60,460 nt of DNA from Thiohalomonas denitrificans (GTDB lineage Bacteria; Pseudomonadota; Gammaproteobacteria; Thiohalomonadales; Thiohalomonadaceae): the NCBI RefSeq assembly GCF_016841685.1, contig NZ_JAENYR010000015.1:1-60460 (forward strand), read 5' to 3'. The first letter of the stretch is position 1. Each line of letters begins with the position of its first letter. The notes beneath the pieces are model-generated. The model did no database searches. It saw only the letters and a program-made list of their open reading frames with translations, and was not told the origin of the DNA. Shown piece by piece: positions 1 to 60,460 of the stretch. The translations under genes and the position numbers were made by a program.

Positions 1-402
1 GACGAAGTAATCTGGTGTCCTAAGCCCGAGATTTTTAGTCGCTGCGGCTCGCAATAACGGCTAAAGGTTCGTCACTGATTCGGGTCTGCGCAGCAGGGGG
101 TACGGGTCGCAATGACGGCTAAATGTTCGTCATTGATTCGGCCCAGCGCAGCTGGGGGCACGGCTCGCAATGACGGCTAAAGGTTCATCACTGATTCGGG
201 GCTGCGCAGCGACGGGCAGTGCTCCTGATGAACTTGCCCTCGCTGTCATTACGAGGAGCCTAAGCGACGAAGTAATCTCCTGCTCCCAAAGCCCCAGATT
301 GCCGCGTCGCTGGGGCTCCTCGCAATGACGGCTAACAGTTCGTCATTGATTCGGGGCCGCGCAGCGGGGGGTACGGCTCGCAATGACAGCCGTGTAGTGC
401 GG
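1..402. repeat. Extragenic repeat cluster (about 60-bp units)
   Basis: There is no credible gene here. About four imperfect copies of a unit of about 60 bp (near 50-110, 110-170, 170-225 and 325-385) each carry a TCRTYATTGATTCGG-like segment, a GCGCAGC segment and a GCAATGACGGCTAA segment. An 86-bp block at 245-330 recurs almost unchanged at 29479-29564. Its arms (GAGGAGCC and GGCTCCTC) could form a long hairpin. Copies of this kind are common between genes in many bacteria. They are extragenic palindromic repeats of unknown role. Confidence 0.8.
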
Positions 403-485
403 ATCAGGTGCGCCACCGATCCGGCCCTGCCACTCTCACACGCCGGCGGTCGTAATCTGGTCTTCCGCCAACACGGAGATGGCCC

Positions 486-563
486 GCCACGGGGAACACG
501 GGGCGCACGGGGAGAAAAAGATCGGACACCTGTTTTACCCCTGTGGCCCCCGTGGCTGCCGTT
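486..563. repeat. CACGGGG-rich inverted repeat
   Basis: Left arm has repeated CACGGGG words and the right arm has CCCCTGTGGCCCCCGTGG, with roughly 25 bp between. It closely resembles the larger inverted repeat at 21041-21172, so both probably belong to one extragenic family. It lies just past the stop of the neighbouring minus-strand gene and may act as a transcription-end hairpin (inference). Confidence 0.5.
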
Positions 564-578
564 CAATGCGGTGTCCGG

Positions 579-1553
579 CTATCCGGGGCAACTCGCACCC
601 GCGGCGAGCACTCCACCAAGCCAGAAATCGATCCCCTTGCTCAGAAACTCATCGAAACGCATGTAGTGGGTGCCGTCACAGGAGAAGTTCAGCGCGACCA
701 TGCCATTGCAGACGTTCAGCGATCCTGAACGGAGATAGACGGTCTCATCGGCAAAGCGCAGGGTGTGAAACATCTCGAAGATCGGCATCACGTCCTTGTT
801 GGGCACGATGGCCCGCGAGGTATAGGGCCGGCGTGGATAGGCCAGGCAGATATCGGGATGGGTTATCTCCTCGAAGCTGAGAATGCGATAGGCGAAGGGG
901 TCGTCCGCCAGCCAGATGGTTGCCCGGCTGCTGGAGAAGTGCAGTTTTCCATGAAACACACCGTGCTCGATCACCAGCTCTTTCATCAGCGGCAGCACCT
1001 CGTCCAGGTGCGTGTCCATCTTGCTCTCTACCCGCTGCTGTAAAAACATTCCTCCCCGGATCGCCGGGTCGCCCTTAATCTGCCGCCAGTCATCCGGCTC
1101 CTGGTAGACTGCTTCGGTGTCGGGCAGTTCGCGCAGGTCGTAGTCGGTACCGAGAAATCCGAGACGTTCGCCTTCGGGGTTGCGAATGACCTGAATGGCC
1201 GTGAGCGAAGGGCGTTTTTTGTTGCGGCTGATATAGGCGTCGGAGAGTTTGAAGTCTGTTGTGCCGACGATTCCCTGCATATAGGGCCGGTCGGAACGAT
1301 CGCGTCCAAAATGGACCGGGTCGTGGCCTTCGCGGGTGATGTTGTCGGTGATCTGGGTCCCCCCGCTGTTCAGCACGTAGATGTGCTTGCACCAGGAGAG
1401 CTCGGGCAGGTTTTCTGCCAGCAGGAGCTCCAGCGCCTTGCGATCCCCGATGCGTTCGGCGCAGTGATGGGCCAACGCAAACATCGGCTTGCCAAGCAGG
1501 GCTGTGAGCTTTTCACGCTGGTGCTTAACGCTCTTTTCAAGAGAAGAACTCAT
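579..1553 (-). CDS. PDC/Cache sensor-like protein
   Basis: 324-residue protein without signal peptide or membrane helix, so it appears cytoplasmic. The first ~140 residues resemble a PDC/Cache sensor fold: an N-terminal helix (AHHCAERIGD), a strand-rich core, the RPYMQGI segment and the GFLGTDYDLREL segment seen in Cache domains. The C-terminal half is unlike any family I recognise. A Cache domain without a membrane anchor or a transducer is unusual. The start is 12 nt after the mltF stop, so the two are probably cotranscribed. The ligand is unknown. Confidence 0.75.
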   Translation of the reverse strand: MSSSLEKSVKHQREKLTALLGKPMFALAHHCAERIGDRKALELLLAENLPELSWCKHIYVLNSGGTQITDNITREGHDPVHFGRDRSDRPYMQGIVGTTDFKLSDAYISRNKKRPSLTAIQVIRNPEGERLGFLGTDYDLRELPDTEAVYQEPDDWRQIKGDPAIRGGMFLQQRVESKMDTHLDEVLPLMKELVIEHGVFHGKLHFSSSRATIWLADDPFAYRILSFEEITHPDICLAYPRRPYTSRAIVPNKDVMPIFEMFHTLRFADETVYLRSGSLNVCNGMVALNFSCDGTHYMRFDEFLSKGIDFWLGGVLAAGASCPG

Positions 1554-1565
1554 GGGTTTCCCGGG

Positions 1566-2945
1566 TTAGTTGGGTTCGGCGGCCGTGACGCTCTTTTGCA
1601 GGAGTTGGCGTTCGAAGACGTTGCGATAGTCGCGAATGCGCTGCACGTAATCGACCGGCTCCCAGCCACGTGCATAACCGTAGGGGAGATCCCGATAGTG
1701 CTCCTTTTCGGCAAGCAGCGGCAGCACCTCTTTGAGATCGACCCAGCGATCAGGATTGCGCCCCAGGCGTTCGGCCAGGGTGCGCGCATCCCGCAGATGG
1801 GCGAAGCCGACATTGTACGCGGCCAGCGCGAACCAGAGGCGGTCCTCTCCCTGAACCGACTCCGGCAGCCGCTTCATCATTTGCGAAAGGTATTTGGCGC
1901 CACCCCGCACGCTTTGGGCGGGATCCAGCCGGCTTGCAACGCCGACCTCCTTGGCGGTGTTCAGGGTCAGCATCATCATGCCCCGCACTCCGGTCGGACT
2001 TTTGGCGCGGGGGTTCCAGTGCGACTCCTGATAGGCCTGAGCCGCCAGCAGAGTCCAGGGAAGCTGGTGGTGTTCCGCCGCCTCTCTGAACATGGTTTCG
2101 TAGCGCGGCAGGCGGCTCTCGATGCGTCGCATGAAGACACGCATGTCGACGTAATCGAATATCTCGGCGTAACCGTAATAGCGTTCATACAGGCGCGCCA
2201 TCAGACCCGCCTCTTTCGCCTCCTGAAACCATTCATGCAGGTAGGCCTCGAAGGCATCCGCATTCTCGGGTAGCACCCAGGCCAGTTGTTGTTGTTCGGA
2301 GATCGGAAATGCCACCAGCAATTCGGGAAGGTATCTTCGGTTGATGGCGACGATATTGGAATCTGCCACCGTGCAGTCAATTTCCCGCTTCCAGACCTTA
2401 TAGAGCAACTGTTCGGACCCCTGGCCCGCGTCCGCCTCCCAGGCCAGGTTCGGGTGCTCCTGCTGCAATGCCTTGAGTCGCTCCAGATAACTGGTTCCGG
2501 CCGCGACCCGCAACGCCTTTTCAGTCAATTCGATCGGTGATTTGGGTAATGGTTCCCCCCGCCGGCAGACGACTTCCTGCTGCACCGGGAAGTATTCAGG
2601 CCCGAAGCGGAATCGGCCGTTTCGGCTTTCAGTGCGTGTAATCCCGGCCGCAGCCAGGTGAGCTTCGCCATTCGCGACGGTGGCGAGCACCCCCTCGACA
2701 GAGTCGAGGACCTTGAATTCAACTTCGACCTCGAGCGACTCGGCCAGCGCCGAAACCAGGGAGTATTCGTAACCTTCGGGTCCCTCGCGGCCCTGGTAAT
2801 ACGTCGTAGGGGCGTTTCGGGTCACGACAATCAGTTTTCCATCCGATCGGATCGCCTCCAGAAGGTCCGGTGGCCGGTCGCAGCCGCTCAGTACTCCTAT
2901 CCCTACCCACATTACCAGTAAGTGCTTGAATCCCGGGGTCGGCAT
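1566..2945 (-). CDS. mltF: Membrane-bound lytic murein transglycosylase F
   Basis: 459 residues from the ATG at 2945. This start is preferred over an upstream in-frame ATG (3140) because it gives a lipoprotein signal ending in the lipobox LSGC with Cys22. MltF cleaves the MurNAc-GlcNAc bond of peptidoglycan, forming anhydro-MurNAc ends, and sits on the outer membrane. Residues ~30-260 are a periplasmic solute-binding (SBP_bac_3) domain, the usual regulatory half. Residues ~285-430 are the SLT domain with the catalytic Glu307 in QESHWNP and the downstream SPTGVRGMMMLT motif. Length is normal for the family. Confidence 0.93.
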   Translation of the reverse strand: MPTPGFKHLLVMWVGIGVLSGCDRPPDLLEAIRSDGKLIVVTRNAPTTYYQGREGPEGYEYSLVSALAESLEVEVEFKVLDSVEGVLATVANGEAHLAAAGITRTESRNGRFRFGPEYFPVQQEVVCRRGEPLPKSPIELTEKALRVAAGTSYLERLKALQQEHPNLAWEADAGQGSEQLLYKVWKREIDCTVADSNIVAINRRYLPELLVAFPISEQQQLAWVLPENADAFEAYLHEWFQEAKEAGLMARLYERYYGYAEIFDYVDMRVFMRRIESRLPRYETMFREAAEHHQLPWTLLAAQAYQESHWNPRAKSPTGVRGMMMLTLNTAKEVGVASRLDPAQSVRGGAKYLSQMMKRLPESVQGEDRLWFALAAYNVGFAHLRDARTLAERLGRNPDRWVDLKEVLPLLAEKEHYRDLPYGYARGWEPVDYVQRIRDYRNVFERQLLQKSVTAAEPN

Positions 2946-3070
2946 ACGGTGTCCCTCGACTAACCTCAAAGTATTCCACAAATTAACCGGGTGGGAGTCG
3001 GAGAACAAGCCAAGAGCTGCCGGGATGAGGAATAGCGGGTTTTCAATGAAGTGAAGCGTCGCCTCGGATC

Positions 3071-3952
3071 TCAACCCGATTTGGTGAGGAGACACACATA
3101 ATGGGCAGCAATTCCGCCGAAGATTGCCAGACCAAGCCACAGATTACTTTGGTAGGCGCGCTCGGCATCGCCGTGTCGGGCCCTAACCAAAAGGATCAAC
3201 TGATAGATGGCCACCATTGCTGCGGCCAGCCAGCCGAACTCGAAAAGGGGCCCCAGGCTGGCCCGTTGCCCAGCCAGGGCCGCCGCTGCCAACGCCCCGG
3301 CCTGAAGAAGCCCGACCACCAGCGGTGCACCGTCACCTACGAGATTCACCAGGGAGCGTGCGCCCAGCCGGTATTCCTGATCACGGCGCGGCAGGGCATA
3401 CAGAAGCAGAAAGGCGCTACTCCACATCAGCACGAACACGAACAGTAGCCAGGCGATCGGCCCGGGAGTCTCACCGTTGGCCAGCCAGGCTATGGGCACG
3501 GCCAGGGCCGTCGCCAGCGCCAGCACAAGGGAGCTCAAAAAGGTGTGCTGTCGAGCATAGGGATAGGCGATCAATAACCCCCAGGCCAAGGGGGAAAACA
3601 TCACTACATGCCGGCCCAGGTAGATGGCGCTTGCGAACGCAATGGCACACAACACCGTGAACAGGCGTACGGCCGTCTGCATGTCGAAGGTGCCGCGTGC
3701 GACCAATGATTCGGGTGAACCGTCAAAGAAACGGGCGTCGGCAAAATCGCAAAACACCCAGGCGCCGCAGCGCATCGCCAGTGCACCGAGAAGAAAGGCG
3801 AAAAGAGTATCGCCGGGCGGCACGCCCCCGGCGGCCATCCAGTTGGCGGAGAGTCCGGCGGCCACGAGGAAGCCGAGGTCCCAGGGTTCATGCAGGCGGG
3901 TGATCCGGATATAGCGCCCGATTCGGTCCCAGTTGATAGCCAGGGTTTCCAT
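3071..3952 (-). CDS. UbiA-family prenyltransferase, active-site motifs degraded
   Basis: 293-residue polytopic membrane protein of the UbiA superfamily (4-hydroxybenzoate polyprenyltransferase), read from an ATG whose A is shared with the ubiC TGA (TGATG coupling). A second ATG at 3964 is possible. The family needs two Asp-rich motifs to bind Mg-polyprenyl diphosphate. Here the first reads VFCDFADARFFD, with Cys instead of the conserved Asn, and the following KRTxxRPL is missing. The second (DTQYAxVDRDDD in E. coli) reads LLLYALPRRDQE, with most Asp lost. The position next to ubiC says ubiA, but the residues suggest altered or lost catalysis. Confidence 0.75.
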   Translation of the reverse strand: METLAINWDRIGRYIRITRLHEPWDLGFLVAAGLSANWMAAGGVPPGDTLFAFLLGALAMRCGAWVFCDFADARFFDGSPESLVARGTFDMQTAVRLFTVLCAIAFASAIYLGRHVVMFSPLAWGLLIAYPYARQHTFLSSLVLALATALAVPIAWLANGETPGPIAWLLFVFVLMWSSAFLLLYALPRRDQEYRLGARSLVNLVGDGAPLVVGLLQAGALAAAALAGQRASLGPLFEFGWLAAAMVAIYQLILLVRARHGDAERAYQSNLWLGLAIFGGIAAHYVCLLTKSG

Positions 3953-4515
3953 CAGCGACTCCAATCACCTTGCCAGGGCGGCAGCTCACCAATGAAGTAC
4001 TCGCTGACCAGCAGTGGACGTCCCGAGAGCCGAAAGATGGAGCGCCGTCCCCATACCCAAGGTTCCTCGCTCTCCACTTCGAGAACGGCAGGAGTTACTC
4101 GGCTTACCTCCAGGCGGCCACGCTGCGCCCTCGGGTCGCGGAACAGGACTTCGCCCAACGGTCGATTGCCGAGAAACGCCAGTCGACCGCCCGAGCCGCC
4201 CAATGTGCGCTTGGGAATTATCGTACGCGCAAATACCCACGGGACGTCATCACAAAGCAGCAGCACCTCCCGCACCATCGCCCTGCGACGCAGGGGCAAT
4301 TTCAGCGCTGCCGTTTCGCAGCTCATCGGAACGGCCCAGCCCTGACGCAAAACCCGGACCGCGAAGCGGCCGTCGCAGGCCTGCTTGAGCCTCCGGGTCA
4401 GAGAGGAGTCGTCGAGCAGCCACCCGGCGAGCTGCGGCGGCAGCGTATTCCGCCGCAACCGGTTCGCCGCCTGCCAAACAGGCTCTTTTCCCGCCTTGCC
4501 GCGATGTCTTTTCAT
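3952..4515 (-). CDS. ubiC: Chorismate pyruvate-lyase UbiC
   Basis: 187 residues from the ATG at 4515 (an upstream in-frame ATG at 4575 adds a poor leader). UbiC removes pyruvate from chorismate to give 4-hydroxybenzoate, the first committed step of ubiquinone synthesis, in the cytoplasm. The recognisable stretch runs from the SSLTRRLK segment through VPWVFARTIIP and the LGEVLF segment, matching UbiC order. The stop overlaps the start of the UbiA-like gene, a translationally coupled ubiCA pair as in E. coli. Confidence 0.88.
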   Translation of the reverse strand: MKRHRGKAGKEPVWQAANRLRRNTLPPQLAGWLLDDSSLTRRLKQACDGRFAVRVLRQGWAVPMSCETAALKLPLRRRAMVREVLLLCDDVPWVFARTIIPKRTLGGSGGRLAFLGNRPLGEVLFRDPRAQRGRLEVSRVTPAVLEVESEEPWVWGRRSIFRLSGRPLLVSEYFIGELPPWQGDWSR

Positions 4516-4707
4516 GGAAATAACCCGAATCTCAAAAATTACCAAACAGAACGGAGGAGGAAGAAGTGTCCTCACGGCAGAGTCGTGGACAAGCGCCGTA
4601 CCGTAGGGCGACTTAGTGACAGCGTATTTCGCCGAACGATTGGTTCCGTGTCGGGCAATGGGCGGAATACACTGTCCCTATTCCACTCTACATTCCGCCA
4701 CTCAGCT

Positions 4708-6807
4708 TCAAACCTCGCCGTAGCGTTCGCCCTGGCCCAGCCAGCGGTGGATAATGGCATCAACGGCTTCGGCATCCTGTTCCAGTAGCCGGTCGGCGGC
4801 ACGGGCCACCGCCGGCAGCAGCGGCTGATCCCGCTGCAGGTCGGCAATACGCAGGTTGAGCATGCCGGTCTGCCGGGTCCCCAGCACCTCACCCGGTCCC
4901 CGCAGCTCCAGGTCGCGGCGGGCGATCTCGAAGCCGTCGGCGGTCTCGCGCATAGCGGCCAGCCGTTGCCGCGCCGTCTGTGAGAGCGGTCCATGATACA
5001 TGAGGACACAGCTGCTTTTTTTGCGCCCGCGCCCAACCCGGCCACGTAGCTGGTGCAGCTGCGCAAGACCAAAGCGCTCCGCATTTTCGATGATCATGAG
5101 ACTGGCATTGGGAACATCCACTCCCACTTCGATGACCGTGGTGGCCACCAGCAGGTCGATGGCCCCCGTTTTGAACTCGGCCATGACCGACTCCTTGTCC
5201 TTTGGCTTCATGCGTCCGTGCACCAATCCGACCTTCAGATCCGGCAGCGCCGCGGCCAACTCTTCGGCGCTCTCCTCTGCTGCCTGGCACTGCAGGGCAT
5301 CCGACTCCTCCACCAGCGTACAGACCCAGTAGGCCTGGGCGCCGCTGCGGCAGGCGGCATGGACCCGCTCTACCACTTCGTCGCGGCGGGAATCCGCCAC
5401 CACCACGGTCTCCACCGGCGTACGGCCGGGGGGCAACTCGTCGATTACCGAGACGTCCAGGTCGGCGTAGGCGGTCATCGCCAGGGTTCGGGGGATGGGC
5501 GTGGCCGTCATGATCAGCTGATGGGGATAGCGCTCCCCGCTCTTGCCCTTTTCGCGCAGGGCGAGACGCTGATGTACACCAAAGCGGTGCTGTTCGTCGA
5601 TGACCACCAGTCCCAGCTCGTCGAAATCCACCGACTCTTGAAAAAGTGCATGGGTGCCGACCGCGACCGCGGCGGCTCCGCCGGCAAGGCGCTCCAGGGC
5701 TTCCCGCCGCGCCTTGGCCCTAAGTCTTCCGGAGAGCCACACCACCTCGAGGCCCAACGGTTCCAGCCAGCCTTTGAAACTTCGAAAGTGTTGTTCGGAC
5801 AGGATCTCCGTAGGCGCCATAATCGCTGCCTGGAAGCCGGCTTCGACCGCCTTCAGTACCGCCAGGGCGGCCACCACCGTCTTGCCCGAACCCACATCGC
5901 CCTGCACCAGGCGCTGCATGGGGTGCGGCTGGTCGAGATCGACTGCGATTTCGCCGCTGACACGCCGCTGGGCTCCGGTCAACGCGAAAGGCAAAGCGCT
6001 CTCGAACCGTTCACGCAGGCGGCCATCGCCGCCCAACGGCGGGGCACTGCTGTCGACTACTCGCGCCCGCAGACGGCGCAGACTCAGCCGATGCGCCAGC
6101 AGTTCTTCAAAGGCCAGTCGTTGCTGAGCCGGGTGCCGCCCCTCGCTCAGCACGCTCAGGGCCGCATCCGGTGGCGGGCGGTGTAGATAGGATAGCGCCT
6201 CGTTCAGCGGCGGCAGGCCGAACTCCTTCCGCACCACCTCGGGCAGCAGGTCCGGCGGCCCGCCGGCCGCCATTCGCCCCAGTGCCTGGTCGGTGAGCTG
6301 GCGCAAACTGATCTGGTGCAGCCCCTCGGTGGTGGGATAGATCGGGGTGAGATGCTCATCCACCGCTGCCGGTTCTTCACCCTCGATGCGACGGAATTCC
6401 GGATGGACCATCTCCAGAGTGGCGCTACCGGTACGCACCTGCCCGTAGCAGCGGATCCGTACTCTGCGCTCCAGCATTTCCCGCTGGGCGGCGTTGAAGT
6501 GAAAGAAACGCAGGCTCAGGCTGCCGGTGCCGTCGCTGATGCGGGAGAGCAGCATGCGGCGGCGGGTGAACTTCACCTCCGTGAGCTGCACCCGGCCCTC
6601 CACCACCGCTTCATCGCCGGGACGCAGGGTGCCTATCGGCGTGACCCGCGTGCGGTCCTGATAACGGTTGGGAAGATGGAACAGGAGATCCGACACCCGG
6701 GTGATGCCGAGCCGCTCGAGCCGCTCGGCAATGCGCGGCCCGACACCCCGCAAGGCGTTGACCGGAAGATCGGTCGGGTCGGCAGGGGCCTTACCTTGCG
6801 TCGCCAC
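4708..6807 (-). CDS. recG: ATP-dependent DNA helicase RecG
   Basis: 699 residues, typical RecG length. It remodels stalled replication forks and Holliday junctions by branch migration. Residues 1-~155 hold the HhH-like start (LRGVGPRIAERL) and the wedge/OB domain that grips the fork. Then the SF2 motor follows: Walker A GDVGSGKT, DEQH box VIDEQHRFG, motif III MTATPIPRT, and late motifs VGVDVPNA and QLRGRVGRG. It starts 5 nt after the ridA stop, so ridA-recG form one unit downstream of spoT as in other gammaproteobacteria. Confidence 0.97.
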   Translation of the reverse strand: MATQGKAPADPTDLPVNALRGVGPRIAERLERLGITRVSDLLFHLPNRYQDRTRVTPIGTLRPGDEAVVEGRVQLTEVKFTRRRMLLSRISDGTGSLSLRFFHFNAAQREMLERRVRIRCYGQVRTGSATLEMVHPEFRRIEGEEPAAVDEHLTPIYPTTEGLHQISLRQLTDQALGRMAAGGPPDLLPEVVRKEFGLPPLNEALSYLHRPPPDAALSVLSEGRHPAQQRLAFEELLAHRLSLRRLRARVVDSSAPPLGGDGRLRERFESALPFALTGAQRRVSGEIAVDLDQPHPMQRLVQGDVGSGKTVVAALAVLKAVEAGFQAAIMAPTEILSEQHFRSFKGWLEPLGLEVVWLSGRLRAKARREALERLAGGAAAVAVGTHALFQESVDFDELGLVVIDEQHRFGVHQRLALREKGKSGERYPHQLIMTATPIPRTLAMTAYADLDVSVIDELPPGRTPVETVVVADSRRDEVVERVHAACRSGAQAYWVCTLVEESDALQCQAAEESAEELAAALPDLKVGLVHGRMKPKDKESVMAEFKTGAIDLLVATTVIEVGVDVPNASLMIIENAERFGLAQLHQLRGRVGRGRKKSSCVLMYHGPLSQTARQRLAAMRETADGFEIARRDLELRGPGEVLGTRQTGMLNLRIADLQRDQPLLPAVARAADRLLEQDAEAVDAIIHRWLGQGERYGEV

Positions 6808-6812
6808 GCTGC

Positions 6813-7199
6813 TTAGCCGTTGAGCTCCATAACGGCATCCATCTCCACCCGGGCGCCCTTGGGCAGCGCAGCGACCCCGATGGCGGCGCGAGCCGGATAG
6901 GGCTGCTGGAAATAGCCGGCCATCACCTCGTTGACCAGCGGAAAGTGCGACAGGTCGGTCAGGAAGATGTTCAGCTTGGCCACATCGGCCAGGGAGCCGC
7001 CTGCGGCCTCGGCCACTGCCGACAGGTTATCGAAAACCCGCCGGATCTGCGCCTCGGCATCGTCCCCCACCAGCTCCATGGTTTCGGGAACCAGCGGGAT
7101 CTGCCCGGAAAGGTAAACAGTGCTCCCCACCTTGACGGCCTGGGAATAGGTACCGATGGCCGCAGGGGCCTTGTCGGTCTGGATGATCTCACGTGCCAT
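6813..7199 (-). CDS. ridA: Reactive imine/enamine deaminase RidA
   Basis: 128 residues from the ATG at 7199. This start is chosen for the GAGGAGCC ribosome site just upstream. It trims a longer in-frame reading that begins at 7235. RidA is a trimeric cytosolic enzyme that hydrolyses 2-aminoacrylate and related enamines released by PLP enzymes, protecting those enzymes. Family marks are visible: the [19 protein letters not shown] start, the VAKLNIFL strand and the [20 protein letters not shown] end with the carboxylate-binding Arg. It precedes recG. Confidence 0.96.
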
Positions 7200-7441
7200 A
7201 AAAGGCTCCTCGGTTTTCCTGCTTGCGCGAAGCATAAAGAAACGGGCGACTTAAGACCACTGTCCTGCCGGGACTAGTGCCGGCAGCCATTTCCACAAGA
7301 AAAGTTTGTCGGGGTATTCCTACAAGAGTTTCAGCAATGTCCTACAGCCTTTTCCTAACGTTTAATACAGCATAAAGCTGTTAACACGTGCCAGCATCTG
7401 GCTCCAGTGCCGGAATAAAGAAACGAAAAAAGAGGTAGATA

Positions 7442-10400
7442 GTGGTGGCAGCTCAAAAGATTGTCCGCATTTTGTGGTCTGTCGTCGCGATTATGCTGAT
7501 TGTCGCGCCGATGTTTGCGAGCGCAGAAACCATCAGGCTCTATTGGACGACTTCGCCGAAATATGGCGAACACGAGACGTTGTCCGCAGCGTGCTCCGAG
7601 TGGGCAGTGAACAACGGAAAGGTTCCTATCCCGAATAATGCAGGCGCGGTGGCAGGACATTGTGCTTACGAAGAGCCGGGTGACAAACGTAACGCATGGA
7701 TCGGCTCACCATTTGAGTCACGCATTTGCGAATATACTGTTGTAAATGGGATTGCGCAGTGCTGCGCTTCGAGCGGTACGGTCACCGGCCCCGTAGAAGA
7801 GCTGCATGACGGCTGCTATAACGGCTGTCAAATCAATAACCTCCAACCCACCATAGAAAATGAGTGGGTTAGTACCCTGAAAGGGGAATACACAGGTGAG
7901 GCGTGTGCAGACTCTTCTGACGATGGCGTGGAGACAGGCAAAATGCTCGCCTGCGGCACAGGCGGTGATGGCTACAGCACCAAATCTGTCAACCCCATCG
8001 ACTTCGCTATCGGCAATAAATTTTTCAGCGATACCGATTATCGGGGCACCGGCAGTTTCCCCATCGTCTTCACCCGCACCTACAACAGCCTCAACCTAGG
8101 CTGGCGTCTTGACTATACCCAGCGCATTGAAAGTCTGGAGCCCGGCAAGGTCGCGGTGCGGCGTCCCGGTGGCCAGAGCTACGAATTTACTTTGAGCAGT
8201 GGTTCCTGGACGCCCGACCCCGACGTGGTCGAGCGACTCGAGTGGCAGGCCGAAGCCAACGGCGGCGCAGGCAGCTGGCGCTACTCCCTGGCCGACAATA
8301 CCCGCGAGTTTTTCGACGCCAACGGCCGGCTAATCGCCATACGCAACCCGGCAGGCCAGGAACAGACCATCAGCTACGGCGCCGACGGCAAGGAGATGAC
8401 CATCAGTGGCCCGGACGGTGATTTACTGATAGTCGCTCTCAACGACAGCGGCCTGCTACCGCAACACATCATCGACAAGACCGGTCGCACCACGTCCTAT
8501 GAGTTCGAAGGGCTCTATCTGCGTCGGGTCGATTATCCGCATGGAACGAACAAACAATACCTCTACGAGGTCCCCGAGCGGCCCTGGCTGATCACCGGTA
8601 TCATCGACGAAAACGGTAACCGCAGCCACACCGTGGCCTATGACACGCAGGGCCGGGCCGTCATGAGCGAACTGGCCGGCGGCGCCGAGCGCGTCGAGGT
8701 GAGCTATAACGAAGACGGCACCACTACACTGACCAACGCCCTGGGCAAGCGCACCACCTTCCACTTCGAAACCCTCCATGGGGTACGAAAAATCGTTCAC
8801 GTCGAAGGCGAGCCGACTGCCACCTGCCAGGGCACGGCGATGGACTACCGTTTCGATGACAATGGCTTCCTCATTGAGAAAACCGACGCCGAAGGCGTGA
8901 CCACCCGCTTCAGCCGCGATGTGTACGGCCTGGAACTCGCCCGCACCGAAGCGGCAGGCCTGTCCGAGGAGCGCACTATTGCCACCGAGTGGGACACATC
9001 ACTGCGCAAACCGCTGGTGGTCACCGAAGGGAACACGGAAACCCGCTACACCTACGATGGTGAAGGCCGCACGCTTTCGCGCACCGTGACCGACCTGACA
9101 AGCGGCGCCTCCCGCACCAGCGGCTACACCTACAACAGTCAGGGCTTGCTGGAGAGCGTCGACGGCCCGCGCGAGGATGCGGCTGACATCACCACGTACA
9201 GCTATGATGCCAGTGGCCGCTTGAGTCGGGTGACCAATGCGTTGGGTCACGTCACTGAAACCGTGAGCCGCGATAATTATGGCCGTCCCACGCTGACCCG
9301 TGACGCCAATGGCCTGCAAACCCTTCTCACCTATGATGAAAACGGCCGCCTCATCACCAGCCAGGTGGGTAGCGAGACCACTACCATGGCCTATGATGCC
9401 GTCGGCAACCTCACCGGCGTCACCGCTCCGGGCGGAGTCGCGCTGCACTACCGCTACGATGCAGCCAACCGCCTCATCGGCCTCAGCGACACTGTCGGTA
9501 ACCATATTGACTACACTCTCGATGCCATGGGCAACCGCACCAGCGAAAAGGTGTACGATGCCGATGGCCGATTGGCCCGCAGCCAGCAGAAGGTCTATGA
9601 CGAACTGAGCCGGCTGCTGCGCAGCATTGGTGCCGACGGTCAGACTGCCCACTACGGCTACGACCGTAACGACAACCTGATCGATACCTTCGACCCGCTC
9701 GGGCGCCTGCACGCGAACAGCTTTGACGCCCTGAACCGCCTAATCGAGCAGACGGACCCGCTCGGTGGCGTCACCCGCTACGGCTACGATGCGCAGGACC
9801 GCCTCACTACCGTCACCGACCCCAACGGGAACGCTACCACCTACCTTTACGACGGCCTCGGCGACCTTATCGAGCAGCACAGCCCCGACACCGGTACCAC
9901 GATTTACACTCATGATGCCGCTGGCAATGTGTTGAGCAAGACCGACGCCAAGGGTCAGATCACCAACTACACGTACGACGCGCTGAACCGGCCGACCCGT
10001 GTGACCCATGCCGCCGGGACCGTTGACATTTATACCTACGATACCGCCCCCAACGGCATCGGCCGGCTGGCAAGTCTCACCGATTCCAGCGGCCGCACGG
10101 CCTTTGAGTACGACCGACACGGGCGCACCACCGCCCGCCACCAGAGCATCCAGGTTGAGGGGGCGGAGCACACCCTCACCACCCGCTACCAGTACAACAG
10201 TAGCGGTCAGCTTGTCGGGCTGACTTACCCCTCTGGTCTCGAGGTGGACTACGGCTACGCCAATGGCCAAATCGTCGAGGTCACGGTGAACGGCGAAACC
10301 CTGCTCTCCCAAGCAGATTACGAGCCCTTCGGCCCTGTCTCCGGCTGGACCTGGAGCAACGGTCAGCACGCTGTGCGCGGCTATGACCTCGATGGGCGGC

Positions 10401-11902
10401 TCATCCGCCAGAGCTTGGGGCCGGACCAGCGCGAGCTCAGCTACGATGTGGTCGGCAACATCACTGCAATCAACGGCACAGTCACCGACAGCGTCTTCGC
10501 CTACGACGACCTCGACCGGCTCGCCAGTGCCAACGACCCCGACTACAACCTGAGCTGGGAGTACGATGCCAACGGCAATCGCATCTATCAAACCGACAGT
10601 CTCACCGGGAACAGCACCGATTACAGTATCGACACGGCCAGTAATCGCCTGCAGGCCGTGGGTGGCACGCCGTACCAGCACGATGCCAACGGCAACCTCC
10701 TTCAGGATGGCAGCCACAACTACCAGTACAATGCCCGGGACCGGCTGGTGAGCGTCGACCAGGGAGCCACCGGTGAATACCTGTACAACGCTTTGGGCCA
10801 GCGGGTATACAAGTGGGCCATGCTCGAAAGCGGCGCGAATCCGGACCTGAACGGCGACGGGCAAATCACCGAGGCAGACCTGCATGGGCTTCAGGACCTT
10901 ATCCGCGAGGGCTCCAACCCGGTACACGCCGACCTCAACGGCGACGGTCAAGTGGATGGGCGGGACACCGCCTGCATCGCCACCCTCATCGGCACGGACA
11001 AAGGCAAGGGCAAAGGTAAGGATAGGGACAAGTCCGACAACAGGCCCAACGGCCCCGAACAGACACAAGGCCGCCACACCTGCCTGCCTCCCGCCCTCCC
11101 ACAGGAGCGACTATTTGCGTATGACGACTGGCGCCTGTTGGGCGAATACACCCCCGACGGTACACCCGTGCAGGAGACTGTCTGGTTTGGCGACCTTCCG
11201 GTTGCCACCCTGCAGAACGGTGAAATCCACTACATCCATGCCGACCACCTGGGCACGCCGCGGGTGATTACCCAACCCGATACCGGGACCGGGGTGTGGC
11301 GGTGGGATTCCGATCCCTTCGGTACTGCCCCAGCTAATGAGGACCCGGATGGGGATGGCCGGAAGCTGGCGTACAATCTGCGGTTTCCGGGGCAGTATTT
11401 TGATGAGGAGACCGGGCTACATTACAACTACTTCCGGGACTACGATTCGAGCACCGGGAGATACATCGAGTCTGATCCGATAGGGCTTGAGGGTGGGCTG
11501 AATACCTACGTTTATGCGATGTCCAATCCGATTGTCTATATGGATATTTACAGTCTGAAATGGGTGTTTATCGGATGGACAACAGAAAAAAACGAAGGCC
11601 TTTCTTGGCTATGGAGCAACTGGGCAAATATTTACGCCTTATGTGAAAAGAATGAGTGCTCTGGTAAAGAGAGACAGGAAGTGCTGGCGTATTCATGGCA
11701 AACCCGTCCAATATGTATTGGTGAGCCGGCGTGCTTTGATGGCGGCCCAGGTACTGCTGATGGTGCCGTAAACGCTGCATTGGATCTTGTCGAATCCGGT
11801 GGTCATGCGCATAAATGTGGTTCGATGACAGGGTACCAGTGCTTTATTTCTACAGCTACCAACCAGGATGGCCAGAAGTTCTGTGACAGACTCCCAGACT
11901 AA
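7442..11902 (+). CDS. Secreted Rhs/YD-repeat polymorphic toxin
   Basis: 1486 residues from a GTG. Residues ~6-28 form a Sec signal peptide (LWSVVAIMLIVAPMFASA), so the protein is probably exported. The DUF6531-like entry (SVNPIDFAIGNKF) begins near residue 184 and is followed by dozens of YD repeats that build the toxin cocoon. Between repeats, residues ~1130-1175 carry two EF-hand/dockerin-like loops (DLNGDGQITEADL and DLNGDGQVDGRD), then a Lys-rich linker (GKGKGKDRDK). The Rhs core ends around DPIGLEGG (residue ~1345). The last ~115 residues are a divergent tip with seven cysteines and AT-richer DNA. The tip activity is not recognised. Confidence 0.92.
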   Translation: MVAAQKIVRILWSVVAIMLIVAPMFASAETIRLYWTTSPKYGEHETLSAACSEWAVNNGKVPIPNNAGAVAGHCAYEEPGDKRNAWIGSPFESRICEYTVVNGIAQCCASSGTVTGPVEELHDGCYNGCQINNLQPTIENEWVSTLKGEYTGEACADSSDDGVETGKMLACGTGGDGYSTKSVNPIDFAIGNKFFSDTDYRGTGSFPIVFTRTYNSLNLGWRLDYTQRIESLEPGKVAVRRPGGQSYEFTLSSGSWTPDPDVVERLEWQAEANGGAGSWRYSLADNTREFFDANGRLIAIRNPAGQEQTISYGADGKEMTISGPDGDLLIVALNDSGLLPQHIIDKTGRTTSYEFEGLYLRRVDYPHGTNKQYLYEVPERPWLITGIIDENGNRSHTVAYDTQGRAVMSELAGGAERVEVSYNEDGTTTLTNALGKRTTFHFETLHGVRKIVHVEGEPTATCQGTAMDYRFDDNGFLIEKTDAEGVTTRFSRDVYGLELARTEAAGLSEERTIATEWDTSLRKPLVVTEGNTETRYTYDGEGRTLSRTVTDLTSGASRTSGYTYNSQGLLESVDGPREDAADITTYSYDASGRLSRVTNALGHVTETVSRDNYGRPTLTRDANGLQTLLTYDENGRLITSQVGSETTTMAYDAVGNLTGVTAPGGVALHYRYDAANRLIGLSDTVGNHIDYTLDAMGNRTSEKVYDADGRLARSQQKVYDELSRLLRSIGADGQTAHYGYDRNDNLIDTFDPLGRLHANSFDALNRLIEQTDPLGGVTRYGYDAQDRLTTVTDPNGNATTYLYDGLGDLIEQHSPDTGTTIYTHDAAGNVLSKTDAKGQITNYTYDALNRPTRVTHAAGTVDIYTYDTAPNGIGRLASLTDSSGRTAFEYDRHGRTTARHQSIQVEGAEHTLTTRYQYNSSGQLVGLTYPSGLEVDYGYANGQIVEVTVNGETLLSQADYEPFGPVSGWTWSNGQHAVRGYDLDGRLIRQSLGPDQRELSYDVVGNITAINGTVTDSVFAYDDLDRLASANDPDYNLSWEYDANGNRIYQTDSLTGNSTDYSIDTASNRLQAVGGTPYQHDANGNLLQDGSHNYQYNARDRLVSVDQGATGEYLYNALGQRVYKWAMLESGANPDLNGDGQITEADLHGLQDLIREGSNPVHADLNGDGQVDGRDTACIATLIGTDKGKGKGKDRDKSDNRPNGPEQTQGRHTCLPPALPQERLFAYDDWRLLGEYTPDGTPVQETVWFGDLPVATLQNGEIHYIHADHLGTPRVITQPDTGTGVWRWDSDPFGTAPANEDPDGDGRKLAYNLRFPGQYFDEETGLHYNYFRDYDSSTGRYIESDPIGLEGGLNTYVYAMSNPIVYMDIYSLKWVFIGWTTEKNEGLSWLWSNWANIYALCEKNECSGKERQEVLAYSWQTRPICIGEPACFDGGPGTADGAVNAALDLVESGGHAHKCGSMTGYQCFISTATNQDGQKFCDRLPD

Positions 11903-12422
11903 AGTGAAAGTGAGAGGTCGACTCGTAACAACTGCGTTCCTTAGTAGTGTGGTCAGTGCGTTTGTATCAGCTAACGTGTATTGGCTGCTTACGGTGACTT
12001 ACGCGAAGCCCGTCAAGGAGTTTGGTGAAAAAGGAGTTTTGTCTGGGTTTGAGGCAGCAATTTTTTTGATATCAAAATATGGTTTTGATGCTTACCTCTA
12101 CGGGTTATCGGGATATTATATGATTGCAGCGGCAAGCTGCTTTGTTTTGTGCCTGTTTGGGTGGAAGGATGGCCCTAAGATACTTGGCGTAAAAGCGGCT
12201 CTGCTGAGCATTTTTAGTGCGGCCATATTTTATTTCTTCGATTTCAAGATCTATGTTAATAGTAGCCTTAATGGGCAGAGGGGTTTCGTTAGTGGCTATA
12301 ATGCAATTCATGAAGTAGGCGGTGTTTGGCTACTCGTGAACATGTTTTCGCTTTCGCTTCTGTTCTTTGCGACTCTTTTGGTAAATGCATTTTTTTGCCG
12401 TCTGTTTGTGCGTATCAAATAA
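11868..12422 (+). CDS. Four-helix membrane protein, candidate Rhs immunity
   Basis: 184 residues with about four hydrophobic helices (near 20-45, 82-97, 108-128 and 145-172). It matches no family I know. The ATG at 11868 overlaps the end of the Rhs tip by 35 nt in another frame; an in-frame GTG at 11904, 1 nt after the Rhs stop, is the alternative start. DNA is markedly AT-richer than the Rhs core, like the tip. Its position directly behind a polymorphic toxin tip is where the cognate immunity protein is encoded (established pattern). A membrane immunity protein would suggest a tip acting in the periplasm or membrane (inference). Confidence 0.6.
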   Translation: MARSSVTDSQTKVKVRGRLVTTAFLSSVVSAFVSANVYWLLTVTYAKPVKEFGEKGVLSGFEAAIFLISKYGFDAYLYGLSGYYMIAAASCFVLCLFGWKDGPKILGVKAALLSIFSAAIFYFFDFKIYVNSSLNGQRGFVSGYNAIHEVGGVWLLVNMFSLSLLFFATLLVNAFFCRLFVRIK

Positions 12423-12475
12423 AGAAGAGAGCGCCAATCACATCAACAACGCTTTGCCGGCCTCGTGGCCGAGCG

Positions 12476-12544
12476 GCCACCATGCAGAACGGCGAAATTC
12501 ACTATATCCATGTCGACCACCTGGGCACACCGCGGGTGATTACC
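12476..12544 (+). pseudogene. Displaced Rhs core fragment
   Basis: These 69 bp match 11204-11272 inside the Rhs core with only a few substitutions. They encode the same NGEIHYIHxDHLGTPRVIT segment found before the tip, with no frame continuity to a start or a toxin tip. It is the scrap left by a former Rhs C-terminal exchange: a displaced core end marks an older tip or cassette junction. The match stops sharply after GTGATTACC. Confidence 0.8.
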
Positions 12545-13035
12545 GTACGTAATAGCTACGGCTCCCGGAGCGTTAGAATGGTTGAGGGGCTTTCTAAAGC
12601 GCAAATAAAGGTAGGCGATTTAACAGGGTCAGCAGCGGCTTGGCAATGCTGCACGTTCTAGCCGGTGGGATTCCCGCCCGGGTCACCGCTAGCTACGGGA
12701 CCGGTTTCGAGCCTTGCAGTCAGTCCGGTAACGGGTGGTTGATACGTAGGTGCAAAAGCAGGCGAGGCTTGGTAGGTATTCATCCGCTTAAAGAACCAGC
12801 CTGATTAGCTTCGGAGTTGCCTAACATGTGCCCGGTTCTCATTGGTCTAAGGTCAGGGTTCGAAGACTGATCCGAAGACCGACGAAAACGGAGGATCTGG
12901 GGAGGTACGAATCGTATCCAACGAGAAGAAACCCTGCGACGGCGCAAGAGCGATAACCTGAGCGGTGTCTCGTTCATCTGGTAGGCACTGTCGGTCTGCT
13001 TTGTTCGCCAACCAACCCGAATTTGTAAGGAGGAT
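12545..13035. other. Non-coding stretch between Rhs scrap and spoT
   Basis: No convincing coding frame on either strand. The part from about 12650 to 12950 is rich in short complementary blocks (for example TAGCCGGTGGG with CCCGCCCGGG, and CTAGCTACGGG) and looks like folded RNA. It could be the remains of a group II intron or another structured element, but I see no complete domain V and no reverse transcriptase gene. Function unknown. Confidence 0.4.
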
Positions 13036-15183
13036 CTATCCCCGCACCCGGGTGATCTTCAGGACTTCCGGGACGGTTCGAAGTCGGCGGATGATTCGTG
13101 CCAGGTGGCGGCGGCCGGATACCGACAGGGTCAGGAAAATGGCGGCGTGGACACCGTCACGCTCTTCGAGGCTGACGTTGTCGATATTGGCTCCGGTCTC
13201 AGCGACATTCGCGGCCAGGGTGGCGAGTACGCCGCGCTGGTTGGCCACTTCGATCCGGATATCCACCGGGAAGTCGCCCTCTACGCCGTTTTCCCACTCC
13301 ACGTCGAGCCAGCGTTCGGGCCTCTTGCGGTATTCGGAAAGGTTTTTGCAAGTTTGGGTATGGACCACGACACCGCGGCCGGCAGTGAGAAAACCGAGGA
13401 TGTGGTCACCGGGAATGGGGCGGCAGCATTTGGCGAAAGAGACCACCGTTCCTTCCGTTCCCTTGATGACCAGGGATGGTCTCTGATCCGCGGATTCGTC
13501 CGGTTCCTGACGCGGGACCAGCTGGTCGCGCATGAGGGTTCCGGTCACCAGCGGTGCCATACGGTTACCCAGCCCGATCTCCGCCAGTAGATCCTCAAGG
13601 GTCTCCAGCTTGTATTCCGTGAGCAGTGCCCTCAGGCGTTCGCTCGATACATCGTCCAAATGCCGTTCATGCGCGGCCATGGCTTTTTCCAGCATGCGCC
13701 GACCCAGGGCTACCGACTCGTCCCGCTTGAGGTTCTTGAGGTAGTGGCGAATGGTGGCCCGCGCCTTGCCGGTGACGACAAAGTTCAGCCAGGTAGGATT
13801 GGGGCGGGCTCCCGGGGCGGTGATCACCTCTACCGACTGGCCGCTCTGGAGTTTGGTGTGCAGTGGTACCAGGCGCCGCTCCACCTTGGCGGCGACACAG
13901 CGCTTGCCCACGTCGGTATGCACGGCGTAGGCAAAATCCACCGCGGTGGCCCCTCGGGGAAGCTCCATGATCTCCCCTTTGGGCGTGAAGACGTAGACCT
14001 CGTCGGGAAACAGGTCGACCTTGACGTTTTCGAGGAACTCCATTGAGTCGCCCGCACTCTTCTGCATCTCCAACAGGTTGGAGAGCCACTGGCGGGCTCG
14101 GGCCTGGGCGATGGAATGGCTCTCTTCGCCGCTTTTGTAGAGCCAGTGGGCGGCAATGCCGGCACGCGCCACCTTGTCCATATCCTCGGTGCGGATCTGT
14201 ACCTCGAGCGGAAATCCGTAGGGGGAGAGAAGCGTGGTGTGCAGCGACTGGTAACCGTTGGCTTTGGGAATGGCAATGTAGTCCTTGAACTTGCCCGGCA
14301 TCGGTTTATAGAGATTGTGCACCGCACCGAGCACGCGATAGCAGGTATCCACACTATCCACGACGATGCGCAGTGCGAACACATCCATGACATCCGTAAA
14401 GGAGACGTTCTTGTTGCGCATCTTTTTATAGATGCTGTACAGGTGCTTTTCACGCCCGTCGATCTCGCCCGACAGGTTCTCCTGACGCAGCCGTTCCTGG
14501 ATGGCGCTCTGTACACGAAGCACCACCTCCTTGCGATGCCCGCAGGCCTTGCGGACCGCCTCGGCGAGCACCTGGTAGCGCATCGGGTGGTAGGCGGCAA
14601 AACCGAGATCCTGAAGTTCCAACCGCACCGAATTGATGCCCAGGCGGCTGGCGATGGGGGCATAGGTCTCGAGGGTTTCGCGGGCGATACGGCGGCGCTT
14701 GTCGGGGCGCATGACACCCAGGGTGCGCATGTTGTGAAGCCGATCGGCGAGCTTGATGAGGATGACGCGGATATCCCGCACCATAGCCAGCATCATTTTG
14801 CGGAAGTTCTCGGCCTGGGCCTCGGCCTTCGATTCGAACTCGATGTGGGTAAGCTTGCTGACGCCGTCGACCAGCTCGGCGACCTCTTCACCGAATTCGG
14901 TGACCAACTGCTCTTTGGCAGTGGTCGTGTCCTCGATGACGTCGTGGAGAATGGCGGCAACGATGCTGCAGGCGTCCATGCGCATCTCGGCGAGGATGCG
15001 CGCCACGGCAAGCGGGTGATAGATATAGGGTTCGCCGGAGAGGCGGTGCTGACCTTCATGGGCCTCGGCACCAAACAGATAGGCCCGGTAAACCTCGGCG
15101 ACCTGGGCGGGCTCAAGATAGGACTCAAGCAGATCGCACAGATCACTGATGAGGAAAACCGGGCCTTCCTCCAGCACCGTCAT
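13036..15183 (-). CDS. spoT: Bifunctional (p)ppGpp synthetase/hydrolase SpoT
   Basis: 715 residues from the ATG at 15183; an upstream in-frame ATG at 15222 would overlap rpoZ and is rejected. The enzyme makes and degrades (p)ppGpp in the stringent response. The hydrolase domain keeps the HD motif (AAILHDVIEDT). The synthetase domain has KDYIAIPKANGYQSLHTT, with the basic KFKD loop of bifunctional Rel/SpoT rather than the acidic loop of RelA. TGS (VFTPKGEIMELPRGATAVDFAYAVHT region), a zinc-finger-like region and a C-terminal ACT domain follow. It begins 13 nt after rpoZ. Confidence 0.96.
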   Translation of the reverse strand: MTVLEEGPVFLISDLCDLLESYLEPAQVAEVYRAYLFGAEAHEGQHRLSGEPYIYHPLAVARILAEMRMDACSIVAAILHDVIEDTTTAKEQLVTEFGEEVAELVDGVSKLTHIEFESKAEAQAENFRKMMLAMVRDIRVILIKLADRLHNMRTLGVMRPDKRRRIARETLETYAPIASRLGINSVRLELQDLGFAAYHPMRYQVLAEAVRKACGHRKEVVLRVQSAIQERLRQENLSGEIDGREKHLYSIYKKMRNKNVSFTDVMDVFALRIVVDSVDTCYRVLGAVHNLYKPMPGKFKDYIAIPKANGYQSLHTTLLSPYGFPLEVQIRTEDMDKVARAGIAAHWLYKSGEESHSIAQARARQWLSNLLEMQKSAGDSMEFLENVKVDLFPDEVYVFTPKGEIMELPRGATAVDFAYAVHTDVGKRCVAAKVERRLVPLHTKLQSGQSVEVITAPGARPNPTWLNFVVTGKARATIRHYLKNLKRDESVALGRRMLEKAMAAHERHLDDVSSERLRALLTEYKLETLEDLLAEIGLGNRMAPLVTGTLMRDQLVPRQEPDESADQRPSLVIKGTEGTVVSFAKCCRPIPGDHILGFLTAGRGVVVHTQTCKNLSEYRKRPERWLDVEWENGVEGDFPVDIRIEVANQRGVLATLAANVAETGANIDNVSLEERDGVHAAIFLTLSVSGRRHLARIIRRLRTVPEVLKITRVRG

Positions 15184-15196
15184 GATCGGCGCCGGG

Positions 15197-15463
15197 TCAG
15201 GTGGTCTCTTCGCGGGCCTCATCCTCGCTGACAGTCGGCGCGGCGGCGGACAGATCTTCGGCGGCCGTTGTGTTCAGCAGTTCGCGGCCCACCTTGCCTT
15301 CTGCGATCTCGCGCAGGGCCACGACGGTCGGTTTATCGTTTTCCCAGTCCAGCAATGCCTCTTTCCCGTTGGCCAGCTGACGGGCACGCCGCGTGGCAAG
15401 CAGCACCAACTGAAAACGATTGTCGACGTTATCGAGGCAGTCTTCGACGGTTACTCGAGCCAT
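15197..15463 (-). CDS. rpoZ: RNA polymerase omega subunit
   Basis: 88 residues. Omega supports assembly of RNA polymerase by chaperoning beta-prime and forms a ppGpp site in proteobacteria. The start [20 protein letters not shown] and the ATRRARQL segment are diagnostic. It lies between gmk and spoT in the standard order. The tail after residue ~70 is acidic and variable. Confidence 0.97.
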
Positions 15464-15585
15464 CCGGCATTCTCCTGCTTTAGGGCGTTTGGCTATTAAG
15501 GAGTCGGATCATAACCCGGATGCATAGGAAATGACACATCGGGTGATGAAGTATCCCCTTCAAAACCCCGACCGCATAGGGTTTG

Positions 15586-15641
15586 TAGAGTTTGGGCTAC
15601 AGCCCGAATTCGTGTCGGCCTGAAGGCCGATCTACGTTGGC
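15586..15641. repeat. Pair of short palindromes between gmk and rpoZ
   Basis: Two hairpins lie side by side: TTGGGCTACAGCCCGAA (about 15592-15608) and GTCGGCCTGAAGGCCGATC (about 15614-15632). The GGCCTGAAGGCC core recurs near 29745, and GGGCTNNAGCCC-type cores recur near 21885 and 23855. This suggests a dispersed palindromic family. Lying inside the gmk-rpoZ-spoT unit, it may lower read-through (inference). Confidence 0.5.
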
Positions 15642-15653
15642 GAAACCGGTGCT

Positions 15654-16319
<666 letters not shown>

Positions 16320-16379
16320 TTACCCGCGCGTTACCGGATGTTAGATGGTTTTCGCGTTACTTTCTCGGCGTACACCCTT

Positions 16380-16410
16380 GATGGGGTTCGCAGGCTCACC
16401 CCATCCTACA
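16380..16410 (+). repeat. REP-like palindrome 1
   Basis: A 31-bp unit: GATGGGGT, a short loop containing TTCGCAGGC, then ACCCCATC and the tail CTACA. The arms are perfectly complementary. Five copies lie within 900 bp around the RAYT gene; this one is on the plus orientation and faces copy 2. The hairpin with a conserved 3' tail is the architecture that RAYT proteins recognise. Confidence 0.85.
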
Positions 16411-16508
16411 TTTTGCAGGCGGCAATCGGTGACCAAACCGAATGCCGTATCGCTGTCCTGTTATTTAGTGTTCGTGGGCTCTACCGAATCCTGCATTTTG
16501 CCGCAGAT

Positions 16509-16538
16509 TGTAGATGGGGTGAGCTTGCGAACCCCATC
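16509..16538 (-). repeat. REP-like palindrome 2
   Basis: Same palindrome in inverted orientation, with a TGTA tail in place of the full tail. Its edge overlaps the stop codon of the RAYT gene (16537-16539). With copy 1 it forms an inverted pair, the arrangement known as BIME in enterobacteria. Confidence 0.85.
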
Positions 16539-17070
16539 ATTGCCGTTCGCCGAAGTCTCCCTTGACATCCGTGTCCGTACCCCAGTCCGGAGGGTATGAT
16601 CCTTGCCGTACGTGCTGGTGAAACGTTGAAAACGGCCAGTCGGCGACACGCTTTACCCAGTCGTGTTTCAGCGGGTTGATATGGACGTAATCGACGCAGC
16701 GCCTGAAGTCTTCCTCGTCACGTATCGTGTGTTCCCAGTAGCGGCGCTGCCAAATCCCACGCTCCTCTTTGCCTGCACGGCTCACGGACACCGTCTCCCG
16801 TTTTGGAATCGAGCGTGAGAATGTCGCTTTTATCAGTGACCAGCGTGTCGCAAAATCGGCGTCGCCCGTCGGCAGTGTCCAAACGGCATGCATGTGCTCG
16901 GGCAGAACCACCCAGGCATCAATGCGGAAGGGGTGATTGTGCCGAGCGTACCGAACTGCGGCTCGGAACCGGTCGATTTCGTCGATCAGCAATCGGGATG
17001 TGCGGTCATACAGGTTGACAGTAAAAAAGTACGTACCGCCCATGACCCGGTTGCGGCGGTAATTGGTCAT
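16537..17070 (-). CDS. REP-associated tyrosine transposase (RAYT)
   Basis: 177 residues of the Y1/TnpA_REP family. RAYTs are single-strand HUH nucleases that bind and cut REP hairpins. The family start YRRNRVMGGTYFFTVNL, the metal-binding HUH segment LPEHMHAVW, the WQRRYWEHTIRDEEDF stretch and the catalytic-Tyr segment CVDYVHINPLKHDWV are all present, so the enzyme looks intact. Five palindromes of one family flank it closely, forming a complete REPtron. It sits between yicC and gmk, which are normally adjacent. Confidence 0.93.
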   Translation of the reverse strand: MTNYRRNRVMGGTYFFTVNLYDRTSRLLIDEIDRFRAAVRYARHNHPFRIDAWVVLPEHMHAVWTLPTGDADFATRWSLIKATFSRSIPKRETVSVSRAGKEERGIWQRRYWEHTIRDEEDFRRCVDYVHINPLKHDWVKRVADWPFSTFHQHVRQGSYPPDWGTDTDVKGDFGERQ

Positions 17071-17087
17071 GATGACCTCCTTGTCCT

Positions 17088-17118
17088 GATGGGATTCGCG
17101 GGCTCACCCTATCCTACA
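17088..17118 (+). repeat. REP-like palindrome 3
   Basis: Plus-orientation copy 17 bp upstream of the RAYT start, with two arm substitutions (GATGGGAT against ACCCTATC) that keep most of the pairing. It may overlap the RAYT promoter (inference). Confidence 0.85.
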
Positions 17119-17142
17119 TTGCTTTTCTTGACGTACACCGTC

Positions 17143-17174
17143 GATGGGGTTCGCGGGGCTCACCCCATCCTACA
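17143..17174 (+). repeat. REP-like palindrome 4
   Basis: Plus-orientation copy with perfect GATGGGGT/ACCCCATC arms and an extra G in the loop. It is spaced 55 bp from copy 3 as a direct repeat. Confidence 0.85.
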
Positions 17175-17225
17175 TTTGGTGCCGTTGTTTCGTTCTGCCC
17201 CTGTTCGCGTATCTGCCCGGCAACC

Positions 17226-17255
17226 GTAGGATGGGGTGAGCCTGCGAACCCCATC
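17226..17255 (-). repeat. REP-like palindrome 5
   Basis: Inverted copy ending 2 nt before the yicC stop codon complement (17258). With copy 4 it forms an inverted pair. Being right behind yicC it could stabilise the 3' end of that mRNA, a known effect of REP hairpins. Confidence 0.85.
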
Positions 17256-17257
17256 AT

Positions 17258-18121
17258 CTATTCGATGTTCTGCACCTGTTCGCGCATCTGTTCGATGTAG
17301 ACCTTCAGGTCCACCGAGGCGCGGGTTACCTTGGTATCGCTGGATTTCGAAGCCAGCGTATTGGCTTCCCGGTTCAGCTCCTGCATCAGGAAGTCCAGTC
17401 GCCTGCCGACCGGTTTTTTCTCCTTCAGGACACGGCGTACCTCGTCGATATGCGCATCCAGCCGATCCAGTTCTTCATCCACGTCGAGCTTGTTGGCGAA
17501 ATAGACCACCTCCTGTTCCAGTCGCCCCTCGTCCAGCTCCGCACGAGCCTCCGCCAGCCGCTGTTCCAGACGCTCGCGAAGCCGTTGCCGGAGTTCCGGA
17601 AGGCGCGTGCGGACCTCTTTCACCACCTCCCCGATGGCGTCGCAACGCTGTACAATCAACGACTCGAGTCGCTCACCTTCCCGTTCGCGCGTGGCCACCA
17701 GTTCTCCCAGGGCCTCTTCGAGCAGCACCATGAATCGTTCCTGAAGCTGATCGGGATCGGGGCGCGGTGATTCGAGAACCCCGGGCCAGTGCAGGATATC
17801 CATGGAGCTGACCGGCGAAGCATTATAGATTAGCGCATCCACTTCGCGGCTGAATTGGGCCAGCTGTTTGGCCAGCGCCTGATTGAGCTGGAGTTCGGCA
17901 CCTCCGGCGGGTGGGGTGTAGCGCAGCGATACGTCCACTTTGCCGCGCCCGAGGTGTTTACCCATCTGTTCGCGGATGGCCGGCTCTCGGGCGCGGAACT
18001 CCTCCGGAAGCCGTAACGCAATCTCCAGGTAGCGATGGTTCACCGAACGTAACTCCAGTGCCAGGGCGCCCCAATCACCCTGAATTTCTTGCCGTGCGAA
18101 TGCGGTCATGCTGCGCAACAT
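17258..18121 (-). CDS. yicC: YicC family endoribonuclease
   Basis: 287 residues, normal length. YicC/YloC proteins are cytoplasmic endoribonucleases implicated in sRNA and mRNA turnover. The family ends are clear: the start MLRSMTAFARQE with the ELRSVNHRYLEI segment, and the conserved GRRLDFLMQELNREANTLASKS end. A long helical Arg/Glu-rich region (about 150-230) lies between. It is divergent from the kinase gene, and gmk is downstream beyond the REPtron. Confidence 0.93.
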   Translation of the reverse strand: MLRSMTAFARQEIQGDWGALALELRSVNHRYLEIALRLPEEFRAREPAIREQMGKHLGRGKVDVSLRYTPPAGGAELQLNQALAKQLAQFSREVDALIYNASPVSSMDILHWPGVLESPRPDPDQLQERFMVLLEEALGELVATREREGERLESLIVQRCDAIGEVVKEVRTRLPELRQRLRERLEQRLAEARAELDEGRLEQEVVYFANKLDVDEELDRLDAHIDEVRRVLKEKKPVGRRLDFLMQELNREANTLASKSSDTKVTRASVDLKVYIEQMREQVQNIE

Positions 18122-18228
18122 ATGAGCTCCCTGACGTGTATGCTATATAAACGCGATTGAGCATCTTAAACCGAAACCAAGGTCGTCACGAACTTGCCTG
18201 TCGAGTTGGTCGGCCCACGTAATCTCCA

Positions 18229-19185
18229 ATGTCCGAAACTACCGAAAACGTCAACCTGCCGGTCGGCACCCGTGTCGATAACTATGTCATCAGCAAGGTC
18301 ATTGGTGGTGGCGGGTTCAGCATCGTCTACCTGGGCCATGTCGTGGACAGTGGGGCCCAGGTGGTCATCAAGGAATACATGCCGCGCAAGCTCGCCAAAC
18401 GGGCCAGCGACGGTAAGACGGTGCGCACCGAAGACGAGGCGGCAATGGAGAAGTTCACCCACGGCCGTCGGCTGTTTTTCCAGGAGGCGAGCATTCTCGC
18501 CACCCTGAAGCACCCGACTATCGTCAACGTGATCAACTTCTTCCGGGCCAACGATACGGTCTATATGGTCACGGAGTTCCACAAGGGCATCGATCTGCAG
18601 GCCTATATCAGGCGGCATAAGGGAAATCTTAGCGAGGAGCTTATCCGCAAGGTCTTCACGCGCCTGCTCGATGGCCTCAAGGCCATTCACGGGCATGATC
18701 TGTTACATCTCGATATCAAACCGGGCAATATCTATCTGCGGGCACATGGTGAACCGCTGTTGCTGGACTTCGGCGCCGTCCACCAGCAGCAGCAGAGCCG
18801 TAAATACCAGCCGGGACAGGTGGTCACACTCGGTTACTCCCCAATCGAGCAGTCCATGGCGGGGGGCTATGTGGGTCCCTGGTCGGATATCTATGCCCTG
18901 GGCGCCACAATGCGGACCTGCATCGAAGGGGTAGCCCCCCCGCCTGCCGAAAAGCGGCGCCTGAACGACACGATGCGACCGGCCGTGGAGACCTTTAAAA
19001 AACACTATTCGAGTGGTCTCCTGGCCGTCATCGACTGGGCAACGGAGGTGGATCCCCTGCACCGGCCGCAGAGCGTCGATGAACTGTTCGAGGCCATGAA
19101 CGACCCCGGAAAAAGGGACGACAAGCGACAGAACAGCTCGGTGCTGGAGCGTATCGCGAACAGTCTGCCTTGGGGAAAGGGGTGA
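18229..19185 (+). CDS. Hanks-type Ser/Thr protein kinase
   Basis: 318 residues without a membrane helix. Kinase subdomains read in order: Gly-loop IGGGGFSIVY (~25-34), ATP-binding Lys in VVIKEYMP, catalytic LLHLDIKPGNIYL with HLD in place of HRD, metal-binding LLDFGAVH, and the activation-segment end GYSPIEQ. The substitution of Arg in HRD makes it a non-RD kinase, which usually does not need activation-loop phosphorylation. A short basic tail follows the domain. Its partner phosphatase starts 4 nt downstream. Substrates are not visible from the sequence. Confidence 0.92.
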   Translation: MSETTENVNLPVGTRVDNYVISKVIGGGGFSIVYLGHVVDSGAQVVIKEYMPRKLAKRASDGKTVRTEDEAAMEKFTHGRRLFFQEASILATLKHPTIVNVINFFRANDTVYMVTEFHKGIDLQAYIRRHKGNLSEELIRKVFTRLLDGLKAIHGHDLLHLDIKPGNIYLRAHGEPLLLDFGAVHQQQQSRKYQPGQVVTLGYSPIEQSMAGGYVGPWSDIYALGATMRTCIEGVAPPPAEKRRLNDTMRPAVETFKKHYSSGLLAVIDWATEVDPLHRPQSVDELFEAMNDPGKRDDKRQNSSVLERIANSLPWGKG

Positions 19186-19189
19186 CCCC

Positions 19190-20050
19190 ATGCGCTACGA
19201 AACCGGTTGTGTCAACCGTCTGGGAAACCGCGCTTCCAACCAGGACCGGCTGACGGCCATCGAAAGCGATGATGGCGTTCTTCTGGTTCTTGCCGACGGG
19301 ATGGGCGGCCTGGAGCAGGGGGAAATTGCTGCCCAGGCAGTTGTCGACGTTGCCAGCGAGCTCTACCTGAACTCACCCCGGCCCGTGCCGGATACCGGTC
19401 GCCTATTGTGCGATATCATCCATCGTTCCCACGATAAACTGATTGAGGACCTTTCCGCTGATCAGGAGCATTCCAGCTTTGGAACCACCGCCGTTCTCTG
19501 TCTGATTCAGCACGGAGAGGCGCACTGGGCCCATGTCGGAGATAGCCGCTTATACCTCTTTCGCGGTGGCCGCACCATCTATCGCACCCGTGACCATTCC
19601 TATGTGGAAAGTCTCTATCAACAGGGGCTGATCGATGATGAGGAGCGCTCCAGGCATCCACGCCGAAACCAGATTACCCAGTGTATCGGCTGCACTCGTT
19701 ATCGCCCCGAGGTGGCATTGGCAACACCCATAGCCTTGCAGGAAAAGGATGTCCTCCTGCTCTGCTCGGATGGCCTTTGGGATCCGGTCAGGGAGAGTGA
19801 ACTGGCCGATCTCCTCGGTTGTGCATCGACCCTGGAGGAATCGATGGAATTGATGGCGGATCGGGCGGAAAACAGTGCCTATCCCAACGCCGACAATATC
19901 AGTGTGGTCGCCCTGCGTTTTCTGAAGTGCTTGGGGCGCCGCCGTCCGGTCGAACTGGTGCGTGAACGCCCCGCACCGGAAAAGTTGGAGAGTGCGATCG
20001 ATCAAATTCAGCAGATCATCCACGAGTACGAAAAAGAGATGGATCGGTAG
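19190..20050 (+). CDS. PP2C-type protein phosphatase
   Basis: 286 residues. PPM/PP2C enzymes remove phosphate from Ser/Thr with two metal ions. The metal-binding residues are present in NQDRL, ADGMGGLEQGE, CSDGLWD and NADNISVVAL. After residue ~245 a short helical tail (LESAIDQIQQIIHEYEKE) extends beyond the catalytic domain. It is read with the kinase from one unit and is expected to reverse its action. Confidence 0.93.
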   Translation: MRYETGCVNRLGNRASNQDRLTAIESDDGVLLVLADGMGGLEQGEIAAQAVVDVASELYLNSPRPVPDTGRLLCDIIHRSHDKLIEDLSADQEHSSFGTTAVLCLIQHGEAHWAHVGDSRLYLFRGGRTIYRTRDHSYVESLYQQGLIDDEERSRHPRRNQITQCIGCTRYRPEVALATPIALQEKDVLLLCSDGLWDPVRESELADLLGCASTLEESMELMADRAENSAYPNADNISVVALRFLKCLGRRRPVELVRERPAPEKLESAIDQIQQIIHEYEKEMDR

Positions 20051-20143
20051 GAGCGGCAGCTGCCGCCCCGAAACCTCAAGCAGTACCGCCCAGTCCCGTC
20101 GCTCCTGCGGCAGGGCAACCGCATACTTTGAAGCGAGCGGTGT

Positions 20144-20194
20144 AAGTCCTTGATAGCAGGTCGTCGGCAACAGCGTACCTGCTATCCAGGACTT
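20144..20194. repeat. Intergenic inverted repeat
   Basis: Arms of about 18 bp (AAGTCCTTGATAGCAGGT and ACCTGCTATCCAGGACTT) pair with one bulge around a loop of about 14 nt. It lies between the phosphatase and rph. There is no T-run, so it is not a standard terminator. Confidence 0.55.
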
Positions 20195-20313
20195 GGTTCT
20201 CGCCGGCATCAAAAATGGGAGTATGCACCCTGGCTCCTGCGGCGTCTTGTTCGCACCGGGCTGTTGCTCCGTTTACAATACCCCGTCAAACCACCCATCC
20301 AGGAGTACTGACC

Positions 20314-21030
20314 ATGCGTCCGAGCGGACGAGCCCCCGACGAACTGCGCAACATTCGCTTCACCCGCAATTACACCAAGCACGCCGAGGGTTCCGTATTG
20401 GTCGAGTTCGGCGATACCAAAGTGATCTGCACGGCCAGTGTGGATGAGCGTATTCCACGTTTTCTCAAGGGCAAGGGCTGTGGCTGGGTGACCGCCGAAT
20501 ACGGAATGCTGCCCCGTTCCACCGGCTCGCGCATGGGGCGTGAGGCGGCTCAGGGTCGCCAGGGTGGGCGCACCATGGAGATCCAGCGCCTGATTGGGCG
20601 CTCCCTGCGAGCGGTGATGGACCGCGAGGCTCTCGGCGAGCGCACCGTCACCATCGATTGCGACGTGATCCAGGCCGACGGTGGCACCCGTACCGCCTCC
20701 ATTACCGGTGGCTTTGTGGCCCTCGCCGATGCCATGCAGCACCTTCTCAAGAAGCGGGTTATCAAAAAGAACCCGCTGCACGGCAAGATTGCCTCTGTCT
20801 CGGTGGGTATCTACGAGGGCACGCCGGTTCTGGACCTGGACTATGCGGAAGACTCCACCGCCGAGACGGACATGAACGTGGTGATGAACGACGGCAGGGC
20901 CTTTATTGAAGTCCAGGGTACCGCTGAAGGGCACGCCTTCCGGCGTGATGAGTTCGACGCCATGATCGATCTGGCCGAAGGCGGCATCGCCGATCTCATC
21001 CGCAAGCAGACCGAGGCGCTCGAAGGTTGA
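20314..21030 (+). CDS. rph: Ribonuclease PH
   Basis: 238 residues from the ATG at 20314, nine bases after an AGGAG site; the long upstream extension is rejected. RNase PH trims tRNA 3' ends by phosphorolysis and works as a hexamer. Landmarks: the start [16 protein letters not shown], the phosphate-binding [14 protein letters not shown] region, [19 protein letters not shown] and EVQGTAEG. The protein appears full-length and intact, unlike the rph-1 frameshift of laboratory E. coli. Confidence 0.97.
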
Positions 21031-21040
21031 AGTAAAGTTA

Positions 21041-21172
21041 ACCACGGGATGCACGGGGAGCACGGAGGGATAGGAAGGTTTAAAAGCCTTCCGGTTCCTG
21101 TTACTGCTTCTTCAGGTCCGGATCTCACGAGTGCAGCAAGGAAAGCCCCGTGTGCCCCGTGCACCCCGTGGT
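21041..21172. repeat. Large inverted repeat between rph and rdgB
   Basis: Arms of 25 bp at 21041-21065 and 21148-21172 are complementary with about three mismatches and consist of CACGGGG-type words. The 82-bp middle has a smaller hairpin (GGAAGGTTTAAAAGCCTTCC). A related sequence is at 486-563. It behaves like a dispersed extragenic element. Confidence 0.7.
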
Positions 21173-21194
21173 CAATAGTCATAAGGATTCTGAT

Positions 21195-21785
21195 ATGAAG
21201 CGAGTTGTACTGGCCAGTGGCAACAGGGGCAAGGTGCGGGAGATCAACGAGATCCTCGCCGGCCTGGATATCGAGGTGGTGCCGCAGACGGAGTTCGGTG
21301 TGGAAGAGGTCGATGAGACGGGACTGACATTCGTGGAGAACGCGATCCTGAAGGCCCGTAATGCCGCCGGGCATACCGGGCTGCCCGCCATCGCCGACGA
21401 TTCGGGTCTGGAGGTGGATGTCCTCAAGGGCGCACCCGGGATCTACTCCGCTCGTTATGCCGGCCCCGGCGCCACCGATCGGGCCAACCTGGAAAAGCTT
21501 CTCGAAGAGTTGAGCGGCATCGAAGACGCCAGACGCACCGCGCGCTTTCAGTGCCTGATGGTCTATATGGAACACGAAGCCGACCCCACCCCCATCATTT
21601 GCCAGGGCAGTTGGGAGGGGCGTATCACCCACGAGCCGAAGGGTGAAAGCGGCTTCGGCTACGACCCCGTCTTTTATGTTCCCGATCACGAGTGCACCGC
21701 CGCACAGCTTCCGGGGGAAGAGAAAAATCGCCTCTCCCACCGTGGTCAGGCCCTGCGGGCACTGGTTGAGGCGCTGAAGGCATAA
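21195..21785 (+). CDS. rdgB: XTP/dITP pyrophosphatase RdgB
   Basis: 196 residues from the ATG at 21195. This Ham1-family enzyme hydrolyses XTP, ITP and dITP to monophosphates, keeping deaminated purines out of nucleic acids. Diagnostic parts: [13 protein letters not shown] at the start, [15 protein letters not shown], the metal-site [21 protein letters not shown] and the substrate-binding [11 protein letters not shown]. It is followed by hemW, the usual neighbour. Confidence 0.97.
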
Positions 21786-22004
21786 ACAAACGGCGGATCA
21801 CCACGGAAGACATGGCGATCCGGACTAAACACCCTTCAGATATCTCGGTAGTCAAACTGCCATGCGCAACGCCTTCGTAGGTCGGGCTCTAGCCGACAAT
21901 GTCTCTGTTCTCTGTGGTTATGCTGCCGGGTTTCAGGGTTGGTGGAACGCACAGGCGCGCTCTTTGCCTAATGGAGTGTACTGTGCATTGGCCGTGACAA
22001 AATC

Positions 22005-23165
22005 ATGCTGAACTACACTTCCGTACTGCCGCTTTCGCTCTACATCCACTTCCCGTGGTGTGTGCGCAAGTGCCCCTATTGCGATTTCAATTCCCATGCG
22101 GTGCGGGACGGCATTCCCGAGGCGGCATTTATCGATGCGCTACTGGCCGATGTCGATGGCGAGCTGCCGAGGGTCTGGGGCCGGTCGCTGACCAGCATCT
22201 TTATCGGCGGCGGCACGCCCAGCCTGCTGAGTGCCGAGGCGCTGGACCGGCTGCTGTCGGGCCTGCGGGCCCGGTTCGGTTTCGAGCCGGACCTGGAGGT
22301 GACCCTGGAGGCCAATCCGGGCACACTGGAGCAGGGTCGGTTCGCCGAATACCGTGCGGCCGGGATCAACCGCCTCTCCATCGGCGTGCAGAGCTTCGAT
22401 GATGCCCGGCTGGAGGCCATCGGCCGTATCCATACGGGTGCGGAGGCCGCAGTCGCCGCCGAGGCGGCCCATCGCTGCGGGCTGGATAACTTCAATCTCG
22501 ACCTGATGTACGGCCTGCCCGGACAGAGTCCGGAGGCGGCCCTCTCCGACCTGGAGCAGGCGATTGCACTGGAACCGGCCCACCTCTCCTATTACCAGCT
22601 CACTCTGGAGCCGAATACCGCTTTTCACCAGGCGCCACCGCCGCTGCCCGATGATGAATCACTGTGGACGATGCATCGACAGGGCCGTGAGCGCCTTACC
22701 GCGGCGGGTTATCGGCCCTACGAAATCTCGGCCTTCGCCCGCCCCGGGCAGCAGTGTATTCATAACCTGAATTACTGGAGGTTCGGAGACTATCTCGGGA
22801 TTGGTCCCGGCGCCCACGGCAAACGCACCGACACGGCACTGGGGCGCATCGTGCGCTGCCGTAAGCCGCGCCATCCCGACGCCTGGCTGGCACAGGCCTC
22901 CTCCGGAGAGGTGATGGGTGAGCAGCATCGTGTGGGCCGTTTCGATGTGCCTCTGGAATTCATGATGAATGCGCTGCGACTGTTTGATGGCTTCGAGCCG
23001 CAACTCTTCGAGCAGCGTACCGGTTTGCCCCTGTACGCTGTCGAAAAACCGCTCAGGGTTGCCGAAGAGCGGGGACTGATTCATTGGGGCATCGATCGCA
23101 TCTCTGCCACGGAGCGGGGAAGAAACTACCTGAACGAACTGCTGGAGGGGTTTCTACCCGATTGA
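22005..23165 (+). CDS. hemW: Radical SAM heme chaperone HemW
   Basis: 386 residues, normal for HemW. HemW binds heme and delivers it to membrane respiratory proteins; it resembles HemN but lacks coproporphyrinogen oxidase activity. The [4Fe-4S] motif is CVRKCPYCDF, with the IFIGGGTPS segment for SAM binding and NFNLDLMYGLPGQ later. The HNLNYWRFGDYLGIGPGAHG stretch is typical of HemW. The C-terminal winged-helix-like domain is present. Start chosen as the first in-frame ATG. Confidence 0.95.
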   Translation: MLNYTSVLPLSLYIHFPWCVRKCPYCDFNSHAVRDGIPEAAFIDALLADVDGELPRVWGRSLTSIFIGGGTPSLLSAEALDRLLSGLRARFGFEPDLEVTLEANPGTLEQGRFAEYRAAGINRLSIGVQSFDDARLEAIGRIHTGAEAAVAAEAAHRCGLDNFNLDLMYGLPGQSPEAALSDLEQAIALEPAHLSYYQLTLEPNTAFHQAPPPLPDDESLWTMHRQGRERLTAAGYRPYEISAFARPGQQCIHNLNYWRFGDYLGIGPGAHGKRTDTALGRIVRCRKPRHPDAWLAQASSGEVMGEQHRVGRFDVPLEFMMNALRLFDGFEPQLFEQRTGLPLYAVEKPLRVAEERGLIHWGIDRISATERGRNYLNELLEGFLPD

Positions 23166-23172
23166 GGTGAGC

Positions 23173-23361
23173 ATGCAACAGTCCGCCAAGACGGAATGCC
23201 CCTACTGCGGAGAGCCGCTGGAACTGGTGATTGACCCATCGGTGGCCGAACAGGATTATATCGAGGACTGCGAGGTCTGCTGCCGGCCCCTGCGTGTCCT
23301 GGTCTCCGGGGCGGGCGGCCAATCCCTCCGTATCGAGGTGCGGCGTGAAGATGAGTGCTGA
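23173..23361 (+). CDS. CPXCG motif-containing cysteine-rich protein
   Basis: 62 residues from the ATG at 23173, which has a TGAGGTGA site just before it; a GTG two codons earlier is possible. Four cysteines in CPYCG and CEVCC form a small zinc-ribbon. The middle (VIDPSVAEQDYIEDCEVCCRP) matches the CPXCG small-protein family, whose role is unknown. It overlaps the next gene by 11 nt, so both are made from one message. Confidence 0.85.
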   Translation: MQQSAKTECPYCGEPLELVIDPSVAEQDYIEDCEVCCRPLRVLVSGAGGQSLRIEVRREDEC

Positions 23362-23614
23362 CTACCGCCCTATCGATTGTGCAGTTTACTCCGGTTATGA
23401 ACTGGCGATCATGCATCGGCAGAGGCTTCGAATGCACTGGCGCGATGTCGATGGCAACTGCTGCATCGGCACCCTGCGACCCCTCGACCTGAAAACCGAA
23501 GCGAGCAAGGAGGAGTTCCTGTTCGTGGAGGACCTCGATGGCCGACACTTTCGCATCCGGCTGGACCGGATTGTCTCTGCCGAGGCGGTCATCCTGCAAA
23601 AGGATGTCCGGTGA
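23351..23614 (+). CDS. rof: Rof-like inhibitor of Rho
   Basis: 87 residues from the ATG at 23351 inside the end of the previous gene. It matches Rof (YaeO): the start YRPIDCAVYSGYELA, the middle LRMHWRD...GTLRPLDLKT and the end LRIRLDRIVSAEAV-like line up with E. coli Rof (84 residues). Rof binds Rho and blocks its RNA access, giving antitermination. Fold and order are clear, but sequence identity is modest, so the role is inferred. Confidence 0.8.
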   Translation: MSADYRPIDCAVYSGYELAIMHRQRLRMHWRDVDGNCCIGTLRPLDLKTEASKEEFLFVEDLDGRHFRIRLDRIVSAEAVILQKDVR

Positions 23615-23820
23615 CCATCGCCACCTTTTTTTCGCTGTTGATCAACATTGCGGTGGGAATCTATTTTGCCCGCTATTACCCGCGTCAGGTCGAACGGCAG
23701 TTCCGGGGCAGGCGGGTGCCACCCTTTTTCGCGGTATTGGCCGCGATCCTCAGGCCCATCGGCTATCTGTTGATTATCGCTTCGGCCGGTTATGCCGTTT
23801 ACATCGGCATAACCGGCTAG
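23611..23820 (+). CDS. Small two-helix membrane protein
   Basis: 69 residues from a GTG that overlaps the rof stop by 4 nt. Two hydrophobic helices (about 4-20 and 43-66) flank a basic loop (RYYPRQVERQFRGRR). I recognise no family. The tight overlap with rof and the CPXCG gene indicates one small operon behind hemW. Confidence 0.65.
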   Translation: MTIATFFSLLINIAVGIYFARYYPRQVERQFRGRRVPPFFAVLAAILRPIGYLLIIASAGYAVYIGITG

Positions 23821-24021
23821 TGGTCAGAGCGTCATCGGGTTGCGACGGGCCAAAGCCCGACCTGCATCGCCGGCGACAGGGCCTGTGCGCCCTTTCCAAG
23901 TAGCAACCGGACGAAAAGTGCATGGCGCCTAACCGAACTCTATTCGGAGACATCTCACCGGTAGGAGGCGCGCCCTCGCGGCGATTTTCGTCAAATGCAG
24001 AGCGCCTGACCCACCTACGAC

Positions 24022-24783
24022 TCAGATCCGGCCCTCATGGACCACGTTATAGAGACCCTCGGGGTTACGGCGGCCGAGCATGGCGAGGTTTTCCTCGAGG
24101 GCGGGACTGGCGCCCGGGCGGGTGCCGAGGTTTGCGTTCAACCGATAGGTGCCGTTCGGCTCGAGCTTGAGCTCTCCCTCCAGTCGCAGCGGACCGCCAT
24201 CATCGCGGATTTCGGCGTCGATACCTCCGCCCTCACGCGGTTTCAGCACCACGCGGAGGTCGCCCAGGGAGGCGTCCAGCGGGGAGATGAAGGCGGCATC
24301 ACTCCAGATAACGCTCCCCTCGGCGGATACGGGGCGACCCTCTTCCAGTTTCAACTCTTGCAGGGCGAGGGTGATATCGCCGCCCAGGCTGAGAGGGATG
24401 GGCAGAAAGCCCGCAAATTCGTTCGCCGGGGAATGGGCCTCGACATTCTTTAGAAGCGCCCGGCCATCCGGGGCGGCGCTGCCATAGCCCTGTAGCCGGG
24501 CACCTTGCCAGGTCATATTCCAGTCGCCACCGATGCGCCCTGTCAGCAGTGCGAACGGATTGAGATCCCAATGGATCTGCTGGAGTCCGATTCCGTCGAT
24601 CCTGAGCGACTCCATCCGGCCGGACCAGATGCTGCCGGCCACGCCGCTCACGGCGACCGATACGCCCTGGGACTTCAGCTGCGGGAGCGCGAACCCAAGG
24701 GCTTTTTGTGCCGGCAGCATGACCACGGCAAACAGCAGATAGGCGACCAGTCCGAGGGCTAGATAACCGGCGGTGCGTTTCAT
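24022..24783 (-). CDS. gspN: Type II secretion protein GspN
   Basis: 253 residues with one N-terminal membrane helix (about 5-25) and a strand-rich periplasmic domain. GspN is an accessory inner-membrane subunit present in some type II systems. The SGVAGSIWSGR segment and QIHWDLNPFALLTGRIGG are typical. It is last in the gsp block and overlaps gspM by 4 nt. Confidence 0.88.
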   Translation of the reverse strand: MKRTAGYLALGLVAYLLFAVVMLPAQKALGFALPQLKSQGVSVAVSGVAGSIWSGRMESLRIDGIGLQQIHWDLNPFALLTGRIGGDWNMTWQGARLQGYGSAAPDGRALLKNVEAHSPANEFAGFLPIPLSLGGDITLALQELKLEEGRPVSAEGSVIWSDAAFISPLDASLGDLRVVLKPREGGGIDAEIRDDGGPLRLEGELKLEPNGTYRLNANLGTRPGASPALEENLAMLGRRNPEGLYNVVHEGRI

Positions 24784-25262
24784 CCCCTTTCCTCCAGGAC
24801 GAGTCGTGCGTTGACCAGGCCCGCTGACTCCCCGGGATCCACTACCAGCGTCGAGATGGAGACCCCGTGCTGCTCCATCAGTGTTCCGAGCCAGCGCATA
24901 ACGTCATCGAAGGGCGCGTTTTCCAGCCAGACGCGCACCGAACGCTGGCCATCGGGCTGAATTCGCTTGAGTGCCTCGGAGAAGCCATGGCTGCGAGCGG
25001 TACGGTCGGTCGTCGCCAGCAGTGAGGTGGTATTGGTCACCGGCTGTGAAGCGCTACCACGCAACTCCTTGACCTCCACCGCAGCCTGGCGCATCCAGGC
25101 GAGCGTGGCACGCTGCTCGGCTACATTCTTCTCGAGCTGGACGATATGCGAACGGTAGGGGTCCCAAACCATTACGTAGAGGAGCAGCAGGCCGAGAGCG
25201 ACCGCTCCAGCGAGTAGCGTTCGACGCTCTCTGGGCTGCAGGTTCTGCAAGAACTGTTTCAT
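24780..25262 (-). CDS. gspM: Type II secretion protein GspM
   Basis: 160 residues. One membrane helix (RTLLAGAVALGLLLLYVMVW, about 14-33) is followed by a coiled-coil stretch and a small periplasmic ferredoxin-like domain. GspM pairs with GspL and links the ATPase GspE to the inner-membrane platform. It overlaps gspL and gspN by 4 nt each. Confidence 0.88.
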   Translation of the reverse strand: MKQFLQNLQPRERRTLLAGAVALGLLLLYVMVWDPYRSHIVQLEKNVAEQRATLAWMRQAAVEVKELRGSASQPVTNTTSLLATTDRTARSHGFSEALKRIQPDGQRSVRVWLENAPFDDVMRWLGTLMEQHGVSISTLVVDPGESAGLVNARLVLEERG

Positions 25263-26470
25263 GCCCCGGCCCCCTGGATGGTCAGTCGGCTCTCCACCCG
25301 GTCGTTCCGGGCACTGGCACTGGCGATATCGACCTGGAGTCCACCGGTGGCTATAAGCTGCTCTTTGAGAGCGTCGAGATTCTGGAGATTAGCAAGGGTC
25401 AGGTCGATCTCCAGTTGCGCCTGGCGATAGCGCAGTCCCTGCAGTTGCAGGCCCTGGGTCTGGTTAAGAACGGGGCTCACGGTCGCCAGCAATCCGGTAA
25501 ACGGGTCGTAGCCGCCGCCGCGCTGCAGGGCTTCAAGGTGCTGTTGCATCTGCTGGCGCGGCGCGACCACCCGGCGCGCATCCGGGAAGGTATCCCGGTA
25601 GAGTGCCTCAATTTCGGTCTGTAGCCGGGCGTCATCACGGCTCAGCTGCCACCAGTGCTGGATCGAGAGTCCTCCCTGGATGGTCAAGATGACTGCCGCC
25701 AAAATTGCGGCGTTACGCCAGGGCCGCCAGCGACGGCCGATCTCTTCGCGGTGTCCATAACCCCCCTGAAGGAGATTCACTGGGTGAGTTTCGCTTACCC
25801 CGCGCGCCAACACCGCGAGCGGATCCGGGCACTGCTCCGTCTCGAATGGAATGTCTTCAACCAGTGCCGAAGTGCCGACTTCACCGCTCCGGCAGTCGAA
25901 TAGCCGGATTCGATCGGGTGGCTCTGCGGCGCCCTCGACGGCCATGGCGAGCACTTCTTCGACGGAGTCGATGTCGAGACCCAGCCCCGCGTTGATTCCG
26001 GTTCGCAGCAGGCCTTCATCAGGTCCCAGAAGCAGCGACCAGTTACCATCTTCAAATGGCAGCGTTACGCTCTCCGGGTGCAGCGCATGGGGACGGAGGC
26101 CGGCGTCGTGCAGTTGGCGCAGCCAGTCATCCATACGCTCCTTCGCTACGACAGCCGCATGGGCCGTCCCGTCGCTCTCAATGCTGCCGACGGCGAAATG
26201 CAGGGCTTCAACATCGCCGGCCATGCGATCTTCCAGGGCGAAGGGCAGGGCCTGTATGACCCGTTGTCGTTTGCGGGTGGGGACCTTAGTGGAGGTGAGC
26301 AGGCAATCAGTGCCCGGTACCAGCACGACGACACGGGCACCCTGGGCACGACCTGCGATATCACTCAGTGGGGATAGGCCTTGTTCGATTCCGCTTTCGC
26401 CTTCAGCCCGCCATGCCATCGTCTCGTCCGGAGTGTCAACGAGGCGGATGTAAATGGTTTCCTTCATCAA
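25259..26470 (-). CDS. gspL: Type II secretion protein GspL
   Basis: 403 residues. The N-terminal ~240 residues form the actin-like cytoplasmic domain that binds GspE, including VVLVPGTDCLLTSTKVPTRKRQRVIQALPFALED-type sequence. A membrane helix (AAILAAVILTIQGGLS) follows near residue 255, then a periplasmic ferredoxin-like domain. It starts within the gspK stop (ATGA overlap); a second ATG one codon later is possible. Confidence 0.92.
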   Translation of the reverse strand: MMKETIYIRLVDTPDETMAWRAEGESGIEQGLSPLSDIAGRAQGARVVVLVPGTDCLLTSTKVPTRKRQRVIQALPFALEDRMAGDVEALHFAVGSIESDGTAHAAVVAKERMDDWLRQLHDAGLRPHALHPESVTLPFEDGNWSLLLGPDEGLLRTGINAGLGLDIDSVEEVLAMAVEGAAEPPDRIRLFDCRSGEVGTSALVEDIPFETEQCPDPLAVLARGVSETHPVNLLQGGYGHREEIGRRWRPWRNAAILAAVILTIQGGLSIQHWWQLSRDDARLQTEIEALYRDTFPDARRVVAPRQQMQQHLEALQRGGGYDPFTGLLATVSPVLNQTQGLQLQGLRYRQAQLEIDLTLANLQNLDALKEQLIATGGLQVDIASASARNDRVESRLTIQGAGA

Positions 26471-27378
26471 AAAGCTCCTTGTGCGCGGCGCAAAATGCGG
26501 CTCCCGTCTGCATCACGCCACAGTGTACTATGCATGCGCAGGCGGATTCGTCCCACCTCGACATCACCGTGGATGCCGAACCAGTTGCTGGAGACGGTGA
26601 TCTTCGCCAAATTCTTACGGCCCGCGACGGCCTGCTGCTTGAAGAAGTCGTTGGCCGATTGGAAGCCCTCATCGCCACGTGCCGCCACCAGTGCCTCGGC
26701 ATCGGCTTCGGTCAATCCGGCGGCGAGACTCATCATTACGGGGAGCGGCGCGGTGTTGACGTTGATCTCCGTTCGCTTCGGTAGTGCCGTCACATAGGGG
26801 GCCAGCGCCTCCCAAGTCTCGGTATCGACGCCAGCCACCAGACGCAATTCGCTGACATCGACCATCGGCCCGTTGGCCGTCCGGTAGGCGGGATCCCGCG
26901 ACAAGTAGCTGCCGTCCTCGGCACCCGAGGGGACCAGGACGTTACTATCACTGTCCAGCCAGTCTGCGATCGGATCGGCCAGTTCCGCATCAAGGGAGAG
27001 GGCCGCGAGCAGCCGACGGAAGTGGCGGAGGTCAGGTCCGCTGATTTGATCATTTTCCACCAGGTTGTTGATGTTGAAGCGACCCTGGAGATCTTCCAGA
27101 AAACCGCCAACCTGACCACCCTCCACCTCGATGGGTGGCAAAATAGTGGTCCAGTCTTCGTTGAGATGATCGGTGTCGTTGTCTTTCCGATCGTCGCGCA
27201 GGATCTGCGCGGCCCAATCCTCGATACCGAGCAGATAGAGATACGCCTGCTCGCCCTCCAGCAGATTGCCGGTACGGCGGATATCCACCTGCTGCCGAGC
27301 CACCATCGACACGGCGGCGGTGGTCGCGAGGGCGACGACCAATAGCGCCGTCACCAGGGCGACACCACGTTGCCTCAT
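26467..27378 (-). CDS. gspK: Type II secretion minor pseudopilin GspK
   Basis: 303 residues from the ATG at 27378. GspK caps the pseudopilus tip with GspI and GspJ. The prepilin leader MRQRG precedes a helix without the Glu5 of other pseudopilins (GVALVTALLVVALA), which is normal for GspK. Residues ~90-260 form the large alpha domain (GRFNINNLV, ADWLDSDSN). It overlaps gspJ by 4 nt. Confidence 0.94.
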   Translation of the reverse strand: MRQRGVALVTALLVVALATTAAVSMVARQQVDIRRTGNLLEGEQAYLYLLGIEDWAAQILRDDRKDNDTDHLNEDWTTILPPIEVEGGQVGGFLEDLQGRFNINNLVENDQISGPDLRHFRRLLAALSLDAELADPIADWLDSDSNVLVPSGAEDGSYLSRDPAYRTANGPMVDVSELRLVAGVDTETWEALAPYVTALPKRTEINVNTAPLPVMMSLAAGLTEADAEALVAARGDEGFQSANDFFKQQAVAGRKNLAKITVSSNWFGIHGDVEVGRIRLRMHSTLWRDADGSRILRRAQGAF

Positions 27379-27974
27379 ACGCCGCCTCCGGGCACCATCC
27401 AGAGGCGCTCCACGACTCCCCAGTCTTCCAATTCCAGTGAAACCGAGATCGCCAGGGGCAGGGCCGGGCTGTTTCCCTGCGGCGGTGGCCAGGTATCGGA
27501 CCACTCCCGGTCGGCATCCAGGAAGCGGATCGTGAGCTCTCGCACTTCTCTGAGCATCGGCACCGAATAAGGTTCGCTGTCATGGGCGCGGTCGAGTACC
27601 CGCCAGACGGATCGGAACAGGTTATCGTCCCTGAGCTCCCACGCGACCCGTTGCAGGGTGCTGCGCTGCGCGCCGGTGGGATTGGCCCATCCGCTTCGGG
27701 TCAGCTCCAGAGCACGGTGTCCTTCGCCCCCGATGAGTGCTGGCCGGGTATCCCCGAGTTCATCGCGGATCGGGCGATCGACAATCTGAATTACATCGCG
27801 GCCCAAAAACAGCATCGTCCGCTCGACCTCGGCGAGGCGTCCCGCGTGTTGGGCGGTCTGCTCCCGCGCATCCAGTACCGTTCGCAGTCCGCTGAACGCC
27901 ATCGCTGCCACGACACCGAAAACCCCCAGCGCCACCAGCAATTCCAGTAGGGTGAAGCCGCGGTGTTTCCTCAT
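27375..27974 (-). CDS. gspJ: Type II secretion minor pseudopilin GspJ
   Basis: 199 residues. The class III prepilin signal RGFTLLELLVALGVFGV, cut after Gly6 with Glu5 of the mature protein, is complete. The globular part carries the RTMLFLGRDVIQIVDRPIRDE-type stretch seen in GspJ. It overlaps both neighbours by 4 nt. Confidence 0.94.
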   Translation of the reverse strand: MRKHRGFTLLELLVALGVFGVVAAMAFSGLRTVLDAREQTAQHAGRLAEVERTMLFLGRDVIQIVDRPIRDELGDTRPALIGGEGHRALELTRSGWANPTGAQRSTLQRVAWELRDDNLFRSVWRVLDRAHDSEPYSVPMLREVRELTIRFLDADREWSDTWPPPQGNSPALPLAISVSLELEDWGVVERLWMVPGGGV

Positions 27975-28351
27975 TGTTGTGGCTCCGGCAGGAATCCGGT
28001 CCGTCGCACCACGGGGTTATCGCGCCGTTCGAGAGGAAATACGGAGACCTCTACCCGGCGTATGGCCTTGTTGGAGGTTTTGGAGATCTCGGCCTGCCAA
28101 TGCCACTCCCGGCCACCCATTTCCGAGTCACCGCGGCGTATGCCGGTGGCGGGCCACTGCTCCTCCAGCCGTAGCTCGGAAACCTGGTTCATCGCAACCC
28201 AGTGGGCGAAGGTCTTGTCACGCAAGTATGCAGCGTTGTTTGCGTTGTCCCCGCCGACCTTGATCAGGGTGCCGAGCGCCAGTGCCAGAACGGCAAGCGC
28301 CACCAGCACCTCCAATAGGGTAAAGCCGGCTTGTCTTTGAGATTTGGACAT
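27971..28351 (-). CDS. gspI: Type II secretion minor pseudopilin GspI
   Basis: 126 residues from the ATG at 28351, which leaves a short leader MSKSQRQAG before FTLLEVLVALAVLALALG. Longer readings (ATG at 28369 or 28585) are less likely. GspI starts the tip complex of the pseudopilus. Unusually it is the first gene of the block: no gspH, gspG or other upstream member precedes it. Instead a divergent rhombosortase gene begins 255 bp away. Confidence 0.92.
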   Translation of the reverse strand: MSKSQRQAGFTLLEVLVALAVLALALGTLIKVGGDNANNAAYLRDKTFAHWVAMNQVSELRLEEQWPATGIRRGDSEMGGREWHWQAEISKTSNKAIRRVEVSVFPLERRDNPVVRRTGFLPEPQQ

Positions 28352-28606
28352 TGAAGCTAAAAGGTGCATCCGTGTTAACACACCGGCGATTGGAGGGTTT
28401 TTTGCACCGAACGTTTCATAAATCCATGGCCAAAGCATAATGATGTGACGCAGGTTTATTATCGCACGCAGGAGCGGCAGAGCCGCGATAATCCGGTTAA
28501 TGCCCTGCGAGCCCCTGGCCTCCGGCGCTCCTGCGCTGCGGGCAATGATGCCTGGAGCTGTCAGGATCCCCGATTTCGGGAGCAAGTTCGGGCCATAATA
28601 ACGGAA

Positions 28607-29182
28607 ATGTCCTTGACCTCACACAACCCGGGGTGGTTCGGCTGGCTGCTGCCTGCGGTACCGCTGCTGCTCTTTCTGCTTCTGCAACTGACCGGCAGTG
28701 ATCTCTGGCTTTACCGGCGCGAAGCAGTACTGGAAGGCGAGTGGTGGCGCCTGCTGAGTGCCCATTTCGCCCATTTGGGTTGGCCACATCTGCTGTTGAA
28801 CAGTGTGGGAGTGGTGATCGCCTGGCGTCTTTTCGAACCCTGGTGGCGCCCCGCCATCTGGTTCGCCGCTTTGCTGTGGTGCTCTCTCGCCACCGCATTG
28901 GCCCTGCTCTGGCTCAGCCCGGAGCTGGCCTGGTATGGCGGCTTTTCCGGGGTTCTGCACGGGATGTTTGTGTTTGGCGCCGCTATGGCGCTAATTGAGG
29001 ATCACGACGGACTGGCCGGTTTTGTGCTGCTGCTGTTGACGGCAAAGGTGCTTTGGGAGCAGTGGTTCGGAGGCTCCGACGCCCTCACTGCCGAGTTGAT
29101 CGGGGCCGCCGTGGTCGTGGATGCGCACTTCTACGGCGCCCTGGCCGGACTCCTGCCTGTCCCGTTCATTCACCGTCGATGA
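28607..29182 (+). CDS. Rhombosortase (rhomboid-family protease)
   Basis: 191 residues from the ATG at 28607; the longer reading from 28445 is rejected as poor. It is a polytopic rhomboid protease with the catalytic Ser in GGFSGVLHG and the catalytic His in VVDAHFYGALAG. The SAHFAHLGWPHLLLNSVGV segment is the rhomboid HxxHxxxN part. The short six-helix form and the association fit rhombosortase, which cleaves GlyGly-CTERM tails of type II secreted proteins at the inner membrane. The neighbour is a gsp block. No GlyGly-CTERM protein was seen in the window. Confidence 0.85.
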   Translation: MSLTSHNPGWFGWLLPAVPLLLFLLLQLTGSDLWLYRREAVLEGEWWRLLSAHFAHLGWPHLLLNSVGVVIAWRLFEPWWRPAIWFAALLWCSLATALALLWLSPELAWYGGFSGVLHGMFVFGAAMALIEDHDGLAGFVLLLLTAKVLWEQWFGGSDALTAELIGAAVVVDAHFYGALAGLLPVPFIHRR

Positions 29183-29217
29183 CCAGCACAGCCCTTGTAG
29201 GCCGTAGGCCGTTTTCA

Positions 29218-29640
29218 TTGCGAGCCGTACCCCCTGCTGCGCAGACCCGAATCAGTGACGAACCTTTAGCCGTCATTGCGAGGAGCCTCAGCGACGCGGC
29301 AATCTGGTACTTGGCACTTCGAGATAGCTTCGTCGCTGAGGCTCCTCGCTATGACAAGAGGGAAGTTCGTCATTCGGGCGGGTGCAGCAGGGGCTACGGT
29401 TCCCAATGACGGCTAAGAGTTCGTCATCGATTCGGGGCCGCGCAGCGGCGGTTCCACTCCTGATGAACTTGCCCCGTTGTCATTACGAGGAGCCTCAGCG
29501 ACGAAGTAATCTCCCGCTCCCAAAACCCCAGATTGCCGCGTCGCCGAGGCTCCTCGCAATGACAGGTAAACGTTTGTCACTGATTCGGGGTGCGAAGCGG
29601 CAGGTACGGCTCGTAATGACAGCTCCGTAGGGCGGATTAG
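29218..29640. repeat. Second extragenic repeat cluster
   Basis: Same repeat family as 1-402 but partly in inverted order. The block 29479-29564 matches 245-330 almost completely. Units with CATTGCGAGGAGCCTCAGCG and its complement (29275-29355) form a long hairpin. No coding frame is credible. Between the rhombosortase and trmB. Confidence 0.8.
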
Positions 29641-29772
29641 GCGCGCCCCGTGCGTGGATGGAGCGATTTCCTACCCGCGCCGCATCCGCCATTCCGACCT
29701 GGATGAAGGCAGATTGTCGGGGCCTGGATGGTCAAACACGACGGCCTGAAGGCCGTCCTACGGGGTGTGACG

Positions 29773-30462
29773 TCATGTTCGTTTAAAGACGAGGTCCCAG
29801 ACGCCGTGGCCGAGCCGTTCGCCGCGGCGCTCGAACTTGGTCTTCGGTCGATAGTCGGGGCAGGGAACGAAATCACCGCCGGGGGAGGTGTTTGTGAAGC
29901 CCTCGGCGGCACTCATCACCTCCAGCATCTGCTCGGCGTAGTCCTCCCAATCGGTGGCCATATGGAAGAAGCCGCCCGGCTCCAGTTTACGTCGGACCAG
30001 CTGGACGAAAGCCGGCTGGAGAATGCGGCGTTTGTGGTGGCGTTTTTTGTGCCACGGATCCGGAAAGAACAGCAGCAGGCCGTGCAGCGAAGCGTCCGGG
30101 ATCTGCCGCTCCAGGATCTCGACGGCGTCCTCGCTCATCACCCGCACGTTGGCGATGTGCTCCGCCTCCAGCTGCTGCAGCAGCCGTCCGACCCCCGGCC
30201 GGTGGACCTCGATGCCCAGATAATCGTTTTCGGGATGGGAGGCGGCCATGGCCGCCAGGCTTTCGCCGTTACCGAAACCAATTTCGATGATGTGCGGGGC
30301 GTGCCGCCCGAATACGGCGTCGAAATCAATCAGCGATCCGTCGGCTTCGATGCCGTACCGCGGCCAGAGCGTGTCGAAGGCACGCTGCTGCCCGGGCGTA
30401 AACCGTCCCTCGCGGCGTACGAACGAACGGATACGGCGGTGATGTGCGTCTTTTTCGGTCAC
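29773..30462 (-). CDS. trmB: tRNA (guanine-N7)-methyltransferase TrmB
   Basis: 229 residues from the GTG at 30462. A GTG nine codons upstream (30489) lies inside an extragenic repeat and is unlikely. TrmB methylates G46 in the variable loop of tRNAs using SAM. The SAM site IEIGFGNGESLAAMA, LGIEVHRPGVGRLL, the FPDPWHKKRHHKRRI active-site region and the TDWEDYAEQML segment are intact. It follows thiS-thiG in the usual order. Confidence 0.95.
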   Translation of the reverse strand: MTEKDAHHRRIRSFVRREGRFTPGQQRAFDTLWPRYGIEADGSLIDFDAVFGRHAPHIIEIGFGNGESLAAMAASHPENDYLGIEVHRPGVGRLLQQLEAEHIANVRVMSEDAVEILERQIPDASLHGLLLFFPDPWHKKRHHKRRILQPAFVQLVRRKLEPGGFFHMATDWEDYAEQMLEVMSAAEGFTNTSPGGDFVPCPDYRPKTKFERRGERLGHGVWDLVFKRT

Positions 30463-30474
30463 GGTGGGTTTATC

Positions 30475-30541
30475 AACCACAGAGTACACAGAGGCTTAAA
30501 AAGACAGATCTTCCTCTGTCACCTCTGTGGTCTCTGTGGTT
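30475..30541. repeat. CACAGAG inverted repeat
   Basis: 20-bp arms (30475-30494 and 30522-30541) of AACCACAGAG type pair with two mismatches around a 27-bp middle. This resembles a widely dispersed extragenic repeat built from ACCACAGAG words. It lies between thiG and trmB. Confidence 0.7.
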
Positions 30542-30556
30542 AAGCACCTTTTGCCC

Positions 30557-31348
30557 TTAGAAAAAGGTGCCTTCCAGCGGACTGGAGGCGCTGGCGTAGC
30601 GCTTGCGCGGCATGCGTCCGGCCCGGTACGCCTCGCGTCCGGCCTCGATCGCCTTTTTCATGGCCGAAGCCATCAGCACCGGATCTTTCGCTGCGGCGAT
30701 GGCGGTGTTCATCAGTACGCCGTCACAACCCATTTCCATCGCGATGGCGGCATCGGAGGCGGTGCCCACACCGGCATCCACCAGGATGGGAACATTAGCG
30801 TTTTCGACGATCTCGATGATGTTGTAGCGGTTCTGGATGCCCAGTCCGGAGCCGATGGGGGCCGCCAGCGGCATGACCGCCACGCAGCCCATCTCTTCCA
30901 GACGCTTGGCGATGATCGGGTCATCGGAGGTGTAAACCATCACCTGGAAGCCGTCCTTGATAAGGGTTTCGGCTGCCTCGAGCGTGGCGGTGACGTCGGG
31001 ATAGAGGGTCTTTTCATCCCCCAGCACTTCCAGTTTGACCAGGTTGTGCCCGTCCAGCAGCTCCCGCGCCAGTTTGCAGGTGCGAACCGCATCTTCCGCG
31101 GTGAAACAGCCGGCGGTATTGGGGAGGATGGTGTACCGGTCGGGTGGCAGCACCTCGAGAAGATTGGGCTCATCCGGGTTCTGGCCGATGTTGCTGCGGC
31201 GAATGGCGATGGTGACGATCTCCGCACCGGCCGCCTCTGTGGCCGCTCGGGTCTCTTCCAGATCCTTGTACTTGCCGGTACCCGTCAGCAAGCGGGACTG
31301 GTATTCGGTGCCGGCGATCACCAGCGGATCGTTCTGCATGTTGGGCAT
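30557..31348 (-). CDS. thiG: Thiazole synthase ThiG
   Basis: 263 residues. ThiG makes the thiazole phosphate of thiamine from deoxyxylulose-5-phosphate, dehydroglycine and ThiS-thiocarboxylate. Clear family parts: [19 protein letters not shown], the Schiff-base Lys in [34 protein letters not shown] and [12 protein letters not shown]. It follows thiS with trmB behind. I see no TPP riboswitch upstream of thiS. Confidence 0.97.
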
Positions 31349-31408
31349 GGGGCTGCTTCCTGAATGCGGTGGGCGTGTGCCCGGAAAAGGCTGATTATAA
31401 CGCGAGTG

Positions 31409-31609
31409 CTATCCGCCGCCGATGGCGTGGACCAATTCGACCCGATCTCCGTCGTCGAAGACGTGTCGCTCATAGTCGCTTCGGGGAACGATTTCGCGAT
31501 TGACTTCCATCGCGATCCGCCGCCCCGAGAGGCCGAGCTCCTCCACCAGCCGGGCTGCCGTGTAGCCTTCGGTGACCTGGCGGGATTCGCCGTTTACGAT
31601 GATTTCCAT
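31409..31609 (-). CDS. thiS: Sulfur carrier protein ThiS
   Basis: 66 residues with a ubiquitin-like fold and the diagnostic C-terminal GG (HAIGGG, adenylated and thiocarboxylated at the last Gly). The start MEIIVNGES and the AMEVNREIVPRSDY stretch are typical. ThiS donates sulfur to ThiG. The gene is first in the thiS-thiG unit. Confidence 0.95.
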   Translation of the reverse strand: MEIIVNGESRQVTEGYTAARLVEELGLSGRRIAMEVNREIVPRSDYERHVFDDGDRVELVHAIGGG

Positions 31610-31784
31610 GGCGGCAAAGCCTAGCGGCAGGCAGATCCGCCGTCAAACCCCTTTCGCGGGCAGCGGCATGTCCGGGAACGAGGTACCCTCAGAGGTAGAA
31701 CGGTAAATATACGCCGGGCCTACCCCTCTTCTTGGAAGCCCCGGATCGAAGTGCTATTATCGGCGGGCCGATAATCCGGCCACG

Positions 31785-31858
31785 GCGGGTGTAGTTCAAT
31801 GGTAGAACGGGAGCTTCCCAAGCTCTTAATGTGGGTTCGATTCCCATCACCCGCTCCA
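31785..31858 (+). tRNA. tRNA-Gly(CCC)
   Basis: 74 nt with CCA encoded. The acceptor stem GCGGGTG pairs with CACCCGC. The D-loop has TTCAATGG, the anticodon loop TTCCCAA with anticodon CCC, and the T-loop GGTTCGATTCC. It closely resembles E. coli glyU. Confidence 0.95.
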
Positions 31859-32032
31859 TCCCTAATGCCGGTACGAGGTGCGAGATACGAAGCCCCGAGG
31901 GCAGCTCGTCCCCTCTCTCTTCGCAGTCCCACAGATTTGTGCTCTTGCCTCGCAGGTAGCCGTACACCTGCTGCATAGTTTCCGCTATGCGTTTACTATC
32001 CTTTTAGATGCCCTTAGAAGGACCCAAACTAT

Positions 32033-34378
32033 ATGCGACGCGTACTCAAATGGCTGGCCATTCTCGCCGGCGCACTTGTCCTGCTGCTGATCATCGCGAT
32101 CATCGTTGTGCCCCTCTATGTCGATCCGAATGACTATCGGGACCAAATTGGCAATGTCGTTGAGCGGCAGACCGGGCGCGAACTGACCATCGGCGGCGAC
32201 ATTGAGCTGTCGCTATTTCCCTGGGTTGGCGTCGAAATTCACCAGGTGCGCCTTGGCAATGCGGAGGGTTTCGGCCCGGATCCCTTTGCGAGCGTCGAAA
32301 AGGCGGAGGTCCGGGTCAAGCTGCTGCCGCTGCTTCGGCAGCAGGTGGAGATGGATACGGCCGTTCTGGACGGGCTGCGGCTCAGCCTGGCCCGTGATGC
32401 GCAGGGCCGGACCAACTGGGATGACCTGATCGCCGAGGCCGCGGAAAAGCCTGAAGAGGAACCCGCCGATCAGCGCGGGGGGCAGCCGCTGGCCGGACTG
32501 GCCATCGGCGGCCTTGCGGTGAGTGACGCTCGGGTTGTTTGGGACGACGCGATGACCGGTCGCCAGGTGGAGGTGGCCCCCTTCAATCTGGAGAGCGGCG
32601 CCATCGAGCCGGGTGAATCCTTTCCCCTGGAATTCCGTTTCACCGTGAAATCCAACCAGCCGCAGCTGAGCGGGGAGGTGGCATTCGAGGCACAACTGAT
32701 GCTCAACCCCGACACCGGCCTGTATAGCGCGGACGATGCCCGGCTGGAAACCGACCTGCAAAGCCCGCTGTTTCCGAACGACCGTTTGCAGGCCACGCTC
32801 GCCAGCACGCTGTCGGCCAATCTCAATGAACAGACCGCCCGACTCGAACGGTTGCGCCTGAGCGCCTATGGTGCGGAGTTGAATGGTGAGGCCGAGGCAT
32901 CGCGCATCCTTGAACTGCCGGATGCCCGCGGCACCATCCGTGTAGCCACGGAGGATGCGGAGGCACTGGCGACGCTCCTAGCAGGTTTCGGCCTGGAGGC
33001 GAAGCCGGCGGCGCTGAAGGATGCCTCCATGGAGGGGCAATTTGAAACCTCACTCTCCGATGGCACGGCAACTCTCGAAGCACTGTCGATCAATGTCCTG
33101 GGGCTTTCGGCAACGCTGCAGGCGACGGCGAACAACCTCCTCGACGAGCCCGTTGCGTCCGGCCAGCTGGAGATCGAGCCGTTCGTACCCTCTGAAGTGG
33201 TCGAGGGACTCGGTATCGAATTGCCGCAACCCTCCGACCCGAGCGTACTCAGCAAGGCCGCGCTGACCACCCGCTTCGAGGCGGGTGGGGACCGCATCTC
33301 GCTGGCCGATCTCAAGGCCCAGCTGGACGACACCAACCTCACCGGCTCGGCCTCTTTCGGTCAGCCAGCCGCGCCCGTGATTCGCTTCGACTTGCTCGTC
33401 GATGCCATTGATGTCGACCGCTATCTTCCCCCTCCCGAGGAGGAGGAAAGCCGTCAGCCGGCCACCCCGGCTGGTGCGGCTGCGGCCGGCGCCGCTCAGC
33501 TGCCGGTGGAGACCCTACGTTCGATGAACATCGACGGCACGGTCCGGGTAGGCCAGCTTCAGGCCGCCAATCTTCGCTCCGACGACATCCGCGTGACCAT
33601 GCGGGCCGAAAAAGGCCTGTTCCGCGCCCACCCCGCAAGTGCCAAGCTCTATGGCGGTACCTACCAGGGCAACGTGGTCTTTGACGTCCGCGAAGAGGTG
33701 CCGCGTCTCGGTATGGATGAGCGCCTGGACGGCGTCCAGGCGGGCCCGCTGCTGGAAGATATGATGGGTGAGGCCCATGTGACCGGCACTGCTTCGGTCA
33801 GCGCCAAGCTGAGTGCGCGCGGGCTGGAGCAGGAGAGTGTCCGTCGCACACTCAACGGCAACGCTGCCTTCGAGTTCCGGGACGGTACGGTCAAGGGCAT
33901 CAATATCGCCCATCTGATCCGCACGGCGCTGGCCAAATACCAGGGCAGGCCGGCACCGGAAGAGGAGGCGCAGGAGACCGACTTCGCCCTGCTGCAGGGC
34001 ACCTTCAACATCAAGGATGGACTGGTTAGCAATCAGGACCTGAATGCCAAATCGCCCCTGCTGCGGATCGATGGTCAGGGGACGGCGAATCTGGTCTCCG
34101 AAAAGCTGGATTACCGCGTGCGTACCGCCATCGTCGGGTCGCTTGAGGGGCAGAAGGGAAAAGAGCTCGAGGAGTTGAAAGGCGTGACCATACCGCTTCG
34201 GATCACCGGTACCTTCCAGGACCCGAAATTCCGCGTGGATGTGGAATCCGTATTGAAAGAAAGGGTTGAAAAGGAAGTGGAAGAGCGGGTCGAAGAGGAG
34301 AAGGGCAAGCTGCGCGAAGAGCTCGAAGAGAAGCTTGAAGATAAGCTCAAGGGCCGCCTGGAAGGGCTCTTCCGCTAG
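32033..34378 (+). CDS. AsmA family protein
   Basis: 781 residues with one N-terminal helix (about 8-30) anchoring a large periplasmic body; AsmA-like proteins bridge inner and outer membranes and are thought to move phospholipids. The start (WLAILAGALVLLLIIAIIVVPLYVDPNDYRD) and the GREL-x-GDIELSLFPW segment are family marks. The C-terminal AsmA repeat spans about 520-730, and a highly charged Glu/Lys/Arg tail (~740-781) looks helical. The ATG has an AGAAGGA site. mutY starts 9 nt after the stop. Confidence 0.9.
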   Translation: MRRVLKWLAILAGALVLLLIIAIIVVPLYVDPNDYRDQIGNVVERQTGRELTIGGDIELSLFPWVGVEIHQVRLGNAEGFGPDPFASVEKAEVRVKLLPLLRQQVEMDTAVLDGLRLSLARDAQGRTNWDDLIAEAAEKPEEEPADQRGGQPLAGLAIGGLAVSDARVVWDDAMTGRQVEVAPFNLESGAIEPGESFPLEFRFTVKSNQPQLSGEVAFEAQLMLNPDTGLYSADDARLETDLQSPLFPNDRLQATLASTLSANLNEQTARLERLRLSAYGAELNGEAEASRILELPDARGTIRVATEDAEALATLLAGFGLEAKPAALKDASMEGQFETSLSDGTATLEALSINVLGLSATLQATANNLLDEPVASGQLEIEPFVPSEVVEGLGIELPQPSDPSVLSKAALTTRFEAGGDRISLADLKAQLDDTNLTGSASFGQPAAPVIRFDLLVDAIDVDRYLPPPEEEESRQPATPAGAAAAGAAQLPVETLRSMNIDGTVRVGQLQAANLRSDDIRVTMRAEKGLFRAHPASAKLYGGTYQGNVVFDVREEVPRLGMDERLDGVQAGPLLEDMMGEAHVTGTASVSAKLSARGLEQESVRRTLNGNAAFEFRDGTVKGINIAHLIRTALAKYQGRPAPEEEAQETDFALLQGTFNIKDGLVSNQDLNAKSPLLRIDGQGTANLVSEKLDYRVRTAIVGSLEGQKGKELEELKGVTIPLRITGTFQDPKFRVDVESVLKERVEKEVEERVEEEKGKLREELEEKLEDKLKGRLEGLFR

Positions 34379-34387
34379 CCCTGTCAC

Positions 34388-35437
34388 ATGGATGCGTTTG
34401 CGCGGCGACTGCTCGCCTGGTTTGACCAGTATGGGCGCACGGACCTGCCCTGGCAGCGGGAGCGTACGCCCTACCGGGTCTGGGTGTCGGAGATCATGCT
34501 CCAGCAGACCCGGGTCGCAACGGTGATCCCCTATTTCGAGCGGTTTACCGAACGGTTTCCGACCCTCGCTCAACTCGCCGAGGCTGAGCCAGACGAGGTA
34601 CTCGCCTTCTGGAGTGGTCTGGGTTACTACAGCCGTGCCCGTAACCTGCACTCGGCTGCACGGCAGGTGGCCGCCGGGTGGCAGGGGGAGCTGCCGGAGC
34701 GCATCGATGACCTGATGGCGCTTCCCGGCATCGGGCGCTCCACGGCCGGCGCGATCCTCGCCCAGTCCCTGGGCCAGCGCCAGCCGATCCTGGATGGCAA
34801 CGCCAAGCGGGTGTTGGCCCGGTATCACGCGGTCGACGGCTGGCCAGGGCGCACGGCCGTTCAGCGCCAGCTCTGGGAGTGGGCGGAAACCCACACCCCC
34901 CATAGCCGGATCGCCGACTATACACAGGCCATCATGGATCTGGGGGCGACCCTCTGCACACGCGGACGGCCGGACTGCGAAGCCTGCCCGCTTGGCTCCG
35001 ATTGCCAGGCCCGGCAGGCCGGAACCCAGGCCCGTTATCCTGAACCCAAGCCGCGCAAGACCCTGCCGCTTCGTAACACCACAATGCTGATCGCGCAGGA
35101 TGCAAACGGCCGTCTGCTGCTCTGGCGGCGACCGCCGACCGGGATTTGGGGCGGCCTCTGGAGTCTCCCGGAGCACGATCCCGACGAATCCCTGTTTGAT
35201 TGGTGCCGCGAATCGCTCGGGCTCAAGGTTTCCGAGCCGACCGCCGGCCCGGAGATCACCCATACGTTCAGTCACTTTCGATTGACTATCAGCACGGTGC
35301 TCTGTCGCGCCAAAACCGCAACCGAAGTGAAGGACAGGGGTGATTTCAGCTGGGACCTGCCGGAGGAGCTGTTTCAGCGCGGGCTGCCGGCGCCGGTTCG
35401 CCGCCTCCTGGAGGCAGTGACTGAACCCGTTGGCTAA
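34388..35437 (+). CDS. mutY: Adenine DNA glycosylase MutY
   Basis: 349 residues. MutY removes adenine mispaired with 8-oxoguanine. The catalytic Glu lies in SEIMLQQTRV, the helix-hairpin-helix in LPGIGRSTAGAI, the catalytic Asp in ILDGNAKRV, and the [4Fe-4S] cluster Cys are spaced C-x6-C-x2-C-x5-C (CTRGRPDC, CEAC, CPLGSDC). The C-terminal NUDIX-like 8-oxoG domain is present. mutY-yggX order is preserved but 559 bp of repeats separate them here. Confidence 0.97.
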   Translation: MDAFARRLLAWFDQYGRTDLPWQRERTPYRVWVSEIMLQQTRVATVIPYFERFTERFPTLAQLAEAEPDEVLAFWSGLGYYSRARNLHSAARQVAAGWQGELPERIDDLMALPGIGRSTAGAILAQSLGQRQPILDGNAKRVLARYHAVDGWPGRTAVQRQLWEWAETHTPHSRIADYTQAIMDLGATLCTRGRPDCEACPLGSDCQARQAGTQARYPEPKPRKTLPLRNTTMLIAQDANGRLLLWRRPPTGIWGGLWSLPEHDPDESLFDWCRESLGLKVSEPTAGPEITHTFSHFRLTISTVLCRAKTATEVKDRGDFSWDLPEELFQRGLPAPVRRLLEAVTEPVG

Positions 35438-35464
35438 CGACAAGATGTTGACGCATCGTGATCT

Positions 35465-35530
35465 GGCAGGCTGTTGAAAAACTCCCTCTCCAACAGGAAG
35501 AAGGAACGAAACCCTTTTCAACAGCCTGCC
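35465..35530. repeat. Perfect 16-bp inverted repeat element
   Basis: GGCAGGCTGTTGAAAA at 35465-35480 is exactly complementary to 35515-35530. Total size is 66 bp, with a short middle. Such ends (GGCTGTTGAAAA) resemble termini of insertion sequences. It could be a tiny MITE or a strong hairpin 28 nt behind the mutY stop. Confidence 0.65.
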
Positions 35531-35534
35531 CGGG

Positions 35535-35643
35535 GCCTAAATAGCTGTGCCGAAATGGTCACCACTTTGATCCCTTCTCTCTTCAGGGAGAAAGTTAGGA
35601 TGAGGGGGAGTGATGAACACGATTTCAAAACAGCTATTTAGGC
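35535..35643. repeat. MITE-like element with 14-bp terminal inverted repeats
   Basis: GCCTAAATAGCTGT at 35535-35548 is exactly complementary to 35630-35643. The element is 109 bp, contains no gene and abuts the previous inverted repeat by 4 bp. Its compact size and perfect ends fit a miniature non-autonomous transposable element. Confidence 0.65.
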
Positions 35644-35728
35644 GAGGGCAGTGCAACTCCCCGATATCCATTACGCTATGATTACATGCTTGTGCAAAGA
35701 CTTGTACCCGCTTTCTTAGATCTATGGC

Positions 35729-35859
35729 GTAACTGCTCGCCCGGTTGATCATGCGCGGCATAGGAGATTCGTCATCCCCGCGGAGGCGGGGATCCAGTTG
35801 AGCCATGCCGCTGCTCTCTGGATTCCCGCCGCGGGAATGACGGGGGAGTGAGCAGTTAC
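35729..35859 (-). repeat. GTAACTGCTC-ended repeat, copy A (inverted)
   Basis: 131 bp beginning GTAACTGCTC and ending GAGCAGTTAC. It is the inverse of the copies at 59522-59657 and 60304-60460, sharing the TGGATTCCCGCC / GGCGGGGATCCA blocks, the CATGGCT-like centre and both ends. Probably a MITE-like element family. It lies in the mutY-yggX gap. Confidence 0.8.
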
Positions 35860-35995
35860 TGTATGGCCGTTAATTGGACGAGAAACCCGTAATCGCCGTG
35901 GAATCCAGCCCTGAGGTCTGGTATAAAACCCTACTGTTTCAATCAACTTGGATCGGCCGACTGCCGGCCTCATCCCTATCGAAATGGAGTGAACG

Positions 35996-36268
35996 ATGAC
36001 TCGAATGGTGCACTGCGTAAAACTAAATAAAGAGGCTGAAGGACTCGACCGTCCCACATACCCGGGGGACCTGGGCAAACGCATCTATGAGAACGTCTCG
36101 AAAGAGGCGTGGCAGATGTGGCTTCAGCAGCAGACCATGTTGATCAACGAATACCGTCTCTCGCCGATGAATCCAAAGCACCGCGAAATGCTGGAAAAAG
36201 AGATGGAGCGTTTCTTCTTCGGCGAAGGCAGCAGTACACCCGAAGGCTACGTCCCGCCGGAAAAGTAA
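35996..36268 (+). CDS. yggX: Fe(II) trafficking / oxidative-damage protein YggX
   Basis: 90 residues. YggX is a small cytosolic protein that protects Fe-S clusters. The start [41 protein letters not shown] and MNPKHREML all match the family. It lies behind mutY, as in E. coli, and just before tRNA-Phe. Confidence 0.95.
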
Positions 36269-36313
36269 CCATCTTGACTTCGAGGCCGAGACCCGCTTAA
36301 ATACCCGCCCTTC

Positions 36314-36389
36314 GGCCAGGTAGCTCAGTCGGTAGAGCAGGGGATTGAAAATCCCCGTGTCGGCGGTTCGATTCCGTCCCTGGCCACCA
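36314..36389 (+). tRNA. tRNA-Phe(GAA)
   Basis: 76 nt with CCA encoded. Acceptor GGCCAGG pairs with CCTGGCC; anticodon loop TTGAAAA gives GAA; T-loop GGTTCGATTCC. Its last 45 bases (36345-36389) are duplicated exactly at 44761-44805 and imperfectly at 53660-53704, so this gene is the chromosomal attachment site of the accessory region. Confidence 0.96.
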
Positions 36390-36759
36390 TCTTTTTTCCT
36401 TGCTTTTCTGGGGCTTAGACCCGACTCACCCTGATGCGGCGAGCCCCTGAGCAAGGGACCTCCGGTCCCTCTCCGGTGCGACTGAACTTCTCCTTTCCCT
36501 ACCTGGACTAACATACCCGACGGACCAGCGCCCAAGAGTTCCGGTACCGCTCTGGTGTACTCACAGCGTCCCGAAAACTATGGGTCCTCGGCAAACTCCC
36601 TTCCTTCGTGGTCCTCTACTAATCAAGTCCCGTGAGGGGGCCCGTGATCTCACTATCGAGCAATTCACTTTCAAGCATGAGTGGGGGCAATGTCCTCTAT
36701 CTCGTCAGATGCCCTCACCTTCTAGTTGGGCACTGCGGCTTGGAGTCGCTGACTGACCA
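36390..36759. other. Gap behind tRNA-Phe without a recognised gene
   Basis: 370 bp with no supported gene. The sequence from 36420 to 36700 is rich in CCTCCGGTCCCTC-type words. A GTTGGGC at 36725-36731 fits the integron core consensus GTTRRRY and could be the start site of the first cassette. Confidence 0.5.
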
Positions 36760-36990
36760 GTGGTAAGCCGTCCAGACGGAAAACGGCCACAAGCGGACAT
36801 TCCCATCGAACCCCTTGTAGGCAATATCCTACAGACATTCTGGTCTTCGCACGGCATTATCGATGTGTGCTATACGGCGCCGAACCGCATAATTGCCGAG
36901 GGAGCCCTGCTATGTGGCCACCGGCCGCATATTCCGTTGTTCCGGTCACTAGCCGCATATCAAACCTGGGCGGCTCTTGGCTGGCGCTAA
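36760..36990 (+). CDS. Possible cassette protein 0
   Basis: 76 residues from a GTG; unknown sequence. The reason to keep it is the end: its TAA (36988-36990) lies inside the R'' core of the first attC-like site, as do the stops of the next three cassette genes. There is no clear ribosome site and no recognisable domain, so it may be a chance frame. Confidence 0.3.
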   Translation: MVSRPDGKRPQADIPIEPLVGNILQTFWSSHGIIDVCYTAPNRIIAEGALLCGHRPHIPLFRSLAAYQTWAALGWR

Positions 36991-37079
36991 CTGCCTGCGC
37001 CCGTACGCTAAATCGAAATTGGCTGCGCAAGGTCTAAGTGTGTTATCCGGTGCGCAACCGCCGACATTTCGTTATAGCC
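36984..37079 (+). repeat. attC-like site 0
   Basis: Runs from R'' GGCGCTAAC (36984-36992) to R' GTTATAGCC (37071-37079). Inner complementary parts (GCGCCCG and CGGTGCGC) allow hairpin folding, though pairing is weaker than in the following sites. R' is the start core of cassette 1. Confidence 0.6.
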
Positions 37080-37091
37080 AAGGAGAGTTCA

Positions 37092-37484
37092 GTGCCTTTT
37101 GACTTGCCGGAAGAGCAGCTGGCGCGCGCAGAAAGCGAACTAGGCGCCAGGTTGCCCAGCGACTACCGTGAAGCGATGAAGATAGATAACGGTGGCGAGG
37201 CGTCAACTCAAGAAGAGGATTGGGAGTTTTACCCCATCAGAGACACCTCGGATCGAAAAAGGCTTTCTAGAACGTGTAACCATATCATCAAGGAAACCGA
37301 GTCATGCCGCGGATTCGGAAACTTCCCGGATAACGCGGTTGCCATTGCGGGTAATGGCCTCGGGGACCAAATGGTTCTCCTAAGAGAAGGAGAGTCCTTT
37401 CGAGATACAGTGTACCTGTGGTTGCATGAAACGGGAGAACTCCAAGAGTTGGCGGCTTCGTTCAGTGAAATCGAAAAGCTATAA
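37092..37484 (+). CDS. SMI1/KNR4-like protein (cassette 1)
   Basis: 130 residues from the GTG at 37092, which follows an AGGAGAG site; an upstream in-frame ATG (37038) lies inside the attC site. The sequence (FDLPEEQLARAESELGARLPSDYREAMKIDNGGEA, then GNFPDNAVAIAGNGLGDQMVLL) matches the SMI1/KNR4 (SUKH) superfamily. These proteins are often immunity proteins to toxins. The stop TAA is inside R'' of attC1. Confidence 0.82.
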   Translation: MPFDLPEEQLARAESELGARLPSDYREAMKIDNGGEASTQEEDWEFYPIRDTSDRKRLSRTCNHIIKETESCRGFGNFPDNAVAIAGNGLGDQMVLLREGESFRDTVYLWLHETGELQELAASFSEIEKL

Positions 37485-37570
37485 CAAGCCGGTGAACCCG
37501 ACGCCGGGAAACAACGCAGCGCTTCGCGGCCAGCCTAGTGGCGGCGCGGGTTACCGGCGGCGTTATGAGT
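37477..37570 (+). repeat. attC1
   Basis: R'' AGCTATAAC (37477-37485) pairs with the cassette-1 start core GTTATAGCC (8 of 9 positions), as expected for a single excisable cassette. The site ends at R' GTTATGAGT (37562-37570). The internal hairpin is GC-rich (GCCGGTGAACCCG with CGGGTTACCGGC). Confidence 0.85.
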
Positions 37571-37578
37571 CCTGATTG

Positions 37579-37869
37579 ATGAAGCGCATATATTCGGCTT
37601 GGGGAGTTAAAGAAGACGGCGAGGCACGGTGCCTAGTGCAAGGAGAAGGTCCGCCTCGGTTCGCCAATGGTTCAGTTGATAGTGAATGCCCAGATTTCTA
37701 TTTCCGTATCGAGGCAAACTCATGGGAAGAGGCAATGGCAATCTATCACCTCCGGCAAGGGTGGGAACCCTATAAGCCTCATGGCGAGCCAGAACAATGT
37801 CCCTCCTGCGGGGCTATTTACTACCCCGAAGGTAGTGGGCAATGTTGGCGGTGCGGAGATGACTCATAA
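37579..37869 (+). CDS. Zinc-ribbon protein of unknown function (cassette 2)
   Basis: 96 residues from the ATG at 37579 (a TTG one codon earlier is possible). The C-terminal part has two Cys pairs, CPSCG and CWRCG, spaced like a zinc ribbon. The N-terminal part (RIYSAWGVKEDGEARCLV) is not recognised. The TAA lies inside R'' of attC2. Confidence 0.75.
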   Translation: MKRIYSAWGVKEDGEARCLVQGEGPPRFANGSVDSECPDFYFRIEANSWEEAMAIYHLRQGWEPYKPHGEPEQCPSCGAIYYPEGSGQCWRCGDDS

Positions 37870-37934
37870 CACTTCGCTCCAGCCGACGTCAGGCCGCTTC
37901 GCGGCCTTCCCCGGCTGAGCTTGACGTTATGCGT
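37862..37934 (+). repeat. attC2
   Basis: R'' ACTCATAAC (37862-37870) is the exact complement of the cassette-2 start core GTTATGAGT. R' is GTTATGCGT (37926-37934). The 73-bp site has the classic short hairpin CAGCCGACGTC...GGCCGCTTCGCGGCC...CGGCTGAGCTTGACG. Confidence 0.92.
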
Positions 37935-37939
37935 GAGGA

Positions 37940-38326
37940 ATGAAAATGCTGAATGAATACGGATTCTCTGGCCCGGACTGGGACGCAGCCAAAGAAGAAG
38001 CGAAAGCAGTCCTGGTGGGTGTTGCCCGTCGGAAAGGCCGCATCGCCTATTCTGAGTTGGCTGCCCAAATACATTCTATAGCGATTGAAGCTCATGACCC
38101 GCGGATGTTTCATCTTCTCGGGGAAATCAGCTCCGAAGAAGATCAGGCAGGCCGGGGGATGCTCACCGCAATCGTCGTCCACAAAGCAGGAGATATGCAG
38201 CCTGGCCCTGGGTTCTTTGAGCTTGCGGAGTCGCTAGGCCGCGATACATCTGATCAACTCGCATGTTGGGTGTCTGAGTTCAACCGTGTTCACGATTACT
38301 GGGCGAACCGAGCAGGAAACGCATAA
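37940..38326 (+). CDS. Conserved-looking protein of unknown function (cassette 3)
   Basis: 128 residues from the ATG at 37940, with GTGAGGA just upstream. No domain is recognised; residues ~18-45 (AKEEAKAVLVGVARRKGRIAYSELAAQIHS) form an amphipathic helix followed by what could be a helix-turn-helix. No signal peptide or membrane helix. The TAA is within R'' of attC3. Confidence 0.75.
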   Translation: MKMLNEYGFSGPDWDAAKEEAKAVLVGVARRKGRIAYSELAAQIHSIAIEAHDPRMFHLLGEISSEEDQAGRGMLTAIVVHKAGDMQPGPGFFELAESLGRDTSDQLACWVSEFNRVHDYWANRAGNA

Positions 38327-38391
38327 CACCACGCTCCAGCCGACGTCAAGCCGCTTCGCGTCCTTCCTCGGCTGAGCTCGGCGTTAGGCCA
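38319..38391 (+). repeat. attC3
   Basis: R'' ACGCATAAC (38319-38327) is the exact complement of the cassette-3 start core GTTATGCGT. R' is GTTAGGCCA (38383-38391). It is nearly identical to attC2 through the CTCCAGCCGACGTC and CGGCTGAGCT arms. Confidence 0.92.
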
Positions 38392-38408
38392 ATAGACGAA
38401 CAGCAAAT

Positions 38409-38999
38409 ATGCCGATAAGTGATTCAAGCCCAGAAAGAAGGAATTTAGTCCTCATTTCCGTGGCCTTCATTCTTTTCTATGCCGCAGGGGGCAGCTTTGA
38501 CGGTGGGGAGATCAAGCTTCTCGTCGTTAACCTTCAGTTCTCTAAACCAGAGATCCTAACCATTTCGGCTTGGGTTCTTCTATTTTGGTTCGCACTGCGC
38601 TTCTATCAAAAAACTCATTTGGATTACCGTAATGAGTTGTGGAGCGAAATTATAAAAGGAGGGGTTTCCAAGTCGCTATCTGCAAAGGCCTGCAAACTGG
38701 CACGAGACCAACTGCAAGGAGCTAATCATGCAGATTATTTCGATAAAAGAGTGTCCGCACAAGATATAAGTAGCAACGGCCTTTGGGGCATCTCTGTCGT
38801 CTGCAATTTCCAAAATGGCAGCGGTACAATTGTGCACCACCAAGAAGTTGTTGAACTAGGTGGTATTCAAGGTTTTTTCTATCGCCAGCGAGAAGTCGTA
38901 TCCCACACCATTACGGGAAATGCGATTGCTGAGCATTTGGTTCCATACCTTCTGTTTGTTGCCGCTGTGCTTGCCCCATTGTGGAGTCGAAATGTGTAA
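38409..38999 (+). CDS. Membrane protein of unknown function (cassette 4)
   Basis: 196 residues. Two hydrophobic helices near the start (about 12-31 and 48-66) and one at the C-terminus (about 170-190) surround a soluble middle. I recognise no family. It ends 6 nt before the R'' of attC4 rather than inside it. Confidence 0.75.
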   Translation: MPISDSSPERRNLVLISVAFILFYAAGGSFDGGEIKLLVVNLQFSKPEILTISAWVLLFWFALRFYQKTHLDYRNELWSEIIKGGVSKSLSAKACKLARDQLQGANHADYFDKRVSAQDISSNGLWGISVVCNFQNGSGTIVHHQEVVELGGIQGFFYRQREVVSHTITGNAIAEHLVPYLLFVAAVLAPLWSRNV

Positions 39000-39005
39000 T
39001 ATCGA

Positions 39006-39130
39006 AGGCCTAACTAGTAGCTCCAGCGGACCCCAAACACTGCGCGGCTTTTTGCGCATGCCTTCGGCATTTTTACGCAAACGCCGCTCCGCGTTTGGGC
39101 CCGTTGAGCACTGGCGTGGGGCTGCACAAC
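39006..39130 (+). repeat. attC4, long and damaged
   Basis: R'' AGGCCTAAC (39006-39014) complements the cassette-4 start core GTTAGGCC. Arms CCAGCGGACCCCAAAC and GTTTGGGCCC...CACTGG follow, with inner hairpin GCGCATGCC and GGCATTTTTACGC. The expected R' GTTRRRY is missing at the far end (GCACAACAAG instead). The array therefore seems to end here. Confidence 0.75.
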
Positions 39131-39369
39131 AAGTATGGCGATCATGCGCAAACTGACAACTGAATCACCCCAGAGCAAGCCTCGGCACTTATGGCGATGG
39201 TCGGCGGCTGTAGCGTCTTCATTTTTTGTGAAACCATGCATGAGTGGTCAGGTGCCTGTGCTGGATCGAAGACACCACGGGATAACTGAGCTGGCAACGG
39301 CATTTAGTGGCGGCACTAGCCATGGTTCCCGGTCATCTGCGCCTGAGAGTTACGCGGAGGGCCATCCCG

Positions 39370-40275
39370 ATGGATGACGTCGAGCGCGCCTTTCGCGAGC
39401 TTCAGTTCAAAACCGCCTACTTGGAGAAAAAGGGGAACGAGTTTCAAGACTGGTTCGCCACCATCATGGAGAAGCGGTTCCCGGGCGACTTCATTCGTGT
39501 CCGGCCGTGGGGAAAGGCGGGTGATCGCAAGAACGACGGGTACGTGAGGTCGAAGCGCTGGCTTTTTCAGGTCTACGCGCCGAACGACATGTCGGCCAAG
39601 GCGGCGCTCGCCAAAATCGACGAGGATTACACTGGGGCACTCCCCTGCTGGCAGGAATACTTTGACACATGGATCTTCATGCATAACTCGAAGTTGGGCC
39701 TCGGCCCCGACGTGGCCGCCAAGCTCGTGGAGCTTGATGGGGCGGGGCCTCCTGCCGTCGTTGCGTGGGGCTTCGAGGAGCTGAGGCGAATCGTGTTTGA
39801 GCTCAAAGTGGCGGAGTTGGCGTCGCTCTTCGGTCCTGTGCCTCAAAAGCGAGATATCGTGAATCTAGGGCTTGAAAGCCTGTCGCCTGTACTCGACCAT
39901 ATTTCGGCGATGGAGCCAAGCCTGGAGCCTGATCTGCGGCCCCCTCCGGCCGACAAGATCGACCGCAACATGTTGTCTGAGCACGTTGCGATCTTGTTGA
40001 AGGCGGGCATGACCCGTGTTGATCTCGTCAGGAAGTATTTTCGGGTGCAGCCGGGGAGAAGGGATGAGATCGCCGAGAGTTTCCGTCACCGCTACGACGA
40101 GGTACGCAGCGACAGCCTCAGCCCCGACGAGACATTCGCCGCTCTCCAACGTCACGCCGCTGGTGATGGCGTTCCGTCGCCTTCGCGCCAGAGTGCGGCA
40201 CTCGCAGTTCTGGCGTTCTTCTTCGAGGAGTGCGACATATTTGAGCGGGAAGGAGTCCAAGGAGGAACGGCATGA
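39370..40275 (+). CDS. ABC-3C system effector with nuclease-like domain
   Basis: 301 residues from the ATG at 39370, after a GGAGGG site. Residues ~15-75 look like a PD-(D/E)xK nuclease fold in its QxY form: Glu24 (GNEFQDWF), Asp52 and Asp56 (GDRKNDGY), and Gln67-x-Tyr69 (LFQVYAP). The rest (~180-301) resembles the helical C-terminal domain of ABC-three-component effectors. The family has been described by Krishnan and colleagues as predicted conflict systems. First of three genes overlapping by 4 nt. Confidence 0.8.
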   Translation: MDDVERAFRELQFKTAYLEKKGNEFQDWFATIMEKRFPGDFIRVRPWGKAGDRKNDGYVRSKRWLFQVYAPNDMSAKAALAKIDEDYTGALPCWQEYFDTWIFMHNSKLGLGPDVAAKLVELDGAGPPAVVAWGFEELRRIVFELKVAELASLFGPVPQKRDIVNLGLESLSPVLDHISAMEPSLEPDLRPPPADKIDRNMLSEHVAILLKAGMTRVDLVRKYFRVQPGRRDEIAESFRHRYDEVRSDSLSPDETFAALQRHAAGDGVPSPSRQSAALAVLAFFFEECDIFEREGVQGGTA

Positions 40276-40529
40276 TCCTCCCGACCAAGGGAATAGGACC
40301 CGACAAGGCGCTCCTGTCCGTCGGGGCCTTCATCCTACGTGAACTCGACGAGCCGAAGACCGTCTCGCGACTGTGGAGTGATCTGCGCCGAGTCGAAGAA
40401 GGTCCCCCGGCTCTCACTTTCGACTGGTTCGTCCTTTCGCTCGACCTGCTTTACCTGATGGGCACGTTAGACTACATCGGCGGGCGTGTCGTGAGAGTCG
40501 GTCCCGTCGAAGCCGAGGGGGAAGAGTGA
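40272..40529 (+). CDS. ABC-3C middle component
   Basis: 85 residues, one small winged-helix-like unit (LSVGAFILRELDEPKTVSRLWSDLRR, then FDWFVLSLDLLYLMGTLDYIGGRVVRV). In ABC-3C systems the middle component connects effector and ATPase. It overlaps the effector by ATGA and the ATPase by GTGA, tying translation of all three together. Confidence 0.8.
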   Translation: MILPTKGIGPDKALLSVGAFILRELDEPKTVSRLWSDLRRVEEGPPALTFDWFVLSLDLLYLMGTLDYIGGRVVRVGPVEAEGEE

Positions 40530-42274
40530 TTCACCGGATTTACAGCGATCTGCCCTCGTTCAAGGAGCTGCAGTTCACCGAAGGTCTCAACATCTTGCTG
40601 GCCCAGAAGAGCGAGGGTGCGACAGAGCGGCACACCCGCAACCGTGCCGGTAAGTCGAGCATGCTCGAGATGGTCCACTTCCTACTTGGCTCCAACGCTT
40701 CCAAGGACTCCCTCTTCCGGACGCCCGCCATCGCCGACTACGAGTTTGGCATGGAGTTCGACCTCGCCGAAGAGCGCACATTGGTGCAGAGACGGGGAGC
40801 CAAGGCTAGTCCGCTGGCTGTCGAGGGTGACTTCTCAGCTTGGCCGGTGAAGCCACGACTCAAGGATGGTCGCTATTGGATCAGCAACAAGAACTGGCGG
40901 CTTGTTCTCGGGGCGCTGATGTTCGGCCTCGAAGACTACCAAGAGAGCTGGACGCCGTCATTCAGGTCGATGATCTCCTACTTCGCTCGGCGGGAGCGTA
41001 GCGGAGGAATGCACGTCCCCGTCAAGCAGAGCGAGAAGCAAGCTACGGCAGACCAGCAAGTCAACCTGTCGTACCTCCTAGAGCTCGACTGGACGATCCC
41101 GTTGGAGTGGCAGCAGGTTCGAGAAAGAGAGAGGAACCTCGCCGAGTTAAAGAAGAGCCTGAAGAAGGGCTCGTTCGGCCAAGTGATCGACAAAGCGTCC
41201 ACGCTGAAGACCCAGGTGCTTGTCGCTGAGGATCGGGCCAACCGCCTTAAGGAGCAGGTGGCCACCTTCACGGTCGTCGATGAATACCACGACCTCGAAC
41301 AGGAGGCGTCGAGGATGACGACGGACCTCGCCGCCCTCGCTGACGAGAACACGCTGGACCACCGCTATATTAGCGACTTGGAGCGGGCGATGGAGGAGGA
41401 GATACCGCCGTCTCCGCCCGACCTCCAGAGGTTGTACCGGGAGGCAGGCGTGGTCCTGCCCGACGTCGTGCAACGTCGATTCGACGACGTGAAGAGCTTC
41501 CACGAGTCGGTGCTCCAGAACCGGAAATCGTACCTCCAGACAGAACTGGCGGCGGCGAAGCGCCGGATCGCAGAGCGGGGCGAGGAGCAGCAGCGGCTCG
41601 ATGCTCGGCGTGGCGAGATCATGCAGATCCTTAATGCCAATGGCGCACTGGACCACTTCACCGCACTCCAAGCAGAAATCGCCAGAGCGGAAGTCGAACT
41701 CGAATCGCTCCGGAAGAAGTACGAAACGGCCGATGCACTGGAGTCGGGCACCACCAAGCTCAAGGTGGAGCGTGCACGACTCCAAGAACGGCTGCGGGAG
41801 GACTACACCGAGCAGCAGGATGTGGTGAAGGCGGCCATCCTGACGTTCCAGCGGATCTCGTCGTCCCTGTACGAGGACAAAGCGGCGGGTAGCCTGACGC
41901 TGACGCCTACCGAAAACGGGCCGGAGTTCGAGATCGAGATACAGGGCGCTAAGAGCCGCGGCGTTAGCAACATGCAGATCTTCTGCTTCGACATGATGCT
42001 CACGCTATTGAGCATCGAACGGGGTCGGAGCCCGGGGTTTCTGATTCACGATAGTCATCTGTTCGACGGTGTCGATGAACGGCAGGTCGGGACCGCATTG
42101 GCCCTCGGCGCGAGACTGGCCGAGGAGCATGGCTTCCAGTACATCGTGAGCCTCAACACGGACGACGTTCCCACCGAGGTTCCCGACGGATTCAGCATTG
42201 AGGAACACACACTCGATGTCCGGCTGTCGGACGCAACCGAGGAAGGCGGGCTCTTCGGCTTCCGCTTCGGCTGA
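40526..42274 (+). CDS. ABC-3C ATPase (DUF2326-type, SMC-like)
   Basis: 582 residues from a GTG. The N-terminal part has a Walker A-like loop NRAGKSS around Lys43, but no Gly at its first position. Long coiled-coil (~190-430) follows. The C-terminal part has the signature region RGVSNMQIFCFD and a Walker B-like strand GFLIHDSHLFDG, where the usual Glu after Asp is Ser-His, a form known in this family. Expected role is sensing and ATP-driven control of the nuclease component. Overlaps the previous gene by 4 nt. Confidence 0.82.
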   Translation: MIHRIYSDLPSFKELQFTEGLNILLAQKSEGATERHTRNRAGKSSMLEMVHFLLGSNASKDSLFRTPAIADYEFGMEFDLAEERTLVQRRGAKASPLAVEGDFSAWPVKPRLKDGRYWISNKNWRLVLGALMFGLEDYQESWTPSFRSMISYFARRERSGGMHVPVKQSEKQATADQQVNLSYLLELDWTIPLEWQQVRERERNLAELKKSLKKGSFGQVIDKASTLKTQVLVAEDRANRLKEQVATFTVVDEYHDLEQEASRMTTDLAALADENTLDHRYISDLERAMEEEIPPSPPDLQRLYREAGVVLPDVVQRRFDDVKSFHESVLQNRKSYLQTELAAAKRRIAERGEEQQRLDARRGEIMQILNANGALDHFTALQAEIARAEVELESLRKKYETADALESGTTKLKVERARLQERLREDYTEQQDVVKAAILTFQRISSSLYEDKAAGSLTLTPTENGPEFEIEIQGAKSRGVSNMQIFCFDMMLTLLSIERGRSPGFLIHDSHLFDGVDERQVGTALALGARLAEEHGFQYIVSLNTDDVPTEVPDGFSIEEHTLDVRLSDATEEGGLFGFRFG

Positions 42275-42370
42275 TGCACTTTTCGCTGAAGAGGCGGCGG
42301 AGCCCTCAAGCTGTGGAGAACGGTATGGATGACCATGAACTCACTTGGTATATGCACGAATTGTTGATGC

Positions 42371-42907
42371 ATGGATGGGGTGCGAGCCCTAGATATTAAG
42401 ATACAGGACGAGCTTGCGCATCTCAGCCCGGATGGCGTCGATTATGGAGTCGCGGGTTCGGGTAGTGAGGTAGACCTCGCACACAACTACGGCGTTTGGC
42501 GCCGAAACAGCAGTTGGGTGACGCCCAGCGCCCTACAAGCTATTGAGATACTTGCTGATGATTGGTATCTGTTTTCCCCTGAGACGAAAAAGCTATGCTT
42601 TAACGATGCCAGTCTAGAGTATGGTGGTTCGTTTGATAGTGGTGACCGGCCTAATTATGAGTCCGGAACTGCAAAGAACCTCTTGCATTACTACCACCAA
42701 ATTGGCCGAGACGTGGATATCAATCGAAAGGGATGCACAACCTATGAAGTTTTCTATACCGATGCAGTTGGATGGTTAAAAATGACTTTTGACTCGTCCG
42801 AGTATGCGGCGCCAGTGACCATGTATAAAAAAGACCTTTTAGAAAGTATTGCAAACTCGCTTGGAGGGAAGAGATATCCCGAGAGCACGATTCACTATCG
42901 ATTCTGA
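42371..42907 (+). CDS. Protein of unknown function
   Basis: 178 residues, soluble, no domain recognised. Composition is AT-richer than the ABC-3C genes before it, matching the next two genes. It may begin at another start near 42371, since the start context is weak. It follows the ABC-3C ATPase by 96 nt and precedes two exported proteins by 12 nt. Confidence 0.65.
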   Translation: MDGVRALDIKIQDELAHLSPDGVDYGVAGSGSEVDLAHNYGVWRRNSSWVTPSALQAIEILADDWYLFSPETKKLCFNDASLEYGGSFDSGDRPNYESGTAKNLLHYYHQIGRDVDINRKGCTTYEVFYTDAVGWLKMTFDSSEYAAPVTMYKKDLLESIANSLGGKRYPESTIHYRF

Positions 42908-42919
42908 GCTTGGGGATAG

Positions 42920-43903
42920 ATGATGGCTTCCGTGAATAGAAACGTAGTAATGGTCGCGCTATTCGCTTCCATTTATGCATCGGGTGGAATGGCACAGCTG
43001 AAAGACCCAAGAACCCGAGACGAAAACATTTCGGCAACAACTATTAACACCTCTGTAACAAAACTGAGTTCCGGGTTCTATGAGTACACATATGACTTTG
43101 CATTCCCCGAGGAAAACTTAGGTCGAGTTCAGTTCTTTAAAATTGATCTGTCATGTGAGCTAGACTTTGGAAATGTCGCATTTCCAGAACCTCCGATATC
43201 GGGTGGTAAAAATTATTCGGAAGATGGGAATCACGTGCCGGTCCAACTTTATCATTCCCAACAGACTTTTTTTCCAAATCTATCGGTTGATAACGAAGCC
43301 ATATGGCTGTTTCTGGAAGGGACACCGGGTACCAGCGCATCAGGACTAAGAATAATTAGTCCGGCCCCGCCGGGACTGAGGAATTACAAGCTACAGCCGG
43401 AAATGGAGCCGTTTGGTTGGGATTATTCAGAATTTGAAGAAGATCCGACTATTCCCTGGATTGATGACTTTACTGTGGAGGGTCTAATTAAGGCGCCAGC
43501 ATGTGCGTTCGATGACCCTGAGCCGGAAAAGTTTGCAGGTTCCGTGCACTACTCGCAGAATTCAGATACAAACGAACTATTGATGTATGCAGCTCCCCTC
43601 CGGAGTCAGTGGCACGCAGAACCTGATGAAAACTCCGTTGAATTCGAAATCTTTTATTCAGACGACATTTACCCAGAAAGCGTTAAAGTTCAGCCGGGCT
43701 GGGTGAGAAAATATTTAAATCCTTCTAAGGGCGGCAGTGATACCGTAGAGATACGGCTACGTCCTGGGATGAATAAAATTATATTTGAGGCGCGTACTGA
43801 GAAGTCTAAAGGCAACGCAGACCGTGATAAAGGTGCAATGTTTGATAAAGACGTGGACGTTTTTGAGATTAGGAGTACTTCGAAAGGGCAATCGAAAAAA
43901 TGA
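42920..43903 (+). CDS. Exported protein of unknown function
   Basis: 327 residues with a signal peptide (VVMVALFASIYASGGMA, cut near residue 25). The mature part is acidic and strand-rich with no family I recognise. Overlaps the following lipoprotein gene by 4 nt. The AT-rich sequence differs from the core genes, in line with transfer. Confidence 0.75.
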   Translation: MMASVNRNVVMVALFASIYASGGMAQLKDPRTRDENISATTINTSVTKLSSGFYEYTYDFAFPEENLGRVQFFKIDLSCELDFGNVAFPEPPISGGKNYSEDGNHVPVQLYHSQQTFFPNLSVDNEAIWLFLEGTPGTSASGLRIISPAPPGLRNYKLQPEMEPFGWDYSEFEEDPTIPWIDDFTVEGLIKAPACAFDDPEPEKFAGSVHYSQNSDTNELLMYAAPLRSQWHAEPDENSVEFEIFYSDDIYPESVKVQPGWVRKYLNPSKGGSDTVEIRLRPGMNKIIFEARTEKSKGNADRDKGAMFDKDVDVFEIRSTSKGQSKK

Positions 43904-44427
43904 CTGTCAGCTGGTGCCGTAGGAGGGTTTCGGTTGTTATGGTGATGCTGTTTGCGATAACGGCATGCTCTCGCGACGATACAGAATTGAGTGCTGGGGC
44001 AATCCTTTCCTTGGAAGGGGTACTAAAAGATGCTCCGGTGGTAGAATTGCCAAATGGCCGGAAACCTCCGGTAAATATCAGATACGGTCAAGAGCTCGAC
44101 CCGAGCACCTTTGTTGCGTTAATTGATGGTGTCGATATATCGACACGCTTCCATCCAAAGCCTGGCACAGTCGAAGCCGTAAACATACCGTTTGAAGATG
44201 ACAGCAGCCAAAAGCTTGTTATTCAAGCCAAAAGCGAGCAAGGAGCCAGCACCCACACGATATCCCGTGAGGTAAGATTTTCTGAGGTGGGGAAAAAGCA
44301 GGTTAGCTTCACGCGAACACTCGATGAAGAGGAAATGGCTGAGTTCGATGCTGTCATGAAAAAGGCAAGAGAATTGAATATACCGTTAACGGAACGACGG
44401 ACCTTTTTAAAAAAAACATGGGTTTGA
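43900..44427 (+). CDS. Lipoprotein of unknown function
   Basis: 175 residues with a lipoprotein signal ending in the lipobox ITAC (Cys23). The mature chain is unrecognised and has an acidic middle and a Lys/Arg-rich end. It is translationally linked to the exported protein before it, so the two likely work together at the cell surface or periplasm. Confidence 0.75.
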   Translation: MTVSWCRRRVSVVMVMLFAITACSRDDTELSAGAILSLEGVLKDAPVVELPNGRKPPVNIRYGQELDPSTFVALIDGVDISTRFHPKPGTVEAVNIPFEDDSSQKLVIQAKSEQGASTHTISREVRFSEVGKKQVSFTRTLDEEEMAEFDAVMKKARELNIPLTERRTFLKKTWV

Positions 44428-44760
44428 TAGTCCAAGGGAAATTCTGGAATAGCAACTAGCATTGGTACCGTCGCTTTATCTAGTTTTTCCCTTCCTTGGC
44501 TAAGGGAAATCCCGCTGCCTAAAATTCTCTGCAGTAGGGCCTACCGGATAGAATCCGCAATCTAACACCCCGTGGTAAGACCCAGGTCAGCAGTGCGTGA
44601 CAAAGACCATGCGGGGTGTCTTATGCCCAACGAAGAGCTGTCGTTGAGGCGGAGCCCAAAGGGGCCGCTTTGGTTCGGATGCAGACGTTCCATCTTTTGA
44701 TCAGTTGAAGCCCAAAAGATATCAGGTGCGGGATGGAGAACAGAGTGAGCGATCACTGTC

Positions 44761-44805
44761 TTGAAAATCCCCGTGTCGGCGGTTCGATTCCGTCCCTGGC
44801 CACCA
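44761..44805 (+). repeat. att direct repeat 1 (tRNA-Phe 3' end copy)
   Basis: Identical for 45 bp to positions 36345-36389 of tRNA-Phe. It contains the 3' half of the anticodon loop, T-arm, acceptor and CCA. It marks an integration end. About 40 bp just upstream (GATGGAGAACAGAGTGAGCG) also resemble the sequence before the copy at 53660. Confidence 0.95.
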
Positions 44806-44825
44806 AATAATCAGTAACTTACGAG

Positions 44826-44848
44826 AAGCCGCCTTGTGCGGCTTTTTT
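44826..44848 (+). terminator. Rho-independent terminator
   Basis: Stem AAGCCGC and GCGGCTT with loop CTTGT, then a run of T. It lies 21 bp past the tRNA-Phe copy, perhaps the original terminator of the tRNA gene displaced by integration (inference). Confidence 0.8.
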
Positions 44849-45004
44849 CGTGTAAGCGCTATGTAAGCAACGGATTCAGACCTCCTGGTCGTAGTGCTTC
44901 CTCGTTTCCCGCTCTGATCTTCGGCACTCCCTCGCCCACAGCCATGCCGCGTAACTTGTGGATCTCCCCCCATAGGAGCCGAAGAATTATTTGGTCGCAT
45001 ACCC

Positions 45005-45033
45005 GGGGGGGGGGAGGGACCGTGGGGAGGGGG
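45005..45033 (+). other. G-run tract, possible G-quadruplex
   Basis: Runs of 10, 3, 4 and 5 G within 29 bp. This fits a G-quadruplex motif. A 10-G homopolymer can also be a sequencing error. Confidence 0.5.
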
Positions 45034-45124
45034 TATCCGCCCCTTTTTACCGGCCCCTCATAGATTGAAAGAAAATCGCTGAAAAAGTCCAAAGGTGCTT
45101 ACACCTGTATGAGTTGCGGTCCCC

Positions 45125-45258
45125 GCCGACACCCTCTTCAAGGACCAGTATCCGGACCTCAAGGCCGACCTCATCATGGCCAACCCGCCCTCCAACCTGA
45201 AGGAGTGGCGCGCCGCCGACAGCTGACTGACGATCCGCGCTGGGCCGGCTACGAGGTA
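45125..45258 (+). pseudogene. hsdM scrap (type I methyltransferase)
   Basis: One frame reads ADTLFKDQYPDLKADLIMANPPSNLKEW, then AAD with a TGA at 45224. The next frame continues LTDDPRWAGYEV. This is the motif IV region (NPPF) of a type I restriction-modification HsdM with Ser in place of Phe, a stop and a frameshift. It is a dead remnant of a restriction system. Confidence 0.8.
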
Positions 45259-45377
45259 ACCGGATGCTGTATTAGGCCCTAGGACACCCACAAGTCTCAC
45301 TAATACAGGTGAGAAGTAATCCGGTCCAATTCGGAAAGGGGCGAAAGCATATCCTTCGCCGCCCCTTCCGGACAGCC

Positions 45378-46043
45378 TTACTCCTTCACCTGCTCGATCG
45401 TGACCTTCGCCACCGGGTTTCGCCAGTCGTGGCTGGCCGCACTAAGGTCGCCGATGCCGTGAATACCGGCATGTATGTGGACGTAACCTTCCCCACCGAT
45501 ACCGGCCGAAATACCCTCGCCTGCACAGATCGGTGCCGGACCGGGAATGGACAGACAGAGTTCGTCATTCGGCTCGCTGCCGGCGTCATAGGCAGGCGCA
45601 TAGAGCGTAACCGTCTCTTGGTCCTCTTTGGGAAGCGCTGCACTCTGCACTGCAAAGAAGCCGTCGTTGGTCGGTACCAGCATGGCTGCCATGGAAACAT
45701 GATCCCTCTTTTTTGCCTGTATGGTGATGCTAACCGTCCCTCCCGGCGGGACCGGCCCGCCCGCCGTCGCGGTATCACGCACCCGTTCATCGCCGTCCAG
45801 GAGCGTCTTTAGTGGAGCAGTGGCACCACCTTCCGCCAACGCCGACAGTTCCATACTGGCCGGAGCACCCTCGGTGAACAGGAGGCTGGCAGGGCTGTGG
45901 CTGGCGACCAGGACGGGTGTAAATACCTCACCCCGAGTCAGATTGGTGACCGTCACCTGATAGGTCTTTCCGTCATCAGCAAGCGCCATACTGCCCGTCA
46001 ATGAGCCGAGCAATAGCCCGGCGATAGCGATATTTTTGTGCAT
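45378..46043 (-). CDS. Spondin-domain exported protein
   Basis: 221 residues from the ATG at 46043 with a GGAG site; an ATG four codons earlier is less likely. Signal peptide about 1-23 (LLLGSLTGSMALA). The YQVTVTNLTRGEVFTPVLVASH start and GGTVSITIQA, GYVHIHAGIHGIGDL segments match the spondin_N domain found in bacterial secreted proteins. Role unknown. Confidence 0.8.
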   Translation of the reverse strand: MHKNIAIAGLLLGSLTGSMALADDGKTYQVTVTNLTRGEVFTPVLVASHSPASLLFTEGAPASMELSALAEGGATAPLKTLLDGDERVRDTATAGGPVPPGGTVSITIQAKKRDHVSMAAMLVPTNDGFFAVQSAALPKEDQETVTLYAPAYDAGSEPNDELCLSIPGPAPICAGEGISAGIGGEGYVHIHAGIHGIGDLSAASHDWRNPVAKVTIEQVKE

Positions 46044-46270
46044 AATGATCTCCATCCGTAGGTTTTTCGATGCGAGAGCAGGTGCCCTCGATGACCAAGT
46101 ATCGGAAGGGAATTTAACGGCGGGATTGCGAAACGGTCACGAATTCATCACGGCGCTGATTGAACTTCGAATTTCCAGGATAGTCCGCTTACCTGTGTTC
46201 AGCGGACGCTTGGAGTCGAGGTCTCGGCCGGCAGCAAAGAGTCGATCCGCGCCCTTAGCCAAAAAAAAAA

Positions 46271-46409
46271 CTGGCCCTGATTTACCGGCGTACCAACAAC
46301 CTGAGAGCCGTTCAGCTGCTACTCGGAAACCGCACGTTGGAGAGTACTGTCAGATATCTCGGCATCGGTCGAGGATGCGCTTTAGCTGTCAGAGCAGATA
46401 GACGTGTGA
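46271..46409 (+). pseudogene. Tyrosine recombinase 3' scrap
   Basis: The frame reads LIYRRTNNLRAVQLLLGNRTLESTVRYLGI, which is the C-terminal part of a phage-type integrase with the catalytic Tyr in VRYLGI. A frameshift then leads to VEDAL, a stop and LSEQIDV. A run of ten A precedes it. No upstream catalytic domain is seen. It is the remains of the integrase that may have moved the island. Confidence 0.75.
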
Positions 46410-46760
46410 TCGTGCATGAGGGTGGGCGCTCCTCAGTGAACGCCTGCCTTAGCTGCGGGAGCTGCAGGTAGCAGTGAAAAGAATGAAGACCTGGTAGCCC
46501 CGCGATCATAGATTCCGAAGAATCCTTAGACCGGTGGCTTTGCGCCCCTGTCTTTCGACAGGTTTGCCTTTATCAGGCCTACTCAATTTGTAGGTGAGCC
46601 CGGCGCGGCTGTCAAAAACTTTTTACCGCGGCATTCGGAAACTCGACAGGCAAAAAGGTTATGGGCGATATCCGGCCAATAGCCGCCGGTCGTTCCGAAC
46701 CGAAATCAATACCGGTTTGTGCTGAAAAGCGGTCCGTCCGTCAAGCCTTCAGCCGGGGCA

Positions 46761-49703
46761 CTAAGCACTCGCCTCCACCCGGTTGCGACCCCTGTCCTTG
46801 GCGCGATAGAGGGCCTCGTCGGCCGCAGCGAGCAGTGCCCGAAAAGTGCTGTTCCTCGCTAGTTTCACCGCTACACCGGCGCTAATGGTCACCGATCCAC
46901 TTACCGGGGAAGTGACATGAGGGAGGCCCAGTTCCTCGACGGCCTTTCGCATCGTTTCGGCCAACTGGAGCGCCGGTTCTGATTCGGTCTCCAGCAGCAC
47001 CCCCAGGAACTCTTCGCCACCATAACGCACCAGCAGGTCGGTGGGACGACGTAGGCACGACCTCAAAACCCGAGCCACGCGGCGTAGGCATTCGTCCCCT
47101 TGCTGGTGTCCATAATGGTCGTTGTAGGCTTTGAAATGGTCGATATCGACCATGATCATGGCTACCGGATGCCCGTGGCGGGTTTCGCGCAGCCATTCCC
47201 GCTCGATGAACTGTTTAAGGTAGCGGCGGTTGGCCACGCCGGTCAGTGGGTCATGCAGGGTCTCGCGTTCCAGGGCCTGTTGGGCCTGCTTGAGGCTGGT
47301 GACGTCGTTCATGACGCCGAACAGGGCCACAGGCTTACCGTCAGTATCGCGTTCAATGCGCTTTCGATCTTCGAACCACCGCAGGGTACGGCCGTCGCTA
47401 TGCCACATCCGGTATTGCTGCGTGCAGTGCCTCGCATCGCGGAGCGCCGCCTGCAAGCTGGAGAGGACCCGATCGCGGTCATCCTCATGCAACTGGCGGA
47501 CCCAAATCATCGGGTCTTGCTGCCACTGCTCCGGTTCGAAGCCAAGCAGGTTCTTGATGGCAGGGCTGATGAACTGGGCGTGATAACCCGGGAGAGCCAC
47601 GCGATAGAGGATGTCGGGGACGAGTTCGACCACTTCGCGAAAACGGGCCTCGCTTACGCGCAGCGCCTCCTCAGACTGTTTACGCTCGCTGATATCCAAC
47701 CAGGTTCCTCGTAGCGCCATCACCTCGCCACCAGATGACTTTATGGCCTCACCTCGGCTTACTACCACGCGCACCCTGCCGTCGGGCTGCACGATTCGGA
47801 GCTCATCCACAAATCCCTCGCCGGTTTCGATGGCCCGCTGCGCCAGGGCTCGTACACGTTCCCGATCCTCCGGGTGGACCACTTCAAGGATCGACTGGAG
47901 TGTCACGGGAAAGGCTTGCGGGGCGTATCCGGCGATGCGGAACATCTCGTCCGACCAGCGGGAGCGGTCGTTTAATCGGTCCCACTCCCAGCTACCGAGG
48001 TGGGCCAAACGCTGGGCCTCCTTGAACCCACTCTCCGCCTGCAGGCGGGCGGCCCACTCGCGCCGCTCCAGCAGGGCACGGTCGAGCAAATCGGCGACGG
48101 CCCGCAGTATGGCTCGCTCCTCGGTGAGAAACGGCCCCTCCTGCGCGGGCGGGCGCTCCTCCCGGTAGAACACCTCCAACGCCCCTACGCTCTGGCCATC
48201 CACTCTGATCACTTCTGCCTGCCGCCACACTGTTTGGGCGAATGGTTCGGTTTGATAGCTAGCGCCCTCTACCGTGACCCGTACACAGGTAATCTCCGGA
48301 TACTGGTAGGCGGGGACCAGCGCATCGACCGTGCCGCGTAATATTTCGTCCAGTGGACGGTTCCGCTGGTGGGTGAGGGAGGCGACCGCGTACAGACAGC
48401 GCAGCTCTTTGTTGCGCTCGCCAAGCTTGTGTGCGGTGTGCTCAAGAATCTCTGCGGCACGCCTGCGCTCAGTCAGGTCACGGGTCACCGCCAGCACTGT
48501 CTCGACTCGTCCATCGGGGCCGAATTCCGGTACCACGTGTGACTCGAAATAGCGCTCGCCTCGGGGGGTGGGAAAGGTAAACTCAACCTTCTCCTCCTGG
48601 CCGGTATCGAAGACCCGACGTGTATGGGTTTGCCAGTCCGCCACCAGCGCCTCCGGAATACCCAGCTCGCGGTTGGTTTTGCCCAGGAAGGTTTCCCTTG
48701 GGATGCCGGTGCTTGCCACCATGGCCGGATTAACATAGAGATAGCGCAGCGACCTATCTAGCCGGGCGACGTTATCGGGGGTGTGCTCGGCCAAGGTCCT
48801 GAATTCTGTCTCACGTTGGCGACTCTCTTCCAGGCGCTTGCGCTCGGTGACCTCCTCAGCCAGCACATTAATCCCCCAAATGTTCCCGGCCTCGTCCTTG
48901 AGCGGCAGCCAGTTCTCAATCCAGAATCGCTCGACTCCGGGGTGGGCGGCGGTTTCCCCGCTGATTTCGACGTTCAGCACCGGCTCGCCCGTTTCAAGTA
49001 TTTTCTCGGCGACTTGCTCCACCTGTTCGGCGAGAGCAGGTACAACCTCGCGCACGGTTCTCCCCAAATGGGATTCGATTGGAACGCCGTTGATTTCGGC
49101 CAGTCGCTGGTTGACCCGTTGAAAACGCAGCCCAGTGTCGAACACGCACAGGCCGACGGGCGCTTGTCCATAGATGGTCTCCAGTTCGATGGCCTGCTGG
49201 CGATAACGCGCCTCGCTCTCACGCAGGTTCTGCTCGGCCCGCTTGCGTTCGGTGATATCGGTAAAAAGGTGAGCGAACTGCCCCGGGGTGGTGCGGTAGG
49301 CGAAGACCTCAAACCACTTGCCCAGCCCCTCGGTGTAGGCCTCGAATCGCGCCGGCTCACCAGTCAACGCCACCCGACTGTAGGTCTCAATCCAGAGCGG
49401 CTCGACACCGGGCACCAGTTCGCGGGCTGTTTTGCCTTCGGCGACGTGCGGAGGAAAACCGGTCAGTCGACCAAACGCCTCATTGACCTCCAGCAACCGA
49501 TAGTCGTAGGGCCGGCCCTGCTCATCCAGGATGATTTCGGCCAGGCCAAAGCCCTCGATCATCGATTCGAATAGTGCGCGGTAGCGCTCGCTGCTCTTAA
49601 GGCACGCATCGCGCTCGGCCCGCAGAGCCTCGACCTCCCGCTTGAGTGCCTTCATCTCATTGGCAGTCAGGTCGCCCACGCCGGCCCCTCCATTCTGCCT
49701 CAT
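46761..49703 (-). CDS. Multi-PAS diguanylate cyclase
   Basis: 980 residues, no membrane helix. Roughly five PAS domains (starting near 45, 165, 300, 580 and 700) and a GAF-like segment (~440-560, from RCLYAVASLTHQRNRPLDEI) precede the GGDEF domain (~810-980). The active site is GGEEF, with substrate Asp in MIMVDIDHFKAYNDHYGH and the inhibitory site RPTD five residues upstream. It should make c-di-GMP from GTP under cytoplasmic sensing and product control. The PAS and GAF-like parts near 300-560 match those of the histidine kinase at 51975. Confidence 0.93.
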   Translation of the reverse strand: MRQNGGAGVGDLTANEMKALKREVEALRAERDACLKSSERYRALFESMIEGFGLAEIILDEQGRPYDYRLLEVNEAFGRLTGFPPHVAEGKTARELVPGVEPLWIETYSRVALTGEPARFEAYTEGLGKWFEVFAYRTTPGQFAHLFTDITERKRAEQNLRESEARYRQQAIELETIYGQAPVGLCVFDTGLRFQRVNQRLAEINGVPIESHLGRTVREVVPALAEQVEQVAEKILETGEPVLNVEISGETAAHPGVERFWIENWLPLKDEAGNIWGINVLAEEVTERKRLEESRQRETEFRTLAEHTPDNVARLDRSLRYLYVNPAMVASTGIPRETFLGKTNRELGIPEALVADWQTHTRRVFDTGQEEKVEFTFPTPRGERYFESHVVPEFGPDGRVETVLAVTRDLTERRRAAEILEHTAHKLGERNKELRCLYAVASLTHQRNRPLDEILRGTVDALVPAYQYPEITCVRVTVEGASYQTEPFAQTVWRQAEVIRVDGQSVGALEVFYREERPPAQEGPFLTEERAILRAVADLLDRALLERREWAARLQAESGFKEAQRLAHLGSWEWDRLNDRSRWSDEMFRIAGYAPQAFPVTLQSILEVVHPEDRERVRALAQRAIETGEGFVDELRIVQPDGRVRVVVSRGEAIKSSGGEVMALRGTWLDISERKQSEEALRVSEARFREVVELVPDILYRVALPGYHAQFISPAIKNLLGFEPEQWQQDPMIWVRQLHEDDRDRVLSSLQAALRDARHCTQQYRMWHSDGRTLRWFEDRKRIERDTDGKPVALFGVMNDVTSLKQAQQALERETLHDPLTGVANRRYLKQFIEREWLRETRHGHPVAMIMVDIDHFKAYNDHYGHQQGDECLRRVARVLRSCLRRPTDLLVRYGGEEFLGVLLETESEPALQLAETMRKAVEELGLPHVTSPVSGSVTISAGVAVKLARNSTFRALLAAADEALYRAKDRGRNRVEASA

Positions 49704-50019
49704 AACGCATTGCTTACAGCATAGCGGGGTGACAGGCCGACCCGTCTTGGTAGGGAATAGTTACCGGGAGTTAGCAAAGCATCGTTTGCCCGCGTCCTCT
49801 GATCGCTGCTTAGCCAAAATCCGACAAGGAGAGCGCGACAGGACGCTTTGGGTCGGAAGCGGAACTCCACCGGCATTTTCCGGACGAGGGATATTGGTTC
49901 TGTCTTTTTGAGGCTCCTTTGGGCAGACAAAAGGGCGACTAAGGCCAAAGGGACCAATCGTGCCTAATCTTTAGAAACAGAGGAGAAGTCTGAACGAAAG
50001 AGCAGGGAGGGGAGTTCCC

Positions 50020-51675
50020 ATGCGCATGACGATATTTCTTGCTTTGGGCTTGTTGGGCCTGGGAATCGCGGTATCGCAGCCGTCAGCCGCTCAGCAACAC
50101 GCCGCATCCGGCCACGGCGATGAAGTCCCACTCTACAACGACCTGGGTGACCATCACTACGCTATCACGACCGACGTTCCCAAAGCGCACGCATACTTCG
50201 ATCAGGGCCTCAGGCTCTACTACGCCTTCAACCACGCCGAGAGCATCCGTGCCTTCCGCGAGGCACAGCGGCTGGATCCGCGATGCGCCATGTGTTGGTG
50301 GGGCGAGGCCCTCGCCTGGGGCCCGAACATCAATCTGCCAATGGATGCGGACGCTGCGTTGGCGGCCTACGACGCGCTGCAGGGCGCGCTGGAACGGCGT
50401 GAGTATGCGTCGGAGCGAGAGCGTGCCTTCATCGATGCGCTCGCCGAACGCTATGCGCCCGAGCCACAGGAAGACCGCTCCGACCTGGATAAGGCGTACG
50501 CCGAGGCCATGGGGCGCATCGCGGCGCGCTGGCCGGACGATCCCGAGGCGGTCGTACTCTACGGCGAGGCCGTCATGGATCTGCAGCCATGGGATTACTG
50601 GACCGAAGACGGCCGGCCAAAGCCCGGCATGGAAGAGGCGTTGGCGGGTTTTCAGCGAGTCGTCGACCAGGATCCGAATCACCCGGGAGCATGTCATTTC
50701 TACATCCACGCGGTCGAGAAGCTTTACCCAGAGCGCGCGGTCCCCTGCGCGGAGCGGCTGGCGGACCTGATGCCGGGGGCCGGGCACATCGTCCACATGC
50801 CGAGCCACATCTATATCCGGGTCGGGCGCTATCTCGACGCCATCGAGCAGAACGAGCACGCCGTGCACGAAGACGAAACCTGGATCGCGGACCAGCGGCC
50901 GGGCTATGGCATGTATACGGTGGGTTACTATCCCCACAACTACGACTTCCTGGCATTCGCGGCCTCGATGATCGGTCGGAGCGACCAGGCGATCGCGTCC
51001 GCACGCAAGGTTGCCGACCTCATCCCGCCGGAGATGTACGGCACGCCGGGGATGGACTTCCTGCAGCACTGGTCCAGCCGACCGCTGCTGATGCTCGTCC
51101 GCTTCGGTCGCTGGGGCGAGATCCTCGCGACCGACCCACCTGCCGCATCGATGCCGCATGCGCGCGCGCTCTGGCACTATTCCCGCGGCCGTTCGCTCGC
51201 CGCTAGCGGCGAAGTGGCGGCGGCACGTGATCAGCTGCAGGCGCTGCGCCGGATCGCCGGGGATTCGGCGGTCGACGGCATGCGCATGGAATTCAACCGG
51301 TCGCGAGACCTGCTGGCGGTCGCTACCCACGTGCTGGCCGGTTATGTCGAGGTTGCAGCCGGTGACCTCGAACAGGCCGTCGCCGAGATGCAGGCAGCCG
51401 TCCGCAGCGAAGACGCGCTGCTCTACGGAGAGCCGCCGGAGTGGTCCGTCCCGGCCCGCCAGGACCTCGGCCGCGTGCTGCTGCTAGCTGGCCGCCCGGC
51501 GGAGGCGGAACGGGCTTTCCGCAAAGACCTCGAACGTTTCCGCGACAACGGCTGGTCGCTCTACGGCCTCACCGAGGCGCTTAACGCCCAAGGCCGAGCG
51601 GAAAAGGCCGCTGCGGTACAGCGTGAATTCAATCGGGTCTGGGGCACCGCTGACGTGTCGCTGCCACTCGACTGA
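50020..51675 (+). CDS. Exported TPR protein
   Basis: 551 residues with a signal peptide (LALGLLGLGIAVSQPSAAQ, cut near 25) and a strong AGGGAGGGGAG site. Several tetratricopeptide repeats run from residue ~50 to 540 (for example AYFDQGLRLYYAFNHAESIRAFREAQRLDP). Conserved His-rich pieces (HFYIHAVE, HMPSHIYIRVGRY, YPHNYDFLAFAASM) lie in the centre and could hold a ligand or metal. Likely a periplasmic scaffold. Not part of an operon: both neighbours are on the other strand. Confidence 0.85.
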   Translation: MRMTIFLALGLLGLGIAVSQPSAAQQHAASGHGDEVPLYNDLGDHHYAITTDVPKAHAYFDQGLRLYYAFNHAESIRAFREAQRLDPRCAMCWWGEALAWGPNINLPMDADAALAAYDALQGALERREYASERERAFIDALAERYAPEPQEDRSDLDKAYAEAMGRIAARWPDDPEAVVLYGEAVMDLQPWDYWTEDGRPKPGMEEALAGFQRVVDQDPNHPGACHFYIHAVEKLYPERAVPCAERLADLMPGAGHIVHMPSHIYIRVGRYLDAIEQNEHAVHEDETWIADQRPGYGMYTVGYYPHNYDFLAFAASMIGRSDQAIASARKVADLIPPEMYGTPGMDFLQHWSSRPLLMLVRFGRWGEILATDPPAASMPHARALWHYSRGRSLAASGEVAAARDQLQALRRIAGDSAVDGMRMEFNRSRDLLAVATHVLAGYVEVAAGDLEQAVAEMQAAVRSEDALLYGEPPEWSVPARQDLGRVLLLAGRPAEAERAFRKDLERFRDNGWSLYGLTEALNAQGRAEKAAAVQREFNRVWGTADVSLPLD

Positions 51676-51974
51676 ATCGCCGAAGCGAGAACGAGCGGGC
51701 CGGCAGCCAAACACATGCCGAACGCTTTCGTCAGTCGCCTCGCCAACCGACATTCTTCTAACCGCCAAGGGGCAGCTCTGGGTCGCTACCTGCTCAGTGG
51801 TGAGCCGCACAGGTCGAAATCGGCCAGAAGCCGTCAATTCCGGACTGCTGTGCTAACGACTGATGCTGCAGGGGAAGGAAACATCACGGAGCACTGACGC
51901 GGCCCATGGGCCCGGCCAGCTTGCTCCGCTGCGGGGTCGAAACTTGGAGTTGTGGTGGTCTCGACAGCTGCTGT

Positions 51975-53486
51975 TCATTTCGGCCAGAAGGTCCTGACAA
52001 TCGTTCCCCGTGGGCTATTATCGGCCACTTCGATCTGTCCGCCGTGACTTAGGACGATTTTACGTGCCACCGCCAGGCCGATACCGGTGTGGCCTGGCTT
52101 GCCGCCGCTGCTGAACACGCGAAAGATCCTCTCCTTCACCCACGCTGGGATACCGGGGCCATCATCTACTACCTCCACGCACCAGTGTTTCCCGTCATCA
52201 TGTGCTCGGATCCAAACCGATCCTTCGGAGCTGTCGTGGTGATCGATGGCATTGGTGATGAGGTTCTGGAAGACCTGACGCAGGTGCAGTGGGTTGGCGA
52301 GAATAGTCGGTAACGGTTCCTCCAACTCGATCCGAAAGCCAGGTGGAATGGTCAGGCGGACGAGCAAGTCGCCCAACAGGGGGCCAAGCGCAACGGCTTC
52401 GCGATCCTGCGTTGAGAGGTCCAGACGGGCGTAGCCGAGCAGCCCATCGATGAGCGCGTCCATACCCATAACTCGCTCGCGCAGAAGTCGTAGCCGCAGC
52501 CGGTTCTCCTCATCGAGTCCCTCTGCCACATCCTCGTCAATAACATAGGCGAGGTTGGCCACGGCCCGTAAAGGCGCTTTCAGGTCATGGGAAACCACGT
52601 AGGCGAACTCCTCCAACTCCGCGTTCAGGCGCTCTAGCTCCTTGGTTTTACGTACCAGCACCGCTTCGGCTTTCTCACGGGCGTCCCACTCCTGCCGTTC
52701 CCGCAGGCTGCGGCTGAGCAGTTCGGCAACGGCGTTGAGTATAGCCCGCTCTTCGGCGAGGAATGGCCCCTCCTGGGCCGGTGGGCGCTCCTCTCGATAG
52801 AACACCTCGATGACGCCAGAGAGCTCGTTGTTCGCCCCAAACGTCACCGCCTGTCGCCAAGGGGTTTGCTCGAACGGCTCGGACCATTCCGTGTGACCAT
52901 CAACAGTTATCCGGGCGCAGGCGATCTCCGGGTATTGGTAGGCGGCGGCTAACGCCTCCGCGGTGCCGTGCAGTACCTCTGCCAGGGTACGGGAGCGCTG
53001 TTGCGTGAGAGAGGCGACTGTGTACAGGCAGCTCATCTCCTTGACACGTTCGTCAAGGTCGTGGGCGGTTCGGCGCAATGTCTCCTCGAACCGGATGCGA
53101 TCGGTGATGTCGTGTGCCACGCCAAGAACGGTGGCCACCCGGCCGTCCTCTCCGAACTCCGGCACCAGGCGCGCCTCGAAGTAGCACTCCCCCTGGGGGG
53201 CCGGGAAGCTGAACTCAAACGCCTGTGCACGACCGGAGGCGAATACACTCTGGATCCGCTCGTCCCACAGCGTCACTAGTGCCTCCGGCATACCCAATTC
53301 GGCATTACTTTTGCCGATGAAGGCTTCCCGTGGCCACCCGCTGTAGCGCTCGATCATCGGATTGACGTACAGGTGACGCAGCGCCCGGTCGAAGCGGGAG
53401 ATGATGTCGGTCGAGTTCTCGGACAGGGTGCGGAAGTCCTGTTGGCTCTGGCGAACCTCCTCCATACGCGACGGTCGCTCCGACAT
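51975..53486 (-). CDS. PAS-GAF histidine kinase
   Basis: 503 residues, cytoplasmic. PAS (~20-130), a GAF-like part (~150-265) and a kinase core: H-box SHDLKAPLRAVANLAYV, N-box NLITNAIDHH, G1 VDDGPGIP and G2 GGKPGHTGIGLAVAR. All catalytic boxes are intact. No response regulator is adjacent, so it is an orphan kinase. Its PAS and GAF segments match the cyclase at 46761-49703. Confidence 0.92.
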   Translation of the reverse strand: MSERPSRMEEVRQSQQDFRTLSENSTDIISRFDRALRHLYVNPMIERYSGWPREAFIGKSNAELGMPEALVTLWDERIQSVFASGRAQAFEFSFPAPQGECYFEARLVPEFGEDGRVATVLGVAHDITDRIRFEETLRRTAHDLDERVKEMSCLYTVASLTQQRSRTLAEVLHGTAEALAAAYQYPEIACARITVDGHTEWSEPFEQTPWRQAVTFGANNELSGVIEVFYREERPPAQEGPFLAEERAILNAVAELLSRSLRERQEWDAREKAEAVLVRKTKELERLNAELEEFAYVVSHDLKAPLRAVANLAYVIDEDVAEGLDEENRLRLRLLRERVMGMDALIDGLLGYARLDLSTQDREAVALGPLLGDLLVRLTIPPGFRIELEEPLPTILANPLHLRQVFQNLITNAIDHHDSSEGSVWIRAHDDGKHWCVEVVDDGPGIPAWVKERIFRVFSSGGKPGHTGIGLAVARKIVLSHGGQIEVADNSPRGTIVRTFWPK

Positions 53487-53659
53487 GCTCTTTCTCCGTA
53501 GAAAAGGCTAGCACCCTCTTAAGATCGCGTCTTTGGAGGCGCTCACGCTAATGGTTAGCCTACTGGAAAAAGAACAGAAGTTCGTATAGCCAATCCTCTG
53601 ATAAAGTTGAAGGTTCGCTGATCGGTGTGGGATGGATAATAGAGTGAGCGCTCACCGTT

Positions 53660-53704
53660 TTGAGAATCCCCGTGTCGGCGGTTCGATTTCGTCCTTGGCC
53701 GCCA
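53660..53704 (+). repeat. att direct repeat 2 (degenerate tRNA-Phe copy)
   Basis: 45 bp matching the tRNA-Phe 3' half with four substitutions. Its upstream ~40 bp resemble those before repeat 1. The right border of segment 2, and older than the border at 44805 judging by the mutations (inference). Confidence 0.85.
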
Positions 53705-54039
53705 GAATTCAAGCAGTTAAAGCCCGCGCCAGCGAGCTTTTTCGTTGGGTGTGCCAGGCATGGCACTTCTGAACAGGTGGTGCTGGGACAATCTTGGGGG
53801 CGCAAGTCCCCTGTGGGCCTGGCAAGCGGAACTAGCCGACCGCATGACCATTTCAACCAACTCCTGGAAGGGGGCCCCGAACCTCTCTGTCGACGGCAAA
53901 GTCAAACCAGGAACGGACCCGCGGCAGCCTGTCGGGTTACCATGGCCATCCGGCCCTCGGGGCCGTGAGCGTTTCCGATACGCAGGTCGAGCCGGCACTC
54001 CTGCGCATCCATTCACCATCCCCGGCAAATGGGTATCCC

Positions 54040-55245
54040 ATGGCAGAACACGAAGATTTCAGCGCCCTCCTCAGCGAGTTCGAGCAGAAGACCCCTAATC
54101 CAAGCAGCAAGGCGCCCCAGGTGGGCGAGCGCATTCGCGGCCGGATCGTCTCCATCGGTCAGGAGCAGGCCTTTATCGATGTCGGCGCCAAGGCCGAGGC
54201 CGTGATCGACGTGGCCGAGCTGACCGATGCCGAGGGGCAGCACAGCGCGGAGGTCGGCGATACCATCGAGAGCATGGTGCTCAGCCGGGACGACCACAGC
54301 GGCACCCTGCTGCTGGGGCGCGGCAGCGGCCGGGCCGTTCATGACAGCGCCGAACTGGAAAACGCCTATGCCAATGAGCTACCGGTGGAGGGGCTGGTCT
54401 CGGGCGTCACCAAGGGCGGCCTCGAGGTCCAGGTTGCCGGAATGAGGGGGTTCTGCCCGGCCTCGCAGGCGGAGATTCGTTTCGTCGATGACCTCGATGC
54501 GTTCGTCGGCCAGCGGCTGAGCTTTCGCATCACCCGCTTCGAGGGCGGACGCCGGCCCAATCTCGTGCTCTCGCGCCGGGCGCTGTTGGAAGAGGCTGCG
54601 CGCCGGGATGCGGAGGAGCTTCGGGGCCGGCTGGCGGTGGGGCTGGTACTTCCGGGCACGGTGACGGCGGTCAAGGAGTACGGCGCCTTTGTCGACCTCG
54701 GCGGGATCGAGGGCATGGTCCACGTCAGTGAACTCGCCTACGGCCGGGTCTCCCATCCCAAAGACGTGGTCACTCCCGGCCAGGCGGTCGAAGTCTCCGT
54801 GCTGAGGATCGAGAAGAGCGAAAAACCGGGCCGCGGTGAGCGCATCGCCCTCTCCATCCGCGCCCTCGCCGCCGACCCGTGGCAGGGGGCCGAGCAGCGC
54901 TATCCCGTGGGAGCACCGGTCAAGGGTATGGTCACCCGGCTACAGCCCTTCGGCGCCTTCGTCGAGGTCGAGTCGGGCCTCGAAGCACTGGTGCCCATCA
55001 GTGAACTGGGGAGCGGCCAGCGGGTGAGTCACCCGAAGGAAGTGGTCAACCCCGGCGACACCGTCGAGGCTATCGTCCTTAGCGTCGATAGCACCCGCCG
55101 CCGACTGAGCCTGTCGCTGGATGCCTCGGCCCACGAGGAAGCCGCGAACCTTGAAGCGTACCGGCCTGGTGCCGACCCAAAGGCCGAAGAGGCTGTGGGT
55201 TCCTTCGGCCAGTTACTACGTGAGAGTCTGAACAAGGGCAAATAG
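54040..55245 (+). CDS. Multi-S1-domain RNA-binding protein
   Basis: 401 residues from the ATG at 54040; an upstream GTG at 53965 is possible. Four S1 domains start near residues 28, 112, 195 and 285. The third and fourth are clearest: VTAVKEYGAFVDLGGIEGMVHVSELAYG and VTRLQPFGAFVEVESGLEALVPISELG. It resembles shortened ribosomal protein S1, but domain number and an acidic end differ. Expected to bind mRNA or rRNA; exact role unknown. Confidence 0.87.
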   Translation: MAEHEDFSALLSEFEQKTPNPSSKAPQVGERIRGRIVSIGQEQAFIDVGAKAEAVIDVAELTDAEGQHSAEVGDTIESMVLSRDDHSGTLLLGRGSGRAVHDSAELENAYANELPVEGLVSGVTKGGLEVQVAGMRGFCPASQAEIRFVDDLDAFVGQRLSFRITRFEGGRRPNLVLSRRALLEEAARRDAEELRGRLAVGLVLPGTVTAVKEYGAFVDLGGIEGMVHVSELAYGRVSHPKDVVTPGQAVEVSVLRIEKSEKPGRGERIALSIRALAADPWQGAEQRYPVGAPVKGMVTRLQPFGAFVEVESGLEALVPISELGSGQRVSHPKEVVNPGDTVEAIVLSVDSTRRRLSLSLDASAHEEAANLEAYRPGADPKAEEAVGSFGQLLRESLNKGK

Positions 55246-55487
55246 GGCGAGTGAATCAAGCGGTGCGGTCGCGGCAGCCTGCCGCGCGCCTCTGACTTCT
55301 ACGCCCAGGCAGCCCCGGGAGACCGAATCAAAGCGGACAGTCGCGGTTGTCCGCCGGGCGACAACTCCAGGAAGGTAGCCTTGAGCTTGCAAGCGACGTA
55401 AACGCACGTTGTGGATCTTCTGATGAAGGCCTTCTTGGGGACTGTGCGGGCAAGCGGTGCGGCTGAAGTCGCCCACGAGGACTCCTC

Positions 55488-56201
55488 ATGACAGCGTTGC
55501 TTGGAATCGACTGCGCTACACAGCCGAAAAAGGTAGGTTTGGCTCTCGGCGAATTGCGTAAGGGCCGCGTTTGCATTCTTGAGTGTTGCATAGGTAGCGC
55601 AACGGCGTCTCCAGTGGACATAGCGGCCGACTGGCTCGCCAACGTTGAAAGCGCTTTGATCGCTCTTGACGCGCCCCTTGGCTGGCCGATATCTCTGGCA
55701 ACCGCATTGGCCGACCATCGGGCCGGCTCAGGCATGCGGGCGCCTGCCGATGACCTCTTTCGCCGACTCACCGATATCGAAATCAGGCGCCGATTGGGCA
55801 AGAAGCCCCTGGAAGTCGGCGCGAACCTCATCTCCAGAACAACCGTCGCTGCACTGGAGCTGCTTGAGGGGATTCGGGCGAAAACCGGGCTGCCGGTTTC
55901 TCTGGCATGGGCGCCGGACGAGCCCGAACCGATCCGTACCATCGAGGTTTATCCAGCCGCCACGCGCCTCGCGCACTCGGCACAAAGTGGCGGTGGCAGT
56001 GTGGAAGGGCTCATGAGGGTACTCGATCGTTCGGGGTTCACCCTTGAGGGGGTTGGGCCTGACGCGATGGATGCGGCCGTTTGCGCTTTGGGGGCCGCCG
56101 ATTTCTTGGGTGGACGAGCGGTGGGGCCGGAATCGAGTGATATGCAGCGGGTACTCGTTGAGGGTTGGATATGGTCGGCCGACCGACCGAGCGTTAACTG
56201 A
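55488..56201 (+). CDS. DUF429 protein
   Basis: 237 residues. GIDCATQPKKVGLALGE with LIALDAPLGWP and IEVYPAATRLAH are marks of DUF429, predicted to have an RNase H-like fold. The Asp-rich pattern (GID, LDAP, PDAMDAAVCAL) could bind metal. No substrate known. It precedes the HipA-like kinase by about 90 bp. Confidence 0.85.
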   Translation: MTALLGIDCATQPKKVGLALGELRKGRVCILECCIGSATASPVDIAADWLANVESALIALDAPLGWPISLATALADHRAGSGMRAPADDLFRRLTDIEIRRRLGKKPLEVGANLISRTTVAALELLEGIRAKTGLPVSLAWAPDEPEPIRTIEVYPAATRLAHSAQSGGGSVEGLMRVLDRSGFTLEGVGPDAMDAAVCALGAADFLGGRAVGPESSDMQRVLVEGWIWSADRPSVN

Positions 56202-56292
56202 GCACTGCCAGCAGCGGAATTCGGGGGTAATTGGTGCAGAATGGTGTCGTTTCGTGCACGATCCGTCCGAATGACAGAAGGTTGGAGTTAGT

Positions 56293-57258
56293 GTGGGGAG
56301 AGAAGGCACTTGGGTTGATCAACCTACCGACGAGCCGGTGAATGTGGCGCGTTGGAAGGCGGACGAAGAATTCGGCGTCTATCCCGAGGGTGCCCGGGAC
56401 AAAAGCCTGCTTATCTCTCCGGAACCGAAACCACACCTGTTTCTGATCCCGAGCCATCGCTATCTTTTCAAGAAATCTTTTGAGCGATATCCAGAGCAAT
56501 TTTGGGCGGAGATCATCGCCTACCGAGTCGGATGCCTGATTAAAGCGCCTGTGCCACCGGCCTTCGTGGGTTGGGATAGTGACAATGGCGTTTGCGGTGC
56601 TCTGGTCGAATGGTTTCTGGAGTACCCCGGAGACCCAGCGGAGCGCTACGTCCCTGGTGGCGATATCATGACCGACATGATCAAGGGGTTCGACCGAAGG
56701 CGGGGCCGCCAACACAACTTCGTCAGTATCGAGCGGTACTCTACGGTTTCCAGACGGAGCGGAAAGCTGGATGGCGACTGGCTGTTGTGGTGGTGCGATA
56801 CGCTTTTGCTTGACGCCCTTGTCGGTAACACCGATCGGCACCAGGATAATTGGGGTCTCCTCTGGCGCGATAGCGAACGGGCCAGAATGGCACCGGCTTT
56901 CGATAACGGAACCAGTTTGGGTCATGAGCTAGTTAACCGAAAGCTGGCCGGTTTTGCGGACCCCGACCGTATGGCTCGGTATATCGAGCGAGGAACCCAC
57001 CACATGCGCTGGAGGCTTGGTGATGAGTCTCAGGCCCAGCACTCGCAGCTGGTGGTGCAGCTTTGCGAAAGGCATCCGACGCTAAGAGAGCGCGCGAAAA
57101 TGCGGTTGAAACAGTTCAACATGGATACGATGAGGTCTATCATCACCGGAATGACGGCCTTCGATGTTCCGACCCCGCTAAGCGAAGAGCGGGCGGAATT
57201 CGTGTCTAATCTCACGGAAACACGTTATCGAAAGCTTCTCGAAGCGCTTTGCGGATAG
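56293..57258 (+). CDS. HipA-like kinase (C-terminal domain only)
   Basis: 321 residues. The kinase core of HipA is recognisable: an ATP-binding Lys near 60 (LFKKSF), the catalytic loop LVGNTDRHQDNW with Asp181 and Asn186, and the metal-binding FDNG with Asp204. HipA proteins phosphorylate proteins such as glutamyl-tRNA synthetase. This one has no HipA N-subdomain, and no hipB antitoxin precedes it. The next gene starts 2 nt after its stop and probably supplies the partner. Confidence 0.85.
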   Translation: MGREGTWVDQPTDEPVNVARWKADEEFGVYPEGARDKSLLISPEPKPHLFLIPSHRYLFKKSFERYPEQFWAEIIAYRVGCLIKAPVPPAFVGWDSDNGVCGALVEWFLEYPGDPAERYVPGGDIMTDMIKGFDRRRGRQHNFVSIERYSTVSRRSGKLDGDWLLWWCDTLLLDALVGNTDRHQDNWGLLWRDSERARMAPAFDNGTSLGHELVNRKLAGFADPDRMARYIERGTHHMRWRLGDESQAQHSQLVVQLCERHPTLRERAKMRLKQFNMDTMRSIITGMTAFDVPTPLSEERAEFVSNLTETRYRKLLEALCG

Positions 57259-57260
57259 CT

Positions 57261-57992
57261 ATGCAACTGATTGAACATACTTTTCTGCCTTTCCGTTTGC
57301 TCCTTACCTGGCAAGCCCCTGAGGGCAAGGAGCGGAGACGGTTTGCCGTGGGCGAACTGCGGGAAGCACAGGGTGGACTCTCATTTCGGTACCTGACGGA
57401 GAGCGAGGATTTCCGGAAGGCGCAGGAATTGGGCTTCAACTGCTATCCCGCCTTTCGCAAGACGAACCAGGTGTATTTTCATGGCGTCCGTGAGGCCTTT
57501 TTGCGTCGGGTACCGCCACGTTCGCGCAAGGACTTTCCCAAGTTTCTTCAGCAGTGGCGGCTTCGTGCTGACTCGGAGCTGCCCGATTTTACCCTCCTGG
57601 CGTATTGTGGAGCCAAGTTGCCGTCCGACGGATTCTCGCTGGTGTGGCCGCTGGAAGAGGTTACCCCGCCGGGGGAAGTCCTCCTTGAGGTTGCGGGTTT
57701 TCGCTACCAGGACATCCGATTAGAAGAACTGTCTGCCGGCATGCCGGTTCGCTTTACGCTGGAGCCAAGTAACCCTAAGGATCCAAATGCGTTGCGCATG
57801 GATGTAGACGGACGTCCTATCGGGTACGTCAACCGCTTCCAGCGCAATGCGGTAGCCAACTGGCTCGGACGTCACCAAATTGATGCATGGGTTGAGCGCT
57901 TCAATGGAACCTCCGAACGGCCACTGGTCTACGTATATTGCCGGGTATCAGAGCAGTCCAGTGCGCAACTGCCCCGAGCGGCTACTTGCTAG
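57261..57992 (+). CDS. HIRAN-domain protein, partner of the HipA-like kinase
   Basis: 243 residues from the ATG at 57261 (a TTG at 57249 would overlap the kinase). Residues ~130-215 are a HIRAN domain (VAGFRYQDIRL, FTLEPSNPKDPNALRMDV, GRPIGYVNRFQ), known to bind DNA 3' ends in other proteins. Residues 1-110 (VGELREAQGGLSFRYLTESEDF, then FLRRVPPRSRKDFPKFL) look like the HipA N-subdomain. Its position right behind a kinase without that subdomain suggests it is the missing half or the antitoxin (inference). Confidence 0.8.
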   Translation: MQLIEHTFLPFRLLLTWQAPEGKERRRFAVGELREAQGGLSFRYLTESEDFRKAQELGFNCYPAFRKTNQVYFHGVREAFLRRVPPRSRKDFPKFLQQWRLRADSELPDFTLLAYCGAKLPSDGFSLVWPLEEVTPPGEVLLEVAGFRYQDIRLEELSAGMPVRFTLEPSNPKDPNALRMDVDGRPIGYVNRFQRNAVANWLGRHQIDAWVERFNGTSERPLVYVYCRVSEQSSAQLPRAATC

Positions 57993-58175
57993 AGCCGCGT
58001 CTAGATTCGTTGTACCAGATCGCATCTCGCTTCCGCCCTCCACCTGATCAAGAAACTGATTTTCGGCCCGGCGGTCCGATTGGTGCATCTTTGGATTCGC
58101 GGAAACTTGCGCGAATGCGGGATATTGGGTGTGCCAGAAGGGGAGTGTTTTCTTGTTCATGCTTATCCCAAAAAT

Positions 58176-58203
58176 GAAAAAACCGCCTCAGGCGGCTTTT
58201 TCT
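58176..58203. terminator. Bidirectional terminator
   Basis: Stem CCGCC-TCA-GGCGG is flanked by A-run and T-run, so it can stop both strands. It lies 190 bp past the HIRAN gene. Confidence 0.85.
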
Positions 58204-58256
58204 CCCCATGGTAGAGCCGAAGCCGACTGCGCCAAAGGGTAGGCTGGTCTTGACCA

Positions 58257-58292
58257 TATCGCTTATTGCCGATGTCGACAATAAGCGATATT
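58257..58292. repeat. Perfect 13-bp inverted repeat
   Basis: ATATCGCTTATTG and CAATAAGCGATAT are exact complements with a 10-bp spacer (CCGATGTCGA). Its symmetry resembles an operator, but no gene next to it requires one. It could also be an insertion remnant. Confidence 0.55.
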
Positions 58293-58694
58293 AGCGGAGA
58301 TCGGTCGGGAGTCGGGCTAAAAGGTCGCATATCTACTCAAGCTTGATATGGCCTGTTCAGCGATCTCGGCACGAATTCATGGAATCTTCGGGTTGGTGGC
58401 TTCCACATCAGGAAGGAAGTTCCCCGAAAATCGAGGTCCTCGGGCCAGGGTGGGCTACAACGGCTTGAAACGATCTGAGAGATTCAAGTGCGGCACAGCG
58501 TGGACAAGATCATTTTAACCTGCTTTCGTAGGATTTGAACAGTAAGCAGGCGCCGCAAGTGTTTTTTTCATCTGGATTCGCACTTTTTCGCGAGAACTGA
58601 TGTGGTTCCATGCAGTCAATTGTGACTAACATCACCTAAATCCCGCCGGCAATCGGCGACCCTTTGTAAAATTCTTCTATTTCCAGGGTCTGCA

Positions 58695-59006
58695 ATGAAA
58701 TTACGATTTCTGATTCTTCCGATTATGCTTGTAGCCGCTGACGCCAGCGCGGACTCGACTCTCGATGCTGCCATCGGTGGCGGGATCGGTGGCGCTGCTG
58801 GTGCTGCGATCGGCAATGAAGTAGGTGGTCGCGACGGCGCTATTGTCGGTGGGGCTATCGGCGGCGCGGTCGGTGCCGCAGCGACTACTGACACCAAATC
58901 CAGTCACCCGTCCCCAGCTCCTGCTGTCAGTGCACCCGCCGTGCGGATAGAGCACTCGTCACCCGGTTTTTGCCCTCCTGGCCAAAGGAAAAAAGGGCGC
59001 TGTTAG
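58695..59006 (+). CDS. Glycine-zipper exported protein
   Basis: 103 residues. Signal peptide about 1-20 (LILPIMLVAADASA), then a glycine zipper (DAAIGGGIGGAAGAAIGNEVGGRDGAIVGGAIGG) able to insert in membranes, then a Pro/Ser-rich end with two Cys. Likely in the outer membrane or envelope. Function unknown. Confidence 0.85.
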   Translation: MKLRFLILPIMLVAADASADSTLDAAIGGGIGGAAGAAIGNEVGGRDGAIVGGAIGGAVGAAATTDTKSSHPSPAPAVSAPAVRIEHSSPGFCPPGQRKKGRC

Positions 59007-59067
59007 TCGGCTCGATTAGCCTGCCGGCTTCCGACGCCCCTACAAACCGATGAATCCCAGGCAGGGG

Positions 59068-59493
59068 TTACTTTCCCAGTTCATTCACCAGCGCGGCGAC
59101 TCGGTTTCGAATGTCGTCGCGGGCGGCCCGGAACACATCCATAATCTCCTCTTCGGTGCCGGTTGCGCGGGCCGGGTCCTCCAGGGGCCAGTGGACCTTG
59201 CGCGTCCCCGGCGGTAGCAGCGGGCAGTTCTCGTCCGCGTGGCCGCAGACGCTGACCACCAGGTCCGTCCCCTCGAGCATCTCGTCGGTCAGCCGGGTCG
59301 ACTCCTGGCCGGAGATGTCGATACCCACCTCTCTCATCACCGCAATCGCCCGCGGATTCTTGCCATGGGCCTCGATGCCGGCCGATTGCACCTCGATTTG
59401 TTCGCCCGCGAAGTGACGGGCCCAGCCTTCGGCCATCTGCGAGCGGCAGGAGTTGCCGGTGCAGAGAAATAGCAGCTTCGGTCTTTTCATCAT
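59068..59493 (-). CDS. arsC: Arsenate reductase ArsC (LMW phosphatase type)
   Basis: 141 residues with a GGGAGG site. It reduces arsenate to arsenite using thioredoxin-type chemistry. P-loop CTGNSCRS contains catalytic Cys11, and SVCGHADENC provides the redox Cys pair. The STRLTDEMLEGTDLVV part is typical. It is divergent from arsR and separated from it by a repeat element. A membrane arsenite pump is not in the window. Confidence 0.93.
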   Translation of the reverse strand: MMKRPKLLFLCTGNSCRSQMAEGWARHFAGEQIEVQSAGIEAHGKNPRAIAVMREVGIDISGQESTRLTDEMLEGTDLVVSVCGHADENCPLLPPGTRKVHWPLEDPARATGTEEEIMDVFRAARDDIRNRVAALVNELGK

Positions 59494-59521
59494 TGTGCTT
59501 CCCTCCCATTGTTGATTTTTC

Positions 59522-59657
59522 GTAACTAATCACCCCCTCCGTCATCCCCGCGTAGGCGGGAATCCAGAGAACAGAAGCATGGCTCAAAATGGATCCCCGC
59601 CTGCGCGGGGATGACGGAGTTCCTGGGCCGTGCGCGATCACCCGGACGAGCAGTCAC
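59522..59657 (+). repeat. GTAACTGCTC-ended repeat, copy B
   Basis: 136 bp from GTAACTAATC to GAGCAGTCAC. It matches the copies at 35729 and 60304 throughout, including the CGTCATCCCCGC and GCGGGGATGACGG arms. It lies upstream of arsC, possibly altering that promoter. Confidence 0.85.
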
Positions 59658-59718
59658 GATTTTTCGAGTGATTGATCTGGTACAGCACAGAATAACATCT
59701 GCTTTCTGAAATATATGG

Positions 59719-59747
59719 TTGACAGTATATATGCTTGTGCATATATT
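59719..59747 (+). promoter_or_regulatory. arsR promoter with ArsR operator
   Basis: TTGACA at 59719-59724 and TATATT at 59742-59747 with 17-bp spacing form a near-consensus sigma-70 promoter. An 8-bp perfect inverted repeat ATATATGC-TTGT-GCATATAT (59727-59746) overlaps it, the position for an ArsR-family repressor site. Confidence 0.85.
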
Positions 59748-59754
59748 GTGCACG

Positions 59755-60108
59755 ATGAATATCGATGTGGATACCTTCTTTGCCGCCTTGGCGCATCCGT
59801 TGCGACTGCGGGCGTTGCTGCTCCTGCACCAGGAGGGAGAGCTTTGCGTCTGTGAGTTGACCTATGCGCTTGGGGTGTCCCAGCCGATGATTTCCCGTCA
59901 CCTTGGCCAATTGCGACAAGGGGGGCTGGTCAGTGACCGGCGCCAGGGTCTGTGGGTCTACTACTGCCTGGCGGCCGACTTGCCGGAGTGGGCGCGACAG
60001 GTCCTGGCCTCCACGGCGAAGGGCGTGGCCGGGCAGGCACCTTATAACGAGGATCACGCCGCCCTGGCCAGTATGCCCAACCGGCCGGGTTCTGCCTGCT
60101 GTGGCTAG
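59755..60108 (+). CDS. arsR: ArsR-family metalloregulator
   Basis: 117 residues from the ATG at 59755; a TTG-started longer form (59719) overlaps the promoter. The winged helix contains the CVCEL metal motif (LCVCELTYALGVSQPMISRHL) typical of arsenic-sensing ArsR. It should repress itself, and perhaps arsC, until arsenite binds. Its stop TAG lies inside the terminal repeat of the element at 60105-60272, so that element may have trimmed the end of the protein. Confidence 0.92.
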   Translation: MNIDVDTFFAALAHPLRLRALLLLHQEGELCVCELTYALGVSQPMISRHLGQLRQGGLVSDRRQGLWVYYCLAADLPEWARQVLASTAKGVAGQAPYNEDHAALASMPNRPGSACCG

Positions 60109-60272
60109 GAGCCTGTCGGACTTAACGCTGATCTACTACGGAAAAGCCGGATTTGGCCATATTTTCCGATCTTTCTCGTTAAATAGATCCACTATTCGCC
60201 TCGAAAGATCGAAAAATCTGTCTCAAACCGGCTTTCCCTCGCTACGATCGGTCAAGTCCGACAGGCTCCTAG
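60105..60272. repeat. MITE-like element with 19-bp terminal inverted repeats
   Basis: CTAGGAGCCTGTCGGACTT at 60105-60123 is exactly complementary to 60254-60272. The element is 168 bp with no gene; its middle pairs further (GAAAAGCCGG near CCGGCTTTCCC). Ends like GAGCCTGTCGGACTT resemble insertion-sequence termini. It supplies the arsR stop codon. Confidence 0.8.
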
Positions 60273-60303
60273 CCTTAGCAGTGCTGTTGAAAAAAGTTTT
60301 TTG

Positions 60304-60460
60304 GTAACTACTCACCCCCTCCGTCATTCCCTGTCACCCCCGCGTAGGCGGGGGGTAGGCGGGAATCCAGAGAACAGAAGCATGGCTCAAAATGGATCCC
60401 CGCCTACGCGGGGATGACGGATTTCCTGGGCCGTGCGCGATCACCCGGGCGAGCAGTTAC
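60304..60460 (+). repeat. GTAACTGCTC-ended repeat, copy C
   Basis: 157 bp from GTAACTACTC to GAGCAGTTAC, ending exactly at the window edge. Compared with copy B it carries an internal duplication of the CCCCGCGTAGGCGGG part. Confidence 0.8.

Follow-up and report, generated by a model that had tools for sequence, protein, structure and literature searches.

A hipIN-type gene pair in Thiohalomonas denitrificans: a HipA-like kinase core and a HIRAN partner predicted to bind DNA ends

What a protein with a predicted affinity for DNA ends may do beside a HipA-like kinase is the question raised by two adjacent genes in the window, i.e. the whole stretch of 60,460 nt that was analysed (Thiohalomonas denitrificans, NZ_JAENYR010000015.1, positions 1 to 60,460, forward strand). 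A first-pass annotation had read this pair as a split HipA variant in which the DNA-end-binding partner controls the kinase, possibly activated by damaged or foreign DNA. Both reading frames were recovered at 56293-57258 and 57261-57992, 2 nt apart, and the motifs GNTDRHQDNW and FDNG, by which the first had been recognised as a kinase, are both present in its product.

The gene pair and its surroundings

The features of the locus are as follows:

56293..57258, + strand: hipI, HipI-type Ser/Thr kinase core of 321 aa, PDC-M03A (ORF, Pfam, PADLOC)
57261..57992, + strand: hipN, HipN-type partner of 243 aa, PDC-M03B, HipS/HipA-N-like with a C-terminal HIRAN domain (Pfam, PADLOC, structure model)
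57288..57650, + strand: predicted HipS/HipA-N-like domain of HipN, residues 10-130 (VIA-align; weak co-linear match to HipA 4-108)
57666..57968, + strand: HIRAN domain of HipN, residues about 136-236 (Pfam PF08797, structure, HLTF alignment, conservation)
55488..56201, + strand: DUF429 gene, ending 91 nt upstream of hipI, within the variable slot; possibly, at most, a member of hipIN
55287..58620, no strand: variable slot holding DUF429, hipI and hipN, with unrelated sequence there in a same-genus genome
58176..58202, no strand: terminator-like inverted repeat in both orientations, 3' of hipN (12-pair stem on the - strand; 5-pair core at 58183-58195 on the + strand)

The start codon of hipI is GTG, backed by the nearest relative, whose alignment begins at residue 1, and that of hipN is ATG. 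A stop codon and a frame change separate the two genes in the window, and they thus do not encode one polypeptide. Promoter and terminator scans around the pair gave no excess of sites over shuffled sequences, and no HTH regulator adjoining the pair was found among the ORFs and their Pfam matches. Apart from DUF429, the nearest genes of the window look like housekeeping genes (S1-domain and Gly-zipper proteins by Pfam; the others by eye). The DUF429 protein shows a modest match to the PADLOC single-gene candidate PDC-S44 (E 4.1e-8). Its gene was considered as a constant third component and rejected: no match was found among 67 related loci as fetched, and within the family its own genome was the single carrier out of 20.

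In a genome of the same genus (G019), both flanks of the slot are kept (93% and 85% identity), with approximately 3.8 kb of other sequence opposite window positions 55287-58620. This exchange pattern fits a horizontally exchanged cassette. No tRNA was found near the slot. The GC content of the pair is 0.55-0.58, that of the gene to its left reaching 0.69; low GC was considered as a sign of transfer and set aside as weak, other nearby 600-base windows also having values of 0.56-0.57. The slot sits between the S1-domain gene and genes that appear, by eye, to be arsenate-reductase-like and ArsR-like. Other small genes occupy the slot in the same-genus genome (locus L140), in which a second insertion of approximately 8 kb lies opposite window 53623-53874.

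Other defence-like genes occur elsewhere in the window. A three-gene ABC-three-component (ABC-3C) system was identified at 39307-42274, its outer two genes matching PADLOC PDC-M68A and PDC-M68B:

39307-40275: CTD10
40272-40529: MC6
40526-42274: DUF2326/CTD10

Upstream of it, where third-position GC is low, lies an SMI1/KNR4 (SUKH) immunity-like gene (37038-37484). A gene of 728 aa at 13036-15222 partially matches the PADLOC candidate PDC-S33 (E 4.4e-13, residues 233-346).

Judged by its domains, gene order and PADLOC matches, the pair is a further member of hipIN and not a new system. Gerdes, Baerentsen and Brodersen (2021) named hipIN and hipL with the same domains, and their hipIN kinases (279-321 aa) form the HipI subclades of clade XI of the Hip Tree (PMC8262856). 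As in hipIN, a short kinase core without N-subdomain 1 is followed by a downstream HipS-like and HIRAN gene in the window, and no difference in gene order or proposed role was found. Sensing of phage DNA ends by HIRAN as the trigger of abortive infection has been proposed before (PMC8262856), and the corresponding idea of the first-pass annotation is therefore already in print; neutralisation of HipI by HipN is putative in that paper too. In hipL (PHROG 26212) the same three domains are found in the same order, in one polypeptide as against two in the window. Adjacent matches to M03A and M03B also relate the pair to PADLOC PDC-M03, itself a candidate system. Among the matches listed for the open-licence literature, no functional test of hipIN, hipL or PDC-M03 was found, and in that literature PDC-M03 was not found by name.

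Two other split systems were compared. HipBST resembles the window pair in having a kinase core and a separate N-subdomain-like partner, but its HipS lies upstream of HipT, it has no HIRAN domain and an HTH protein, HipB, is present (PMC8262856, PMC10627512). Membership of HipBST was accordingly rejected for the window pair, which has a downstream partner with a HIRAN domain, no HTH protein and DUF429 as its upstream gene. PDC-M66 likewise combines a short HipA-like kinase with a second-gene partner, which is DUF3037 and not a HipS-HIRAN protein; it has been described to defend against one phage, the kinase being needed, and deletion of its DUF3037 gene is toxic (PMC12548924). No DUF3037 match was found in the three window proteins scanned, and the pair was not assigned to PDC-M66.

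The kinase core and its HIRAN partner

HipI matches PADLOC PDC-M03A (E 2.4e-38) and, at 1.1 bits below the curated cut-off, Pfam HipA_C (E 7.6e-7, 29.4 bits). Its motif residues comprise a Gly-rich loop (G33-K37), Lys60, catalytic D181 and N186, and Mg-binding D204; in the hhalign alignment to E. coli HipA, D309, N314 and D332 correspond to D181, N186 and D204, respectively. G33, K37, K60, D181, N186 and D204 are invariant in all 39 aligned HipI rows. The position of HipA T158 is S38, and that of HipA S150 is Y30 in the window protein and Tyr, Phe or His in 38 of the 39 rows (one gap), never Ser or Thr. It follows that regulation of HipI cannot copy that of HipA.

The natural fusion L115 (viral contig, 547 aa), of which the kinase part is 34% identical to window HipI, was modelled from 56 rows as a stand-in for the HipI kinase fold (pLDDT 91.9, pTM 0.90). 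Alignments A4 and A7 of the fused protein were dropped for A8, kinase tails having fallen under the partner domain. The kinase half of the model matched CtkA (Z 25.9), Legionella HipT (Z 18.2) and residues 122-437 of E. coli HipA (Z 17.2), alignment with HipA beginning only from residue 121-125 onward. From this match the protein is predicted to be a kinase core without N-subdomain 1, which, together with the profile matches, upholds the first description of the kinase. The closest solved kinase by both sequence profile and fold is CtkA (PDB 3akj/3akk/3akl). To our knowledge, CtkA has no HIRAN partner.

HipN matches PADLOC PDC-M03B (E 2.4e-30), and Pfam HIRAN covers its residues 138-219 above the cut-off. 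Its model, built from 42 rows, has a pLDDT of 95.1 and a pTM of 0.89. Foldseek matches were to the HIRAN domains of HLTF and to lp_0118; residues 135-237 align with HLTF HIRAN at Z 8.7 and residues 136-231 with uncharacterised lp_0118 at Z 10.3, while the HIRAN half also resembles Rad5 (Z 7.4) and HamB of the Hachiman defence system (Z 6.1). The C-terminal HIRAN domain noted at first was thereby confirmed by both profile and structure.

The N-terminal half was compared with the HipA N-terminal region by sequence and by structure. Using hhalign, 18 HipN relatives were co-linear with E. coli HipA over 103 columns at E 0.084 and a probability of 0.7%, and with 42 close relatives a mere 20 columns aligned. 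HipS was not among the 50 Foldseek matches listed for HipN. By VIA-align, residues 10-130 matched HipS of E. coli HipBST (7ab3_B) over 98 of 100 residues (Z 7.2, rmsd 2.9), a match that comes from this second look only and lies in the zone of caution (Z below 8) but spans nearly the whole target; residues 8-133 matched the HipA N-terminal domain (7czo) at Z 5.7. The HipA-N-like fold first suspected in the partner is thus weak by sequence and is carried by the modelled structure at Z 7.2.

In HLTF, the substitution R71E blocks binding of 3'-OH ends, and N90A,N91A has been used as a HIRAN mutant (PMC11366124). By alignment, with HLTF residues counted from R71, R71 corresponds to R148 of HipN (Arg in 36 of 42 rows) and N91 to N171 (Asn in 38 of 42); D174 of HipN is Asp in 35 of 42. 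An HLTF-type HIRAN fold with its residues for 3'-OH ends therefore appears to be retained, and DNA-end binding itself is predicted. HIRAN domains tested in other proteins bind DNA ends, and most bacterial HIRAN domains are described by Gerdes as lacking the Phe needed for duplex binding (PMC8262856).

Co-inheritance, fusion and neighbourhoods of relatives

At a threshold of 1e-12, PDC-M03B matches were found in 22 of 369 genomes of the class (15 over most of its length and seven over the HIRAN part alone). PDC-M03A adjoins the full-length match in 14 of these 15 genomes; the recurrence as a pair that the first-pass annotation had asked for is hence borne out. The exception is G198: in the 19.5 kb retrieved about its full-length HipN-type gene there is no kinase match. 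When an alignment of six HipN proteins served as query, 46 loci were recovered from named genomes and 21 from viral contigs, i.e. 67 in total; with the window protein alone as query no close viral-contig relatives had been found. A plasmid search returned one record and a phage search two. Four pairs of loci were judged to be the same sequence under two identifiers (L063/L067, L064/L079, L066/L077 and L101/L118), and some of the viral loci are nearly identical to one another.

Among the 46 genome loci, an intact kinase lies upstream in 38 and is fused in one, while three have a partial kinase and four none by the criterion used. The partner gene thus has no intact kinase beside it in seven: broken pieces were seen in L069, L071, L072 and L090 and a 28-residue remnant in L076, L074 begins at a contig end, and no kinase was found in L087 on closer look. 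The 21 viral loci comprise 15 fused and six split forms. An overlap of 4 nt is seen more often than any other spacing (16 of 36 split pairs). Across the 36 split pairs, the window included, HipI and HipN distances correlate (Mantel r 0.82; none of 5000 permutations as high), and this co-divergence indicates that the pairing is not due to chance. The nearest relative of the window pair is L067, at 66% and 62% identity.

PHROG 26212 (547 positions) matches HipI over positions 6-311 and HipN over 317-543; it spans both proteins in series and thus represents the two joined into one. Such fusions account for 16 of the 67 related loci. In a tree of 12 of the 16 fused rows with 39 split and eight distant HipI rows, the fused rows fall inside the split ones, all 12 in a 14-row group (100/100) together with the split pairs L100 and L111, whose fork among the fused rows is valued at 92/83 and not starred. 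In view of this placement and of a separate, broken fusion in L072, a single origin of the fusion is at most possible. The L072 fusion (2103-3551), in a Methylobacter MAG near the window clade, is the second between kinase and partner and carries a frame break in the kinase. Among 5426 complete E. coli genomes, 61 carry one such fused gene at an identity of at least 99%. In Escherichia phage 899 (L008, 7053-8696), the deposited HipL start (7137) lies 28 codons after the likely start at 7053, by which the Gly-rich loop is lost.

A type I restriction-modification (RM) subunit was identified within 6 kb in 11 of the 46 genome loci. Nine have Methylase_S (hsdS), all Pfam-confirmed; beyond these, L091 has N6_Mtase (hsdM) and L098 HsdR. 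The pair may lie inside the operon: in L103 it is located between hsdS, which ends at 4414 where hipI starts, and an HsdM-like gene that starts at 6063, hipN ending at 6062. The hsdS gene is immediately 5' of hipI in L067, L094 and L095, the order in L010 (a Rhodococcus plasmid) is S, hipI, hipN, M, and that in L056 is, by similarity, M, S, hipI, hipN. Of 14 regions fetched from the unbiased sample of the class, two (L056 and L063) carry, by similarity, S and M genes of a type I system. As a rough control, Methylase_S was found in 172 of 369 class genomes and in none of the other 197, the search scoring at most nine candidates per genome (up to 16 were seen). A worst case of 16 sites of 12 kb in approximately 3 Mb gives 0.064 per locus, and nine sites give 0.04; treating the loci as unrelated, the chance of at least nine in 46 is 0.0023 and 7.5e-5, respectively. 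Other direct neighbours are integrases (L084 and L085), DUF3037 (L111), AbiU2-HEPN (L105) and DUF5655 (L097), and many other loci have no defence- or integrase-type neighbour of these kinds. The DUF3037 gene of L111 (7645-8079), in a Rheinheimera MAG, is directly upstream of the hipIN pair.

A gene for an Rv2179c-like DEDD exonuclease, Pfam-confirmed on two loci, lies directly upstream of all 16 fused genes and of split L100, with a gap of 3-17 nt (L106, L115-L117, L119-L128, L132, L133 and L100). Beside the fused loci there are also a cluster of replication-endonuclease-like genes (16 of 16) and portal-like and terminase-like genes (15 of 16), the cluster representatives matching the corresponding genes of Escherichia phage 899. 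From their gene order we take these contexts to be P2-like. No DEDD-type exonuclease was found beside the window pair, the neighbour of which is DUF429. The defence context anticipated in the first-pass annotation was thus seen among relatives, in type I RM operons and prophages, and is weak in the window, where it consists of a PDC-S44-like neighbour. In the main texts of the open-licence literature, as far as these were available, no mention was found of lodging in hsd operons or of an exonuclease with fused HipL.

Possible modes of action of HipI and HipN

The reading that is tentatively preferred, at somewhat less than even confidence, is that hipIN is an abortive-infection module in which HipN holds the kinase inactive until DNA ends release it. 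HipI would be a Ser/Thr kinase that arrests translation or growth, its substrate being, as expected by analogy, an aminoacyl-tRNA synthetase. The HipS-like domain of HipN would cap it, by analogy with HipS, which caps HipT, and with N-subdomain 1, which sits on HipA; binding of DNA ends by the HIRAN domain would free HipI from HipN, and the freed kinase would arrest the cell. Domain content, intact catalytic and end-binding residues, joint inheritance of the two genes, fused forms in nature and the association with restriction operons and phage contexts are observed directly, whereas we infer inhibition by HipN, gating by DNA ends, the substrate of the kinase and a role in defence. Capping is suggested by HipS on HipT, which is blocked through Trp65 of HipS (PMC10627512), and by the pair of a HipA-like kinase and DUF3037. 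DNA ends are proposed as the ligand from the HIRAN family and its conserved residues. In fused HipL the kinase is tied to its cap and HIRAN domain in a 1:1 ratio and there is no antitoxin that could part from it, which would favour a ligand-gated switch over antitoxin decay. Against the preferred reading stand the change at the S150 position, G198 and the seven of 46 loci without an intact kinase, the Phe that most bacterial HIRAN domains are described as lacking, and the housekeeping-like neighbours.

The same fusion weighs on the first alternative, considered rather unlikely, by which hipIN stabilises mobile elements as a usual toxin-antitoxin pair of type II-like kind, HipN inhibiting HipI and its HIRAN domain binding DNA for no more than autoregulation or localisation, with neither end sensing nor an anti-phage role. 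It agrees with the occurrence of relatives in phages or phage-like surroundings, next to integrases and on a mobilizable plasmid. Autoregulation by HipB in hipBA and hipBST (PMC8262856) and the lack of an adjoining HTH regulator in the window agree with it as well. Fused HipL, however, leaves post-segregational killing without a distinct labile antitoxin, the end binding of tested HIRAN domains (PMC8262856) would suit an operator poorly, and lodging inside hsd operons is unexpected for an addiction module alone.

The sign of HipN action could also be the opposite. The active form of the HipA kinase includes N-subdomain 1, and HipN might accordingly be an activator that completes HipI and brings it to DNA ends, where it would phosphorylate DNA-bound replication, repair or restriction proteins. 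The tight spacing of hipI and hipN, the existence of fusions and the action of type I RM enzymes at DNA would suit such a role. It is nevertheless judged unlikely: in the nearest split pair whose biochemistry is known, HipS inhibits HipT (PMC10627512), and in the case of a related short HipA-like kinase, deletion of the partner is toxic (PMC12548924).

Two further possibilities concern the nature of the ligand. As hipIN genes can lie inside hsd operons, the module could be the output arm of type I restriction, HipN sensing short DNA pieces with 3' ends, produced as phages or restriction enzymes break DNA, whereupon its HIRAN domain would release the growth-arresting kinase, and the DEDD exonuclease or diDNase genes next to the phage and Gram-positive forms erasing the signal; this is improbable, and would, if true, represent nucleotide-fragment signalling in bacterial immunity. 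A signalling variant, in which the HIRAN ligand is a short DNA fragment from restriction or phage breakdown (a dinucleotide, or an oligonucleotide whose 3' end is free) and the DEDD exonuclease erases it, gains from the exonuclease upstream of the fused loci and L100 and from the report that approximately one third of deoxydinucleotide-specific DEDD nuclease genes in Gram-positives adjoin HipA and HIRAN genes (PMC11706625), but is very improbable, the window pair having DUF429 alone in that place.

One more hipIN pair is in itself ordinary. Its comparative context sharpens the published idea of a DNA-end-gated kinase and makes it testable, with a domain of DNA-end-binding type tied to a HipA-type kinase by co-inheritance and fusion. 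Should the kinase indeed be switched by DNA ends, hipIN would directly link DNA cleavage to growth arrest in bacteria.
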